Shown here: piece by piece, positions 1 to 64,000 of the stretch
How positions within the stretch are numbered: position 1 is the first letter of the stretch
Layout: each line of letters opens with the position of its first letter
Source of the DNA: Sphingomonadaceae bacterium
GTDB lineage: Bacteria > Pseudomonadota > Alphaproteobacteria > Sphingomonadales > Sphingomonadaceae
DNA length: 64,000 nt
Assembly: GCA_029268145.1 (NCBI GenBank)
Contig: JAJUHA010000001.1
Coordinates: forward strand, 186,001 to 250,000
Reading direction: 5' to 3'
Translations under genes and position numbers: made by a program
Notes under the pieces: model-generated
What the model saw: the letters and a program-made list of their open reading frames with translations, nothing else
Database searches by the model: none
Told to the model about the DNA's origin: nothing

Positions 1-1
1 C

Positions 2-154
2 CTGACCCGCGAGCGCAAGCCGACCGACCCGGATGCCCTCATCGACCCGATGTCGGACCCGGTGGTGCGCGCGGCCATCAGGGCCACGAGCTTCGAAGTC
101 CTTCTCGGCTTCCAGCTCGACGACGCGAGCCTCGCCTACAACGTCGCCCGCTGA
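2..154 (+). CDS. C-terminal end of an unidentified protein (partial)
   Basis: An open frame enters from the left edge and stops at a TGA, giving the last 50 residues of a protein that ends in [10 protein letters not shown] do not recognise the family; the sequence is hydrophilic at first and ends in a mixed hydrophobic segment, with no cysteines and no obvious motif. It lies 91 bases upstream of purC on the same strand and may be co-transcribed with it, but no function can be inferred from that. The codon use matches the neighbouring genes, which is the main reason to believe it is coding. Confidence 0.5.
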
Positions 155-245
155 GGCAGGGCGCGCCGCCGGCGGGCGGCAGTCGTTGTGCCGAGGCCGG
201 GAAAGGGCTATGCGCCAAGGCTTCCTCACGCACGGGAAACCTGCC

Positions 246-1028
246 ATGTCGCGCCGCCGCCAGATCTACGAGGGCAAGGCCAAGATCCTCTACGAGGGTC
301 CGGAGCCGGGCACCATCATCCAGTATTTCAAGGATGACGCGACCGCCTTCAACGCCCAGAAGAAGGGCACCATCTCGGGCAAGGGTGTCCTCAACAACCG
401 GATTTCCGAGCATCTCTTCACGCTTCTCGGCACCATCGGCGTGCCGCACCATTTCATCCGCCGGCTCAACATGCGCGAGCAGCTGGTGCGCCAGGTGGAA
501 ATCATCCCGCTCGAGGTGGTGGTGCGCAATGTCGCGGCCGGCTCGCTCTCCAAGCGCCTCGGCATCGACGAGGGAACGCCCCTGCCGCGCACCATCCTCG
601 AATATTATCTGAAGGATGACGCGCTCGGCGACCCGATGGTGACCGAGGAGCACATCGCCTGCTTCGGCTGGGCCGGCCAGGACGAGCTCGCCGACATGCA
701 GGACATGGCGATCCGCATCAACGACTTCCTCGCCGGCCTGTTCGCCGGGATCGGCATCCGCCTCGTCGACTTCAAGCTCGAGTTCGGCCGGCTGTGGGAG
801 GACGACTATTCCCGCGTCATCCTCGCCGACGAGATCAGCCCCGATGGCTGCCGGCTGTGGGACATGAAGACCAACGAGAAGATGGACAAGGACCGGTTCC
901 GCCGCGACCTCGGCGGCGAGGTGGAGGCGTATCAGGAGGTCGCCCGCCGGCTCGGCCTGCTGCCCGAGGGGCAGGAAACCGCGGTCCTCGACCTCGGCGA
1001 GGCGCGCAAGGCCCGCGAACAGCGCTGA
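246..1028 (+). CDS. purC: Phosphoribosylaminoimidazole-succinocarboxamide synthase
   Basis: PurC (SAICAR synthetase) joins CAIR and aspartate using ATP, in de novo purine synthesis in the cytoplasm. The 260-residue product begins [18 protein letters not shown], the family's ATP-grasp N-terminus, and carries the conserved [11 protein letters not shown] segment and LVDFKLEFG followed by [15 protein letters not shown], typical of the active site. The reading frame is open well upstream of 246, but the homologous part starts at this ATG and the length fits the family. The next gene starts 2 bases after the stop, so it is probably in the same transcript. Confidence 0.97.
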
Positions 1029-1030
1029 GC

Positions 1031-1951
1031 ATGGCTGCCCGCGCCGGCCGTTCCGCCTGGGCGCTCCTCGCCCTGGTCCTTGCCGCGTCACCGGCCGGAT
1101 CGCAGCTTCCGGCGCCGGCATTGCCGCAGCCCATGACGGTCCGCAGCCTCGCCGCGCTCCCCCAGCCGGAGCCCGCCGAGACGATCCGCTATGGCGAGGC
1201 GGAGTCGCAGGTCGTCGAGCTCTTCCTGCCGCGCCAGCGCCCCGAGGGCCTGCTGCCGGCGGTGGTTCTGGTGCACGGCGGCTGCTGGCAGGCGAAGGTG
1301 GCCGGGCGCGAGCTGGTCCGGCCCGCCGCCGGGGCGCTGGCGCAGAAGGGCTTCGCGGTCTGGTCGATCGGCTATCGCCGGGTCGACGAGGAGGGGGGCG
1401 GCTTTCCCGGCACCTACGCCGATGTCGCTTCTGCCATCGACCTCCTCGCCGCGCAGGCCGCCGACCGGGGCATCGACTCCGGCCGGGTCGCCTTCCTCGG
1501 CCATTCGGCCGGCGCGCATCTCGCGCTCTGGGCGGCTGCACGCCACCGCCTGCCGAAGGAGAGCCCGCTCGCGGCGGCCTCCCCGCTCCGGCCGAAGGGC
1601 GTGGTCGCGGTCGGCGGCCTGGTCGACCTCGAGGGCGAGGCCGCGCTCATCCGCGACGTCTGCGGCGTGGACCCGGCCGAATCGCTCGCCAACCGGGACG
1701 CGGAGAAGCCCTTCGCCGAGACCTCCCCGGTCGGCCTGCTGCCCACCGGCGTCCCGGTCACCCTGGTCCATGGCATCTACGACGGCGTGGCCTATCCGGC
1801 GCTCGGGCTCGCCCATGCCCAGCGCGCCCGGCGCGCCGGCGACAGGGCCGAGATCTTCGTCGTGCCCAATTCCGGCCATTTCGAAGGGATCGCGCCGGGC
1901 ACGCGCGCCTTCGACATCGTCGCTGCCGCACTCGAGGGCTTCACCCGCTAG
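1031..1951 (+). CDS. Secreted alpha/beta hydrolase (esterase/lipase-like)
   Basis: A 306-residue protein with an N-terminal signal peptide (about residues 1-24, hydrophobic core ALLALVLAASPAGS) and an alpha/beta hydrolase domain. Visible catalytic elements are the oxyanion-hole HGGCW motif, the nucleophile elbow GHSAG (Ser159), Asp251 in HGIYDG and His283 in NSGHFEG. This pattern is that of the hormone-sensitive lipase/BD-FAE group, so it probably cleaves an ester in the periplasm; the substrate is unknown. It starts 2 bases after purC and lies between purC and purS, an unusual place for a hydrolase, so its position is probably an insertion rather than a link to purine synthesis. Confidence 0.85.
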   Translation: MAARAGRSAWALLALVLAASPAGSQLPAPALPQPMTVRSLAALPQPEPAETIRYGEAESQVVELFLPRQRPEGLLPAVVLVHGGCWQAKVAGRELVRPAAGALAQKGFAVWSIGYRRVDEEGGGFPGTYADVASAIDLLAAQAADRGIDSGRVAFLGHSAGAHLALWAAARHRLPKESPLAAASPLRPKGVVAVGGLVDLEGEAALIRDVCGVDPAESLANRDAEKPFAETSPVGLLPTGVPVTLVHGIYDGVAYPALGLAHAQRARRAGDRAEIFVVPNSGHFEGIAPGTRAFDIVAAALEGFTR

Positions 1952-1983
1952 CCAGCCGTGCGCTGCTCGCCTAAGCAGGCCCC

Positions 1984-2214
1984 ATGAAGGCCCGTGTCAC
2001 CGTGTCGCTCAAGCCCGGCGTGCTCGACCCGCAGGGGCGCGCCATCCTCCATGCGCTCGAGGGGCTCGGCTTCTCGGGCGTCACCGATGTCCGGGTCGGC
2101 AAGCTGATCGAGCTCGAGCTTGCGGAGGGCACGCCGCTCGAGACGGTCGAGGAGATGGGGCGCAGGCTGCTCGCCAACACCGTCATCGAGAATTTTCGCG
2201 TCGAGCCGGCATGA
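1984..2214 (+). CDS. purS: Phosphoribosylformylglycinamidine synthase subunit PurS
   Basis: A 76-residue protein starting [18 protein letters not shown] and ending IENFRVEPA, the full-length pattern of PurS. PurS is the small structural subunit that bridges PurL and PurQ in the three-part FGAM synthase, which converts FGAR to FGAM with glutamine and ATP. It is followed 10 bases later by purQ, the expected partner. The ATG is the only reasonable start and the length matches the family. Confidence 0.95.
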
Positions 2215-2224
2215 GGCCGCGGCC

Positions 2225-2890
2225 GTGAAGTCCGGCGTTGTCGTCTTCCCCGGCTCCAACTGCGACCGCGACCTCATGGTCGCGCTCGAACTGGTGACGG
2301 GGACGCGGCCGGTCGCGCTCTGGCACGCCGAGGCCGAGGTGCCTGCCGGCCTCGACCTCATCGCGCTTCCCGGCGGCTTCTCCCATGGCGACTATCTGCG
2401 CTCGGGGGCGATCGCCGCGCGCGCGCCCGTCATGCGCGCTGTTGCCGACCATGCCGGGCGCGGCGGCCTCGTGCTCGGGATCTGCAACGGCTTCCAGGTC
2501 CTGACCGAGGCGGGGCTGCTGCCCGGCGCGCTCATGCGCAACGCCGGGCTCGACTTCATCTGCCGCGACGTGGCGCTCGAGGTGGTGACGACGGACAGCG
2601 CCTTCACCCGCGGCTACCGGCCCGGCGAGACCATCACCGTGCCGGTGGCCCACCATGACGGCAATTTCCAGGCCGATGCCGAGACGCTCGACCGGCTCGA
2701 GCAGCAGGGCCAGGTCGCCTTCCGCTACGCCGGGGAGGTGAACGGCTCGGCCCGCCGCATCGCCGGGATCCTCAACGACCGCCGCAACGTGCTGGGGCTC
2801 ATGCCGCACCCGGAGCGCTGCGTCGAGGAGGCGCACGGCAACCTCGACGGCCGCCGGCTGTTCGCGGGGCTGGTGTCCGTCCTCGCCTAG
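2225..2890 (+). CDS. purQ: Phosphoribosylformylglycinamidine synthase glutaminase subunit PurQ
   Basis: The 221-residue class I glutamine amidotransferase subunit of FGAM synthase supplies ammonia to PurL. It shows the N-terminal [11 protein letters not shown], the [10 protein letters not shown] oxyanion region, the nucleophile elbow GICNGFQ with the catalytic Cys, and the C-terminal LMPHPER with the catalytic His and a following Glu. A GTG at 2225 is chosen because it gives the family's N-terminus right after purS. The usual next gene, purL, is not here: the following gene is convergent and shares the 4 bases CTAG with the purQ stop. Confidence 0.95.
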
Positions 2891-3648
2891 ACCCGTGTCC
2901 GGAAGGGCGTGAAGTCGGTTTCGACGTCATAGACGTCGAGCCCCTCCCTGCGCTTGACAAGATCGACGACCGCATAGGTGACGGGCGTCAGCGCTGCCTC
3001 CCAGCCCACCTTCAGGAGATAGTTGGTGAGCATCACATGGAGCACCAGTTCGCTCTCCCACACGCCCCAGAAGGCGAGCGGATAGAAGATGAGGCTGTCC
3101 ACCCCCTGCCCAACGGCGGTCGAGCCGATGGTGCGGGTCCAGAGCCAGCGGCCCCTGGTCAGCACCTTCATCCGCGCCAGCACATAGGCATTGGCCATCT
3201 CGCCGGCCCAGAAGGCGAGGATCGAGGCGGCGAAGATGCGCGGCACCTGCCCGAACACTTGCGCCATCGCCTCCTGCCCCTTCCAGTCGGGCGCCGGCGG
3301 GATCCAGACGATGAAGGCCGCCATGCCGGCCGCGAAGGCGGAGGCGACGAACCCCACCCACACCACGCGCCGGGCACGGGCATAGCCATAGACTTCGGTC
3401 AGCACGTCGCCCAGCACGTAGGAGAGCGGGAAGAAGAGGATGCCGGCGCCAAAGACGGTCGCGCCCAGGATCGGCAGCTCGACTTCGGCTACCTTGCCCG
3501 CGCCGATCAGGTTGGCGCAGATGAGGATGACGGCGAAGGCCGCCATGCAATAGTCATAATAGCGGAGCCGCCGGCCGGCGATCTCGGACGCCTCGACCGC
3601 GCGCACGCCCTCGGGTTCGGTGACAGCGACCTCGAGCCTTCCGGTCAT
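2887..3648 (-). CDS. yhhQ: Queuosine precursor transporter (YhhQ/VUT family)
   Basis: A 253-residue integral membrane protein with about six hydrophobic segments, including [15 protein letters not shown] near residue 35. The signature region [14 protein letters not shown] followed by LIF is characteristic of the YhhQ (DUF165/VUT) family, which imports queuosine precursors such as preQ0/preQ1 for tRNA modification. The charged N-terminal tail of about 28 residues is longer than in many relatives. The ATG overlaps the stop of the upstream penicillin acylase gene (ATGA), so the two are translationally coupled. The exact substrate is inferred from the family. Confidence 0.87.
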
Positions 3649-6011
3649 GGCGCGCGTCCCTCCGGCACGAGCGTCAGCGTCCAGCGCGGCGCACCCGGCA
3701 GGAAGGGCGTGGCCCGCCCCTCGACCCAGGCCTGGTGGCCGGCGAGATAGTAGGGCGCGCGCGGGTTGCCGGCCTGGCTCCCCGGCATGTGGAAGAGCCC
3801 CTCGGCCTCGTGCCCCGGGGAGACGGCGAAGCGTTCGGACGCGCCGAACCCGGGCGCCTGGGCGCGCACCGTCGAGCGGTCGCCGGGCACCGGCACGTCG
3901 GGCGGGTCGGTGATGCGGCCAAGGAAGGGCAGCACGCGCGACAGCGGATGCCTCACCCCTGCCAGCCCGTAGGCGCCCCAGGTGAAGTCGGCCGGATCGT
4001 CGCCCACCTCCTCCACAAGTTCGGCGAGCTTCGCGTCGAGAAAGGCCTCCCAGCTGGAAAAGCCGGGGGGCAGCAGCGCCTGCGGCCGCGCCTCGAGCGC
4101 CCGGCGCAGCGACCCTTCGGCCTGTGCCGGCGCGTAGGTCTTCCGGAACCCCTGCTCCGGCACGCCGCCGAGCCAGGCTTCGTAAAGCCCCTCCAGCACC
4201 AGCCGGCGGAACCGGTCGACGAGCCGGAAGCCGACCGATTCCGGCACGGCCCGGCCATTCCACTGCGCAAGATGCGGCAGCAGCGCCTGGAGGGCCGGAT
4301 CTTCCGGGCGCCGGCGGATCTCGGCGACCAGCCGGGCGTGCCACCAGCCGTTCCGTGGCGAGACATCGTCGAGCTGGATGGCCAGCATGTCGGCCGGGGC
4401 GAAGCGGTCCCTGGCGAACAGGAGATCGCGGATGCGCGCGGCGCGCCCGCCGGTGTCATAGCCGCCGTCCCCGAGAAGCGGGTAGGCGTTGCCGCCGATG
4501 ACGCGCGCGTTCGCCGTCCAGATGCGGCCCGAGGCCGGGTTCATCACCACCGGCACGGCGTCGGGCGCAAGCATGCCGGCCCAGCCGGCCCGGCCATCGG
4601 CGAACGAGACGGCATCGCGCCCGTCGAAGCCGAAGCGGGCCGGCACCTGCCCGATGATGGTCCAGGCGATGTTCCCCGCCCGGTCGCCCACCACGAGATT
4701 CTGCTGCGGCATCGCCGCCGTGTGGGCGATGGCGACGGCCTCGGCCACGCTTTGCGCCTGCTCGAGCGCGAGGAAGGGCGCAAGCCGCACGGCATCCGGC
4801 TCGTGCGCCGTCCAGCGCATGGCGATCAGCCGGCCGAGCGCATCGCGCCCCACCACCGGGCCCCAGAGGGTCTCGCGCACCTCGAGCCGCTCGGCGCCCG
4901 TGCGGTGGGCGAGCGTCTCCTGGTGCACGGCAAAGGGCCGCTCGCCCTCGGGCGTGCGGTAGAAGCCGGGCCGCGTCTCCTCGACGATCACGGCGTCGGC
5001 CGTGTCGATGTAGCTGTTGGTGAAGCCCCAGGCGATCCGCCCGGTGGAGCCCGCCACCACGAACATGGCCCCGGGCAGCGTCACCCCCGTCGCGTCGAGC
5101 CTGCCCGGCACCACGAGCCGCGCCCGATACCAGGTGCCCGGCACCGAAAGCCCGAGGTGCATGTCGTTGGCAACCAGCGCTGCACCGCTGGTCGACAGCG
5201 CGCCTGCAACCGCCCAGTTGTTGCTGCCGGGAAGCGGGGCCTCGCGCACCTCGCCGCCCCGCGCTCGGGCGACGGGGACCAGCCGGTCGGGCAGTGGCGG
5301 CTCGGGCAGGCGGCTGCCGTCGAGCGGTGCATCGAGCGGGGTCGTCTCGGGGTAGAGGAAGTCGGCGAAGGCCCGGCCGCCGCGCGCCTCGGCCCGCGCC
5401 CGGTCCATCTCCCGCTGCGGCACAGCCGGCTGGAGGTTGAGATACATGGCGATGACCGCGAGCACCGTGTCTTCCGGCGCCCAGGGCGCGGGCGCCTTCA
5501 GGAGCACCATGTGCTCGAACGGGCGGCTGCCAAGGTCGGCAAGCCCGGCGTTCACGCCCGTGACATAGGCGTCGAGGATGGCCCGCTCGGCGGGCGTCAG
5601 CCGCGCCACCATCGCCCGCGCCCGCGCCCGGAAGCGGTGTGGCCGCACCTGCCGGTCGAGGACGAGCGCCGGCGGCCCGAGGAAGCTCGCCAGCTCGCCC
5701 GCGGCCGCGCGCCGCAGCGCCTCCATCTGGAAAAAGCGCTCCTGGGCATGGAGATAGCCAAGCGCCAGGGCGACATCCGCGCGCGAGGCACCGGTGATGG
5801 TGGGCACGCCCTCGGCATCGCGCACGATGGCGACCGGCGCGCCGAGCCCGGCAAGCGCCAGCCTGCCCTCGAGCCGCGGCTTCGAGCCTTCCATCGCCCG
5901 CCAGACGGCGAAGGCCCAGGCAAGCGTGAGCAGCAGGAGGATCAGGAGGAGCCCGCCGAACAGGCGCAGTCCGGTCTTCCAGAGGGGGCGGCGCGCCCGC
6001 GGCACATGCAT
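3645..6011 (-). CDS. Membrane-anchored penicillin acylase family hydrolase
   Basis: A 788-residue Ntn-hydrolase of the penicillin amidase family. It has an N-terminal membrane anchor or uncleaved signal (about residues 15-36), the A-chain region with LGYLHAQERFFQMEALRR, then the autoprocessing site GSNNWAV, whose Ser263 would become the new N-terminal nucleophile of the beta chain. Family members cleave amide bonds of beta-lactams, N-acyl-homoserine lactones or N-acyl amino acids; the substrate cannot be told from sequence. It is the first gene of a two-gene leftward unit with yhhQ and diverges from cobT across a 101-base gap. Confidence 0.9.
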   Translation of the reverse strand: MHVPRARRPLWKTGLRLFGGLLLILLLLTLAWAFAVWRAMEGSKPRLEGRLALAGLGAPVAIVRDAEGVPTITGASRADVALALGYLHAQERFFQMEALRRAAAGELASFLGPPALVLDRQVRPHRFRARARAMVARLTPAERAILDAYVTGVNAGLADLGSRPFEHMVLLKAPAPWAPEDTVLAVIAMYLNLQPAVPQREMDRARAEARGGRAFADFLYPETTPLDAPLDGSRLPEPPLPDRLVPVARARGGEVREAPLPGSNNWAVAGALSTSGAALVANDMHLGLSVPGTWYRARLVVPGRLDATGVTLPGAMFVVAGSTGRIAWGFTNSYIDTADAVIVEETRPGFYRTPEGERPFAVHQETLAHRTGAERLEVRETLWGPVVGRDALGRLIAMRWTAHEPDAVRLAPFLALEQAQSVAEAVAIAHTAAMPQQNLVVGDRAGNIAWTIIGQVPARFGFDGRDAVSFADGRAGWAGMLAPDAVPVVMNPASGRIWTANARVIGGNAYPLLGDGGYDTGGRAARIRDLLFARDRFAPADMLAIQLDDVSPRNGWWHARLVAEIRRRPEDPALQALLPHLAQWNGRAVPESVGFRLVDRFRRLVLEGLYEAWLGGVPEQGFRKTYAPAQAEGSLRRALEARPQALLPPGFSSWEAFLDAKLAELVEEVGDDPADFTWGAYGLAGVRHPLSRVLPFLGRITDPPDVPVPGDRSTVRAQAPGFGASERFAVSPGHEAEGLFHMPGSQAGNPRAPYYLAGHQAWVEGRATPFLPGAPRWTLTLVPEGRAP

Positions 6012-6112
6012 GCTCCGGCCGTTAGCCGGGCAAGGGCCCCTGCGCCAGCCGCGTTCTGGACTGTCCCCGCACCGGCCTGCGGCTGCCGCTTGCCCGGCGC
6101 CGTGCCGCCGCT

Positions 6113-7972
6113 ATGTCAGCGGGGATGGCCAATGAGAACCCGATCGAGGAGCTGCGCGTCGCGCTCGAGGCCTGCGCGCGCGCGCTCGGCAGGCGGGCCG
6201 AGCTTCAGCTTTCCTACACCGCCGACAGGCCCACCCTTTCCGGCGACAGCGCCCGCGTGCCGCAGCCCGGCCGCGCGCTTCCCCCCGAGCAGGTGGCGGA
6301 AGCGCGTGGCTGGGCCGACAGCTTCGCGCTCCGCCAGCGCCTGCACGACGCCCGCGCCCACGCCCAGGTGGCGGTCGCCCCGGGGCTTGCCCGCGATCTG
6401 CTGAACGCTGCCGAACAGGCCCGGATCGAGGCGGTCGGCGGCCGCGAGATGGCCGGAGTCCGCCAGAACCTCGACCGGATGACGGAAGTCCGCTTCCGCA
6501 CCGACCCCATCGCCCGCGCCCGCACCGCCGAGGAGGTGCCCATGGCCTCGGCGATGCAGCTCATCGTGCGCGAGCGCCTCACCGGGGCCGCACCTCCGGC
6601 CGCTGCTGCCGCCGCCCTCGAGCTCGTCCGCGCCCGCCTCGAGGAGAAGGCCGGCACCCATCTCGATGCGCTGGCCGCCTGCCAGGACGACCAGGCCGCC
6701 TTCGCCGAGGCGTTCGTCCGCGTCCTCTCCGATCTCGGCCTCGCCGACGATCCGGATGCCGAGCTCGACGAGGAGGAGGAGGCAGAGGCGGGCGAGGGCG
6801 AGGAAGGCGCCGAGGAGGAGCAGGAACGGACCGAGGACGAGGCCGGCGAGGCCGCGGACTCCTCGGTCGAGACGCGCAGCGACGCCGAGGGCGAGGAGGA
6901 GGGCGAGGACAGCCGCGAGGTCGACATGAACATGGACGATCTCGCGAACGCCGAAATGGGCGAGGAGGGGGAGGAGGGCATGATGCCCTGGCGGCCCAAC
7001 CTGCCCACCGAGAAGCTGCCCCCGGAGTTCGACTACCGGGTCTTCACCCGGGAATTTGACGAGCAGGTCACCGCCGAGAGCCTGTGCGACGCCGAGGAGC
7101 TCACCCGCCTCAGGGGCTATCTCGACCAGCAGCTGGTCACGCTGCAGGGCGCCGTCACCAAGCTTGCCAACCGGCTCCAGCGGCGCCTGCTCGCCCAGCA
7201 GAACCGCGCCTGGGACTTCGACCAGGAGGAAGGCCTTCTCGATACCGCGCGGCTCACGCGCGTCGTCGTCAGCCCCGAACATCCGCTCTCCTACAAGGTG
7301 GAGCGCGACACCGACTTCCGCGACACGGTGGTGACGCTTCTCATCGACAATTCGGGCTCGATGCGCGGCCGGCCGATCTCGATCGCGGCCATCTCGGCCG
7401 ACATCCTCGCCCGCACGCTCGAGCGCTGCGCCGTCAAGACCGAGATCCTCGGCTTCACCACGCGGGCCTGGAAGGGGGGGCAGAGCCGCGAGAAATGGCT
7501 CGCGGCCGGCCGCCCGGGCAAGCCTGGCCGCCTCAACGATCTCCGGCACATCATCTACAAGGCCGCCGACGCACCGTGGCGGCGCGCCCGGCGCAACCTG
7601 GGCCTCATGATGCGCGAGGGGCTGCTCAAGGAGAATATCGACGGGGAGGCGCTGCTGTGGGCGCACGAGCGCCTGCTCGGCCGACCCGAGGACCGGCGCA
7701 TCCTCATGGTCATCTCCGATGGCGCGCCAGTCGATGATTCGACGCTGTCGGTCAATTCCGGCAACTATCTCGAGCGCCACCTCCGGCAGGTGATCGGCTG
7801 GATCGAAAACCGCTCGCCGGTCGAGCTCATCGCCATCGGCATCGGCCACGACGTGACGCGCTACTATCGCCGGGCCGTCACCATCATGGACGCCGAGCAG
7901 CTCGGCGGCGCGATGGTGGACCAGCTCGCCCAGCTGTTCGAGGAGGACGTCCCGCCGCGCGGTCGCCGCTGA
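6113..7972 (+). CDS. cobT: Cobaltochelatase CobT-like subunit
   Basis: A 619-residue CobT-type protein of the AAA+/VWA chelatase that, with CobN and CobS, inserts cobalt into hydrogenobyrinic acid diamide in aerobic B12 synthesis. It shows the N-terminal CobT domain, a strongly acidic low-complexity middle (about residues 220-300, runs of Glu and Asp), and a C-terminal von Willebrand A domain with the MIDAS DNSGS starting at Asp412 and [11 protein letters not shown] later. An in-frame ATG at 6125 is an alternative start; neither has a strong ribosome site. No cobS or cobN is nearby, so its role here is inferred from family only. Confidence 0.88.
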
Positions 7973-8006
7973 TCACGGGCGGCATGCCCGGCGCGAAGTC
8001 CGGGGC

Positions 8007-8055
8007 TGACGTTTCTGGAACGTCACGATTCTCGTATCTGTAAAACTTCCTTACA
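8007..8055 (+). promoter_or_regulatory. Two inverted repeats, candidate activator sites
   Basis: Two short inverted repeats lie about 65-110 bases upstream of the sigma-54 promoter: TGACGTT-N5-AACGTCA at 8007-8025 and TGTAA-N7-TTACA at 8039-8055. A further imperfect one, GAAAGTT-N3-AACTTCC, is at 8095-8111, and AACTTCC also occurs inside the second repeat. Sigma-54 promoters need a distant bacterial enhancer-binding protein, and these are placed where its sites would be expected. The assignment is inferred from position and symmetry only. Confidence 0.4.
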
Positions 8056-8116
8056 ACCGGCGTCGAGGCCGCGAGAATTTTCCACGTATCGCCAGAAAGT
8101 TACGAACTTCCCGAGC

Positions 8117-8133
8117 TTGGCATGATTCTTGCA
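8117..8133 (+). promoter_or_regulatory. Sigma-54 (RpoN) -24/-12 promoter of the PEP-CTERM gene
   Basis: The sequence TTGGCATGATTCTTGCA matches the RpoN consensus YTGGCACGNNNNTTGCW at all fixed positions but one (CAT for CAC), with GG at 8119-8120 and GC at 8131-8132 at the required spacing. Transcription should start near 8144, which places the start codon of the gene at 8167 or 8176 and excludes an upstream in-frame ATG at 8143. PEP-CTERM genes in exopolysaccharide systems are known to be RpoN-dependent in some bacteria. Confidence 0.8.
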
Positions 8134-8166
8134 CGACAGTAAATGTCCTGGTTTCAGGGGACAAGG

Positions 8167-9153
8167 ATGACAGGAATGAAGATGAAGCTTCTTGCGGCAG
8201 CGGCCGCTGCCGCTCTCGGCGCCACCGGCGCAAGCGCAGCCGCCATCATTGGCAACGGGACGATCGGTCTCGGCGTCAACGATGAGGGCCACCTCAACCT
8301 CTTCGGCGGCCCGCCGAGCGCCGGCGGCACCTCTGCCTATGGCCTGCGCGATCTGCGCACCGGCTATGAGGCGACCGCGCCGGGCTGCCTGTGCGAAGGC
8401 TGGGGCATCTCGGACGGGACCAACGGCTGGGCGGCCTCCGTCGATACCGGCGGCGTCTCGGTCGGCCTCGTCAGCTTCGGCGCGACCGCCTCGACCGCGA
8501 CCAGCGTCACCACTGCGGGTGGCATCTTCGAAGTGACCCACGCCTTCCAGCCGTCGGCTTCGGCGGACCTCATGGAAGTCATCGTCACCATCAAGAACAT
8601 CTCGGGCGCACCCGTTGCCAACACGCTCTACCGCCGCGGGATGGACTGGGACGTCGAGCCGACGCCCTTCAGCGAATATGTGACGATCGGCGGCACCGCG
8701 GCAGCCACTGCCGTGATCGGCGCGGTCGACAACGGCTTCTGCAACGTGAACCCGCTCGCCGGCTGCACGCCGATCGTGCCCGGCGGCGTCGGAGACTTCG
8801 TCGACCTCGGCCCGGCCGACCATGGCGCCAACTTCGACTTCAGCTTCGGCCCGCTCGCCGATGGCGAGTCGGTCTCCTTCTCGATCTTCTACGGCGCCTC
8901 GCCGACGCAGATCGGGGCCTTCAATGCGCTGAACGCGGTGGGCGCGGAAGTCTATTCGCTTGGCAAGTCGAACGACAACCTTGCCGGAACGCTCGCCGAC
9001 CGGTCGGTCTTCATCTTCGGCTTCAAGGGCGTCGGCGGCGTCGTGGTGCCCCCGGGCATTCCCGAACCCGGCACCTGGGCGATGCTGATCGCCGGCTTCG
9101 GCATGGTGGGCTTCGCTGCCCGCCGCCGCCGGACAATGATCGCCACGGCCTGA
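8167..9153 (+). CDS. PEPxxWA-CTERM sorting domain protein, exported
   Basis: A 328-residue exported protein with a signal peptide (about residues 1-24, Ala-rich core) and a C-terminal sorting tail of 30 residues: PEPGTWA, a hydrophobic stretch and an Arg cluster (AARRRR). Such tails are recognised by an exosortase in the inner membrane. The body is Gly/Ala/Thr-rich with four cysteines (CLC, and a CNVNPLAGC pair) and beta-strand-like alternation; no enzymatic motif is visible. The start at 8167 has a GGGG ribosome site 6 bases upstream and agrees with the promoter; ATG 8176 is possible. No exosortase gene is in the window. Confidence 0.9.
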   Translation: MTGMKMKLLAAAAAAALGATGASAAAIIGNGTIGLGVNDEGHLNLFGGPPSAGGTSAYGLRDLRTGYEATAPGCLCEGWGISDGTNGWAASVDTGGVSVGLVSFGATASTATSVTTAGGIFEVTHAFQPSASADLMEVIVTIKNISGAPVANTLYRRGMDWDVEPTPFSEYVTIGGTAAATAVIGAVDNGFCNVNPLAGCTPIVPGGVGDFVDLGPADHGANFDFSFGPLADGESVSFSIFYGASPTQIGAFNALNAVGAEVYSLGKSNDNLAGTLADRSVFIFGFKGVGGVVVPPGIPEPGTWAMLIAGFGMVGFAARRRRTMIATA

Positions 9154-9174
9154 CATCTTCGTCACACAGGGGCG

Positions 9175-9210
9175 GGGCCGCGATCCACCAGGATCGCGGC
9201 CCTTTCCCTT
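9175..9210 (+). terminator. Rho-independent terminator after the PEP-CTERM gene
   Basis: A perfect 12-bp stem (GGGCCGCGATCC with its complement) and a 4-base loop ACCA, followed by TTTCCCTTTCT, lies 22 bases after the stop codon at 9153. The stem is symmetric, so it may also help insulate the leftward metal gene cluster that ends at 9220. Confidence 0.85.
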
Positions 9211-9219
9211 TCTCCGCGC

Positions 9220-9609
9220 TCAGAGCAGCAGATCGGCGGCAAGGAAGGCGAAGAAGCCACCGATCGCCCAGACCAGCGCCGAAAGCGCCAGCGTGGCCGC
9301 CGAGATGCGCCGCAGCCGGGCGCAGGCCGCAGCCTTCGCCGCGTCCGCCGGGCAGGGCAGCCGGGCCGCCCGCCGGTGCATCAGGAAGGCCGCAAGAAGC
9401 AGCAGCCCGGACGCAGCGAACAGCCAGGCCTTCCAGCGGGAGAGCGCCACCAGCCACGGCGCCGCCGCGACGAGCCCGGCAAGCGCCGCCCCCAGCCCCA
9501 GCGTCACCATGAGCGCCGGCAGCGCGCAGCACAGGAGCGTCGAGGCCGAAGCGAACAGGCTGAGCGTCGGCGCGAGCGTGTCGCGCCAGCCCATCACCCT
9601 TTCCGTCAC
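9220..9609 (-). CDS. MerT-like metal transport membrane protein
   Basis: A 129-residue protein with three hydrophobic segments. The first contains a vicinal cysteine pair (STLLCCALPAL, about residue 24), and the loop before the third has a second pair spaced by nine residues (PCPADAAKAAAC). This is the cysteine layout of MerT, which passes Hg(II) from a periplasmic binding protein to the cytoplasm. The GTG start overlaps the stop of the MerP-like gene (GTGA), so the two are coupled. There is no merA or merR nearby, so the metal may be copper, mercury or another soft metal; the function is inferred from layout. Confidence 0.68.
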   Translation of the reverse strand: MTERVMGWRDTLAPTLSLFASASTLLCCALPALMVTLGLGAALAGLVAAAPWLVALSRWKAWLFAASGLLLLAAFLMHRRAARLPCPADAAKAAACARLRRISAATLALSALVWAIGGFFAFLAADLLL

Positions 9610-9905
9610 GGCCGGTCCTCCCGGCGGATCGCGGCGACGGCATAGCCGGAGTCGGTGATGAGCTTCGCAAGCTCGGGGTCGGTCAGCGTCGAGCCGGGCC
9701 GGAGGGCCAGATGCACTTCCCCCCTGTCGAGGTCGACATGGACCCGCTCGACATCCTCCCGGCGCTTGAGCAGGGCCTCGATCGATCGGGCGCAGAAGTC
9801 GCAGACGAGGCCGTTCACCCTGACCGCCACGCGCTGGGCGGGGGCGGCAAGGACCGCCGGGGCGGAAAGCAGCGCAAGCGCTGCAGCAACGAGAATGGAA
9901 CGCAT
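9606..9905 (-). CDS. Periplasmic heavy-metal-associated (MerP-like) protein
   Basis: A 99-residue protein with a signal peptide (about residues 1-20, cleavage near APAVLAA) and one heavy-metal-associated domain. The metal site is NGLVCDFCARS, a CxxC at the usual position, instead of the classical GMTCxxC. The rest has the ferredoxin-like alternation (VERVHVDLDRGEVHLAL, ITDSGYAVAAI). It should bind a soft metal ion in the periplasm and hand it to the MerT-like partner encoded by the overlapping next gene. The variant motif is shared with copper-chaperone-like proteins in other Gram-negatives, so mercury specificity is not implied. Confidence 0.82.
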   Translation of the reverse strand: MRSILVAAALALLSAPAVLAAPAQRVAVRVNGLVCDFCARSIEALLKRREDVERVHVDLDRGEVHLALRPGSTLTDPELAKLITDSGYAVAAIRREDRP

Positions 9906-9916
9906 CGCCAGTCCTT

Positions 9917-10549
9917 TCAGAAGCGGAAGGTGGAGTTGAGGATGACACCGCCGGTGCCGGTCACGCCGGCTTCCAGCATGACGGTGCGGTGGAAGGCGCG
10001 GGCGACGAAGGCCGGCTCGACCCGGTTCCTCGCCGCGCTGTCGCGCCGAAGCTGGCCGAACAGCCACAGGTGCACGGCGCCATAGCCCGCCACGAAGGGC
10101 GCGAACCCGGCGCGCAGCATCTGCATGTCGACCGTCTCGATCCCGTCGCCATGGCTCAGCTCGGCCATGCCCATCACCATGAGTCGGCGGTTCTCCCAGT
10201 CTCCCTGGACCCGGGCGAAGCCGCCGGGCCGCGCTTGGCCGCCGTCGCGCCAGGCCGCGCCCGCGCCGCCGGAGACGTAGAGATTGGCCTGGGCTGCCGG
10301 GAGGTTCCATCGGTGGACCAGCCAGGTCGCCTGGGGGCCGACGAGGGTCCAGTCACCCTCGCGCATCCGGCGCGCGGCAAGCCCCGCCGACCAGTGCCGG
10401 CTGGGCGTGTAGTGAAGGAGAACGGACCCCATGTCGGGGTTCCAGTCCTGGATCGCCGTCCAGCCTCCCGGCCAGGAGACCGGGCGGGCGGGCGCGGGGC
10501 CTGCGCCGAGCGCAAGCGCGGCCGCAAGCGCGGCAGTTGCAGTTCGCAT
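9917..10549 (-). CDS. Outer-membrane beta-barrel-like protein of the metal cluster
   Basis: A 210-residue protein with a signal peptide (about residues 1-22, Ala-rich) and a body of alternating polar and hydrophobic residues rich in Gly, Trp and Tyr, ending in the aromatic terminus NSTFRF typical of outer-membrane beta-barrels. I do not recognise a named family. It lies 11 bases upstream of the MerP-like gene on the same strand and so probably works with it, possibly as an outer-membrane component or sensor of metal load. It contains no cysteine; His and Met residues are present but not in clear binding motifs. Confidence 0.6.
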   Translation of the reverse strand: MRTATAALAAALALGAGPAPARPVSWPGGWTAIQDWNPDMGSVLLHYTPSRHWSAGLAARRMREGDWTLVGPQATWLVHRWNLPAAQANLYVSGGAGAAWRDGGQARPGGFARVQGDWENRRLMVMGMAELSHGDGIETVDMQMLRAGFAPFVAGYGAVHLWLFGQLRRDSAARNRVEPAFVARAFHRTVMLEAGVTGTGGVILNSTFRF

Positions 10550-10600
10550 GTCTTGTCCTTTCGCTGACGGGAAGATTGGCCGCGGCTGCGGCCGGGCGCG

Positions 10601-10948
10601 TCAGGCGAAGGCGCGCGGTGGGTGGAAGGGGCCGGAGGCCTCGGCCCGCGCCGGTCGTTCCCCCGGAGGGAGGCGCGGGGCCGTGCGGACGGCAATCCGC
10701 GCCGCGAGCCCGCGCGCGGGCATCATGGCACCGGGCAGGAGGCAGCCGCCGCTGCAGCCGTCGGGGCAGCAGGTGGGGAGCTTCGCCTCGTCGACGGCTG
10801 CACCGGCGCCTTCGTCGTGGCAGTCCGCATGCCCGGCAGTGGCCGACGGTGCCGGCGCGAAGGGTTCGGGCAACGCCATCGCCGGCGCGTGCGCGCTCGC
10901 GGCCAACAGGCCGAGCAGCACGAGGAGGCTGACGAGAGGGCGGTGCAC
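10601..10948 (-). CDS. Small exported Cys/His-rich protein (CopL/DUF2946-like)
   Basis: A 115-residue protein starting with GTG, with a signal peptide (about residues 1-26) and a short metal-ligand-rich segment: HADCHDE, then TCCPDGCSGGC about 20 residues later, then a Pro/Arg/Ala-rich tail. The layout resembles the small exported proteins that precede copper-resistance genes (CopL and the DUF2946 group), but similarity is by pattern only. It is the first gene of the leftward metal cluster, 51 bases upstream of the outer-membrane protein gene. It could bind metal directly or act as a leader; both are inference. Confidence 0.6.
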   Translation of the reverse strand: MHRPLVSLLVLLGLLAASAHAPAMALPEPFAPAPSATAGHADCHDEGAGAAVDEAKLPTCCPDGCSGGCLLPGAMMPARGLAARIAVRTAPRLPPGERPARAEASGPFHPPRAFA

Positions 10949-11032
10949 GCGCTTCTTCTACACGCTGGCGGCACGCCTGCGCAAATGAGCCCGGGCTGGC
11001 GCCCCGACCCGGCGGGGACTAGGGCGCAGGAC

Positions 11033-11767
11033 ATGGCCGTCCGCCTTCTCGACCGCGGCGATGGAGTCCGCCTCGCCCATGCCTTCACCCCGGGGCGGGG
11101 ACCGATGGTCCTGTTCCTGCCCGGCTACATGTCGGACATGGCCGGCACCAAGGCGCTTCACCTCGAGGGCTGGGCGAGAGCCACGGGCCGGGCCTTCCTG
11201 CGCTTCGACTATTCGGGCTGCGGCGCCTCGGAAGGCGATTTCGCCGCCGGCACCATCCGCCGCTGGGCGGCCGATGCCCGCGCGCTTCTCGAAGGCCTGA
11301 CCGAAGGACCGGTCATCGCCGTCGGCTCCTCGATGGGGGGCTGGATCATGCTCCACCTCGCGCTCGCCCTGCCCGGCCGGCTGGCCGCCCTCGTCGGCAT
11401 CGCCGCAGCGCCCGACTTCGTCCGCTGGGGGCTCGCCCTCGACGCTGCCGACCGCGCCGCGCTTGCCGAAGCCGGCGAGATCCTGCGCCCGAGCGCCTAC
11501 GGGCCACAGCCCTACCGCTACACCCGCACCCTCATCGAGGATGGCGAGGCGGCCTGCCTGCTCGATGGCCCCATCCCGTTCCAGGGGCCGGTGCGGCTGC
11601 TCCACGGCATGGCCGACCGGGACGTTCCCTGGACCCTCTCGCTGCGGCTGGCCGAGGCGCTCACCTCGACCGATGTGCGGGTCCATCTCGTCAAGGCCGG
11701 GGACCACCGCCTGTCCACGCCCGCCGATCTCGCCCTGCTCACGGCCACGCTCGAGGCCCTGCCATGA
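11033..11767 (+). CDS. Alpha/beta hydrolase, ABHD10-like
   Basis: A 244-residue cytoplasmic alpha/beta hydrolase (no signal peptide). It has LPGYMSDM near the oxyanion region, FDYSGCGAS, the nucleophile elbow GSSMGG with Ser100, the acid in HGMADRDVP and the catalytic His in AGDHRLS close to the C-terminus. The pattern is closest to the ABHD10 / short-chain acyl-thioesterase-esterase group. The next gene starts inside its stop codon (ATGA). The start at 11033 gives the normal N-terminus; the frame is open further upstream but runs antisense to the Cys-rich gene. Confidence 0.83.
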   Translation: MAVRLLDRGDGVRLAHAFTPGRGPMVLFLPGYMSDMAGTKALHLEGWARATGRAFLRFDYSGCGASEGDFAAGTIRRWAADARALLEGLTEGPVIAVGSSMGGWIMLHLALALPGRLAALVGIAAAPDFVRWGLALDAADRAALAEAGEILRPSAYGPQPYRYTRTLIEDGEAACLLDGPIPFQGPVRLLHGMADRDVPWTLSLRLAEALTSTDVRVHLVKAGDHRLSTPADLALLTATLEALP

Positions 11768-12528
11768 TCCGCCCTGCCCTTCTCGTCGCGCTTGCCGCGG
11801 CCGCCCTGCTGCCGGCGGAAGGACCGGCAAGCACCTCGGCCGATCCGGAAATGGCCGCGCTCTACGAGGGATGCGTGAAGGCCGCCGGCACGGATCCGCA
11901 GCTCGCCGAATCCTTCGCCCGGGCCTGGGCTGCCGAGCGCAACGGCGGGATCCCGGCGCGCCAGTGCCTCGGGCTCGCCCTCGTCTCCCAGACGCGCTAT
12001 GCCGATGGCGCCCGCGCTTTCGTGGAGGCGGCAAGGCTCGCCGAGCAGCTCAGGAACCCGCTGGTGGCCGACCTCTGGGGCCAGGCCGGCAACGCGCTGC
12101 TGCTCGCGGGCGACGCGGCCGGCGCCCTCGGCCATTTCACCAGCGCGATTGCGGCAGCCGGCAGCTTCGCGCCGCGGCTTTCGGCCAGCCTCCACCTCGA
12201 CCGCGCCCGCGCCGCGGTCGAGGCCGGGGACCTCGCGCTCGCGCGGCGCGATCTCGACCGTGCCACCACGCTCGATCCCGGAAATCCGCACGCCCTGATG
12301 CTGTCGGCTGCGCTCGCCCGCCGCGAAGGGGATCTCGGCCGCGCCCAGCGCGACATTGCCGCCGCCTCGGAGCGCGCGCCATCGGACCCGGACGTGATGT
12401 TCGAGCAGGGCAACATCGCCGCCGCCAGCGGCGATGCGGACACCGCGCGGCGGGTCTGGGCCATGGTGGTCCGCGTCGCGCCGGCAAGCGATGCCGCGCG
12501 GCTCGCGCGCGAGCGGCTCGGCAACTAG
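11764..12528 (+). CDS. Exported tetratricopeptide-repeat protein
   Basis: A 254-residue protein with a signal peptide (about residues 1-20) followed by helical repeats of TPR type: LWGQAGNALLLAGDAAGALGHF, SASLHLDRARAAVEAGDLALA, and PDVMFEQGNIAAASGDADTA. Such proteins mediate protein-protein contacts in the periplasm; no enzymatic motif is present. Translation is coupled to the upstream hydrolase by an ATGA overlap, and the stop shares CTAG with the convergent thioesterase gene. The partner is unknown. Confidence 0.8.
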   Translation: MIRPALLVALAAAALLPAEGPASTSADPEMAALYEGCVKAAGTDPQLAESFARAWAAERNGGIPARQCLGLALVSQTRYADGARAFVEAARLAEQLRNPLVADLWGQAGNALLLAGDAAGALGHFTSAIAAAGSFAPRLSASLHLDRARAAVEAGDLALARRDLDRATTLDPGNPHALMLSAALARREGDLGRAQRDIAAASERAPSDPDVMFEQGNIAAASGDADTARRVWAMVVRVAPASDAARLARERLGN

Positions 12529-12941
12529 CCCGGCTGCGCGAAGAAGCGGCGGGCCAGCTCGGCCGGGATGCGCAGCGGCCGCATCCGCGCCCGGTCCATC
12601 AGCACCCAGGTGGTCCGGGCGTCTGCCCGGACCTCGTCGCCGGCGCCAAGGATCCGGACCAGCCGGTCGAAGCGGGCGCCGCGGGGATTGTCCACCCATG
12701 TCTCGGCGACGAGATCCTCGCCGAGATGGCAGGGCTTCAGATAGGCGATCTCGTGCCGCACCACGACCCAGATGAGCCGCGCCTGCTCGTCGGGCGTGGC
12801 CAGCGCGTGCCAGTGGGCCGTGCCGGCCTCCTGCAGCCAGCGCACATAGACGGCATTGTTGACATGGCCGAGCGCGTCGATGTCCGCGGCGACGGGATGG
12901 ATGGGGATTCGCAGGCGCGCCGCGCCCTCAGAGCTTCCCAT
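12525..12941 (-). CDS. Acyl-CoA thioesterase, 4-hydroxybenzoyl-CoA thioesterase fold
   Basis: A 138-residue hot-dog fold thioesterase. The motif DIDALGHVNNAVYVRWLQEA near residue 20 contains the catalytic Asp and the GHVNN signature of the YbgC/FadM group, and the length is normal for the family. It would hydrolyse an acyl-CoA of unknown chain length in the cytoplasm. Its start overlaps the end of the oligopeptidase B gene by 14 bases, so the two form a leftward operon. A ribosome site is not obvious because it lies inside the upstream gene. Confidence 0.88.
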   Translation of the reverse strand: MGSSEGAARLRIPIHPVAADIDALGHVNNAVYVRWLQEAGTAHWHALATPDEQARLIWVVVRHEIAYLKPCHLGEDLVAETWVDNPRGARFDRLVRILGAGDEVRADARTTWVLMDRARMRPLRIPAELARRFFAQPG

Positions 12942-15081
12942 CCATCACCATGAAGATGAAAGCGAATTCCTCCGCCACCTCGCGCAGCCGGTCGAACCGC
13001 CCGGACTTTCCGCCATGGCCGGCGCCCATGTTGGTCTTGAGCAGGATCGGATTGCGGCTTCCGCTCTCGGCCCGCAGGCGCGCCACCCACTTGGCCGGCT
13101 CCCAGTAGGTGACGCGCGGGTCGTTGAGCCCGGCGGTGACCAGCAGCGCCGGATAGTCCTGCCGCTTCACCTGGTCATAGGGAGACAGCGCGAGAAGGCG
13201 GTCGAACACGGCCGGATCCGCGATCGGGTTGCCCCATTCCGGGAACTCCCCGGGCGTGAGCGGAAGGCTCGGATCGAGCATGGTGTTGAGCACGTCGACG
13301 AAGGGCACATGCGCCACGATCGCGCGGAAGGTTTCCGGCGCCTGGGTCGCAACCGCGCCCATCAGCCACCCGCCGGCCGACCCGCCGCTCGCCGAAGTCC
13401 GCCCGGGGGCGCCGAAGCCGGCCTTGTGCAGGGCCCGGGTCGCGTCGACGAAATCGTTGAAGCTGTTGGCCTTGCGGTTGAGCTTTCCATCCAGATACCA
13501 GGTGTAGCCCATGTCGTCGCCGCCGCGGACATGGATGATGGCATAGGCGAAGCCGCGATCGACCATCGAGAGCCGCGAGGCCGAGAAGCCGGGCGGCGTG
13601 CCGATGCCGTAGGCGCCATAGCCATAGACATGGAGCAGGCCGGAGCCGTCGCGGCGATAGTCCTTGCGGTAGAGGATCGAGACCGGAACCCTCGCGCCGT
13701 CGCGCGCCGTCACCATGATCCGCTCGGAGGTGTAGCGCGAGGGATCGTAGCCCGAGGGGATCTCCTGCACCTTCCGCACCGTCAGCCGGTCGGCGGCGAC
13801 GTCATAGTCATAGACGGTCTCGGGCGTAACCATCGACGCATAGCCAAGGCGCAGCACCGGCGCATCCGGCTCGGCGTTGGTGCCGAGCGACACCGTGCGC
13901 ACGTCCTCGGGGAAGGCCACCCGGCGGGTGCTGCCGTCGGGAAACAGCAGGCTCAGCTGGTCGATGCCGTCCACCCGTTCCTCGAGGGCGAGATAGGAGG
14001 CGAAGGCGGCAAGGCCCCGCAGGTAGCGGGCATTCGAGCCTTCGATCATCGTGGTCCAGCGGCTGGGATCGGAGAGCGGCGCCGTCGCCAGGCGGAAATT
14101 GGGGTGCGTGTCGTTGGCAAGCACGAAGAGCGTGTCCCCGCGGCTGTCCACGGAATAGCGCAGGCCCGGCTGGAACGGCCGCACCAGCCGCGCGGGCGCC
14201 AGCGGGTTGGCAGCGTCCAGCAGGCGGACGTCGTTCGCGCCGGACTCGCTCGTCGTGATCAGGATGAAGCGGCGATCCTGGGTGCGATCGACCGAGACCC
14301 AGCGCGTCGTCTCCTCCTCGTGGAGGAGCGGATCGTTGCCGGGCGCCGTCCCGAGCCGGTGCAGCCGCACCCGATCCGGCCGCCATTCGGCGCTCGCCTG
14401 CGTCCACACCAGCGCGCGCGAATCGGCGGTCCAGACCGGCTGGCCGAGACTGTCCGGGGCGACGGTCACGATGTCCCGGCCCGAGGCGAGGTCCCGGATG
14501 CTGAGCGCGAACCGCTCGTCCCCGCTGGTATCGGCCGACCAGGCGAGCAGCCGCCCATCGGGCGAAACCGCGAAGGCCCCGAGGCGGAAATAGGCCTTTC
14601 CTTCCGCCAGCGCCGCCTCCGAGAGGATGAGCCGGTCCTCGCCCCCGCCGCGCGGCCGGCGGTACCAGTCGCGATACTGGGCCCCGGGCGCGAACTTCCA
14701 CCAGTAGAGAAAGTCGCCGTCCGGGTAGGGAACGCTCTCGTCGTCCTCCCTTATGCGGCCCTTCAGTTCCTCGAACAGCGCCTCCTCGAGCATCGAGGAG
14801 CCGGCCATCCGCTGTTCCCGATAGGCATTCTCCGCCTCGAGATAGGCGAGGATCTCCCGGTCCGTCACCTTGGGATAGCCGGGATCGCGCAGCCAGCGAT
14901 ACGGGTCGGGCACGCGTCTCCCGTGCAGCTGCGTCACATGGTCACCCCGGCGGGCGATGGGGGGAGCGGGCATCGAGCGCTGGTCCATGGCAGATCCGGG
15001 CGAGGAGGGGAGGAAGGCGAGCGGCGCAAGGCCGGCCGCGAACTGGAGCGCGCGCCGGCGCGTGACGGGGGTTTCGGGCAT
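12928..15081 (-). CDS. ptrB: Oligopeptidase B-like S9 family serine peptidase
   Basis: A 717-residue prolyl-oligopeptidase family enzyme: an N-terminal beta-propeller (from VPDPYRWLRDP) and a C-terminal alpha/beta hydrolase domain with Ser568 in GGSAGG, Asp654 in GLNDPRV and His689 in GAGHGGKSG. The family cleaves small peptides after basic residues. Here the N-terminus carries a Tat-like leader (TRRRALQFAAGLAPLAF, residues about 7-25), so the enzyme is probably exported, unlike the cytosolic E. coli form. The ATG at 15081 is chosen because it gives this leader; the frame is open a little further upstream. Confidence 0.9.
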   Translation of the reverse strand: MPETPVTRRRALQFAAGLAPLAFLPSSPGSAMDQRSMPAPPIARRGDHVTQLHGRRVPDPYRWLRDPGYPKVTDREILAYLEAENAYREQRMAGSSMLEEALFEELKGRIREDDESVPYPDGDFLYWWKFAPGAQYRDWYRRPRGGGEDRLILSEAALAEGKAYFRLGAFAVSPDGRLLAWSADTSGDERFALSIRDLASGRDIVTVAPDSLGQPVWTADSRALVWTQASAEWRPDRVRLHRLGTAPGNDPLLHEEETTRWVSVDRTQDRRFILITTSESGANDVRLLDAANPLAPARLVRPFQPGLRYSVDSRGDTLFVLANDTHPNFRLATAPLSDPSRWTTMIEGSNARYLRGLAAFASYLALEERVDGIDQLSLLFPDGSTRRVAFPEDVRTVSLGTNAEPDAPVLRLGYASMVTPETVYDYDVAADRLTVRKVQEIPSGYDPSRYTSERIMVTARDGARVPVSILYRKDYRRDGSGLLHVYGYGAYGIGTPPGFSASRLSMVDRGFAYAIIHVRGGDDMGYTWYLDGKLNRKANSFNDFVDATRALHKAGFGAPGRTSASGGSAGGWLMGAVATQAPETFRAIVAHVPFVDVLNTMLDPSLPLTPGEFPEWGNPIADPAVFDRLLALSPYDQVKRQDYPALLVTAGLNDPRVTYWEPAKWVARLRAESGSRNPILLKTNMGAGHGGKSGRFDRLREVAEEFAFIFMVMDGKL

Positions 15082-15192
15082 GGCGCGTCCATGCCGCTCC
15101 CCGAGGTGGGCCGCAAGCGGCATCGGCGCAATGTTCGCTGCACAGGAGACACGATCCGGCTACTGTGTGCGCGCTGGTGGAGGAGGGGGTCG

Positions 15193-16026
15193 ATGCTCCA
15201 GGTCAGCCGTTCGGATGTGTCCCGGTCACCGTTTCCACATGTGGTCACGCCCCGGCTCCTGCCCGATGGCCTCTTCGCGGCGCTCAAGGCCGACTGGCCC
15301 GACGGCGGGGATTTCGAGGCGACCGCCAGCGCGACCGGAAGCCGGGCCAGCCGCGCCGGCAGGGGCACCGGCTTCGACATCTACCGCGGCGATGCCGCCC
15401 ATGACGCCCTCATCGCCCGTTCGGACGCCTGGGCGGCGTTCGACGACTGGATCAACTCGCCTGCGTTCGTGGAAAAATATCTCGAGCTGTTCGGCCCCGA
15501 CGGCGAGGCGATGGGACTCACCGCCGAGATCGACCCGGCGCGCTACGACCGCGGCTTCATCGAGCCCCGCGAGACGCTGACCGAGCATGCGACGCTGGGC
15601 GAGAAGCTCGGCACCCTCACACGCCGGCTCACCCGCGGCCTCAAGTCCAGGGCGCCGGTCGACCTCTTCACGCGGCTCGACATCACCCGCTCGCTCGGCG
15701 GCTATGCCAAGCCGCCACACTGCGACCGGCCCAACCGTCTGTGCCCGCTCATCGTCTGTTTCAGCGATGCGGAGGCAACCTGGCTTAAGGGCGGCGACCT
15801 CCTCATCTACCGGGCGAAGCGGGAGGCTCCGACCGCGCAGGCCCCGCGCCATGCGCGCCCGGAGGAGGTGGAGGTCGTCGCCACGCTCAAGCCGCGCGAG
15901 AATCTCGCCGTCTTTTTCCCCTGCTGCAACACGAGCTACCATGGCGTCACCGCCGTCACCAGCCAGGGCGTGCCGCGCGACTTCCTCTGCATCAACATCT
16001 CCGCCCGCTCGGCGAGCCTCTGGTAA
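15193..16026 (+). CDS. 2-oxoglutarate/Fe(II)-dependent oxygenase
   Basis: A 277-residue protein with the iron-binding triad of 2OG-Fe(II) oxygenases: His176 and Asp178 in PPHCDRPNR, His250 in SYHGVTAV, and Arg262 (RDFLCIN) positioned to bind 2-oxoglutarate. It belongs to the prolyl-hydroxylase-like group (2OG-FeII_Oxy_3); the substrate is unknown. A strong purine-rich ribosome site (GGAGGAGGGGG) precedes the ATG. It diverges from oligopeptidase B with a 111-base gap holding both promoters and is convergent with the EamA gene. Confidence 0.82.
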   Translation: MLQVSRSDVSRSPFPHVVTPRLLPDGLFAALKADWPDGGDFEATASATGSRASRAGRGTGFDIYRGDAAHDALIARSDAWAAFDDWINSPAFVEKYLELFGPDGEAMGLTAEIDPARYDRGFIEPRETLTEHATLGEKLGTLTRRLTRGLKSRAPVDLFTRLDITRSLGGYAKPPHCDRPNRLCPLIVCFSDAEATWLKGGDLLIYRAKREAPTAQAPRHARPEEVEVVATLKPRENLAVFFPCCNTSYHGVTAVTSQGVPRDFLCINISARSASLW

Positions 16027-16038
16027 CCGGCGCCAGGC

Positions 16039-16884
16039 TCAGCGCCGGACGAGGAGAAGCGCCAGGAGGATGAGCGACGCGCCGGAAAGCTCGAGCGCGG
16101 AGAGCCGCTCGCCGAAGACGAGCATCCCGGCGGCCGCCGAGACCAGCGGCTGGACGAGGAGGCCGATCCCCAGCACCGAGGCCGGAAGCCGGCCCGAGGC
16201 GAAGACCATGAGGCCCTGGCCGGCAAGCTGGCTCGAGGCCGCGAGCGCGACGACCGGGCGCCAGTCCTCCGGCCAGAAGGCCCCTCCTGCCACGAGCGCC
16301 GCCGGCAGCAGGAAGGCGGCCGACGCGACTGTCGCCAGCGCGATGACGGTTGCGGTCGGGTGGGAGTCGCGCATCCGCATGACGACGAGGAGATAGAGGG
16401 TGTAGAAGGCGGCCGCCGCGAGGCTCAGCAGGTCGCCGAGCAGGTTCTTCGGTGACGCCTCCGCTGACTGGCCGAGCAGCAGGATCGCGCCAAGCCCGGC
16501 AAGCGCCAGCGGCCCCAGCCGCGACAGCTCCGGCTTCTCCCGCAGAACCAGAAGCCCCCAGGCGGCGAGCATGAAGGCGGTCGTGTTGGCAAAGAGCGTC
16601 GCGTTCGCCGTGGTGGTGCGCACGATGCCCGCGTGCCAGACGGCAAGATCGGCGGCGAAGAAGGCGCCGGCCGCCACCCCCAGCCGCCAGGGCAGGTGCC
16701 CGATCGGGCCTGGGCGACGCCACAGCGCAACCGCCACCAGCACGGGGGCAGCGAGCGCCATCCGCCAGAAGGCCGAGGCAACCGGCGCCACGTCGGCCAG
16801 CCGCACCAGGAGCGGCCCGAAGGCGAGGAGGGACGAGCCGAGGATCAGCGCGGCAACGGGAGCGCCCGCGAACCGCTCAGCCAA
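16039..16884 (-). CDS. EamA/DMT-superfamily exporter
   Basis: A membrane protein of about 281 residues with ten hydrophobic segments in two repeated halves, the layout of EamA (RhaT-like) transporters. Recognisable segments include ASAFWRMALAAPVLV and TTTANATLFANTTAF in the first half and LLVQPLVSAAAGMLVFGERL in the second. Relatives export metabolites or amino-acid derivatives. The TTG at 16884 is a tentative start that overlaps the epoxide hydrolase gene by 8 bases; there is no ATG or GTG at the right place. It is the last gene of a three-gene operon. Confidence 0.8.
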   Translation of the reverse strand: MAERFAGAPVAALILGSSLLAFGPLLVRLADVAPVASAFWRMALAAPVLVAVALWRRPGPIGHLPWRLGVAAGAFFAADLAVWHAGIVRTTTANATLFANTTAFMLAAWGLLVLREKPELSRLGPLALAGLGAILLLGQSAEASPKNLLGDLLSLAAAAFYTLYLLVVMRMRDSHPTATVIALATVASAAFLLPAALVAGGAFWPEDWRPVVALAASSQLAGQGLMVFASGRLPASVLGIGLLVQPLVSAAAGMLVFGERLSALELSGASLILLALLLVRR

Positions 16885-18004
16885 GGGCAGCCGCGAAGGC
16901 GCGAAGGTCAGCCAGCAGGAGGTCGGGCTCCTCGAGCCCCGCGAAATGGCCGCCGCGGGGCATGTCGGTCCAGTGGACCACATGATAGCCGCGCGCGACC
17001 ATGGTGCGCGGCGGGAAGGCGAGGAGATCGCGCGGGAAGGCGGCAACGCCAGTCGGCACCTCGATTCGCCGGCCTTCGGGAATGGTGAAGCCGCCCTCCA
17101 GGAACATGCCGCGATAGAGCCAGGTCGCAGTCGCGAAGCTCCGCGTCGTGAGGTAGATCATGATGGTGGCAAGCAGCGTGTCGAGCGGGAAGGGCGGCGC
17201 GACGATGGTGCCCCGCGTGTCCGACCAGCCGCAGTATTTCTCGGCGAGCCAGGCGGCGACGCCCATGGGTGAGTCCATCATGGCAAAGCCCAGCGACTGC
17301 GGCTTGGTCGCCTGGAGCTGGAGATAGCCGGTCTCGGTCGCCCGGATGGTCCGGGCCCAGCGGAGCCATTCGCGCTCCTCGGCCGTCCGGGGGGACATGT
17401 CGGCCGCGCGCAGGCCATAGCCGTTGAGGTGGAGCCCGATGAGCCGGGGCGAATCGAGCCCGAGCCAGCCGCCGATCACCGAGCCCCAGTCCCCGCCCTG
17501 GTAGAGGTAGCGGTCGTAGCCCAGCGCCGCCATCAGCCGGTCGTAGAGGCCGGCGACCGCGCGCGGGCCGATGGGGGCCGGCGGCGCGTCGGACCAGGCG
17601 TAGCCCGGAAGCGAGGGGGCAACGACATGGAAGGCGGGCGCGCCCGGGTCCTCGGGCGCGGCGAGCCGCTCGTAGAGGGCGTCGAACTCGAGGATAGAGC
17701 CGGGCCAGCCATGGGCGATGAGAAGCGGGATGGCATCGGCCCGCGGCGAGCGCAGATGGACGCAGTGCAGGGTCGGCGCACCTTCCAGCGGCACGCGGAG
17801 CTGGGGCAGGCGGTTCAGGTGGGCGACGACCGCCGGCCAGTCGAAGCCGTCGAGCCAGCGCTCCCGCAGCCGCTCCATGTAGGCCATGTTGGCGCCATGC
17901 TCCCAGCCATGGCCGGCCGGCTCGGGGAAGGGGCGCCACTCGGCGACGCGCCGGCGGATCCAGGCCGCCTCGTCCGCGTTCACGGGGATGGTGAAGGGCG
18001 TCAT
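16877..18004 (-). CDS. Epoxide hydrolase
   Basis: A 375-residue enzyme with the epoxide hydrolase N-terminal domain (MTPFTIPVNADEAAW onward) and an alpha/beta hydrolase core: oxyanion HGWPG, nucleophile Asp172 in GGDWGS, and catalytic His in GGHFAGLEEP near the C-terminus. Bacterial relatives open epoxides to diols, in the cytoplasm. The ATG overlaps the stop of the GMC oxidoreductase gene (ATGA), and its own end overlaps the exporter gene, so the three are translated as a unit. The physiological substrate is not evident. Confidence 0.88.
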   Translation of the reverse strand: MTPFTIPVNADEAAWIRRRVAEWRPFPEPAGHGWEHGANMAYMERLRERWLDGFDWPAVVAHLNRLPQLRVPLEGAPTLHCVHLRSPRADAIPLLIAHGWPGSILEFDALYERLAAPEDPGAPAFHVVAPSLPGYAWSDAPPAPIGPRAVAGLYDRLMAALGYDRYLYQGGDWGSVIGGWLGLDSPRLIGLHLNGYGLRAADMSPRTAEEREWLRWARTIRATETGYLQLQATKPQSLGFAMMDSPMGVAAWLAEKYCGWSDTRGTIVAPPFPLDTLLATIMIYLTTRSFATATWLYRGMFLEGGFTIPEGRRIEVPTGVAAFPRDLLAFPPRTMVARGYHVVHWTDMPRGGHFAGLEEPDLLLADLRAFAAALG

Positions 18005-19617
18005 GCCGCAGCGCGGACCCGACGCTCGGCGCGGATTGCAGCCGCCGTCTTCTCGGCGATCATGATGGTCGGCGCATTGGTGTTGCCCGAGACGAGGAAG
18101 GGCATGACCGAGGCATCGACCACCATCAGCCCCTCCACCCCGTTCACATGGAGCGCGGGCGTGCACACGGCATCCGGGTCGGCGCCCATGCGGCAGGTGC
18201 CGACCGGGTGGTAGATGGTCTCTGCCCAGGCGCGGACCTTGGCGAGGAGCGCATCTCCTTCCACCCCCTCGCCTGGCCAGGCCTCCCCGGCATTGTAGCG
18301 GGCGAGCGCGGGCTGGCGGCCGATCCTGCGGGCGATGGCGATCCCGGCCAGCAGGGTGGCCATGTCCTCGGGCGCGTCGAGATAGTTGGGGTCGATCAGC
18401 GGGTGGGCGGCGGGATCGGGCGAGGCGAGGCGGATGGTGCCCCGGCTCTCGGGCCGGAGCTGGCAGACATGGACCTGGTAGCCATGCGCGGGCTGGACGC
18501 CGCCCACGCCGTGCGCATTGCCCATCACCGGCATGAAGTGCATCTGGATGTCGGGCGCGGCGAGGCCTTCGCGGGTCGCGACGAAGGCGCCCGCCGCCGT
18601 CGGCATGTAGCTGGCATTGCCCGTCTTCGCGACGATCCACTTGAGGGCCGAGACGATCTTGGTGACCGGATTGGCGTTGCCGTTCAAGGTGATGGGCTCG
18701 CGGCACCGCCACTGGACGATGATGTCGAGATGGTCCTGGAGGTTGGCGCCGACGCCGCGCCGGTCGGCAACCACCGGAACGCCGAGCGCGGCGAGATGGG
18801 CGGCAGGTCCAACGCCCGAGAGCATGAGGAGCTGCGGCGAATTCACGGCCCCGCCGGCGAGGATCACGCGCCGGGCCGCGATGTCCCTCGGGCCGTCGGC
18901 GAGGCGCACCCGCACCCCCGTGGCGCGACGGCCGTCGAAGAGCACGCGCTCGGCGAGCGCCCCCGTCAGGATGGAAAGGTTCGGCCGGCGGCGGACCTCG
19001 GGCGTGAGGTAGGCGCGCGCCGCCGAGCAGCGCTGGCCGTTGCGGATGGTCGAATCGTAGCTGCCCGCGCCTTCCATCCGTGGCCCGTTGAAGTCGTCGG
19101 TCGCCGGTATGCCGGCCTCGACGGCCGCGGCGATGAAGGCGTGGTTGAGTGGGTGGGGCAGCATCCGCCGGGTCACGGCGAGCGGCCCGCCGGTGCCGTG
19201 CCATTCGGAAGCCCCCCGATCGCTGTCCTCGGCGGCGCGGAACCAGGGCAGAACGTCGGCCCAGCCCCAGCCGGTGCAGCCGATCTGCGCCCAGCGGTCA
19301 TAGTCGGAAGGGTGGCCGCGGATGTAGACCATGCCGTTGATCGCCGAGGACCCGCCGAGCGCCCTGCCGCGCGGCCAGAACAGCCGGCGGCCATCGAGAT
19401 GGCGCTGCGGCACCGTCCAGTAGCCCCAGTTGAACTCGGACTTGTGCTCGGGCGGCAGGATCTGGGCGATCCCGGCCGGCATGTTGATGAGCATCGAGCG
19501 GTCATTGCCGCCGGCCTCGAGCAGGGTGACCCGGGTTCCGGGATCCTCGGACAGCCGCGCTGCAAGCGCGCAGCCGGCCGAGCCGGCACCGACGATCAGG
19601 AAATCCTGCGGGTCCAT
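18001..19617 (-). CDS. GMC-family FAD-dependent alcohol dehydrogenase
   Basis: A 538-residue flavoprotein of the glucose-methanol-choline oxidoreductase family. It has the FAD-binding FLIVGAGSAGCALAARL at the N-terminus, the GMC signature WPRGRALGGSSAINGM, a second signature with SGVGPAAHL, and the active-site HPVGTCRMG followed by SGNTNAPTIMIAE with the second catalytic residue (Asn). It resembles choline and aliphatic/aromatic alcohol dehydrogenases; the actual alcohol is unknown. It is the first gene of the operon with the epoxide hydrolase and EamA exporter, which suggests a small catabolic or detoxifying pathway. Confidence 0.88.
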   Translation of the reverse strand: MDPQDFLIVGAGSAGCALAARLSEDPGTRVTLLEAGGNDRSMLINMPAGIAQILPPEHKSEFNWGYWTVPQRHLDGRRLFWPRGRALGGSSAINGMVYIRGHPSDYDRWAQIGCTGWGWADVLPWFRAAEDSDRGASEWHGTGGPLAVTRRMLPHPLNHAFIAAAVEAGIPATDDFNGPRMEGAGSYDSTIRNGQRCSAARAYLTPEVRRRPNLSILTGALAERVLFDGRRATGVRVRLADGPRDIAARRVILAGGAVNSPQLLMLSGVGPAAHLAALGVPVVADRRGVGANLQDHLDIIVQWRCREPITLNGNANPVTKIVSALKWIVAKTGNASYMPTAAGAFVATREGLAAPDIQMHFMPVMGNAHGVGGVQPAHGYQVHVCQLRPESRGTIRLASPDPAAHPLIDPNYLDAPEDMATLLAGIAIARRIGRQPALARYNAGEAWPGEGVEGDALLAKVRAWAETIYHPVGTCRMGADPDAVCTPALHVNGVEGLMVVDASVMPFLVSGNTNAPTIMIAEKTAAAIRAERRVRAAA

Positions 19618-19700
19618 CGACAATCCTCCCGCGCCCGTCCTACGCGCTTGCCTTGGCGAGACAAGCCTCCCAGAGGGGCGGGGCCAATCGGAGGACGGCC

Positions 19701-20666
19701 ATGGAGACACGCGCGCTGCAGTTCCGCACCACGGGTGGGCCGGAGGTGCTCGAGGAGGTCCGCCTCGCCGTGCCCGATCCGGGCGCTGGGGAGGCCCGCG
19801 TCCGCCACAGCGCGATCGGCGTGAACTTCATCGACACCTACCATCGCAGCGGAGTCTATCCCGCCACCCTGCCCTGCGTGCCCGGCATGGAGGCGTCCGG
19901 CGTCGTCGAGGCGGTCGGCGAAGGCGTCACCCATGTCGCGCCGGGTGACCGGATCGTCTATTTCGCGCCTATGCCCGGCGCCTACTGCGAGCGCCGCACC
20001 CTCGATGCCCGCTGGCTGGTGAAGCTGCCGGCGGCAATCGGGGACGAGGAGGCGGCCGCGGCCTGGCTCAAGGCCTGCACCGTCGAGTTCCTCGTCGAGC
20101 GCTGCGCGAAGGTGCAGCGCGGGGACACGGTGGTGGTGACGGCCGCCGCCGGCGGTGTCGGCCTTCTTTTGTGCCGCTGGCTTGCCGCCGTCGGGGCACG
20201 GGTGATCGCCGTCACCAGCAGCGCGGAGAAGGGCGCGCTGGCAGAGGCCGCCGGCGCGCACCATGCGCTGGGCTATGCCGACATGCCCGCGCGCATCCGC
20301 GAGCTGACCGGCGGGCGCGGCGCCGAGGTCGTCATCGACGGCGTCGGCAGGGCGACCTTCGATGCCGCGCTCGACAGCCTCGCCCGGCGCGGTCTCCTCG
20401 TCAGCTTCGGCAATGCCTCGGGCAAGGTCGGGCCGGTCGACTTCGGCATCCTTGCCGCCAAGGGATCGCTGTTCACCACCCGGCCGACCCTGTTCGACTA
20501 TTACGCCACGCCCGAGGATTTCGCCGCCGGCACGGCCCGGGTGTTCGCGATGTGGGAGACGCTCGCGGTCGGCGTCGGCCAGCGCTACCCGCTCGCCGAG
20601 GCGGCGCGCTGCCATGCCGAGCTCGAGGCCCGGGCGACGACCGGCTCGTCCATCCTCATCCCCTGA
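19701..20666 (+). CDS. qorA: NADPH:quinone oxidoreductase, zeta-crystallin-like
   Basis: A 321-residue medium-chain reductase without the zinc ligands of alcohol dehydrogenases. It has the GroES-like N-terminal half (INFIDTYHRSGVYP, PGMEASGVVEAVGEGV) and a Rossmann half with AAAGGVGLLLCRWLAAVGA for NADPH binding. Relatives reduce quinones by one electron or act on enones. The ATG has a GGAGGA ribosome site about 5 bases upstream. It diverges from the GMC operon and its 3' end overlaps the convergent TerC gene by 11 bases. Confidence 0.9.
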   Translation: METRALQFRTTGGPEVLEEVRLAVPDPGAGEARVRHSAIGVNFIDTYHRSGVYPATLPCVPGMEASGVVEAVGEGVTHVAPGDRIVYFAPMPGAYCERRTLDARWLVKLPAAIGDEEAAAAWLKACTVEFLVERCAKVQRGDTVVVTAAAGGVGLLLCRWLAAVGARVIAVTSSAEKGALAEAAGAHHALGYADMPARIRELTGGRGAEVVIDGVGRATFDAALDSLARRGLLVSFGNASGKVGPVDFGILAAKGSLFTTRPTLFDYYATPEDFAAGTARVFAMWETLAVGVGQRYPLAEAARCHAELEARATTGSSILIP

Positions 20667-21321
20667 GGCTGGCGGTTCCGGCGGCCGCGGCGAGCGTGTC
20701 GACGATGGGGGCGACCTCGACACCGCCCTCCCAGATCATCTTGAGCGCGACATAAAGGATGATGAGGACGCCGAGCCAGCCGATCCACCGGTAGCGCTCG
20801 ATGAGCCGCGCGATGACGTTTGCGGCGACCCCCATCAGGATGACGGCGAGCACGATGCCGATCACCATCACCTCGGGATGATCGCCCGCGGCCGAGGCAA
20901 CCGCGAGCACATTGTCGAGGCTCATCGAGACGTCGGCCACCGCCACCGCCCAGGCCGCGCCCCAGAAGCTCTTGGGGGATGGCGGCGCGTCGTGGACCAC
21001 CACGCCGCTGTCGAGGACCACGCGCGTGTCGGGCCGAAGCTCGCGATACATCTTCCAGGTCACCCACAGCAGCAGCAGCCCGCCGGCCAGCCGCACGCCG
21101 ATGATGTCGAGCAGCTGGTTGATGATGAGGGCGAAGCCGATGCGAAGCACGAGGGCGGCGACCACCCCGAACATGATGACCCGGCGCCGCTGCTCGGGCG
21201 GCAGGCCGGCGGCAAGCGCGCCGACGACGATGGCATTGTCGCCGGCGAGTGCGATGTCGATGAGGATGACGAGCGCGAGTGCGCGCAGCGCGGACGGGTC
21301 CGCCAGGAACGCGAGATCCAT
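20656..21321 (-). CDS. TerC/YjbE-family integral membrane protein
   Basis: A 221-residue membrane protein with about seven hydrophobic segments and the two conserved acidic sites of the TerC family: IDIALAGDNAIVVG near the N-terminus and VADVSMSLDNVLAVA in the second half. The family is linked to metal homeostasis (manganese or calcium efflux, tellurite resistance). There are no other ter genes nearby, so a role in tellurite resistance is unlikely to be its main one; manganese efflux during protein secretion is the current view for some relatives. Confidence 0.88.
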   Translation of the reverse strand: MDLAFLADPSALRALALVILIDIALAGDNAIVVGALAAGLPPEQRRRVIMFGVVAALVLRIGFALIINQLLDIIGVRLAGGLLLLWVTWKMYRELRPDTRVVLDSGVVVHDAPPSPKSFWGAAWAVAVADVSMSLDNVLAVASAAGDHPEVMVIGIVLAVILMGVAANVIARLIERYRWIGWLGVLIILYVALKMIWEGGVEVAPIVDTLAAAAGTASLRG

Positions 21322-21384
21322 GGTGCCGCCGCCGGTAGCGCAGTCAGGGGCCTGCGTTAAGGCCCAATCCGCCGGCAGGCCGCG

Positions 21385-21412
21385 GCCGGCGGGTCACGCC
21401 CTGCCCGCCGGC
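21385..21412 (-). terminator. Stem-loop directly after tRNA-Leu
   Basis: A 9-bp GC stem (GCCGGCGGG with its complement) and a 10-base loop begin immediately after the CCA end of the tRNA gene. There is no T-tract after it, so it may act in termination or as a processing boundary rather than as a classical intrinsic terminator. Confidence 0.45.
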
Positions 21413-21501
21413 TGGTGCGGACGGCGGGGATCGAACCCGCACTGCCCCATCGGGCAAGCGGATTTTAAGTCCGCTGCGTCTGCCAGTTCCGCCACGTCCG
21501 C
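21413..21501 (-). tRNA. tRNA-Leu (anticodon UAA)
   Basis: An 89-base tRNA gene including an encoded CCA end. The acceptor stem pairs GCGGACG with CGTCCGC; the anticodon stem GCGGA/TCCGC encloses the loop CTTAAAA, so the anticodon is TAA, reading UUA leucine codons. A long variable arm (TTGCCCGATGGGGCAG) and the T-arm GCGGGTTCGATCCCCGC complete the leucine class II structure. UUA codons are very rare in these genes, so this tRNA serves a minor codon. No integrase or duplicated att-like 3' end lies next to it. Confidence 0.97.
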
Positions 21502-21571
21502 ATGCCAGTCCCCCGGTTGGTGCGTGGCGCCCGGCCGGCCGGGCGCGAGGGGCCCCAGGCGCGGCGTACGC

Positions 21572-21856
21572 TCACCCCCGCGCGTTCAGCCTGTCGCGCA
21601 GCTCCTTGCCGGCCTTGAAATGGGGCACCCGTTTCGCCTCGACGGCAACGGCAACTCCGGTGCGGGGATTGCGGCCGGTGCGCGGATCGCGCGCCCGGGT
21701 CGAGAAGGCGCCGAAGCCGCGCAGCTCGACCCGCCCCCCCGCCGCGAGCGTCTCGGTGATCGAGTCGAGGATGGTTCCCACGATCCGCTCCGCATCCTTG
21801 AGCGTGAGGTGGGGGTTGGCGTCAGCGATCTTCTGGACGAGCTCGGACCGGATCAT
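21572..21856 (-). CDS. ihfB: Integration host factor subunit beta
   Basis: A 94-residue DNA-bending protein of the HU/IHF family. It begins [17 protein letters not shown] and contains [26 protein letters not shown], where the conserved GRNPRTG loop intercalates into the DNA minor groove. IHF acts as an alpha/beta heterodimer in nucleoid structure and often assists sigma-54 promoters, which need DNA bending. The order cmk-rpsA-ihfB is conserved from E. coli to alphaproteobacteria and supports the beta-subunit call over HU. A 20-bp perfect palindrome at 21527-21546 lies just downstream. Confidence 0.93.
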
Positions 21857-21982
21857 GACGACGTGCTCCCCTTCCCGGCGGCATTCTCGCGATGCGCGCC
21901 AAGGCGGGGCACTATGGCCCGGCCGTGTCCCCATGGTCAAGCAAGAGGACCCGGCCGGCCACTCCGGCCCCGCGCGGGGGCG

Positions 21983-23668
21983 TCAGCCGTTTTCCCGCGC
22001 CTTGTTGAGAGCAGCCCCGAGGATGTCGCCGAGCGACGCACCCGAGTCCGACGAGCCATATTGCGCCACCTGCTGCTTCTCCTCGGCAATCTGCATCGCC
22101 CGGATGGAGAAGTTCGGCCGCTTGCCGCGCTCGAAGCCGACGACCATGGCGTCGATCTTCTGGCCGACCTGGTAGCGCTCCGGCCGCTGCTCGTCGCGGT
22201 CGCGCGAAAGATCGGTACGCCTAATGAAGCCGGTCGGGCCATCCTCGCCCACCTGCACCTCGAGGCCGCCATCCTTCACTTCGCGGACGGTGACGGTGAC
22301 GATCTCGTTCTTGCGGAGCTCCTTCGATCCGCCTTCGCTCGCCTGCTTGATGCCGAGCGAGATGCGCTCGCGGTCGACATCGACCTCGAGCACGCGCGCC
22401 GTCACCACGTCGCCCTTGCGATACAGCGACAGCGCCGCCTCGCCGGTCAGGCCCCAGGCGATGTCCGACATGTGGACCATGCCGTCGACATCGCCGTCGA
22501 GCCCCAGGAACAGGCCGAACTCGGTCGCGTTCTTGACCTCGCCCTCGACGAGCGTGCCCACCGGATGCTCCTCGGCGAACTTCTCCCACGGGTTGCGGGT
22601 GGCCTGCTTGATGCCGAGCGAGATGCGGCGCTTGTCGGCGTCGACCTCGAGGATCATCACGTCCACTTCCTGGCTCGTCGAGACGATCTTGCCGGGATGG
22701 ACGTTCTTCTTGGTCCAGCTCATCTCGGAGACATGGACGAGGCCCTCGATCCCGGGCTCGAGCTCGATGAAGGCGCCATATTCGGTGATGTTGGTGACCC
22801 GGCCACGAAGCTTGGCGCCCACCGGATACTTGGCCGCCGCACCCTCCCACGGGTCGTTCTCGAGCTGCTTCATGCCGAGCGAGATGCGCTGCGTCTCGCG
22901 GTTGATGCGGACGATTTGCACCTTCACCGTGTCGCCGATGCTGATGACTTCGCTCGGGTGCTGGATGCGCTTGTAGCTCATGTCGGTGACATGGAGGAGG
23001 CCATCGATGCCGCCGAGATCGACGAAGGCGCCATAGTCGGTGATGTTCTTGACCACGCCGTCGATGATCTGCCCCTCGTGCAGCGACTGGATGAGCCCGG
23101 TGCGCGCCTCGGCGCGGCTTTCCTCGAGGATGGCCCGGCGCGAGACGACGATGTTGCCGCGCTTGCGGTCCATCTTCAGGAGCTGGAAGGGCTGAGGGAT
23201 GCCCATGAGCGGCCCGACGTCGCGGACCGGCCGGATGTCCACCTGGCTTCCGGGCAGGAACGCGACGACACCGCCGAGGTCGACGGTGAACCCGCCCTTG
23301 ACCCGGCCGAAGATGGTGCCCTCGACCCGCTCGCCGGCCGCGAACTGCTGCTCGAGCTTGTCCCAGGCGGCCTCGCGCCGCGCGCGATCGCGCGAGAGCA
23401 TCGCCTCGCCGAGCGCATTCTCGACCCGGTCGACATAGACCTCGACCTCGTCGCCCACGGCCACCTGCGGCTCGCCCCCGGGGCCTGCGAACTCGCGCAG
23501 CGGCACCCGCCCTTCCGACTTCAGCCCGACATCGATGACCACCAGGTCATTCTCGATCGCGGTCACCCGCCCCTTCACCACGCGACCTTCGAAGGACCGG
23601 CTGGTGCCGAGCGATTCTTCCAGAAGTGCCGCGAAATCCTCGCGGCTGGGCATTGCCATGGTTGCCAT
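21983..23668 (-). CDS. rpsA: 30S ribosomal protein S1
   Basis: A 561-residue protein with six S1/OB-fold RNA-binding repeats, for example GRVTAIENDLVVIDVGLKSEG, GVVKNITDYGAFVDLGGIDGL and GRVTNITEYGAFIELEPGIEGL. S1 unfolds mRNA and brings it to the 30S subunit. The length is right for alphaproteobacteria. The start is the ATG at 23668 (MATMAMPSRED); a TTG lies just upstream. The gene has its own promoter region of about 110 bases after the cmk terminator. Confidence 0.97.
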   Translation of the reverse strand: MATMAMPSREDFAALLEESLGTSRSFEGRVVKGRVTAIENDLVVIDVGLKSEGRVPLREFAGPGGEPQVAVGDEVEVYVDRVENALGEAMLSRDRARREAAWDKLEQQFAAGERVEGTIFGRVKGGFTVDLGGVVAFLPGSQVDIRPVRDVGPLMGIPQPFQLLKMDRKRGNIVVSRRAILEESRAEARTGLIQSLHEGQIIDGVVKNITDYGAFVDLGGIDGLLHVTDMSYKRIQHPSEVISIGDTVKVQIVRINRETQRISLGMKQLENDPWEGAAAKYPVGAKLRGRVTNITEYGAFIELEPGIEGLVHVSEMSWTKKNVHPGKIVSTSQEVDVMILEVDADKRRISLGIKQATRNPWEKFAEEHPVGTLVEGEVKNATEFGLFLGLDGDVDGMVHMSDIAWGLTGEAALSLYRKGDVVTARVLEVDVDRERISLGIKQASEGGSKELRKNEIVTVTVREVKDGGLEVQVGEDGPTGFIRRTDLSRDRDEQRPERYQVGQKIDAMVVGFERGKRPNFSIRAMQIAEEKQQVAQYGSSDSGASLGDILGAALNKARENG

Positions 23669-23778
23669 CAAGCGCCTTCCGTTGCTGTTCCTGCCTGCCG
23701 GTTGTCTCCGGCGGTCTGTTCGGCAGCCCGGGCCCCATTGCCCGCGCCACCGTTCCGGCGGGACGCCGGCCCTGTCAC

Positions 23779-23817
23779 AAACAAAAAAGGCGCAGGCAGG
23801 AAAAGCCCTGCCGGCGC
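23779..23817 (-). terminator. Rho-independent terminator after cmk
   Basis: On the minus strand an 11-bp stem with one mismatch (GCGCCGGCAGG / CCTGCCTGCGC), loop GCTTTT, is followed by CTTTTTTGTTTG. It begins about 5 bases after the cmk stop and separates cmk from rpsA. Confidence 0.85.
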
Positions 23818-23821
23818 GGCG

Positions 23822-24460
23822 TCAGGAAGCCGGGCCCAGACGGTCCACCACGCACGCGATGGCCCGCCGAACGGCGGCGTCCTTATCAAGGTCCGTGGTG
23901 TCGAGCAAGATGGCGTCATCGGCCATCCGGAGCGGTGCCGACGCGCGGTCGCGATCCCGGGCGTCGCGGGCGCGGATGTCCGCCTCGACCGCGGCGAGCC
24001 CGGCCTCGCCGTCGGGTGCGCCCAGCTCGAGCCAGCGGCGGCGGGCGCGGATCTCGGGGGTCGCGGTCACGAACAGCTTCACGGCTGCGTCGGGGGCAAT
24101 GACGGTGCCGATGTCGCGGCCGTCGAGGACGGCGCCGCCGGGCTGGCCGGCGAAGCCGCGCTGGAACGCGAGCAGCGCCTGGCGCACTTCGGGGTGGGCG
24201 GAGATGCGCGACGCGCGCTCCGCGGTTTCGGCCGTCCGCAGCGCGGGATCCTCGAGCAGCGACAGGTCGAGCCGCGACGCCAGCCGGCCAAGGGCCGTGC
24301 CATCGTCCGCCGGCACCTCCTCCCGCTGCGCGGCGAGCGCAACGGCGCGGTAGAGCGCGCCCGTGTCGAGGTGGGGAAGCCCGAAGTGCCGCGCCAGCGC
24401 CCGCGCAATGGTGCCCTTGCCCGACGCTGCCGGGCCATCGACCGCGATGACGAGGCCCAC
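23822..24460 (-). CDS. cmk: Cytidylate kinase
   Basis: A 212-residue nucleoside monophosphate kinase that phosphorylates CMP and dCMP with ATP. The N-terminus has the P-loop [16 protein letters not shown], then [13 protein letters not shown] and the CMP-binding [11 protein letters not shown]. The start is a GTG, 3 bases after the glutathione peroxidase stop, so the two are probably co-transcribed. Position upstream of rpsA is the conserved bacterial arrangement. Confidence 0.95.
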
Positions 24461-24463
24461 GGG

Positions 24464-24943
24464 CTAGAGCAGCTTCGCGATCTTCGGCGCGATGTCCTCG
24501 GGCCTGACGGTCGGCGCGAAGCGTTCGACCGGCTGGCCCTCGCGGTTGACGAGGAACTTGGTGAAGTTCCACTTGACCGCGCGCGAGCCGAGAAGGCCGG
24601 GCGCCTCCTCCTTGAGCTGGGCCCAGAGCGGATGGGTGCCGGGCCCGTTCACCTCCACCTTGGCGAACATCGGGAAGCTCACCGGGTAGCTGGTCTGGCA
24701 GAAGGTCGCGATGCCGGCCTCGTCGAGAGGCTCCTGGTTGGCGAACTGGTTGCAGGGAAAGCCCAGCACGGCAAAGCCGCGGTCGGCGAACTGGCGGTGG
24801 AGCGCCTCGAGACCGGTGAACTGGGGCGTGAAGCCGCAGCGCGAGGCCGTGTTGACGATGAGCAGCACCTTGCCGCGATAGTCCTCGAGGCTGACGTCGC
24901 GGCCATCGAGGGTGCGCGCGCGATGATGGTAGATGTCGCTCAA
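24464..24943 (-). CDS. Glutathione peroxidase (cysteine type)
   Basis: A 159-residue thiol peroxidase of the glutathione peroxidase family. The peroxidatic residue is Cys36 in NTASRCGFTPQF, followed by LGFPCNQFANQEP with the resolving Cys and conserved Gln, and the catalytic Trp/Asn in VKWNFTKFLV. Bacterial cysteine forms usually use thioredoxin rather than glutathione. The start is probably the TTG at 24943 because it has a GGAGAGCCGGAG ribosome site and gives the standard N-terminus; the frame upstream runs into the terminator of the preceding gene. cmk follows after 3 bases. Confidence 0.9.
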   Translation of the reverse strand: MSDIYHHRARTLDGRDVSLEDYRGKVLLIVNTASRCGFTPQFTGLEALHRQFADRGFAVLGFPCNQFANQEPLDEAGIATFCQTSYPVSFPMFAKVEVNGPGTHPLWAQLKEEAPGLLGSRAVKWNFTKFLVNREGQPVERFAPTVRPEDIAPKIAKLL

Positions 24944-24992
24944 CTCCGGCTCTCCTCCCGCCCCCGGCTGCGCATTGCAACAGCAGCGGCGC

Positions 24993-25026
24993 AAAGAAAA
25001 GGCCCGCCGGCGGATGCCGGCGGGCC
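24993..25026 (-). terminator. Rho-independent terminator after the Bax-inhibitor gene
   Basis: On the minus strand a perfect 11-bp stem (GGCCCGCCGGC with its complement), loop ATCC, is followed by TTTTCTTT. It lies 22 bases after the stop of the Bax inhibitor-1 family gene and is one of the strongest terminators in the window. Confidence 0.9.
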
Positions 25027-25048
25027 CGCGTTGCGGCAAGGGGCTGCG

Positions 25049-25798
25049 CTACTCGCGCTCGCCGAGAAAGTTCAGCAGGAAGCTGAACATGTTGATGAAG
25101 TCGAGGTAGAGGGTGAGCGCACCCATGATGGCCGATTTGCCCGCCATCTCGGTGCCCGCGACATAGTCGTACATCTCCTTGATCTTCTGCGTGTCATAGG
25201 CGGTGAGCCCGGCGAAGATCAGCACCCCGACGGCCGAGATGACGAAGGCGAGCGCGGGCGAGCCGAGGAACAGGTTGAGCAGCATGGCGACCAGAAGCCC
25301 CACCACGCCCATGATGAGGAAGGTGCCGAGGCCCGAGAGATCGCGCTTCGTCGTGTAGCCCCAGAGGCTGAGGCCGGCGAAGGCCGCCGCGGTCGCGAAG
25401 AAGGTCGTCGCGATCGAGGTGCCGGTGTAGCGCAGGAAGATGGTCGACATCGACAGGCCCATCACGGCGGCGAACGCCCAGAACATCGCCTGGGCCGCCC
25501 CTTCCGACATCCGATGGATGCGGAAGCCGAGGCCGAACACGAAGGCGAGCGGCGCCAGCATGACGATCCAGCCGAGGAGCGAGGGCGCGCCGGTTGCGGG
25601 ATTGAACAGCATGGCGACCGTGCCGGTCATCGCCATCCCGAGCGCGACCAGGCCGGTCAGCAGCACGCCCGAGACCATGTAGTTGTAGACCGACAGCATG
25701 TGGGACCGCAGCCCGGCGTCATAGGCGACGCCCGCGACGCTCCCTCGACCGCGACCAAGCACAGGACCCGCAAGACGGGGATCCACGCGATTGTTCAT
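25049..25798 (-). CDS. Bax inhibitor-1 / YccA family membrane protein
   Basis: A 249-residue protein with about seven membrane segments; recognisable features are the segment MLAPLAFVFGLGFRIHRMSEG and the C-terminal half with GVLIFAGLTAYDTQKIKEMY, the BI-1 signature with its conserved aspartate. Family members form pH-dependent calcium leak channels (BsYetJ) or modulate FtsH proteolysis (YccA). The ATG at 25798 has a GGAGAG ribosome site 5 bases upstream; two GTG codons directly before it are less likely. The gene is monocistronic, between its own promoter and a strong terminator. Confidence 0.92.
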   Translation of the reverse strand: MNNRVDPRLAGPVLGRGRGSVAGVAYDAGLRSHMLSVYNYMVSGVLLTGLVALGMAMTGTVAMLFNPATGAPSLLGWIVMLAPLAFVFGLGFRIHRMSEGAAQAMFWAFAAVMGLSMSTIFLRYTGTSIATTFFATAAAFAGLSLWGYTTKRDLSGLGTFLIMGVVGLLVAMLLNLFLGSPALAFVISAVGVLIFAGLTAYDTQKIKEMYDYVAGTEMAGKSAIMGALTLYLDFINMFSFLLNFLGERE

Positions 25799-25839
25799 CA
25801 CCACTCTCCGTTGTGCCGGCCATGTCCGGCAGTGGCTCC

Positions 25840-25868
25840 AATATCGCCCACGCCACCCCCGGTTTCAA
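25840..25868 (-). promoter_or_regulatory. Sigma-70 type promoter of the Bax-inhibitor gene
   Basis: On the minus strand TTGAAA (25863-25868) and GATATT (25840-25845) are separated by 17 bases, a good match to -35 and -10 elements in an otherwise GC-rich region. Transcription would begin about 35 bases upstream of the ATG at 25798. Confidence 0.6.
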
Positions 25869-25912
25869 GGAAAAGCGGACTGGCGGGGGCCGATTTTTTG
25901 GTCGCGGGCGCC

Positions 25913-28498
25913 TCAGAGATCGCGCAGCGTTGCGGCAACCGGCGCGCCCAGTGCGCGCGCAGCGCCCAGGAGCCCAAGCAGGATCGTCGCGAGGGCTCCC
26001 GCCATCACCGTTGCCACCACGACGCCCCAGTCCGGCTGGAACCCCAGCTCGAGCACGCGGGTCAGCACCAGCCAGGCGAGGACGGACCCCAGCAGCAGCG
26101 CAATCCCCGCGACCAGGAGGCCGAGCACGGCATATTCGAGGCCGGCAGAGAGGAGCAGCTGGCGGCGCGTGGCACCCAGCGTCTTCATGATGACGCCATC
26201 GTAGATGCGCGACCGGGCCTGGGCGGCGATCGCGCCGACGAGGACGGCAAGGCCGGCGAGGATGGCGACGCTCGCCGCCGCGCGCACCGCGATCCCGACC
26301 TGGCCGAGCAGCGCGCCGACCTGGCCGACGACATCCTTCACGCGGACCACCGAGGCGGTCGGAAAGGCCTCGGCCATCCGCGCCGTGAAGCCGGCCTCGG
26401 CCGCCGGCGGCGGCGTCACGGTCGCCATCCAGGTGAAGGGCGCGTCGGCGAGCGTCGCCGGGTCGAACACCAGCACGAAGTTGAATCCGAGCGAATCCCA
26501 CTGGATCTCGCGCAGCGAGGCGATGGTCGCGGTGAGTTCGGCCCCCAGCACCGAGACGCCGATGCTGTCGCCAACCCTGAGGCCAAGGAGACCCGCCTGC
26601 TCGGCATCCATCGAGACGAGCGGCGGACCGGAATAGCCCGGCGGCCACCAGCGGCCGGCCACCAGCCGGTTGCCCTCGGGCACGCTGGCGGAGAAGGTCA
26701 GGCCGCGATCGCCGCGCAGGATCCACGCCCCCTCGGGCGGCGAGGCCAGCTCGGCGACCGGCGTGCCGCGCAGCGCCGTGATCGGGCCGCGCAGGCTCGG
26801 CACCATGCGGATCTCGCTCCCCCCGGGCACGGTGGCGCGGAAGCGGGCGGCCTCCTCCTTGGGAATGTCGAGCACGAAGAAGGCGGGCGCCCGATCGGGG
26901 ATCGTCCGTCGCAGCTCGGCGTTGAAGCTGGTCTCCACTACCGCGAGGGTTGCGAACAGGCTGAGGCCGAGGCCGAGCGCCACCACCAGCTGGCCGGTCA
27001 TCGCGCCGGGCCGGTGCAGGTTGGCAAGCGCGAGGCGCAGCAGCGCCCGGCGGGGACGCGGCAGGGCGGCGGCAAGCCGGCGGATGCCGAGGCCCAGCGC
27101 CCAGAGCAGGAGGAAGATGCCAGCCGCCGCAGCTGCGAAGGCGAACGCGAACAGCGGCTCGGGCGCCTGCCAGACGGCGAGCGCGACGACCAGAAGTCCG
27201 GCACCCGAGGACAGGGCAAGCGCGCGCCGGCCCGGCCAGGGCCAGGGCTCGGCGACACCGCGGAAGATCCGCTGCGCCGGAAGCGCACCGGCGCGCGCCA
27301 GCGGCGGGACCGCGAAGGCAAGCGCGACGAGGAGGCCGAAGGTGACGGCAGCGAGCAGCGGCGCGGGATAGATGCCGAGCGCCGGCGGGACCGGCATGGC
27401 ATCGCCGGCGACCGCCACCACCGCCCAGGGGACCAGCGCGCCCACCGCCGCGCCCACCGCTGCCGCCAGCGCGCCGAGGGCAAGGATGAGGAGGAGGTAG
27501 GTGCGGACGATGAGCCCCGAGGAAGCGCCCAGCGTCTTCAGGCTGGCGATGCTTCCCGACTTGCGGTCGAGGAAGCTGCGAACCCCGTCGGCGACGCCGA
27601 TCCCGGCGACGGCGAGCGCGGTCAGGCTGACGAGGGTGAGGAACTGCGCCAGCCGCTCGACGAAGCGCCGGATGCCGGGCGCGCCATCGCGCCGGTCGGC
27701 GATCCGCCAGCCCGCGTCGGGGAATTCGGCCTCGAGCGCGGCGCGGACATCGGCCGGATCGGTTCCGGGCGGCAGCTTCAGCCGGGTGTGCGAGCGGTAG
27801 AGGCTGCCCGGCTGGACGAGTCCGGTTGCCGCCACCCGGTCGAGCGGGATCAGCACGCTGGGACCGAAGGTGAAGCCCTCGGCCGCCTTGTCGGGCTCCT
27901 GCACGAGGATTCCGGTCACGGTGAAGGCGCCCTCGCCAAGCGCGATCCGGTCGCCCACGGCGAGCCCCAGCTGATCGGCAAAGGCCTCGCCGATGACCGC
28001 GCCGCGGGCGATCGCGGCCCGGACCTCGGCGTTGCCGCCACCGCCCTTCAGCCGCGCCTCGCCATAGAGCGGCCACTTGCCGTCCACCGCCTTCATCTCG
28101 CCAAGGAGCTGCCGACCTTCCGCCTTCCCGCTGAGGCCGCGCAGCATCGCCCGCATCCGGATGCTGTCGGAGACGTCGCCGAAGCGCGCGATCCCGGCCC
28201 GCTCGGCCGCGGTCGGCATCCGCTGGGTCAGGCGGACCTCGAGGTCGGCGCCGAGGATGGTCTGCCCCTCGCGGGACAGGCCGGCAAGGATCGACGCGGC
28301 AAGCGAGCCGACCCCGGCCAGCGCCACGACGCCGAGGAAGAGGCAGACGAGAAGCAGGCGCAGGCTGCCGAGGCCGCCGCGCGCCTCGCGCCGGGCGAGC
28401 CGCGCCGCCAGCGCCCAGCGGCCGGGTGGCGCGGCGCCTTCGCGGCCGGCCGAAGCCGCGAAGGTTGCCGGCGCCTCGGCGCGAACCTCGAGGTTCAC
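25913..28498 (-). CDS. ybbP: ABC transporter permease, FtsX-like (YbbP)
   Basis: A large permease of about 861 residues with two FtsX-type membrane blocks, one near the first third ([20 protein letters not shown]) and one at the C-terminus ([18 protein letters not shown]), plus an N-terminal membrane segment ([20 protein letters not shown]) and large periplasmic MacB-like domains. With the ATPase YbbA encoded just upstream it should form a type VII-like exporter. The start is uncertain: a GTG at 28498 gives a normal N-terminus, while the open frame extends to 28588, inside ybbA. Confidence 0.87.
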
Positions 28499-28535
28499 CC
28501 GCGCCGACCCGAAGGGCGCCCGGAGCGGGGCGCGG

Positions 28536-29270
28536 TCACGCCGGCACCGCCGTTGCGGCTGCCGTGTCGGCCACGATCCGGCCGTCACGCATGGTGACGA
28601 TCCGGTCGCAGCGGTCGGCGAGGTCCCGATCGTGGGTGATGAGCACCAGCGTGGCGTCGGTCTCGGCCAGGCGGCGGAACAGGAGGCTCACGATCCCCTC
28701 GCCGGTCGTGGCATCGAGGTTGCCGGTGGGCTCGTCGGCAAACAGGATGCGCGGCCGCGGCGCGAGCGCGCGGGCCAGCGCCACGCGCTGCTGCTCGCCG
28801 CCCGAAAGCTGGGCCGGATAATGGCCGGTGCGGGCGCCAAGGCCGACCGCCTCGAGCTCGCGGCGCGCCTCGGCGAAGGGATCGGCGTGGCCGGCAAGCT
28901 CGAGCGGCACGGCGACATTCTCGAGCGCGGTCATGGTCGGGATGAGGTGGAAGGCCTGCAGCACGATGCCGATCCGGCCGCGCCGGGCCTCGGCCAGCCC
29001 ATCCTCGTCGAGGCCGCGGAACGACGTGCCCGCCACCAGGATCCGTCCGCCGCCGGCCTGCTCGAGCCCGGCCAGCACGGCCATCAGCGACGATTTGCCG
29101 CTGCCCGAAGGGCCGAGGATGGCCAGCCGCTCGCCGGCGCGCACGGCAAGGGTCACGCCGCGCAGGATCTCGACCCGGCTTTCGCCGCTTCCAAGCGAGA
29201 GGGTGACATCGGCCGCATCGATCACGATATCCCCGGCCATGGCAGGAACGGGCACGGCAGACGTGGACAT
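28536..29270 (-). CDS. ybbA: ABC transporter ATP-binding protein (YbbA)
   Basis: A 244-residue ABC ATPase of the MacB/LolD/FtsE class: Walker [11 protein letters not shown]-loop VLQAFHLIP, signature LSGGEQQR, Walker B ILFADEP and the H-loop His in ITHDRD. It pairs with the FtsX-like permease directly downstream. In E. coli ybbA-ybbP also diverges from tesA, and that arrangement is kept here, so the assignment is firm. An internal ATG at 29240 would give a shorter product and would avoid overlap with the divergent tesA. Confidence 0.92.
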
Positions 29271-29979
29271 CGGGGCGGAAGGCTCCAGCAGGCGAACGGC
29301 GCTGCCTCCATATGGCAGCCGGCGCGGCTTTTTGAAGGCGGGCCTTGGCCTTTTGCTGTCCGCGGGCGCCGCGCGCGCGGCCTCGCTCCGCCCGCCGCTG
29401 GTGCTGGCCTATGGCGACAGCCTGACCGCCGGCTACCAGCTTCCGCCCGCGGCGAGCTTTCCGGCCCAGCTCGAAGCAGCGCTGCGGCGGAGCGGCGTGG
29501 GCGCCACCGTGCACAACGCCGGCGTCTCGGGCGACACCTCGGCGCAGGGCCGGGCGCGCCTTGCCTGGGTGCTGAAGGCGCTTCCGGCGCCGCCTTCGGT
29601 CGCGATCGTCGCGCTCGGCGCCAACGACATGCTGCGCGGCCAGCCGCCCGCCCCCATGAAGGCCAATCTCGACGCCATCATCACCACGCTGAAGGCCCGT
29701 GGCGCCCGCGTCATCCTGGCCGGCATGCGCGCCGCGCCCAACCTGGGCCGCGCCTACGCAAGGGAGTATGAGGCCGTGTTTCCTGAGCTTGCGCGGCAGC
29801 ACGGCATCCGCCTCTACCCCTTCTTCCTCGAGGGCGTCGCCGCCAACCCGAGGCTGCTGCTCACCGACGGGATGCACCCCAATGCCCAGGGCGTGGCGGT
29901 GATGGTGAAGGGCATCCTGCCGCTCGTCCGCAGCGCGCTGGCCGAGGCGGCTTCACCCCGCGCTGCGCGCCCGGCGTGA
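29263..29979 (+). CDS. tesA: SGNH-family esterase/thioesterase TesA, exported
   Basis: An SGNH hydrolase with the block I serine in AYGDSLTAGYQ, block III in ALGANDMLRG and the block V Asp/His pair in LTDGMHPNAQG. TesA-type enzymes hydrolyse acyl-thioesters and lysophospholipids in the periplasm. The N-terminus reads SRRGFLKAGLGLLLSAGAARA, a twin-arginine leader followed by a hydrophobic core. The start is unclear: the GTG at 29263 keeps the twin arginines but overlaps divergent ybbA by 8 bases, CTG at 29302 would fit well, and TTG at 29332 would remove the motif. The length from 29263 is 238 residues. Confidence 0.87.
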   Translation: MDIGAEGSSRRTALPPYGSRRGFLKAGLGLLLSAGAARAASLRPPLVLAYGDSLTAGYQLPPAASFPAQLEAALRRSGVGATVHNAGVSGDTSAQGRARLAWVLKALPAPPSVAIVALGANDMLRGQPPAPMKANLDAIITTLKARGARVILAGMRAAPNLGRAYAREYEAVFPELARQHGIRLYPFFLEGVAANPRLLLTDGMHPNAQGVAVMVKGILPLVRSALAEAASPRAARPA

Positions 29980-30536
29980 GCCACCGCCTGTTTGTCGCGC
30001 TCCGGCCGCCTGCCGAGGCGCGCAGCGCCCTCCTCGCGCTGATGGGCGGCGTGGCCGACGCCCGCTGGCAGAGCGACGCCCAGCTCCATGCCACGCTCGC
30101 CTTCCTCGGCACGCTCGACCGCCATCAGGCCGAGGCCGTGGCGGCCGCGCTGGCGCGGCTGGAGGCGGCGCCGCTCAGGCTGGGCTTCGGCCCGTTCGAC
30201 ACCTTCCTCACCCCGCGCGGGCAGGTCTCCACCCTGTGGATCGGCCTGACGCCCCAGGCCGCCGTGGCCGCGCTCGCCAGCCGCGTCTCCCACCTCCTGC
30301 TGGCGGCCGGCATTCCGCTTCCGACGCGGAAGTTCGTGCCGCATGTCACGCTCGCCCGCTTTCCGGCGCGCGGTGCCGCGCCGGCTTCGCTCGTGCGCTT
30401 CCTCGGCGACCGGCGCCCGCCAGACCTCGGCTTCACCGTCGCCTCCGTCACCCTCTTCGAGAGCCATCTGACCCGGGGCGGCGCCCATTATGCCCCGGTC
30501 CTCGAGGTTCCGCTCGGCGCGCCGGCGCCGGCCTAG
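29976..30536 (+). CDS. thpR: RNA 2',3'-cyclic phosphodiesterase (2'-5' RNA ligase family)
   Basis: A 186-residue 2H phosphoesterase with the two catalytic motifs HATLAFLG (about residue 38) and HVTLARF (about residue 125). Relatives (ThpR/LigT) hydrolyse 2',3'-cyclic phosphate ends of RNA and reversibly join 2'-5' ends. The GTG start overlaps the tesA stop (GTGA), so the two are coupled. Its stop shares the palindrome CTAG with the stop of convergent priA. Confidence 0.92.
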   Translation: MSHRLFVALRPPAEARSALLALMGGVADARWQSDAQLHATLAFLGTLDRHQAEAVAAALARLEAAPLRLGFGPFDTFLTPRGQVSTLWIGLTPQAAVAALASRVSHLLLAAGIPLPTRKFVPHVTLARFPARGAAPASLVRFLGDRRPPDLGFTVASVTLFESHLTRGGAHYAPVLEVPLGAPAPA

Positions 30537-32716
30537 AGGAAGCTCTGCGGGTCGACGTCGATCGTCATCCGCACGCCCGCGGGCAGGCGCAGCGGGTCGA
30601 GCCAGGCCCTCAGCTGCTGCTGGAGCGGCACGCCGCGCCGGGCGTGGACGAGGAACCGGACCCGGTGCCGCCCGCGCAGCATCGCAAGCGGTGCCGGCGC
30701 GGGCCCGAAGGTCTGGAGACCCTCGGCTGACGGGGCGGTCCGCCGGAGGAGGCGGGCGGCCTCGCGCAGCCGCTCCTCGCGTTCGGCGGAGAGGATGACG
30801 GCGGCGAGCCGACCGAACGGCGGCATCCCGGCCGCAGCCCGGGCGGCGCGCTCGGCGGCGAGGAAGGAGTCCCGGTCGTGCCGCGCCAGCGCCTGCATCA
30901 GCGGCGCCTGCGGCTGGTGGGTCTGGACGAGGACGCGCCCGGGCCGCTCTCCGCGCCCGGCCCGGCCCGCCACCTGCGCCAGCTGGGCGAAGGTGCGTTC
31001 CCCGGCGCGCAGATCGCCGCCGTCGAGCCCGAGGTCGGCATCGACCACGCCCACCACCGTCAGCCGGGCGAAGTCATGGCCCTTGGCGAGCATCTGGGTG
31101 CCGACCAGGATGTCGATCTCCCCCGCCTCGACCCGGGCGAACAGCGCTGCCGCCTCGGCGGCCGTGCGCACCGTGTCCGACGTGACGATCGCCGTGCGCG
31201 CCGAAGGCCAGCGCGCCGCCACCTCCTCGGCCACCCGTTCCACGCCGGGGCCGCAGGCAACCAGGCTCCCCGCCGTGCCGCAGGCCGGGCAGGCCTCGGG
31301 CACCGGGTCGGTCCGGCCGCAATGGTGGCAGCGCAGCTGGCGGGCCAGCCGGTGCTCGACCATCCAGGCGGTGCAGTCGGGGCAGCGGATGCGGGCGCCG
31401 CAGGCCCGGCACAGGGTGAGCGGGGCGTAGCCGCGCCGGTTGAGGAACAGCAGCGCCTGCTCGCCCGCCGCAAGCGCGCAGTCGATGGCCGCGACCAGCG
31501 GCGGCGCCAGCCAGCGGCCGCGCGCCGGCGGGTGCCGGGTCAGGTCAATGAGGGTGACATCGGGCAGCCGCGCCCCGCCATGGCGGTCGGGAAGCTCGAG
31601 GCGGCGATAGCGGCCGCGGGCCACATTCTCGAGCGTCTCGAGGCTCGGCGTGGCGGTCGCGAGCACCAGGGGGATGTCCTCGAGCCGGGCGCGCACCGCG
31701 GCGACGTCCCGGCCATGATAGTGCACTCCTTCCTCCTGCTTGAAGGCGCCGTCATGGGCTTCGTCGACGATGATGAGGCCCGGCCGCGGCAGCGGCAGGA
31801 ACAGGGCCGAGCGCGCGCCGACCACCACCTCCGCCGCGCCGCGCGCGAGCGCGTGCCAGGTGGCCCGCCGCTCCGCCGGGCGCAGGGCGGAATGCCACTG
31901 GAGGGGCGGGCGGCCGAAGCGGGCCTCGAAGCGCCTGAGCCAGGCCTCGGTGAGCGCGATCTCGGGCAGGAGGACGAGCGCCTGCCGCCCGGCCTCCTGC
32001 GCTTCGGCGATCGCCTCCAGATAGACTTCGGTCTTGCCCGCTCCCGTCACGCCGTCGAGCAGGAAGGGCTGGAAGCCGCCGGAGCGCACGGCCGAGCGCA
32101 GCGCGCCGGCAGCCTCGGCCTGGGCCGGGGAGAGCCGGGATGGCGGCGATGGGGGGCGGGGGGAGGTTCGCGCGGCACGGCCGGGCGCAGCGGAAGGGAC
32201 GAGGATTCCGGCCCTCACCAGCGGCGCCAGCCGCGCCGCGGAGACGCCGAGCCGGCGCGCCCAGCCGGCAAGCGGCAGCGGCTCCGCGATGGCCTCGGCG
32301 CGTGCCGCCTCGGCCAGCGCCCGCTGCCGTTCCAGCCGGAGCCCCGACAGCGACGCGGCGGGATCGACCGCGAGGACCGGCGCTTCCGGCCGCGCCGGCG
32401 CGAAGGCCACCGCCGGGAGGAGCATGCGCGCCACCTCGCCGGGTGCGGCCACATAATAGTCTGCGATCCAGTCCACGAGCCGGCGGAGCGGCCGCGCCAC
32501 CGGGGGGATGGAAAGGCGCTGCCGCACCGGCTTCAGCCGGCCCGACCCGATGCCGCCGGGCGCTCCGTCCCAGACGATGCCGACCGCGCGGCGCGCGCCC
32601 AGGGGCACCTCGACCAGGTCTCCCGGGGCCAGCTCCATGCCTTCGGGCACGGCATAGTCGAACGGGCCGAGCCGCAGCCCCACCAGCAGCACCGGAACGC
32701 GCGCCACCTCGGCCAT
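30533..32716 (-). CDS. priA: Primosomal replication protein N' (PriA helicase)
   Basis: A 727-residue superfamily 2 helicase that restarts stalled replication forks. It shows the N-terminal DNA-binding domain (FDYAVPEGMELAPGDLVEVPLG), Walker A GVTGAGKTEVYLEAI, DEAH box IVDEAHDGAFKQEEG, and the zinc-binding insert with eight cysteines starting CRACGARIRCPDC and ending CPACG. Length and order are normal for the family. It diverges from the fsa-xerC pair, as in many alphaproteobacteria. Confidence 0.96.
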   Translation of the reverse strand: MAEVARVPVLLVGLRLGPFDYAVPEGMELAPGDLVEVPLGARRAVGIVWDGAPGGIGSGRLKPVRQRLSIPPVARPLRRLVDWIADYYVAAPGEVARMLLPAVAFAPARPEAPVLAVDPAASLSGLRLERQRALAEAARAEAIAEPLPLAGWARRLGVSAARLAPLVRAGILVPSAAPGRAARTSPRPPSPPSRLSPAQAEAAGALRSAVRSGGFQPFLLDGVTGAGKTEVYLEAIAEAQEAGRQALVLLPEIALTEAWLRRFEARFGRPPLQWHSALRPAERRATWHALARGAAEVVVGARSALFLPLPRPGLIIVDEAHDGAFKQEEGVHYHGRDVAAVRARLEDIPLVLATATPSLETLENVARGRYRRLELPDRHGGARLPDVTLIDLTRHPPARGRWLAPPLVAAIDCALAAGEQALLFLNRRGYAPLTLCRACGARIRCPDCTAWMVEHRLARQLRCHHCGRTDPVPEACPACGTAGSLVACGPGVERVAEEVAARWPSARTAIVTSDTVRTAAEAAALFARVEAGEIDILVGTQMLAKGHDFARLTVVGVVDADLGLDGGDLRAGERTFAQLAQVAGRAGRGERPGRVLVQTHQPQAPLMQALARHDRDSFLAAERAARAAAGMPPFGRLAAVILSAEREERLREAARLLRRTAPSAEGLQTFGPAPAPLAMLRGRHRVRFLVHARRGVPLQQQLRAWLDPLRLPAGVRMTIDVDPQSFL

Positions 32717-32767
32717 TGACCTTGCCTAGGCCGGGCGCGAAAGGGGCGCAAACCGGAGACGGCGTCC

Positions 32768-33421
32768 ATGAAGTTCTTCCTCGACACGGCCGACGTCGGC
32801 GAGATCGCGGCGCTCGCTGCCTCGGGCCTCGTCGACGGGGTCACCACCAACCCCAGCCTGGTCCACAAGGCCGGCCGCGACTTCCTCGAGGTGGTGAAGG
32901 AGATCTGCGCACTCGTCCCGGGCCCGGTCTCGGCCGAAGTGGTGGCGACCGACTATGAGGGCATGATGCGCGAGGCCGCGGTGGTCAGGGCGGTCGCGCC
33001 CAATGTCTGCGTCAAGCTGCCGCTCACGCTCGACGGGCTGCGCGCCTGCAAGGCCCTCACCAGCGACGGCGCGATGGTCAATGTGACGCTCTGCTTCTCG
33101 GCGCCGCAGGCGCTGCTCGCGGCCAAGGCGGGTGCCACCTTCGTGTCTCCCTTCGTCGGCCGCCACGACGATGCCGGGTTCGACGGCATGGCCCTCATCG
33201 AGGACATCCGCCTCATCTTCGACAATTATGAGTTCGCAACCCAGATCCTCGTCGCCTCGGTCCGGCACCCGGTCCATGTGCTCGCCGCCGCGAAGATCGG
33301 CGCCGATGTCGCGACCATGCCACCCGCCGTGCTCCGCCAGCTCGCCGGCCACCCCATGACCGACAGGGGGCTGGCCGCCTTCCTCGCCGACTGGGCGAAG
33401 ACCGGCCAGACCATCGGCTGA
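32768..33421 (+). CDS. fsa: Transaldolase / fructose-6-phosphate aldolase-like protein
   Basis: A 217-residue small transaldolase (TalC/FSA group). It starts [16 protein letters not shown], has TTNPSL after the first strand and the Schiff-base lysine Lys83 in CVKLPLT, with [13 protein letters not shown] later. It could act as a transaldolase of the pentose phosphate pathway or as a fructose-6-phosphate aldolase; the size suits both. It is followed 2 bases later by xerC, the arrangement usual near priA in alphaproteobacteria. Confidence 0.93.
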
Positions 33422-33423
33422 CG

Positions 33424-34338
33424 GTGGCCGAAAGCGGCGCCGACCTGCTCGCGGACTGGCTCGACAGCCTTGCCGGCGCCCGCCGCCTCTCGCCCCACAC
33501 GATCCGCGCCTATGGCCAGACCGGGCGGCGCTTCCTCGCCCACCTCGAGACGGCCTTCGGCACGCCCGCCGATGCCCGGCGTCTCGCCGGCCTCGCGCCG
33601 GCCGACGTGCGCGGCTTCCTAGCCGCCCGGCGCGCGGCCGGGCTGTCGCCGCGTGCGGCCGCGCGCGAGCTCTCCGCGCTCAGGACCTGGTTCGCCTTCC
33701 TCGCGCGCCATCGCGGCCTGCCGGCAACCGCGCTTGCCCGGGTCGCGCCGCCCCGGGTGCCGCGCTGCGTCCCCCGGCCGGTCACGCCCGATGACGCGCT
33801 GGCGCTTGCCGCGGCTGCCGGGGATGCCGGCCGGGAGCCCTGGATTGGCGCGCGCGACACGGCGGCGCTCCTGCTGCTCTACGGCGCCGGCCTCCGCATC
33901 TCGGAGGCCCTGGGGCTCGACGGCGGCGTCCTGCCGCTCGGCGAGACGCTCCGGGTGACGGGCAAGGGCGGCCGGGTGCGGACGATCGTGCTGCTGCCGC
34001 AGGTGCGCGAGGCGATCGCGGCCTATGTGCGCCTGTGCCCCTATCCGCCCTCGGCCGGGGAGCCGCTGTTCCGCGGGGCGAAGGGCGGCCCGCTTTCGGC
34101 CGACGTGCTGCGGCGCGCGATGCGCCAGGCCCGCGTCGCGCTGGGGCTGCCGGAAAGCGCGACGCCCCATGCGCTGCGGCACAGCTTCGCCACCCACCTG
34201 CTCGCCGGCGGTGCCGATCTCCGGGCGATCCAGGAGCTTCTCGGCCACGCGTCGCTTGCCTCGACGCAGATCTACACGGCGGTCGACGCCGCGCACCTCA
34301 TGGATGTCTACCGCAACAGCCACCCCCGGGGCGGCTGA
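33424..34338 (+). CDS. xerC: Tyrosine recombinase XerC
   Basis: A 304-residue tyrosine recombinase with an N-terminal SAM-like DNA-binding domain and all catalytic residues: Arg158 (GLRISE), Lys181 (GKGGR), His249 and Arg252 (HALRHSF), His275 (LLGHAS) and Tyr284 (IYTAVD). It should resolve chromosome dimers at dif together with XerD. It starts at a GTG directly after fsa and sits next to priA, which fits the chromosomal xerC of alphaproteobacteria, not a mobile-element integrase. It is convergent with rpmE with a 3-base gap. Confidence 0.93.
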   Translation: MAESGADLLADWLDSLAGARRLSPHTIRAYGQTGRRFLAHLETAFGTPADARRLAGLAPADVRGFLAARRAAGLSPRAAARELSALRTWFAFLARHRGLPATALARVAPPRVPRCVPRPVTPDDALALAAAAGDAGREPWIGARDTAALLLLYGAGLRISEALGLDGGVLPLGETLRVTGKGGRVRTIVLLPQVREAIAAYVRLCPYPPSAGEPLFRGAKGGPLSADVLRRAMRQARVALGLPESATPHALRHSFATHLLAGGADLRAIQELLGHASLASTQIYTAVDAAHLMDVYRNSHPRGG

Positions 34339-34341
34339 GGC

Positions 34342-34578
34342 TCATTTCCTGCCGAGGCCGGCCAGCCCGCCGAAGCGCTTGTTGAACTTGGCCACCTGGC
34401 CCGCCTTCTCGTTGGCGCGCTGCTGCCCGCCCACCCAGGCCGGATGGCTCTTGGGGTCGATGTCGAGCGCCAGCGTGTCACCCTCCTTGCCCCAGGTGGA
34501 GCGGGTCTCGAAGACGGTGCCATCGGTCATCTGGACCTTGATGACATGATAGTCGGGATGGATGCCGGCCTTGGGCAT
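34342..34578 (-). CDS. rpmE: 50S ribosomal protein L31
   Basis: A 78-residue protein matching the alphaproteobacterial L31: [43 protein letters not shown] and a basic [14 protein letters not shown] tail. It has no cysteine, so it is the zinc-independent C-minus form. The ATG at 34578 with GGGAGCG upstream is a good start. The 256 bases upstream to mccB hold no gene I can support. Confidence 0.95.
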
Positions 34579-34834
34579 GGGGAGCGTCCTTCTCTGCGCG
34601 GCCGATGCTGACCGGCCCGGAAAGCCCGCGCGCATAGCCACGCCGGCGCGTTGACGCAAGACGGGCCGCTGTCTGGCGTCAGGCCATGCCGCGAAAGCGC
34701 GCCGCGCTGGGACTGGCCCTTCCACCAGCCGGCCGCCTGCTCCTGTTCGCAGCCGGTGCGGGTCGCCGCCTTCGACGGCCCCTTCGCCTGAGCGCCCTTC
34801 CCTGCCGCGCCCCGCCCGGCTAGGGCGCTCGCCC

Positions 34835-36415
34835 ATGGGGAGGATCGGCACGCCCGTCAGCGAGGACGAGGAGGCGCGCGCCAATCGCGCGGCGATGCAG
34901 GCGCTGGTGGCGGAGCTGCGCGCCAGGGCCGCGCAGGTGGCGCTCGGCGGGCCGGAGCAGGCGCGCGCCCGGCATGTCGCCCGCGGCAAGCTGCTGCCCC
35001 GCGAGCGGGTCGAGCGGCTGCTCGATCCCGGCACCGCCTTCCTCGAGATCGGGCAGTTCGCCGCATGGGATGTCTATGCGGACGAGGTGCCGGCCGCCGG
35101 CCTCGTCGCCGGCGTCGGCCAGGTGGAAGGCCGGCTCGTCATGATCGTCGCCAACGACGCGACGGTGAAGGGCGGCACCTACTATCCGCTCACGGTCAAG
35201 AAGCACCTGCGCGCGCAGGAGATCGCGCGCGAGAACCGCCTGCCCTGCATCTATCTCGTCGACTCCGGCGGTGCCTTCCTGCCGCGGCAGGACGAGGTCT
35301 TCCCCGATCGCGACCATTTCGGCCGCATCTTCTACAACCAGGCCACCCTGTCGGCGGCCGGCATCCCGCAGATCGCAGCGGTGATGGGAAGCTGCACCGC
35401 CGGCGGCGCCTATGTGCCCGCCATGGCCGACGAGGCCGTGATCGTGGCGAACCAGGGCACCATCTTCCTCGGCGGCCCGCCGCTGGTGAAGGCCGCCACC
35501 GGCGAGGACGTCTCCGCCGAGGAGCTGGGCGGCGGCGATGTGCACGCGCGCGTCTCGGGGGTGGTCGATCACCTGGCCGAAGACGATGCCCACGCGCTCG
35601 AGCTCGTCCGCCGCATCGTCGCGACCTGCCCGAGGGGCGCCGTGCCCGAGCGCGCCGCCGTCCGCCCGCCGCGCTTTCCGGCCGAGGATCTCCACGCGCT
35701 CACCCCCGTCGACACCCGCCACCCGGTCGATGTCCACGAGGTCATCGCCCGGATCGTCGACGACAGCGTGCTCGACGCGTTCAAGCCGCTCTACGGCCCG
35801 ACGCTCGTGTGCGGCTTCGCCCGCATCGAGGGGCTTAAGGTCGGCATCCTCGCCAACAACGGCATCCTCTTCTCGGAATCGGCGCAGAAGGGCGCGCACT
35901 TCATCGAGCTCTGCTGCCAGCGGAAGATCCCGCTGCTGTTCCTCCAGAACATCTCGGGCTTCATGGTGGGCCGCAGCTACGAGAACGAGGGGATCGCGAA
36001 GCACGGGGCGAAGCTGGTGACGGCGGTGGCCACGGCGGGCGTGCCCAAGGTGACGGTCGTCATCGGCGGCTCGTTCGGCGCGGGCAACTATGGCATGTGC
36101 GGGCGGGCCTATTCGCCCCGCTTCCTCTGGATGTGGCCCAACGCGCGCATCTCGGTGATGGGCGGCGAGCAGGCAGCGCGGGTGCTGGCGACGGTGCGCT
36201 CGGAAGGCTTTGCCGGCCCGGCCGAGGAGGAGGCCTTCATGGCCCCGATCCGCGCCCAGTATGAGCGGCAGGGAAACCCCTTCTACGCGAGCGCGCGGCT
36301 GTGGGACGACGGAATCATCGCGCCCGAGGACACGCGCCGGGTGGTCGCCCTATCACTCGCGGTTGCCTTGAACGCGCCCGTGCCGGACACCCGCTTCGGC
36401 CTGTTCCGGATGTGA
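34835..36415 (+). CDS. mccB: Methylcrotonyl-CoA carboxylase beta subunit (carboxyltransferase)
   Basis: A 526-residue biotin-dependent carboxyltransferase. It has [33 protein letters not shown] split across the acyl-CoA site, [10 protein letters not shown] and, in the second half, [11 protein letters not shown] and [16 protein letters not shown]. The [17 protein letters not shown] pattern is typical of the 3-methylcrotonyl-CoA enzyme rather than propionyl-CoA carboxylase. It performs the second half of leucine-degradation step 3. It is the first gene of a cluster whose other members (hydratase, alpha subunit, isovaleryl-CoA dehydrogenase) confirm the pathway. Confidence 0.94.
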
Positions 36416-36417
36416 GG

Positions 36418-37191
36418 ATGCTCGACGTCTCGACCGACGCACGCGGCGTTGCCCGGGTGATGCTCCAGCGCCCGGAGAAGCACAATGCCTTCGACGAGGC
36501 GCTGATTGCCGCGCTCCTCGATGCCTTCGGGGCCTTCGCCGCCGCGCCCCCGCGCGCGGTCCTCCTCCTCGGTGCGGGCAGGAGCTTCTGCGCGGGGGCA
36601 GATGCCGACTGGATGCGCCGCGCCGCCGGCTGGAGCGAGGCCGAGAACCGCGCCGATGCGCAGACGCTCTCCGACATGCTGGCAGCCATCGATTCATGCC
36701 CCGCGCCCGTCATCGCCATCGCCCATGGCGCAGTGATGGGGGGCGGAGTCGGCCTTCTCGCCTGCGCCGACCTGGTGGTCGCCCACCCGGAGACCCGCTT
36801 CGCCCTCTCCGAAGTGAAGCTCGGGATCACGCCGGCAACCATCTCGCCCTTCGTGCTGCGGGCGATCGGCCCGCGCGCGGCGCGCCGCTGGTTCCTCACC
36901 GCCGAACGGTTCGGCGCGGCCGACGCGCGGGCGATGGGCCTTGTGCACGAGGTGAGCGACACGCCGGAGACCGTGGCCGAGGGCTGGATAGCCGCCTTGT
37001 GTGGCAACGCGCCGGGCGCCGTCGCCGAGGCGAAGCGCCTTGTCGCCGACATCGCCGGCCGCCCGATCGACGAAGGCCTGCGCGCCGAGACGGCTGCCCG
37101 GATCGCCGCGCGCCGGGCGACCGACGAGGCGCGGGAAGGCATGGCCGCCTTCCTCGCCAGGCGGGCGCCGGCCTGGGCCACCAGCCGATGA
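36418..37191 (+). CDS. liuC: Methylglutaconyl-CoA hydratase (enoyl-CoA hydratase family)
   Basis: A 257-residue crotonase with LQRPEKHNAFDEAL, the oxyanion-hole segment GRSFCAGADADWM and the second oxyanion/catalytic segment GAVMGGGVGLLACADL; FALSEVKLGITP follows with the catalytic Glu. Located between the two subunit genes of methylcrotonyl-CoA carboxylase, it most likely hydrates 3-methylglutaconyl-CoA to HMG-CoA. It starts 2 bases after mccB and overlaps mccA (ATGA), so all three are translated together. Confidence 0.92.
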   Translation: MLDVSTDARGVARVMLQRPEKHNAFDEALIAALLDAFGAFAAAPPRAVLLLGAGRSFCAGADADWMRRAAGWSEAENRADAQTLSDMLAAIDSCPAPVIAIAHGAVMGGGVGLLACADLVVAHPETRFALSEVKLGITPATISPFVLRAIGPRAARRWFLTAERFGAADARAMGLVHEVSDTPETVAEGWIAALCGNAPGAVAEAKRLVADIAGRPIDEGLRAETAARIAARRATDEAREGMAAFLARRAPAWATSR

Positions 37192-39116
37192 AGACGCTCC
37201 TCATCGCCAACCGCGGCGAGATCGCCTGCCGCATCATCCGCACCGCAAGGGCCATGGGCCTGCGGACGGTTGCCGTCTTCTCCGAGGCCGACGCGGGCGC
37301 CCTTCATGTCGAGATGGCCGACATGGCGGTCCCCATCGGCCCGGCGCCGGCGCGCGAAAGCTATCTCCGGGCCGAAGCGCTGCTCGAGGCGGCGCGGCGC
37401 ACGGGCGCGGACGCGATCCACCCCGGCTACGGCTTCCTCTCCGAGAATGCCGATTTCGCGCAGGCCGTGGCCGATGCCGGCCTCGTCTTCGTCGGCCCGC
37501 CGGCCGATGCCATCCGCGTCATGGGCCTGAAGGACGCCGCCAAGGCGAGGATGCGCTCGGCCGGCCTTCCCATCGTGCCCGGCTACCAGGGCGAGGACCA
37601 GTCGCTCCCGCGGCTCGAGCGCATGGCCGCGACCATGGGCTTCCCGCTGCTCGTCAAGGCGGTTGCCGGCGGCGGCGGCAAGGGCATGCGGCCCGTGTTC
37701 GCGGCCGGGGAGTTCGTCGAGGGGCTGCTCGCCGCCAAGCGCGAGGCAGCCGCCGCTTTCGGCAATGATTCGGTGATGCTGGAAAGGCTCGTCCGCACGC
37801 CCCGCCATGTCGAGGTGCAGATCTTCGGCGACCGCTACGGCAACATCGTCCACCTGTTCGAGCGCGACTGCTCGCTCCAGCGCCGCCACCAGAAGCTCAT
37901 CGAGGAAGCCCCCGCCCCCGGCCTCTCGGAGCGGCTGCGCCACATCCTGGGCGTGGCGGCCGTCACGGCGGGCACCGCGATCGGCTATGTGAACGCAGGC
38001 ACGGTCGAGTTCCTGCTCGACATGGACGATCGCGACGAGGCGGGCGACCCGAAATTCTACTTCATGGAGATGAACACGCGGCTGCAGGTCGAGCATCCGG
38101 TGACCGAGGCCATCACCGGGCTCGATCTCGTCGAGTGGCAGCTGCGCGTGGCGCAGGGCGAGATGCTCCCGCTCATGCAGGAGGCGATCGAGCCCGCCGG
38201 CTGGGCGATGGAAGCGCGGCTGTGCGCCGAGAATCCCGATGCCGGCTTCCTGCCGGCGACGGGCACGCTTGCCCGCTTCGAGACGCCCGCCGCCGCCCGC
38301 ACCGACACCGGCGTCCGCGCCGGCGATGCCGTGACCGTCCACTATGACCCGATGCTCGCCAAGATCATCGTCCACGGGCCGACGCGCGAGGAGGCCGCCG
38401 CGGCGCTGGTGGCGGCGCTCGATTCGACCGTGGTGGAGGGCCTCACCACCAACCGGGCCTTCCTCGCCCGCCTCGCCGCCCACCCGGCCTTCGTCGCCGG
38501 CGACGTCTCGACCGGCTTTCTCGCCGCGCACGAGGCCGCGCTCTTCGCGCCACCGCCCGAGGATCCGGGAATCGTCGCTGCCGTCGCGCGCGCCGAGGCA
38601 CCGCTCGCCGAGGCCGCGGTCGGCTTTGCCGCGCCCTTCCGGCTCAACCTTCCCGTGACCGTGCACGGCGCCCTGTTCGCGCCCGACGGCCGGGCCTGGA
38701 AGACCCTGGTGGCAGGAGCCGGCGCGGCGCGCCGGGTTCTGGTCGATGGCGCCGAGGTCCAGCCCGACGGCTCGGCCATCCTCGTCTCCGGCGAAGAGCG
38801 GATCGAGGCCCGCCGCGGGGGCGAGACCTGGCTCTTCCATCGCCGCAACCCCCGCCGCAGCGACGCGGGCGATGCGGCAGGCGACGGCCGGATCGCCGCG
38901 CCCATGCCCGGCCGGGTGCTGAGCCTCCACGTCGCGCCCGGTGACCTCGTGGCAGCCGGGGAGCGGCTGCTGGTGCTGGAAGCGATGAAGATGGAGCACC
39001 GGCTCACCGCCCCCTTCGCCGGCCGGGTCGAATCGGTGGCGGCCAGCCCCGGCCAGCAGGTGGCCGAGGGCGCCCTTCTCCTCACCCTCGTCGCCGGGGA
39101 AGAGGGCGGTCAGTAG
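37188..39116 (+). CDS. mccA: Methylcrotonyl-CoA carboxylase alpha subunit (biotin carboxylase/BCCP)
   Basis: A 642-residue fusion of biotin carboxylase (MKTLLIANRGEIACRI, HPGYGFLSENADFAQ, KAVAGGGGKGMR, EMNTRLQVEHPVTE) and a C-terminal biotin carrier domain with Lys601 in LEAMKMEH as the biotinylated residue. It carboxylates biotin with ATP and bicarbonate and, with MccB, converts 3-methylcrotonyl-CoA to 3-methylglutaconyl-CoA. The ATG overlaps the hydratase stop. Its 3' end overlaps the convergent lipoprotein gene by 7 bases. Confidence 0.95.
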   Translation: MKTLLIANRGEIACRIIRTARAMGLRTVAVFSEADAGALHVEMADMAVPIGPAPARESYLRAEALLEAARRTGADAIHPGYGFLSENADFAQAVADAGLVFVGPPADAIRVMGLKDAAKARMRSAGLPIVPGYQGEDQSLPRLERMAATMGFPLLVKAVAGGGGKGMRPVFAAGEFVEGLLAAKREAAAAFGNDSVMLERLVRTPRHVEVQIFGDRYGNIVHLFERDCSLQRRHQKLIEEAPAPGLSERLRHILGVAAVTAGTAIGYVNAGTVEFLLDMDDRDEAGDPKFYFMEMNTRLQVEHPVTEAITGLDLVEWQLRVAQGEMLPLMQEAIEPAGWAMEARLCAENPDAGFLPATGTLARFETPAAARTDTGVRAGDAVTVHYDPMLAKIIVHGPTREEAAAALVAALDSTVVEGLTTNRAFLARLAAHPAFVAGDVSTGFLAAHEAALFAPPPEDPGIVAAVARAEAPLAEAAVGFAAPFRLNLPVTVHGALFAPDGRAWKTLVAGAGAARRVLVDGAEVQPDGSAILVSGEERIEARRGGETWLFHRRNPRRSDAGDAAGDGRIAAPMPGRVLSLHVAPGDLVAAGERLLVLEAMKMEHRLTAPFAGRVESVAASPGQQVAEGALLLTLVAGEEGGQ

Positions 39117-39280
39117 AGCGGGTGGGGCAGGCGCGGCGGCGGGCAGTCCGGCTGGCAGCGCTCCTGCGGGCTCGGCGGTACCGAGCAGGCGGAGGCGAGG
39201 ACCAGCATCAGCCCGACGACAAGCCCGGCCGCCCGCGGCCGGCGTGCCGACATCCGCTTCTGCCCCGGGCCTGCGGCCAT
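39110..39280 (-). CDS. Small putative lipoprotein
   Basis: A 56-residue protein with a positively charged N-terminus, a hydrophobic segment (AGLVVGLMLVLASAC) ending in a lipobox-like LASAC, and a short Pro/Cys-rich tail (PPSPQERCQPDCPPPRLPHPLY). The ATG at 39280 has an excellent GGAGGTGGGG ribosome site. It is transcribed against the leucine-degradation genes and ends inside mccA. No family is recognised; it would be a tiny periplasmic lipoprotein with one possible disulfide. Confidence 0.6.
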   Translation of the reverse strand: MAAGPGQKRMSARRPRAAGLVVGLMLVLASACSVPPSPQERCQPDCPPPRLPHPLY

Positions 39281-39456
39281 CCCCACCTCCAGCGCGCGGC
39301 CGCCCTGCCGCCCGCTTCCCGAACGGGCGATGAACATCGCGCGCGTCCCGCAGCGGCCGGCCTCGCCACGCGAGGATGGCCGCCGGCGGCGCCATCGACC
39401 AGGGCGGGAGGGCAGCGGCGCAACCGGCGGCGCGGGCCCGGCTTGGAGCGAGACCC

Positions 39457-40638
39457 ATGCAGGGCTATGGCAGCCGCATGTTCAGCCCCCTGCGCTTCGC
39501 CCATGGCGAGACCCTCGACATGCTCCGCGACAGCGTCGCCGCCTTTGCCGCGGCCGAAGTGGCGCCGCGCGCCGCCGAGATCGACGCGAGCAACAGCTTC
39601 CCGCGCGATCTCTGGCCCAGGCTGGGGGCGCTCGGCCTCCATGGCATCACCGTGCCCGAGGCCGACGGCGGCGCCGGGCTCGGCTATCTCGCCCATGTGA
39701 TCGCGGTGGAGGAACTGAGCCGCGCCTCGGCCTCGGTCGGGCTTTCCTATGGCGCCCACTCCAACCTCTGCATCAACCAGCTCGCCCGCTGGGGCACGCA
39801 GGAGCAGAAGGCGCGCTTCCTGCCGAAGCTCATCTCGGGCGAACATGTCGGGTCGCTCGCCATGTCCGAGCCCGGCGCCGGCTCGGACGTCGTTTCGATG
39901 CGCCTCAGGGCCGAGAAGCGGAATGACCGCTACATCCTGAACGGCAGCAAGTTCTGGATCACCAACGGGCCGCACGCCGACACGCTCATCGTCTACGGCA
40001 AGACCGACCCCGAGGCCGGCCCGCGCGGCATCACCGCCTTCCTGATAGAGCGGGGCATGAAGGGCTTCTCGACAGCGCAGAAGCTCGACAAGCTCGGCAT
40101 GCGCGGCTCGGACACCTGCGAACTGGTCTTCGAGGACTGCGAGGTGCCCTTCGAGAATGTGCTGGGCGAGGAGGGCAAGGGGGTCGAGGTGCTCATGTCC
40201 GGCCTCGACTACGAGCGGGTCGTGCTCGCCGGCGGACCCTTGGGCATCATGCAGGCCTGCCTCGACGTGGTGCTTCCCTATGTCCACGAGCGCCAGCAGT
40301 TCGGTCGCCCCATCGGCACCTTCCAGCTGATGCAGGGCAAGCTTGCCGACATGTATGTCGCGCTCTCGACGGCGCGTGCCTATGTCTATGCGGTGGCCGA
40401 GGCCTGCGACCGCGGCGAGACCGCCCGCAAGGATGCCGCCGGCGCCATCCTCTATTCCGCCGAGAAGGCGACCTGGATGGCGCTCGAGGCGATCCAGGCG
40501 CTGGGCGGCAATGGCTACATCAACGACTATCCGACCGGGCGGCTGCTGCGCGACGCCAAGCTCTACGAGATCGGCGCCGGCACCTCCGAGATCCGCCGCT
40601 TCCTGATCGGCCGGGAGCTGTTCCAGGAAACGGCATGA
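39457..40638 (+). CDS. ivd: Isovaleryl-CoA dehydrogenase
   Basis: A 393-residue acyl-CoA dehydrogenase with the signatures [15 protein letters not shown] (FAD/substrate binding) and [21 protein letters not shown]. The catalytic base is Glu253 in [13 protein letters not shown], the position diagnostic for isovaleryl-CoA dehydrogenase. It oxidises isovaleryl-CoA to 3-methylcrotonyl-CoA, the step before MccAB, passing electrons to ETF. The ATG at 39457 follows a GGAGCGAG ribosome site; ATG 39478 is possible. mobA overlaps its stop (ATGA). Confidence 0.95.
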
Positions 40639-41213
40639 CGGCCGCGCCTCTGCTCGGGGCGGTGCTGGCGGGCGGGCAATCGCGCCGGTTCGGCAGCGAC
40701 AAGGCGCTCGCCCTGGTCGACGGGAAGCCGCTCATCGCGCACGCGCTCGATCTGCTGCGCTCCTGGTGCGCCTGTGTCGTCGTCGTCGGCCGCGACTGGC
40801 CGGGCCTCGCCCGCGTCGAGGATCACCCCGGCCCCGGCCTCGGCCCGCTTGCCGGGCTGTGCGGCGCGCTGCTCCACGCCTCTGCGCACGGGTTCGGGGA
40901 GGTGCTTGCCATCCCCTGCGATATGCCGGGCCTGCCGCCCGACCTTCCGGAGCGCCTGTCGCCCGGCCCGGCGGTGGTCGAAGGGCACTGGACCATCGGC
41001 CTCTGGCCGGCCGGGCTGGGCCACGCCCTTGCCGCCCGCGTGAGCAGCGGCGGGCCGATGTCGCTGCGCGGCTTCGCCGAGGCGAGCGGAGCGCGCCCCG
41101 TGGCGATCGCCGGCCTCCTCAACGTGAACCGGCCCGGCGACTTGCCCGCTGCGCGGCACGGCCTGTCGAAAATGTCACGCGCGCGACTCCGTCCTGACAC
41201 TGCCAAAGGGTAA
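40635..41213 (+). CDS. mobA: Molybdenum cofactor guanylyltransferase
   Basis: A 192-residue nucleotidyltransferase with the N-terminal GTP-binding motif [15 protein letters not shown] and IPCDMPGLP in the middle, diagnostic of MobA, which attaches GMP to molybdopterin for enzymes of the DMSO reductase type. The length is normal. Its ATG overlaps the ivd stop, so expression is coupled to leucine degradation genes, though there is no metabolic link known. Confidence 0.92.
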
Positions 41214-41246
41214 TGCTGCGCTGCATCACGAGAAAGGCAGCGTGCG

Positions 41247-41378
41247 ATGGAGAGGCTTCTCGAGACCCTCGCGGAAACCCCGCTCCTTGCGGAACTGGCC
41301 GCCGTGGTCGGCTTCCTCGTGCTCATCGTGGCGGTCCGGCGCACCGTGATCGGCGGCCAGAACCGGCGCTCCTCCTGA
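41247..41378 (+). CDS. Small single-span membrane protein
   Basis: A 43-residue open frame with an acidic amphipathic start (MERLLETLAETPLLAEL), one membrane segment (AAVVGFLVLIVAV) and a basic cytoplasmic end (RRTVIGGQNRRSS), which obeys the positive-inside rule. An AAAGG lies about 10 bases before the ATG. It fills most of the gap between mobA and convergent fabZ. No family is recognised, and coding status rests on composition and organisation only. Confidence 0.45.
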   Translation: MERLLETLAETPLLAELAAVVGFLVLIVAVRRTVIGGQNRRSS

Positions 41379-41405
41379 CCTCGCGCCCCGGTCGGACCTC
41401 GCGCC

Positions 41406-41858
41406 TCAGGCCGGCGGGTCGGCGATCATGGCGGTGAACCGGGCCTCCGCCGCGACCGCATCCCCGATCCTTGCATGGCCCTGGAACTTCGAGACGTTCG
41501 ACCGGCGCTGGAGATAGGCCACCTCGAGCGCGACGAGGCATCCCGGCTCGACCGGCTTCCTGAACTTCGCCTCCTCGACCGCCATGAAGTAGAGGAGCTT
41601 GCCCGACCCGGCGAGACCGAGGGAGTCGATCGCGAGAATGCCCGCGGCCTGGGCCATGGCCTCCACCAGGAGGACGCCGGGCATGACCGGCCGTTGAGGG
41701 AAATGGCCGGCGAAGAAGGGCTCGTTGACGCTCACCGCCTTCACCGCGCGGATCCGCTCGAACGGGACGATCTCCTCCACCCGGTCGACGAGCAGCATCG
41801 GGAAGCGATGCGGCAGCATCGCGAGGATCGCGAGGATGTCCCGCGCGCCTTCGGCCAT
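41406..41858 (-). CDS. fabZ: 3-hydroxyacyl-ACP dehydratase FabZ
   Basis: A 150-residue hot-dog dehydratase of fatty acid synthesis with the active-site region [20 protein letters not shown], containing the catalytic His and Glu, and [13 protein letters not shown] at the N-terminus. It removes water from 3-hydroxyacyl-ACP. It is the last gene of the bamA operon, 5 bases after skp. In most Proteobacteria lpxD and lpxA flank fabZ; neither is present, which fits the sphingolipid-based outer membrane of sphingomonads. Confidence 0.95.
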
Positions 41859-41863
41859 GACGG

Positions 41864-42448
41864 TCAGCGGCGCGGCTGGGCGGCGGGCTGCTGCTGCGGC
41901 GGCGGCGCGGTGGTCGAGACCTTGGGCAGCGCCGTGTTCAGCCGGGCGAGCACATCGTTGGTGATGTTGAGCGAACCCGAATGCTGGATGGTCGCCCGCT
42001 CGGCCAGCGCGATCGAGGCGCCCTTCTCGCGCATGATCTGGGTGATGATGGGCTGGGCGGCGGTGTTGATCTGCTGCACCACATACTGCTGGGACCGCGC
42101 CAGGTCCTCCTGCCCGCGCTGCAGCTCGGCGTTCGCGGCATTCTCCTTGTCCTGGAAGGCCTTCACCCGCGCCTCGAGGGCCGGGCCGGCGAGCGTCTTG
42201 TTCTGCTGGCCCTGCTGGATCGCCTGGGCGTCGGTCTGGAGCTGCTGGGCGAGCGCGTTGCGCCGGGCGTTGAGCGTGGCCGCGCGCGCCTGGAGCTCGG
42301 TCGCGGCGGCCTTGCCGGCCGCGCTCTCGTTCACCACGCGATCGAGATCGACGATGACGATGACGGCGGGCGAGAGCTGCTGGGCCGCGACGTCAGCCGG
42401 AGCCGCAAGAAGAAGCGTGGCCGCGAGGGCCGCAAGCATTTGTCGCAT
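41864..42448 (-). CDS. skp: Periplasmic chaperone Skp/OmpH family
   Basis: A 194-residue protein with a signal peptide (about residues 1-22) and a long coiled-coil body rich in Gln, Ala and Arg (for example [22 protein letters not shown]), then a Pro/Gln-rich tail. Skp holds unfolded outer-membrane proteins on the way to the Bam complex. The ATG overlaps the bamA stop (ATGA), the expected arrangement. The coiled coil is somewhat longer than in E. coli Skp. Confidence 0.93.
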
Positions 42449-44997
42449 CAGAACTGGGTTCCCACGTTGAACTGGAAGAGCTGGTCGAGGTCTCCATCGG
42501 CCTGTTTGATGGCCTTGGCAATATCGATCCGGAAGGGGCCGAAGGGCGAGTTCCAGTTGACCCCGACCCCGACCGAGATGCGGGGGCTGGCCGTGTCGCC
42601 GACATAGAATTCCTGGAAGCCGATCGACCCGCGCGCGGTCGGACAGCCCGGCGGAATGGTCGGCAGAGCGCCCTCGAGCGGGACATTGGGGCAGGAGATG
42701 AGCACCCCCGGGTTCGACCGCCACAGCGAGCCGACGTCGACATAGGCCGAAGGCCGCAGCCCCAGCTCGTCGCCGGTTGCGCCGAGCGGGATGATCACTT
42801 CGGCGCGGCCGAGATAGTAGATCCGGCCGCCGACGGAATCATTGGCCCAGGTGTCCTCGTCCGGGTTGACCGTGCCGTCGGCAAGCAGAGGCTTGCGGAT
42901 AACGCGCGGACCAACGCCGCGGATATCGAAGCCGCGGAACCGGGGCTCGCCGAGGAAGAAGCGGTCGGTGAGCCGGATCTCGTCGCTGTCGAGGCTGAAG
43001 ATGTGCCCCACCTCGCCGCCGAGGTTGAGGACGAACTGGGTGCCGAACAGGCGCCGGTAGCGGTCATAGTTCAGCCGGCTGCGCAGATAGTTCACCGTGC
43101 CGCCGAGACCCGCATAGTCCTGGCTCAGCACCAGCCGCTGCCCGCGCGTCGGCCGCAGCCGGTTGTCGAGCGTGTCGAACGCCAGGCTGTAGCCAAGGAG
43201 CGAGGTCGAGTATTTGCCCAGCGCGTCGCAGATGAAGCGTCCCGCCTTGATCGGGTCGCACTGGCCGTCGGTAAAGAACAGCTCCTCGTCGACCGTGACA
43301 TTGTCGAAGGTGAGGCCGTAGCGGACCGACGCCGACCAGTATTCCGTGATCGGGAAGCCGGTGCGCACCTGGAAGCCGGTGGTGAGCTGGTTGTAGGTGT
43401 CGATCCGCTCGCCCTGGCTCCCAAAGCGGAAGCTCGAGAAGTCGCGCCGGAAGACGTCGGCGCCAAGCGCGAGGTTGCGGCCGAAGAGATAGGGCTCGGT
43501 GAAGCCGATATCGATTCCGCGCGAGAACTGCGACCAGTTGACTCCAAACCGCAGGTTCTGGGCGCGGCCGCGGAAGTTCCTCTGCTCGACGGCGAAGTTG
43601 AGGATGAGCCCTTCGAGCGACGAGTAGCCGGCCGACACCTGGATAGAGCCGGTCGGGCGCTCCTCCACATCGACCTGAAGCGCCACCTTGTCGGGCGCGG
43701 TGCCCGGCTTCTGCTCCACCTCGAGCTTCTCCTGGAAGAAGCCGAGCGACTGGATGCGGTCCCGCGAGCGCTTCACCTTGAAGCTGTTGAAGGCGTCGCC
43801 TTCGGCAATGCGGAACTCGCGGCGGATGACGTCATCGGCCGTGATGGTGTTGCCGTTGATGGTGACGGATTCGACATAGACCCTCGGCACCTCGTTGATG
43901 ACGAAGGTGATGTTCATTCTGAGATCGTCGCGGTCGCGGCGGAACTGCGGGCGCACGTCGGCAAAGGCGTAGCCGAGCAGCCCGACCGTCTCGGTGATCG
44001 AGTCGATCGTGTCCTCGATCAGCTTGGCGTTGTACCAGTCGCCTTCCTTCATCGGCAGGATCGACTTGAAGGCCTCGGCGTCGATGTCGCGGATCTGGCT
44101 GGTGAGCCCGACCTCGCCGAACCTGTAGCGCTCGCCCTCCTCCAGCACGTAGGTGACGATGAAGTCGCGCCGATCGGGCGTCAGCTCGGCGATGGCCGAG
44201 ACCACCCGGAAGTCGGCATAGCCCTCGGTCAGGTAGAACTGCCGCAGCTTCTGCTGGTCGAAGGCGAGCCGGTCGGGATCGTAGGTGTCGCGCGAGGTGA
44301 AGATCCGCAAGGGGCGCGCCTGCCGCGAGGCCATCTCGCCTCTCAGCGTGCCATCGCTGTAGCGCTCGTTGCCGAGGATGTTGATCTGCCGGATCTTCGA
44401 CTTCGGCCCCTCCGAGATCTCGAAGACGAGATCGACCCGGTTCTGCTCGAGCTGGACGATCTTGGGCTCGACCTGGGCGGCGAACCGCCCGGACCGCCGG
44501 TAGAGCTCGAGGATGCGGGCGACATCGGCGCGGGCGCGCGAGCGCGTGAAGATCTGCCGCGGGGCGACCCTGATCTCCTCGCGGATCTTCTCCTCCTTCA
44601 CCCGCTTCGCGCCCTCGATGAGGACCCGGTTGATGACCGGGTTCTCGCGCACCTCGATCGTGAGATTGCCGTCGCCGTCGTCGCGGATCCGGACGTCGGC
44701 GAACAGTTCGGACGCGAACAGGTCCTTGAGCGCCCGGTCGAGCACCTCGCGGTCATAGGGCTGGCCGGCGGCAAGGTCGGTGTAGGAGAGCACGGTCTCC
44801 GGCTCCAGCCGCTCCGCGCCGATCACCCGGAGCGACCGCACCGTCCCGCCCTGCGTCACCATGGCGGCGGCCGGCGCCGCGGGAGCAGCGGGCGCGGCGG
44901 GCGTGGAAGGCGGGGGCTGCTGGGCCGCGAGCGGCGCCGCCGATGCCAGCAGGGCGAAGGCCAGCGGCAGGCGCCGCGCGGTGCGGCCCGCGGCCAT
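42448..44997 (-). CDS. bamA: Outer membrane protein assembly factor BamA
   Basis: An 849-residue protein with a signal peptide (about residues 1-25), a Pro/Ala-rich linker, five POTRA domains (starting VRSLRVIGAERLEPETVLSY and ending near residue 420) and a 16-strand barrel ending in the aromatic VGTQF. The barrel contains the conserved RFRGFDIRG (the VRGF motif region). BamA inserts beta-barrel proteins into the outer membrane. The ATG at 44997 gives a normal signal peptide; a TTG at 45024 overlapping the rseP stop would add nine residues. Confidence 0.95.
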   Translation of the reverse strand: MAAGRTARRLPLAFALLASAAPLAAQQPPPSTPAAPAAPAAPAAAMVTQGGTVRSLRVIGAERLEPETVLSYTDLAAGQPYDREVLDRALKDLFASELFADVRIRDDGDGNLTIEVRENPVINRVLIEGAKRVKEEKIREEIRVAPRQIFTRSRARADVARILELYRRSGRFAAQVEPKIVQLEQNRVDLVFEISEGPKSKIRQINILGNERYSDGTLRGEMASRQARPLRIFTSRDTYDPDRLAFDQQKLRQFYLTEGYADFRVVSAIAELTPDRRDFIVTYVLEEGERYRFGEVGLTSQIRDIDAEAFKSILPMKEGDWYNAKLIEDTIDSITETVGLLGYAFADVRPQFRRDRDDLRMNITFVINEVPRVYVESVTINGNTITADDVIRREFRIAEGDAFNSFKVKRSRDRIQSLGFFQEKLEVEQKPGTAPDKVALQVDVEERPTGSIQVSAGYSSLEGLILNFAVEQRNFRGRAQNLRFGVNWSQFSRGIDIGFTEPYLFGRNLALGADVFRRDFSSFRFGSQGERIDTYNQLTTGFQVRTGFPITEYWSASVRYGLTFDNVTVDEELFFTDGQCDPIKAGRFICDALGKYSTSLLGYSLAFDTLDNRLRPTRGQRLVLSQDYAGLGGTVNYLRSRLNYDRYRRLFGTQFVLNLGGEVGHIFSLDSDEIRLTDRFFLGEPRFRGFDIRGVGPRVIRKPLLADGTVNPDEDTWANDSVGGRIYYLGRAEVIIPLGATGDELGLRPSAYVDVGSLWRSNPGVLISCPNVPLEGALPTIPPGCPTARGSIGFQEFYVGDTASPRISVGVGVNWNSPFGPFRIDIAKAIKQADGDLDQLFQFNVGTQF

Positions 44998-45020
44998 CAA
45001 TGTCGCCGGGACGGGCACGC

Positions 45021-46160
45021 TCAACCGGCCCAGCTCTTCAGCCCCTCCCAGATGCCGAAGGAGGCGAGGTCGTTCATCGTGAGCAGGAGCATGAGCGAGA
45101 TCAGAAGGACGAAACCCGACAGGAAGGCGAGTTCCTGGAGCCGCGGCTCCAGGGGCCGTCGGCGAACGGCCTCGGCGGCGTAGAGCAGGAGGTGCCCGCC
45201 GTCCAGTGCCGGAATGGGGAGCAGGTTCACGAACCCGAGGTTGATCGAGATGAGCGCCATGAAGGTGATGAAGGAGGCCAGCCCCAGGGCGGCGCTCTGG
45301 CCGGCGAACTGGGCGATCTTGAGCGGCCCGCCCAGCTCGTCGAGCGCGCGGCGGCCGGTCACCACCTGGACCAGGGTCTCGGCCATCAGCCGGGTCATCT
45401 GCACCGTCTCGTCGACCGCCCAGGCCAGGGCCGACAGCGGCCCGCGCCGTTCGACGACGGGCGGCCCGCTCTCGATGCCAAGCCGGCCCTTCACATAGCG
45501 GTTGCCGAAGCGATCGACCTCGGTGCGGGTCCCCGGGGTCGCGACGAGGCGCAGCTCGGCGCCGCCGCGCGCGACGACGAGCGTGATCGGCTCGCCGGGC
45601 TTGAGCGCCACCACCCGCACCATGTCCTCGAAGCGGTTGACCTTCCGGCCGTCGACTTCGAGGACGCGGTCGCCCGGCAGGATCCCGGCGGCCGCCGCCG
45701 GGCTGTCGGCCAGCACCTTGCCGGCAACGGGCGGCGTGAACTGGTGGCCGAAGGTCATGAAGAAGCCCGCGAACAGCAGGATCGCGAACAGGAAGTTGAT
45801 GCCCGGGCCGGCCGCCACGACGAGCGCGCGCTGCCACACGGGGCGGAACTGGAAGAGCTGCGCCTTCTCGGCGTCCGGCAGCGCGAGAAGCGACGGGTCC
45901 GGCTGGCTCGCCGCGTTCATGTCGCCGGCGAACTTGGCGTAGCCGCCAAGCGGGATCCAGCCGATCTTCCAGCGCGTCCCGCGCCGGTCGGTGAAGCCGA
46001 GGATCTCCCGCCCGAAGCCAACCGAGAAGACATCGACCCGGATGCCGAACAGCCGGGCCATGCCATAGTGGCCATATTCGTGCACGAACACGAGGATGCC
46101 AAGGACGAGGACGAAGGCCAGGGCCGAAAGGCCGATGCCGGGTTGCGCGACCGCCTCCAT
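45021..46160 (-). CDS. rseP: RIP metalloprotease RseP
   Basis: A 379-residue site-2 protease with the zinc motif His27-Glu-Tyr-Gly-His31 in the first membrane segment, a single PDZ domain in the middle (GILPGDRVLEVDGRKV), and the LDG motif NLLPIPALDGGHLL in the C-terminal membrane part. It cleaves membrane-embedded anti-sigma factors and leftover signal peptides. A single PDZ domain is usual in alphaproteobacteria. It lies between dxr and bamA as in most Gram-negatives. Confidence 0.95.
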   Translation of the reverse strand: MEAVAQPGIGLSALAFVLVLGILVFVHEYGHYGMARLFGIRVDVFSVGFGREILGFTDRRGTRWKIGWIPLGGYAKFAGDMNAASQPDPSLLALPDAEKAQLFQFRPVWQRALVVAAGPGINFLFAILLFAGFFMTFGHQFTPPVAGKVLADSPAAAAGILPGDRVLEVDGRKVNRFEDMVRVVALKPGEPITLVVARGGAELRLVATPGTRTEVDRFGNRYVKGRLGIESGPPVVERRGPLSALAWAVDETVQMTRLMAETLVQVVTGRRALDELGGPLKIAQFAGQSAALGLASFITFMALISINLGFVNLLPIPALDGGHLLLYAAEAVRRRPLEPRLQELAFLSGFVLLISLMLLLTMNDLASFGIWEGLKSWAG

Positions 46161-46169
46161 CCTCGGCTC

Positions 46170-47324
46170 CTATCGGCGCGCGCGATGAGCCGCGAATGAA
46201 TGCGCCCGGGCGCGCGCCTCGGCGTCGGCCGCTGCCACCTCCGCAAGCGTCGCGACCGGCGCGGCAGGAAGCGCCTCGAGCGTCTCGGCGACCACGTCGG
46301 CGATCTCGAGGAAGCGGATCCGCCCGTCGAGGAAGGCGCCAACCGCCACCTCGTTCGCCGCCGAAAGAACGCAGGGGCGGCAGCCGCCGGCAGCGAGCGC
46401 GGCCTCGGCCAGCGCCAGCGCGGGAAAGCGGGCCCGATCGGGCTCCTCGAAGTCGAGGCGCGCGGCCATGGCAAGGTCGAGCCGCTTGACCGGCGTCGGA
46501 ATCCGCTCGGGCCAGGCGAGCGCATGGGCGATGGGCACGCGCATGTCGGCCGGGCCGAGCTGGGCGAGCACCGAGCCATCGACATATTCGACAAGCCCGT
46601 GGACGAGGCTCTGCGGGTGCACCAGCACACCCAGCCGGTCGGGGCCCACGCCGAACAGATGGTGCGCCTCGATGAGCTCAAGGCCCTTGTTCATGAGCGT
46701 CGCCGAATCGACCGAGATCTTGGCGCCCATCGACCAGTTGGGATGCCGGACCGCCTCGGCCGGCGTGACATCCGCCATCTCGGCGCGGCTCCGCTCCCGG
46801 AACGGGCCGCCGCTGGCCGTGAGCACGATGCGGCTCACCCGCTCGACATGCTCGAGCACCTGGAAGATGGCGTTGTGCTCGCTGTCCACGGGCAGGATGC
46901 GCGCGCCCGAGCGCCGCGCGGCCGCCGTCATCACGTCGCCGGCGCAGATGAGCGCTTCCTTGTTGGCAAGCGCGACCGTCGTGCCGGCCTCGAGCGCTGC
47001 AAGCGTCGGCGCAAGGCCAGCCGCGCCGACGATGGCGGCGACCACCAGGTCGACCGGCTCGGCCGCAGTCGCCACCATCGCCGCCTCGCCGGCGCGCACG
47101 TCGATGCCGGTTCCGGCGAGCGCCTCGCGGAGCGGCCGATAGCCCCCCTCGTCGGCGATGACGGCCACGCGCGCGCTGCTGGCCCGGGCAATGTCGGCGA
47201 GCTTCGCCCAGTCCCGGCCCGAGGCCACCGCGTGGATGCGGAAGCGCTCGGGGTTGCGCGCGACGAGGTCGAGCGTCGAGGTGCCGATGGAGCCGGTGGC
47301 CCCGAGGAGGGTGATGGCCTTCAC
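46170..47324 (-). CDS. dxr: 1-deoxy-D-xylulose 5-phosphate reductoisomerase
   Basis: A 384-residue enzyme of the MEP isoprenoid pathway converting DXP to MEP with NADPH. The GTG start gives VKAITLLGATGSIGTSTLDLV (NADPH-binding GATGSIG), followed by ALANKEALICAG, LPVDSEHNAIFQ and PNWSMGAKISVDSATLMNKGLE, the metal and substrate sites. The GTG overlaps the cdsA stop (GTGA). The open frame continues far upstream through cdsA but is not used. Confidence 0.95.
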   Translation of the reverse strand: MKAITLLGATGSIGTSTLDLVARNPERFRIHAVASGRDWAKLADIARASSARVAVIADEGGYRPLREALAGTGIDVRAGEAAMVATAAEPVDLVVAAIVGAAGLAPTLAALEAGTTVALANKEALICAGDVMTAAARRSGARILPVDSEHNAIFQVLEHVERVSRIVLTASGGPFRERSRAEMADVTPAEAVRHPNWSMGAKISVDSATLMNKGLELIEAHHLFGVGPDRLGVLVHPQSLVHGLVEYVDGSVLAQLGPADMRVPIAHALAWPERIPTPVKRLDLAMAARLDFEEPDRARFPALALAEAALAAGGCRPCVLSAANEVAVGAFLDGRIRFLEIADVVAETLEALPAAPVATLAEVAAADAEARARAHSFAAHRARR

Positions 47325-48139
47325 CGTGCGCCGCCCTCCCCGCACAGGCCGGTTGCCAGCACGGCCGCGCCGACCACGACCGAGACCGGGATCAGGCCGT
47401 CCACCCGGTCGAGGACGCCGCCGTGGCCGGGAATGAGCGTGCCGCTGTCCTTGCAGCCGGCGCGGCGCTTCAGGTGGCTCTCGAACAGGTCGCCGGCCTG
47501 CGCCACCGCGGCGAGCAGCGCGCCGGCCAGCGCCGTGGGGGCCGGGCTCCAGCCGGCCACGCGGGCAAGGACCGCGCCGAACAGCGCGGCGGCGAGCATG
47601 CCGCCGCCAAGGCCCGCCCAGGTCTTGCCCGGGCTGATCCTCGGCGCGAGCTTCGGCCCGCCGATGGCGCGCCCGGCGACATAGGCGAAGATGTCGGTCG
47701 CCCAGACGGTCCCGAGCACATAGGCGATGAGGAGGAGCCCGTCCGGCCGCGCGCGCAGGGCAACGAGCGCGACTGCGGGAAGGCCGAGATAGAGGGTGCC
47801 AGAAAGCGTTGCCCGCCAGCCGGCCCGCACCTGCGGAACGGCCGCAAGGCGCCAGGCCGCCGCGACGAACAGGAGGGCACCAAGGGCGAGAAGGCCGTGC
47901 AGCGCATCGCGCGCGAGCGTGACGAGGACGACGGCGGGAAGCAGGGCCATCTGCGGGAGGCGATGGAGCCGGGGTTCGCCCACCAGCCCGCCCCATTCCC
48001 ACCGGCCGATGGCGACACCGGCCGCGACGAGCGCGGCGAAGGCGAAGCCGCCCAGCCAGGCCGCAGCGCCGGCCAGCGCGGCCAGGCAGGCGCCGGCGAC
48101 GATGCGGGTCGGAAGCTCGCCCGACGGCCGGGCGCGCAT
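47321..48139 (-). CDS. cdsA: Phosphatidate cytidylyltransferase
   Basis: A 272-residue integral membrane enzyme with about seven to eight hydrophobic segments and the C-terminal CdsA signature LKRRAGCKDSGTLIPGHGGVLDRVDGL split here as KDSGTLIPGHGGVLDRVD. It makes CDP-diacylglycerol from phosphatidate and CTP, the precursor of phospholipids. Position between uppS and dxr is conserved. The ATG at 48139 is 4 bases after the uppS stop. Confidence 0.94.
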   Translation of the reverse strand: MRARPSGELPTRIVAGACLAALAGAAAWLGGFAFAALVAAGVAIGRWEWGGLVGEPRLHRLPQMALLPAVVLVTLARDALHGLLALGALLFVAAAWRLAAVPQVRAGWRATLSGTLYLGLPAVALVALRARPDGLLLIAYVLGTVWATDIFAYVAGRAIGGPKLAPRISPGKTWAGLGGGMLAAALFGAVLARVAGWSPAPTALAGALLAAVAQAGDLFESHLKRRAGCKDSGTLIPGHGGVLDRVDGLIPVSVVVGAAVLATGLCGEGGAR

Positions 48140-48143
48140 CGGC

Positions 48144-48917
<774 letters not shown>

Positions 48918-48999
48918 GGGGGCCCTGCTGGCGGGCAGCCACCATTTCACCACGCCGGACGCACCGGCAGCTGGGGCCAGCAGGCAGGACGGGTCGGGC

Positions 49000-49569
49000 T
49001 CACTTGCCGAGGATCTCCTTCTCCTTGGCCTCGGCGGCCTTGTCGGCCTCGGCGATGTGGCGGTCGGTCAGCTTCTGCACTTCGCCCTCGAGCCGCTTCT
49101 GCTCGTCCTGCGAGATCTTCCCCTTCTTCTCGGCGGCCTTGAGCGCCTCCATGCCGTCGCGGCGCACGTTGCGCACGGCAACGCGGGCCTTCTCGGCATA
49201 TTGCGCGGCGAGCTTGGCCAGCTCGCGCCGGCGCTCCTCGGTCAGATCCGGGATCGGCAGCCGCAGCGTCTGCCCCTCGACGATGGGGTTGAGGCCGAGG
49301 CCGGCGGCGCGGATGGCCTTCTCCACCGGCTGGACATTGCTGCGATCCCACACCTGGACGGAGAGCATCCGCGGCTCCGGCGCGGTCACCGTCGCCAGCT
49401 GATTGAGCGGCATGGCGCTGCCATAGACCTCGACCGTGATCGGATCGAGCAGCGCTGCCGATGCCCGCCCGGTCCGCAAGCCCGCGAGATCGTGCCGGAG
49501 CGTCTCGACTGCTCCCTTCATCCGACGCTCGAGGTCGGCGAGCGTCTCCTTGCCATCGAACTCGGCCAT
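49000..49569 (-). CDS. frr: Ribosome recycling factor
   Basis: A 189-residue protein with [23 protein letters not shown] at the N-terminus, the central PLNQLATV beta domain, [21 protein letters not shown] and the long C-terminal helix with a Lys/Glu-rich end. It splits post-termination ribosomes with EF-G. The ATG at 49569 is preceded by a strong AAGGGGAAGGG ribosome site. It lies 11 bases after pyrH. Confidence 0.97.
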
Positions 49570-49580
49570 CCCTTCCCCTT

Positions 49581-50306
49581 TCAGGCTGCCTGGCGGACGA
49601 TCGTGGCGCGTCCCTCGCCGGCAAGCACGCGCGCAAGATTGCCCTGCTCGCGGACATTGAACACGATGATCGGGATGCCATTGTCGCGGCACAGGGCGAC
49701 CGCGGCACTGTCCATCACCTTCAGATTGTCGTTGAGCAGCTTGTCGAAGCTGATGACCGGGTAGCGCTCGGCCCCGGGATCGAGCTTCGGGTCGCTGGCG
49801 TAGATGCCGTCGACCGAGGTGCCCTTGAACAGCGCATCGCAGCCCATCTCGGCCGCGCGCAGGGCGGCTGCCGTGTCGGTGGTGAAGAAGGGATTGCCGG
49901 TGCCGGCCGCGAAGATGACGATCCGGCCCTTCTCCATGTGGCGGACGGCGCGGCGCCGGATGTAGGGCTCGCACACGCTCGCCATGGGAATGGCCGACTG
50001 CACGCGGGTGGCCACGCCCTGCTGCTCCAGCGCGTTCTGGAGCGCGAGCGCGTTCATGACGGTTGCCAGCATCCCCATGTAGTCGGCCGAGGCGCGATCG
50101 AAGCCGCGCGCGGCTGCGGCAAGCCCGCGGAAGATGTTGCCGCCGCCCACGACGAGGCAGAGCTCGTGCCCGGACGCCTGCGCCGAGGCGATCTCGCCGG
50201 CGATCCGCGCCGTCGCCTGCGGGTCGATCCCGAACGGATCGGAGCCCATGAGCGCTTCGCCCGAGAGCTTGAGAAGGATCCGCCGGAAGGCCGGACGGGC
50301 GTTCAT
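49581..50306 (-). CDS. pyrH: UMP kinase
   Basis: A 241-residue amino-acid-kinase family enzyme with [13 protein letters not shown] at the N-terminus, [12 protein letters not shown], and [19 protein letters not shown] for ATP and UMP binding. It phosphorylates UMP as a homohexamer. The ATG at 50306 follows AGGAGGG; the frame is open upstream but lacks family similarity there. Order tsf-pyrH-frr is universal. Confidence 0.97.
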
Positions 50307-50392
50307 CGCTGATCCCTCCTGTGCCTCGGCCGCCTCACCCATCGTCCCGCGCTTAGCGCCACGCGGCGCTGCTGCAAACCCCGCGCGACCCC

Positions 50393-51319
50393 TCAGACGC
50401 CGGCTGCTGCCGCCACCTCGGCGGCAAAGTCGGTCTCGGCCTTCTCGATCCCCTCGCCGAGCTGGAACCGGACGAAGCCGGCCAGCGTGACGGAAGACCC
50501 GGCCTCCTTCGCCGCCTTCGCCACCACATCGGCCACCCTGGTCTTGCTGTCGCCGAGAAAGCCCTGGGTCATCAGCGCATTGTCACCGGCGAACTTGCGC
50601 ACCGCACCCTCGACCATGCGGGCGACGATGTCGGCCGGCTTGCCGCTCTCGGCGGCCTTGGCCTCAGCGACGGCGCGCTCGCGCTCGACGAGCACCGGGT
50701 CCACGTCCTCGGGCGTCAGCGCCATCGGGTTGGCCCAGGCGATGTGGAGCGCAAGCTGCTTGCCGAGATCGGCCAGTGCCTCGGCCGGCGCCGCGCTCTC
50801 GAGCGCGACGAGCACGCCGATCTTGCCCAGCCCGTCGGCAATCGCGTTGTGGACATAGGGGAAGACGATCCCGTTCCCGACCTCGAGCAGGGCCGCGCGG
50901 CGCAGCGTCTGGTTCTCGCCGATGGTCGCGACATTGGCGGCGAGCGCGTCAGCGAGCGTGCCCTCGCCGGCCGGGTTGGGGCGGGCGAGGATCGCGGCGA
51001 CATCGGGGCCGACCACGAGCGCGGCTGCCAGCGCCGCCCTCGCGAAATCCTGGAACCGGTCGATCTTGGCGACGAAGTCGGTCTCGGAATTGACCTCGAC
51101 CATCACGCCGCGCCGACCGTCGACGCGCACGCCGACCAGACCCTCGGCCGCCGTGCGGCCGGCCTTCTTGGCGGCTGCCGCCAGCCCCTTGGAGCGGAGC
51201 CAGTCGATCGCCTTCTCGACGTCGCCGCCGGTCTCGGCGAGCGCCTTCTTGCAGTCCATCATGCCAGCGCCCGTGCGGTCGCGCAGGTCCTTCACCATTG
51301 CGGCGGTGATCTCGGCCAT
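50393..51319 (-). CDS. tsf: Elongation factor Ts
   Basis: A 308-residue nucleotide exchange factor for EF-Tu with the N-terminal [16 protein letters not shown] motif, NSETDFVA of the core subdomain and [10 protein letters not shown] further on. It lies between rpsB and pyrH, 52 bases after rpsB. The length is normal for alphaproteobacteria. Confidence 0.97.
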
Positions 51320-51371
51320 GGGGTGTCCTCCGGAAGGGGAATCGGGCCCGGCCCCAAGGCCGGGCGAGGGA

Positions 51372-52133
51372 TCAGGGTTCGAGCGCGGGCTCCGGCAGCG
51401 GATCGACCGCCTCGCCGATGTCATGGCCCGAGGCGATGGCATGGCCCTGGCGGCCGGCCAGCACGGCATCCGCGACGGCATCGCAGTAGAGCTTGATGGC
51501 GCGCGACGCATCGTCGTTGCCCGGCACCGGGAAGGCGATGTTGGCGGGATCGACGTTCGAATCGAGGATGGCGATGACCGGAATGCCGAGCGTGTTGGCT
51601 TCCTTGATCGCCAGATCCTCCTTGTTCACGTCGATCACGAACATGATGTCGGGAAGCCCGTTCATGTCGCGGATGCCGCCGAGCGAGGCTTCGAACTTGT
51701 CGCGCTCGCGCGTCATCTTCAGCACTTCCTTCTTGGTGAAGCCGTGCAGGTCGCCGGAGAGCTGCTCCTCCAGCATCTTGAAGCGCTTGATCGAGGCCGA
51801 GATGGTCTTCCAGTTGGTGAGGGTGCCGCCCAGCCAGCGGTGGTTGACGAAATGCTGGCCGCAGCGCCGTGCCGCTTCCGCGATCGGCTCCTGGGCCTGG
51901 CGCTTGGTGCCGACGAACAGCAGCTTGCCGCCCGCCGCCGCGGTGGCCCGCACGAAGTCGAGCGCGCGGGCGAACAGCGGCACCGTCTGCGAGAGATCGA
52001 GGATGTGGACCCCGTTGCGCTCGCCGAAGATGTAGGGCTTCATCTTCGGGTTCCAGCGGTGGGTCTGGTGGCCGAAATGGGCGCCTGCCTCGAGAAGCGC
52101 CTGCATCGACACGACGGGCGTGTCCAGGTTCAT
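51372..52133 (-). CDS. rpsB: 30S ribosomal protein S2
   Basis: A 253-residue protein with [25 protein letters not shown] split over the N-terminus, [28 protein letters not shown] and [13 protein letters not shown] near the end. It binds between head and body of the 30S subunit. The ATG at 52133 is preceded by GGAGACGATC. It is the first gene of the long translation/envelope operon and has its own promoter about 95 bases upstream. Confidence 0.97.
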
Positions 52134-52225
52134 GATCGTCTCCTGACCGGTTCTGCCGCTGCGCGGATGAGCCGGACTTATGCCCGGCACCGGAAGGTTG
52201 CCCCGCGCATGAGGAATGGATGCGG

Positions 52226-52254
52226 GTGCTACGCGCCGCATCGAGGGAAGTCAA
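52226..52254 (-). promoter_or_regulatory. Sigma-70 type promoter of the rpsB operon
   Basis: On the minus strand TTGACT (52249-52254) and TAGCAC (52226-52231) are separated by exactly 17 bases. The -35 box is near consensus, the -10 is weak. The position between the PEP-CTERM terminator hairpin and the rpsB start gives a leader of about 85 bases, enough for autoregulation by S2, which is known in other bacteria. Confidence 0.55.
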
Positions 52255-52262
52255 CCCGGAGC

Positions 52263-52287
52263 GTCCGCCCGGCTGCACCGGGCGGAC
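52263..52287 (-). terminator. Stem-loop after the second PEP-CTERM gene
   Basis: A perfect 10-bp stem (GTCCGCCCGG with its complement) with a 5-base loop lies 18 bases after the stop of the PEP-CTERM gene. It lacks a T-tract, so it is either a weak or factor-dependent terminator; it separates this gene from the rpsB promoter. Confidence 0.6.
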
Positions 52288-52305
52288 TCCCCGAGGGGTC
52301 GGCCG

Positions 52306-52860
52306 TCAGGCCGCCGCGAGCCTCTGCCGGCGCAGCGCCGTGCCCACCAGGCCGAAGCCGGCGATCAGCAGGGCCCAGCTGGCCGGCTCCGGGATCACGC
52401 CACCGGTGAACCGCAGCGTGGAGATTCCGACCCGTCCATCCACGCCCTCGACCACGAAGAACTTCACGCCGGTCGCCGTGAAGGCGTGGCTGCCAGTCGC
52501 TTCCGGGCCCGAAGGCGGAAAGTCGAAGGTCTCGAGCAGGTTCGATCCCGAATCGAGGAGCGACACGGAGAGCGGACTGTCGGGAACCACGAGAAGGTCG
52601 AAGGAGACCGCCGACACGATGCCGGTGAAGGTAATGGTTCCGCTCGACCCGTCGAGCGCAATCCCCTGCCCATCGAACGTGTCGCGGGGGTCCGAATACT
52701 GGTAGAAGTTCGCGGCCGTGATGCCGAACGCGGCATACTGGTTCGTCACCGGGGTCAGGTTCGGAAGCCCGAGCTCGGTGAAGGTGATGGTGGTGGCCGC
52801 CGACGCCGGCAAGGCCGCGGATGCCGCTGTCAGGGCCAAGGCCAAGAGCCTGATACGCAT
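52306..52860 (-). CDS. PEPxxWA-CTERM sorting domain protein, exported
   Basis: A 184-residue exported protein with a signal peptide (about residues 1-21) and the C-terminal sorting tail PEPASWALLIAGFGLVGTA then LRRQR (last 28 residues). The middle is Ser/Thr/Gly-rich and beta-like (TITFTELGLPN, SGSNLLETFDF), resembling the short jelly-roll-like PEP-CTERM proteins that may bind polysaccharide. It sits between dnaE and rpsB, interrupting a conserved gene order. No sigma-54 element is visible in the 114 bases upstream, unlike the other PEP-CTERM gene. Confidence 0.9.
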   Translation of the reverse strand: MRIRLLALALTAASAALPASAATTITFTELGLPNLTPVTNQYAAFGITAANFYQYSDPRDTFDGQGIALDGSSGTITFTGIVSAVSFDLLVVPDSPLSVSLLDSGSNLLETFDFPPSGPEATGSHAFTATGVKFFVVEGVDGRVGISTLRFTGGVIPEPASWALLIAGFGLVGTALRRQRLAAA

Positions 52861-52974
52861 GGTCGATCTCCCGCTGTTTGGCAGAATTCCATCCGGTGGC
52901 CGCGGGTCTGTCCGGATCTCCCGGATCGGGGAGCGGCCGACCGGCGACCCCGCCGGGCCGGGCTCCGCTGCCCG

Positions 52975-56445
<3,471 letters not shown>

Positions 56446-56524
56446 CGCCCCGCCACTGTGCGCGCGCGGGCGGAGCGGCTCAAGGCGCCCCGGAGCCGCC
56501 GGGCCGGAAAAGCTGTGGATGGCC

Positions 56525-57211
<687 letters not shown>

Positions 57212-57214
57212 GGC

Positions 57215-58462
57215 CTACTCGTAGCGCAGGACGGTGACCGGGTCGGTCGAGGCCGCCCGCCAGGCCGGGTAGAGCGTGGCGAGGAACGACAGGCCGAGCG
57301 CAAGCGCGACGATGCCGATGACCTCCACCGGATCGGTCCGGCTCGGAAGCTCGGTCAGGTAGCGGATCGACGGGTCCCACAGCTCGATTCCCGTCAGCCG
57401 CGCCGCGCCGACCACGATCTCCTGCCGGAAGTGCAGCACGAGGAAGCCGAGGGCGAGGCCGAGCACCACGCCAAGCCCGCCGATCAGCGTGCCGACGCTC
57501 ATGAAGATGCGCATCATCGCCAGGCGCGACGCCCCCATGGTCCGCAGGATGGCGATGTCGCGCGTCTTGGCCCTCACCAGCATGATGAGCGAGGAGAGGA
57601 TGTTGAAGACGGCAACCAGGATGATGATCGAGAGCACCCAGAACATGACGGTGCGCTCGACGACGAGCGCCTCGAACAGCGCCGCGTTCATCTGCCGCCA
57701 GTCGAGGATCCGGCCGACCGGCGCCACGTCCGCGGCCAGCGGGGCGAGGATCGTCCCGACCTGGTCCGGGTCGCGCGTCGTCACTTCGACGAGGCCGACC
57801 GCATCCCCGAGCCGGAGCAGGGTCTGCGCCTGCGGGATCGGCATCAGCACGAAGGCGCGGTCGAAGTCGAACAGGCCGATCTCGAACAGCGCGACGACCT
57901 CGTAGGCGACGATCCGCGGCACGCTGCCGAACGGCGTCACCTGCCCGTCGGGCGAGACCAGCGCGATCGTGTCGCCCACACGGATGCCGAGGTTCTCGGC
58001 GAGGCGCACGCCGATCGCCACGCGCGGCGCGTCATCGGCAAGCCGGTCGAGCGAGCCAGAGATGACATTCCCGGCGATGACCGGGTTGGCGCGGATGTCC
58101 TCGATCCGCATGCCGCGCACCAGCGCGCCTTCCACCCGCGACTTCGCCGTCGCCATCAGCGGCTGCTCGATGAGCGGAATGGCCGAGACCACGCCCGGCG
58201 TCGCCCGGGCGCGCGCGAGCACCGTCTCCCACGCCTCGAGCCGGCCGCCATAGCCCTGCACCACGGCATGGCCGTTCAGGCCCTGCATCCGGTCGAACAT
58301 CTCGGCCCGGAAGCCGTTCATCACGCTCATGACCGCGATCAGCGCTGCAACCCCCAGCGCGACCGCAAGGAGCGAGATGGCCGCCACCAGGAAGATGAAG
58401 CGCTCGCCGCACCCCGGCAGAAGGTAGCGGCCGGCAATGAACCGCTCGGTGCGGGAGATCAT
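57215..58462 (-). CDS. lolC: Lipoprotein-releasing system permease LolC/LolE family
   Basis: A 415-residue permease with four membrane segments: one near the N-terminus (FIFLVAAISLLAVALGVAALIAVMSV) with the conserved MNGFR following, a periplasmic domain, then three C-terminal segments of the FtsX type with REIVVGA and LATLYPAWRA near the end. Alphaproteobacteria usually have one LolC/E-type permease working as a homodimer (LolF) with LolD; only one is present here. Confidence 0.93.
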   Translation of the reverse strand: MISRTERFIAGRYLLPGCGERFIFLVAAISLLAVALGVAALIAVMSVMNGFRAEMFDRMQGLNGHAVVQGYGGRLEAWETVLARARATPGVVSAIPLIEQPLMATAKSRVEGALVRGMRIEDIRANPVIAGNVISGSLDRLADDAPRVAIGVRLAENLGIRVGDTIALVSPDGQVTPFGSVPRIVAYEVVALFEIGLFDFDRAFVLMPIPQAQTLLRLGDAVGLVEVTTRDPDQVGTILAPLAADVAPVGRILDWRQMNAALFEALVVERTVMFWVLSIIILVAVFNILSSLIMLVRAKTRDIAILRTMGASRLAMMRIFMSVGTLIGGLGVVLGLALGFLVLHFRQEIVVGAARLTGIELWDPSIRYLTELPSRTDPVEVIGIVALALGLSFLATLYPAWRAASTDPVTVLRYE

Positions 58463-58496
58463 GGGCGGGGGGTCCCTCGTGCTGCTGCGCGCGCCT

Positions 58497-59801
58497 CTAG
58501 CCGGCGATCCGCGCGAGCGCCGCCTCGAGCGAGAGCTCCGCCCGCTCGCCCGTCGCCCGGCGCTTCAGCTCGACGGTGCCGGCGGCGAGGCCCTTGGGTC
58601 CGACCGTGACCACCCAGGGAAGCCCGATCAGGTCCATCGTCGCGAACTTCTCGCCGGGCCGCGCGTCGCGGTCGTCGTGGAGCACCGACCGGCCGAGGGC
58701 GCCGAGCCGGGCCTCGACATCGGCCGCGCCCGCCATGACCGCCGGGTCCTCGGGGCGGAGATTGACGAGGCCGACGTCGAAGGGCGCGACGCTGTCGGGC
58801 CAGATGATGCCCGCCGCGTCGTGGCTCGCCTCGATGATCGCGCCGGCAAGGCGCGAGACGCCGATGCCGTAGCTGCCGCACAGCGGCGTGACCATCGTGC
58901 CGTCGCGCGCCTGCACCTGCATTCCCATGGCGGCCGTATACTTGGTGCCGAAGAAGAAGATGTGCCCCACCTCGATCCCGCGCCGCTGCGCGAGGCGCGC
59001 CGGCGGCACCGGGCAGTCGGCGATCTTCGCATGTTCCTCGGCCTCCATGGCGTAGAGGCCGCGCAGCTTCGCCGGGGCGTCGGGATCGGACAGGTCCACC
59101 TCGTCCAGCGCCGAATCGTAGAAGATCTCGCTCTCGCCGGTCGAGGCGAGGATGTGGAACTCGTGGGAAAGATCCCCGCCGATCGGGCCGGTCGGGGCCT
59201 TTACGGGAACGGCGCGCAGGCCGAGCGCAGCGAAGGTCCGCAGATAGGCGGTGAACATGGCGTCATAGCTCGCCCGGCCGCCCTCCATGTCGAGGTCGAA
59301 GCTGTAGGCGTCCTTCATCAGGAACTCGCGACCGCGCATCACGCCGAAGCGCGGCCGGACCTCGTCGCGGAACTTCCACTGGATGTGGTAGAGCGTGCGC
59401 GGCAGGTCGCGGTAGCTCCTCACGCAGTCGCGGAACAGCGCGGTCACCATCTCCTCGTTGGTAGGGCCGTAGAGCATTTCGCGGCCGTGGCGGTCGGCAA
59501 TCCGCAGCATCTCCGGCCCATAGGCGTCGTAGCGGCCGGATTCGCGCCACAGGTCGGCGGGCTGGATGGTCGGCATCAGCATCTCGATCGCGCCGGCGCG
59601 GTCCTGCTCGCGCCGGACGATCGCGGCAATCCGGTCGAGCACCCGCAAGCCCAGCGGCAGCCAGGCGTAGATGCCGGCGGCGGTCTGGCGGATGAGCCCG
59701 GCGCGGAGCATGAGCTGGTGGGAGACGATCTCGGCCCCGGCCGGAGTCTCCTTCAGGACCGGCAGGAGATAGCGGGACAGGCGCTGGGAACGCGGGTGCA
59801 T
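58497..59801 (-). CDS. proS: Prolyl-tRNA synthetase
   Basis: A 434-residue class II aminoacyl-tRNA synthetase of the short alphaproteobacterial type without the editing insertion. Motifs include [26 protein letters not shown] across motif 1, [34 protein letters not shown] (motif 2) and [13 protein letters not shown] (motif 3). The ATG at 59801 with AGAGG upstream gives the normal N-terminus. It is the first gene of the proS-lolC-lolD-dnaE unit. Confidence 0.95.
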
Positions 59802-59863
59802 CGGACCTCTGGAGACTTGAGAGGGCGCCGGGGTAGCGAAGCTGTGGCAGCCCGGCAACAGCG

Positions 59864-59896
59864 CAGGGCCAAACCGGCCCTGTCCTTTTCGCTTTC
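59864..59896 (+). other. Hairpin followed by a T-rich run, orphan terminator-like element
   Basis: On the plus strand CAGGGCC-AAACC-GGCCCTG (59864-59882) is followed by TCCTTTTCGCTTTC, which looks like an intrinsic terminator, but no plus-strand gene ends upstream because both neighbours are leftward. In the minus direction it lies in the region upstream of proS. The rest of the 274-base gap between proS and pyrG shows a 9-bp GC stem (CGGCGCCGG) near 60000 and the tandem repeat described separately; I see no gene in it. Confidence 0.35.
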
Positions 59897-60041
59897 ATGA
59901 CAGCGGCTGCGCGAAGGGATATGGGCAGCGCTCCAATCCCGCGTGGCCGGAGCAACACGGTCGGGGTTCAGGGACCAATCGGGGACGGGGCGGCGCCGGG
60001 TCCGCGCGGTCCGGCGCCGCTTCCATTGCCAGCCCAGGCAG

Positions 60042-60089
60042 CTTCAGACCAGGCGGCCTTCAGACCAGGCGGCCTTCAGACCAGGCGGC
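60042..60089 (-). repeat. Three exact tandem copies of a 16-bp unit
   Basis: The unit CTTCAGACCAGGCGGC (plus strand) occurs three times in a row at 60042-60057, 60058-60073 and 60074-60089 with no mismatch. The rightmost copy covers the last four codons and the stop of pyrG; the other two lie just after the gene. The unit is not a multiple of three, so only the first copy is in frame. It looks like recent slippage duplication. Confidence 0.95.
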
Positions 60090-61710
60090 TCTGGCGGACG
60101 GCCGCGGCGATGAAGCTGGCGAACAGCGGGTGGGGGGCGAAGGGCTTCGACTTCAGTTCCGGGTGGAACTGGACGGCCACGAACCAGGGATGATCGGGCC
60201 GCTCGACGATCTCGGGAAGCCGCCCGTCGGGCGACATGCCGGTGAACGCGAGGCCGCCGGCCTCCAGCCGCTCGCGATAGGCGGTGTTGACCTCGTAGCG
60301 ATGGCGGTGGCGCTCCGAGATTTCGGTCGTGCCGTAGATCGCCGCGGCATGGCTGTTGCCGGCAAGCACGGCCGGATAGGCCCCGAGCCGCATGGTGCCG
60401 CCGAGATCGCCGCCCTCGTTTCGCTGCTGGAGCCCCTCGGCCGACATCCACTCGTGGATCATCCCGACCACGGGCTCATCGGTCGGCCCGAACTCGGTCG
60501 AGGAGGCGGCAGGGATGCCGGCGAGGTTCCGGGCGGTCTCGACGCACGCCATCTGCATCCCGAAGCAGATGCCGAGATAGGGCACGCGCCGCTCGCGGGC
60601 GAAGCGGATGGCGGCGATCTTCCCCTCGGCGCCGCGCTCACCGAAGGCGCCGGGCACGAGGATGGCGTGCAGCGGCTCGAGCCGGGGGGCGATCTCGCTC
60701 GCGTCGCCCTCGAAAATCTCGGCGTCGATCCAGCGGACGTCGACCTTCACCCGGTTGGCGATGCCGCCGTGCACCAGCGCCTCGTTGAGCGACTTGTAGG
60801 CATCGGGCAGGCCGACATATTTGCCGACCACGCCGACCGTCACCGTCCCTTCCGGGTTCTTCAGCCGGTCGACGATGTCGGCCCAGCGGGACAGGTCGGG
60901 CTCGCGGCCCGGGGGAAGGCCGAAGGCGTGGATGACCTGCGCGTCGAGGCCCTCCTGATGATACTGGAGCGGCACGGCGTAGATGGAGGGCGCGTCGAGC
61001 GCGGGGATGACCGCCTCCTTCGGCACGTTGCAGAAGAGCGCGATCTTGCGCCGCTCGCTCTCGGGAAGCGGGTGTTCGCAGCGGCACACCAGGACGTCGG
61101 GCTGCACGCCGAGCGAGGCCAGCTCGCGCACCGAGTGCTGGGTGGGCTTGGTCTTCAGCTCGCCGGCGGCGGCGATGTAGGGCACCAGCGTCACGTGGAT
61201 GGAGACGCTCATCCCGCGCCCCAGCTCGTTCCTGAGCTGGCGGACCGCCTCGATGAAGGGGAGCGATTCGATGTCGCCCACCGTGCCGCCGATCTCGCAC
61301 AGCACGAAGTCGACATCCTCGGTGTCGGCCGTGGCGAAGGCCTTGATCGCGTCCGTGACATGCGGGATCACCTGGACGGTCGCGCCGAGATAGTCCCCGC
61401 GCCGCTCGCGGGCGATGATGGTCTGGTAGATCCGGCCGGCCGTCACATTGTCCGACCGGCGCGAGGCCACCCCGGTGAAGCGCTCATAGTGGCCGAGATC
61501 GAGGTCGGTCTCGGCGCCGTCGTCGGTCACATAGACCTCGCCGTGCTGGTAGGGGCTCATCGTTCCCGGATCGACGTTGAGATAGGGGTCGAACTTGCGG
61601 ATCCGCACGCGATAGCCGCGGGCCTGCAGCAGCGCCCCGAGCGCTGCCGCCATGAGGCCCTTGCCGAGCGAGGAGACCACGCCGCCGGTGATGAAGACGA
61701 ACCGCGCCAT
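60076..61710 (-). CDS. pyrG: CTP synthase
   Basis: A 544-residue enzyme making CTP from UTP, ATP and glutamine. The synthetase half begins with [17 protein letters not shown] and has the ATP/UTP sites near [16 protein letters not shown]-type sequence ([20 protein letters not shown] split); the glutaminase half has [12 protein letters not shown] with the catalytic Cys and [12 protein letters not shown] near the end. The length is normal. Its last codons are part of a triple 16-bp tandem repeat. Confidence 0.97.
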
Positions 61711-61783
61711 GGGAGAAAAGCCCTAGCCGAGCCGCCTCCGGCTTGTCACCCGCGGGCGGCCCGGCCCCCGCACTTGTCCACAG

Positions 61784-62149
61784 CTACTTCTGGATCGGCG
61801 GGAGATCGGCCGGAAGCGCCGGTCCGGCAGGCGCAGGCGAAGCGGGCGCAGGCGCCGCCGGGGCTGCCGGCGCCTCGCCGGTCGCGGGCCGGGCAAGGCT
61901 GGTGTCGATCGGCCGGTCGGCACGCGTCGCCCCGGCAAGCATGGCAAGCCCGAGCGAGGTTGCGATGAACAGGGCCGCGAGGATCGCCGTGGTCCGGGTG
62001 AGGAGGTCGGCAGCACCACGGGCCGACACCAGCCCGCCGGCCGAACCGCCGCCGGTCAGGCCGCCACCTTCCGAGCGCTGCATCAGGATGACGCCGACGA
62101 GCGCCAGGGCGAGCAGCCCCTGCACCACGAGAAGGAAGGTCATCAGCAT
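61784..62149 (-). CDS. secG: Preprotein translocase subunit SecG
   Basis: A 121-residue protein with two membrane segments: the first at residues about 4-22 followed by VILMQRSEGGGLTGGGS, the SecG signature, and a second (LTRTTAILAALFIATSLGLAML). The remaining third is a long Pro/Ala-rich tail ending LPPIQK, common in alphaproteobacteria. SecG stimulates SecYE translocation. It lies 73 bases upstream of pyrG. Start could be ATG 62149 or 62143. Confidence 0.93.
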   Translation of the reverse strand: MLMTFLLVVQGLLALALVGVILMQRSEGGGLTGGGSAGGLVSARGAADLLTRTTAILAALFIATSLGLAMLAGATRADRPIDTSLARPATGEAPAAPAAPAPASPAPAGPALPADLPPIQK

Positions 62150-62244
62150 CGTGTCATGTCCATCATCCGGCCGGACCCGCCGGCGATCGCGGCCGGGCAG
62201 ATAGGGTCTCGGGCCCGCCGAGGCAAGCCGACGTGCCTTCGCGG

Positions 62245-63726
62245 CTACTGGCCGAAGCCGGGCTCGGCGGCGAGGCGCTCGGCCTCGTCGGCGGCGGCCG
62301 CCAGCGCCCCGGCCTTGGCCCGGCATTCGGCCGCCTCCGCCTCGGGCCGCGAATCGGCGACGATCCCGGCGCCGGCGGTCACGTGCATCAGCCCATCCTT
62401 CACGACCGCCGTGCGGAGCACGATGCAGCTGTCCATGCTGCCGTCGGCGCCGAAATAGCCGACTCCGCCCGCATAGACCCCGCGCCGTTCCGGCTCGAGC
62501 TCGGCGATGATTTCCATCGCCCGGATCTTCGGCGCGCCCGAGACCGTGCCGGCAGGAAAGCCGGCGAGCAGCGCATCGATCGCGTCGCGCCCGGCCGCCA
62601 GCCGGCCCACCACGTTCGAGACGATGTGCATCACGTGGCTGTAGGTCTCGACCGTGAAGCGTTCGCTCACGCGGACGCTGCCGGCAGCGGCCACCCGGCC
62701 GACATCGTTGCGGCCGAGATCGAGCAGCATCAGATGCTCGGCCCGCTCCTTGGGGTCGGCCAGAAGCTCGTCATGCCGCCGCGCATCCTCCTCCTCGTCG
62801 GCACCGCGCGGGCGCGTCCCGGCGATGGGGCGGATCGTCACGTCGCCGTCGCGCACCCGGACCAGGATCTCCGGGCTCGATCCGGTGACCGCGAACCCGG
62901 GAAGGTCGAGATGGTAGAGGAAGGGGGACGGGTTCACCCGTCTGAGCGCGCGGTAGAGAGCGAAGGGCGGCAGCGCGAAGGGCCGCACGAAGCGCTGGGC
63001 CAGCACCACCTGGAAGATGTCCCCGGCAGCGATGTAGGCCTTGGCCGCCTCCACCATGGCCCGGTAGCGCGCCTCCGGAAGGACGGGTGCGAGGGGCGGC
63101 GGCGCGGCCTCGGCCGGCTGCCAGCGGACGCAGGGGGGAAGGCCCTGGCCGAGCCGCGCGGCGGCGGCCTCCAGCCGCTCGGCTGCGGCAGCGGCTGCGG
63201 CCGGATCGTCCCCCTCGTCCCAGACGGGCGCCAGCAGGTGCAGCTCGTCCCGCAGGCGGTCGAAGACGAGCAGGAGGCCGGCGCGAACGAACAGCATGTC
63301 CGGAAGCCCGAGCGGGTCGGCCTCCGGCTGCGGCAGCGTCTCGACCAGCGCCGCCGTCTCGTAGCCGAAATAGCCAGCAAGAAAGGGCGTGGCCGGGGGC
63401 GTGCCGGGCGGCAGCTCCATGGCGATGCCGCCGACCAGCGACCGCAGCGCGGCCAGCGGATCGCCGGGAACCGGCACGAAGGCGGTGCGGTCCCGCCGCC
63501 AGGCCCGGTTGATCCGCGCCGCGGTGCCGCGCACCTCGAAGACGAGATCGGGATCGAGCCCCAGCATCGACCAGCGCCCGCGCGTGCGGCCGCCCTCGAC
63601 GGATTCGAGCAGCCAGTCGCCCCGGCCGGGCTCGGAAAGCTTGAGCCAGGCCGAGACGGGCGTCTCGACGTCGGCGGAAAGCCGGAGGCCGAGCAGCCGG
63701 TGCCGGCGCGCCAATGCAGCCGTCAC
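62245..63726 (-). CDS. trpE: Anthranilate synthase component I
   Basis: A 493-residue chorismate-utilising enzyme making anthranilate for tryptophan. The feedback-inhibition element LLESVEGGRTRGRWSMLG is near the N-terminus; the core has GDIFQVVLAQRF, GSSPEILV, IRPIAGTRPRG, LGRNDVGRV and AGTVSGAPKIRAMEII, then GGVGYFG. The start is probably the GTG at 63726, 13 bases after the upstream gene; an ATG at 63768 would overlap it. trpG, trpD and trpC, often next, are not here; secG follows instead. Confidence 0.95.
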   Translation of the reverse strand: MTAALARRHRLLGLRLSADVETPVSAWLKLSEPGRGDWLLESVEGGRTRGRWSMLGLDPDLVFEVRGTAARINRAWRRDRTAFVPVPGDPLAALRSLVGGIAMELPPGTPPATPFLAGYFGYETAALVETLPQPEADPLGLPDMLFVRAGLLLVFDRLRDELHLLAPVWDEGDDPAAAAAAAERLEAAAARLGQGLPPCVRWQPAEAAPPPLAPVLPEARYRAMVEAAKAYIAAGDIFQVVLAQRFVRPFALPPFALYRALRRVNPSPFLYHLDLPGFAVTGSSPEILVRVRDGDVTIRPIAGTRPRGADEEEDARRHDELLADPKERAEHLMLLDLGRNDVGRVAAAGSVRVSERFTVETYSHVMHIVSNVVGRLAAGRDAIDALLAGFPAGTVSGAPKIRAMEIIAELEPERRGVYAGGVGYFGADGSMDSCIVLRTAVVKDGLMHVTAGAGIVADSRPEAEAAECRAKAGALAAAADEAERLAAEPGFGQ

Positions 63727-63739
63727 GACGCGGGCGAGG

Positions 63740-64000
63740 TCACGGCGCGGACGACGCGTCGCCCGCAAGCCGGGCCTTCACGGCATCGATCGCGGCCGGC
63801 ACGCGGGTGACGCCGACGTCGCGCTGCACCGCGCGCACGAAGGTCTCGGCAAGCTCGTTGGCGGCCGACTGGGCAAGGCTCTGCCGCATCGGGCCGGACA
63901 GCTGCGCTGCATCCGCCGGCTTGGCCCGCTGGATCTCCTCGGTGCGGACCACATACCAGCCCTGCCCGCCCGGGGCGGGTGCGACCTTCGCCGCACCTGC
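63740..64000 (-). CDS. ppiD: C-terminal end of a PpiD/SurA-like peptidyl-prolyl isomerase (partial)
   Basis: The last 86 residues of a protein entering from the right edge. GGQGWYVVRTEEIQRAKPADA resembles the end of a parvulin domain, followed by a helical segment (SLAQSAANELAETFVRAVQRDVGV) with alternating charge that ends ARLAGDASSAP. In sphingomonads a PpiD-like periplasmic folding factor lies directly upstream of trpE, which supports the call; it cannot be proven from this fragment. Confidence 0.65.
   Translation of the reverse strand, partial: AGAAKVAPAPGGQGWYVVRTEEIQRAKPADAAQLSGPMRQSLAQSAANELAETFVRAVQRDVGVTRVPAAIDAVKARLAGDASSAP

Follow-up and report, generated by a model that had tools for sequence, protein, structure and literature searches.

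Which metal do the products of a compact four-gene cluster handle, and in which direction would they move it? This question is raised by positions 9220-10948 of the window (i.e., the whole 64,000-nt stretch of DNA analyzed here, which corresponds to contig C1 186001-250000 of a 2.66-Mb genome, hereafter G000, that is 99.77% complete). The ORF listing of the window places four ORFs there, all on the minus strand:

10601..10948, minus strand: gene 1, a putative CutF-like leader ORF (115 aa, GTG start, signal-like N-terminus, Cys cluster, C-terminal PP)
9917..10549, minus strand: gene 2, a predicted 12-strand outer-membrane beta-barrel (210 aa; from a structural model and family comparison)
9606..9905, minus strand: gene 3, an exported protein with a single HMA domain (99 aa; GLVCDFC at residues 32-38)
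9220..9609, minus strand: gene 4, a distant MerT homologue by profile comparison (129 aa; three long helices predicted)

The gaps amount to 51 nt between genes 1 and 2 and 11 nt between genes 2 and 3, and genes 3 and 4 share 4 bases. This layout agrees with the coordinates of an earlier note, made from the letters of the DNA, that had described four genes on one strand with the last two overlapping by 4 bases and had remarked on the lack of MerA, MerR, CopA, and CueO. Indeed, none of these four genes occurs within 9220-10948. Genes 1, 2, and 4 gave no Pfam or NCBIfam match at E <= 1. Convergent with gene 4, the window holds an ORF for an exported protein (8143-9153, plus strand) with the C-terminal tail IPEPGTWAMLIAGFG...RRRR, which we take to resemble a PEP-CTERM sorting signal; a 619-aa ORF (6113-7972, plus strand) presumably encodes a cobaltochelatase CobT-like protein.

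The earlier note had named a lack of co-conservation as one outcome that would refute its reading, and the genes proved to be co-conserved. The gene 4 query gave 448 places confirmed in genome contigs, and we analyzed the best 80 of the 448, which are the closest relatives and not all of them. Genes 2, 3, and 4 follow one another in this order on one strand in 75 of these 80 loci, as they do in 15 of 18 loci from a class search with gene 2 as the query, and they stand together in all 5 other relatives that bear gene 2. Gene-order co-conservation is far beyond chance. Gene 2 is sparsely distributed, with matches in 6 of 59 relatives, 19 of 385 genomes at the class level, and 4 of 398 at the phylum level (own genome counted each time). 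The records behind the best 80 of the 448 gene 4 matches are mostly metagenome bins, and their titles name Alpha-, Beta-, and Gammaproteobacteria, Bdellovibrionales, Dadabacteria, and others; neither gene 2 nor gene 4 had a match on plasmids. In one locus (L103), a second short HMA-like exported protein (1134-1433) is encoded just before gene 2, a CsoR-type gene follows, and no gene 4 was found in the available stretch.

The structural model of gene 2 comprises twelve strands behind an N-terminal helix (pLDDT 94.1). In structure comparison it came closest to the barrels of autotransporters, to KdgM, and to other outer-membrane barrels of this kind (Z up to 15.7). Gene 2 is predicted to be a 12-strand outer-membrane beta-barrel of an unnamed family. 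None of the Pfam families tested matched it at cut-off, and PagL was the commonest of the weak matches (6 of 60 members, best E 1.3e-4). We also considered PcoB/CopB, likewise a small barrel of copper loci, and rejected it as a relative on sequence grounds. PcoB (7pge) is among the structural matches at Z 10.9, but unrelated barrels rank above it, and profile similarity is lacking (hhalign probability 0.8, no PF05275 match).

Gene 3 scored 28.3 bits against HMA (PF00403; cut-off 24.8) and 28 bits against MerP (TIGR02052), the latter under the curated cut-off of 92.55. Its 92 relatives carry either GLVCDFC (n = 53) or a near variant (n = 39). The comparison of gene 4 with the MerT profile gave an hhalign probability of 97.4 (E 1e-11), and by this measure gene 4 is a distant MerT homologue. 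PF02411 was not matched by gene 4, no MerT match to PF02411 was found in its own genome, and one of six aligned relatives reaches E 0.0066 with this family. In MerT, vicinal Cys residues lie in the first helix, and the loop connecting helices 2 and 3 holds a further Cys pair. The same layout was found in gene 4, whose model contains long helices at residues 8-36, 52-83, and 90-128. A structure search returned no PDB match better than E 6.9, and the model yields helix positions only. The Cys positions of the two proteins are as follows:

9792..9803, minus strand: CDFC metal motif of gene 3, residues 35-38 (from the sequence)
9526..9531, minus strand: Cys27-Cys28 of gene 4, in the first long helix (from alignment and model)
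9322..9354, minus strand: Cys86 to Cys96 of gene 4, in or beside an Arg/Lys-rich loop (from alignment and model)

Cys27, Cys28, Cys86, and Cys96 are all invariant across 56 aligned sequences. Moreover, CC..P together with a second Cys pair beginning CP occurs in 94 of 95 gene 4 sequences, the sole exception (L023) having CS where the others have CP. By the positive-inside rule, the loop with Cys86 and Cys96 would be cytoplasmic. Genes 3 and 4 resemble MerP and MerT as an HMA protein beside a small membrane protein with intramembrane and loop Cys pairs. They differ from that pair in the absence of MerA and MerR from the present operon, the extra outer-membrane barrel, the missing PF02411 match, and a loop Cys spacing of nine residues.

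CutF of Rhodobacter capsulatus is, in the available text of PMC9973294 and PMC8456105, a short protein that is exported, contains CXXXC, and ends in a proline-rich stretch, and the former source gives rules for CutF-like leaders that include a length of <150 aa. Two features of gene 1 bear on these rules:

10742..10771, minus strand: codons 60-69 of gene 1, CCPDGCSGGC, with CXXXC twice (C61-C65 and C65-C69), a putative copper site (from the sequence)
10616..10621, minus strand: codons 110-111 of gene 1, PP followed by RAFA and the stop codon, a putative stalling motif (from the sequence)

At 115 aa, gene 1 is shorter than 150 aa; its PP (residues 110-111 of 115) falls within the last 15 residues; the next gene on the same strand begins 51 nt on, within the 1000 nt of the rule; and its two CXXXC motifs are of the kind that the CutF Cys rule describes. 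The hydrophobic N-terminal stretch of gene 1 was judged by eye and that of its relatives by a simple count. The last Cys lies 41 residues from PP, the corresponding distance being 41-42 by the residue numbers of CutF given in the available part of PMC8456105. Among the relatives, we counted as a leader any ORF before gene 2 with a signal-like start, at least 3 Cys, and PP within the last 15 residues. Leaders and regulators were counted in 92 loci (93 with gene 2; L022 was left out as its upstream stretch is too short), two pairs of which are identical (L035/L100 and L054/L104). Leader-type ORFs were found in 57 of the 92 loci vs 7 of 307 control ORFs, a count from a strict filter that misses leaders visible by eye (e.g., in L104). 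CXXC or CXXXC is present in 53 of the 57 leaders, the spacing from the last Cys to PP is 38-48 residues in 49, and 37 have a PP that begins exactly six residues from the end. In addition, gene 1 does not match DUF2946 (PF11162, CruR), which has no match anywhere in G000 at E <= 1; a search of 23 carrier genomes gave some DUF2946 matches, none of them in G000. Gene 1 fits the published CutF-like leader peptides and is a putative nascent-chain copper sensor.

Pairing between the stop region of the leader and the next ribosome-binding site (RBS) has been described for cutFOG, according to the accessible text of PMC9973294. The putative arms of such a stem in the window are these:

10599..10611, minus strand: 5' arm, the last codons of gene 1 and its stop codon (from the pairing computation)
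10557..10569, minus strand: 3' arm, including AAAGG, the RBS of gene 2 (from the pairing computation)

The pairing was tested in 56 loci, i.e., the window and 55 of the 57 leader loci (L016, whose leader had been picked in a wrong frame, and L049, which yielded no usable start, were left out). The mean duplex of cognate arms was -12.1 kcal/mol, vs -7.8 (sd 0.32) when arms were permuted among loci, and 0 of 5000 permutations reached the real value. The stop codon lies inside the pairing arm in 52 of the 56 loci, and the effect peaks at the stop codon. A locus's own partner arm ranked best of 56 in 11 loci and among the best five in 34. Pairing also exceeded that of composition-keeping shuffled arms (mean z -2.35; 33 of 56 at 5% or better) and of other stretches of the same locus (mean z -2.37; 32 of 56), and was stronger with the DNA upstream of gene 2 than with that upstream of gene 3 in 50 of 56. 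When ten gene 1-gene 2 junctions were folded, stop-codon/RBS stems appeared in several relatives, such as L101, where CUCCUGAUA pairs with UAUCAGGAG (z -3.6). For the window alone, the duplex of -16.0 kcal/mol (z -1.66 and -1.49) is only suggestive; the minimum free energy fold of its gene 1-gene 2 region prefers another structure, itself no better than shuffles (z -0.69 and -0.94).

Regulators were counted by profile searches up to 800 nt before gene 2 or up to 500 nt after the last gene found. A CsoR-type (13) or MerR-type (4) gene was identified in 17 of the 35 loci without a leader vs 0 of the 57 with one (Fisher p 3e-9 over the 92 loci, which are related). With loci merged by gene 2 identity, this exclusion has p 3e-5 (43 groups), 0.019 (23), and 0.23 (13). 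Neither a leader nor a regulator was found in 18 of the 92 loci, partly because the leader filter is strict. Copper-sensing CsoR proteins are marked by a Cys-His-x3-Cys arrangement of residues, and this C-H-C triad is present in 12 of the 13 CsoR-type regulators. For the three of them that were scanned, the best NCBIfam model was the copper repressor RicR, below its cut-off; ZntR and CueR matched about equally in two scanned MerR-type neighbors.

Copper genes also occur near the operon in relatives. Clusters of multicopper oxidase/CopB type lie near 5 of the best 80 of the 448 gene 4 loci (one set was confirmed by models), and in L063 (6358-8813) genes 2, 3, and 4 are followed directly, on the same strand, by a copper ATPase gene and a CopZ-like gene. 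As a separate observation, four loci (L036, L039, L047, and L054) contain, at ~1.5-4 kb of each locus, a divergent TonB-receptor-like gene and a second small CC-containing membrane protein, a cluster that we take to resemble a metal-uptake set; a further conserved gene was seen in the divergent cluster of these four and of L077.

The remainder of G000 was searched for copper and mercury functions. Neither MerA nor an HME-type RND pump was found in this genome over cut-off, a second HMA protein was not found, and TIGR01511 (copper P-type ATPase) gave no match. Unlike G000, the same-genus carriers G001 and G002 have a TIGR01511 match over cut-off. Contig C9 of G000 encodes a CopA-type multicopper oxidase followed by an ORF named CopB-like by likeness. 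These genes (L135 565-3371) stand near the contig start, before transposase-like ORFs recognized by eye, and look like a mobile copper-resistance patch. The copper ATPase match is absent from 11 of 23 operon carriers vs 7 of 32 non-carriers, the latter hand-picked from the relative and class genome lists and not random (Fisher p 0.08, not significant). The operon occurs both with and without the ATPase, and we discarded this distribution as a test of direction.

Collectively, genes 1-4 very probably form a copper-responsive operon, and its induction by copper is likely because CsoR frees its genes when copper is high and CutF increases expression. With somewhat better than even confidence, we propose that this leader-controlled operon responds to copper through gene 1 and that genes 2-4 form a Cu(I) relay that removes the excess. 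More specifically, gene 1 would be exported while it is being synthesized, and its CXXXC cluster would meet copper at the translocon or in the periplasm. The ribosome would then pause at the C-terminal PP, and the pause would open the stem that joins the stop-codon region of gene 1 to the RBS of gene 2, such that genes 2-4 would be made at high copper. Copper would pass from protein to protein, namely by way of gene 4 (with its membrane Cys pair and its cytoplasmic-loop Cys pair), the periplasmic HMA protein of gene 3, and the barrel of gene 2, and the relay would take excess copper out of the cell. In favor of this reading, G000 has neither a copper ATPase match nor an HME-type RND pump over cut-off. 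A trio of proteins that spans inner membrane, periplasm, and outer membrane and is induced by copper is best read as serving excess-copper removal.

Several points weigh against this proposal. The stop-codon/RBS pairing of the window itself is only suggestive, and gene 1 has no DUF2946 match. Passive export of Cu(I) against the membrane potential has no evident energy source here, which counts against it as well. In addition, CruR, which belongs to the same broad class of leader, lowers expression with copper, and therefore control by copper might run in either direction. The relay idea of the earlier note partly stands, in that one operon for metal handling spans the outer membrane, periplasm, and inner membrane, although a place for gene 1 in the chain is not supported; its guess of copper gains from the copper-type regulators and neighbors of the relatives, from which we infer copper as the ligand in the present organism. 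We also entertain, tentatively and with more doubt than belief, a copper export line free of any ATPase, consisting of an outward-working MerT-like protein, an HMA protein, and a dedicated 12-strand barrel that would carry Cu(I) from the cytoplasm to the exterior. In some genomes this line would replace the copper ATPase, and its nascent-peptide sensor would be exchanged in other lineages for CsoR or a MerR-type regulator.

Copper uptake, one of the routes that the earlier note had suggested, now appears unlikely, although it is the alternative that survives best. Here the barrel would admit copper, gene 3 would bind it, gene 4 would import it in the manner of MerT, and a CruR-like leader would shut the operon when copper is plentiful. 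MerT is an importer, and the homology of gene 4 to it speaks for this direction. So do several carriers that are small-genome marine lineages without a copper ATPase match, as well as the divergent TonB-receptor cluster that the operon adjoins in four small-genome marine carriers. A leader of this sign also has a precedent, as CruR heads a copper-repressed operon for a TonB transporter in Bordetella pertussis (PMC9426467, in its available text). However, the operons of relatives carry CsoR- or MerR-type regulators, types that activate their genes when copper is high according to the accessible text of PMC6769254, and the 51-nt gap with its stop-codon/RBS stem resembles that of CutF, whereas the gap described for CruR is long (162 bp) and Rho-dependent. 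Removal of excess copper fits better than uptake.

It is quite improbable that gene 1 yields a mature metal-binding protein of the periplasm that works in the relay, and not a leader peptide. Its richness in Cys and His and its predicted export would suit the metal-handling role implied by the earlier note; on the other hand, the Cys-to-PP spacing and the position of PP are conserved in relatives, the RNA around the stop codon covaries with the next RBS, and the leader is exchanged with regulators among loci, all of which argues for a CutF-like regulatory leader instead. Least probable of all is that the relay carries a different soft metal (Hg, Ag, Zn, or Cd) and that its copper-like regulators are such by descent only, as the MerT/MerP-like parts and the MerR-type neighbors of 4 loci (with ZntR and CueR level in the two scanned) might suggest, given that MerA over cut-off was found in 0 of 15 carrier genomes and that the CsoR copper triad (12 of 13) and the multicopper oxidase, CopB, and copper ATPase neighbors point to copper.

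Returning to the leader-controlled removal of copper, its closest known counterpart is cutFOG of R. capsulatus, in which a small exported Cys/PP protein likewise heads a copper operon (PMC9973294 and PMC8456105, in their available text) and is followed by a short gap with a stem that involves the RBS of the next gene. The two operons differ downstream of the leader, where cutFOG has a multicopper oxidase and a chaperone, according to the same partial text, and the present operon has a barrel, an HMA protein, and a MerT-like protein. In CruR-bfrG of B. pertussis, too, an envelope operon that includes an outer-membrane protein begins with a leader ORF that senses copper, but the outer-membrane protein is a TonB transporter and not a small barrel, the gap is a long one with Rho termination, and the operon is copper-repressed (PMC9426467, in its available text). 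The main text of PMC9973294 lacks the words 'MerT', 'mercur', and 'HMA', and that of PMC6769254 lacks MerT, MerP, and mercury. Full-text literature searching, whose coverage leaves out most subscription journals, recognized no description of the four-gene operon, and within this searching the earlier note was right to call it undescribed. Genes 1-4 are a conserved and apparently unnamed operon. What appears new is the joining of a CutF-type leader and a MerT/MerP-like pair, both of known kinds, with a new barrel family.

These results provide an unnamed outer-membrane barrel family with a testable role in copper handling. The same holds for MerT/MerP-like pairs of aquatic and largely uncultured lineages, which might otherwise perhaps be misread as mercury genes. 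Finally, the relatives offer a natural series in which one operon stands under either a nascent-chain or a DNA-binding copper sensor, and this series may help to test how, and in which direction, CutF-like leaders act.
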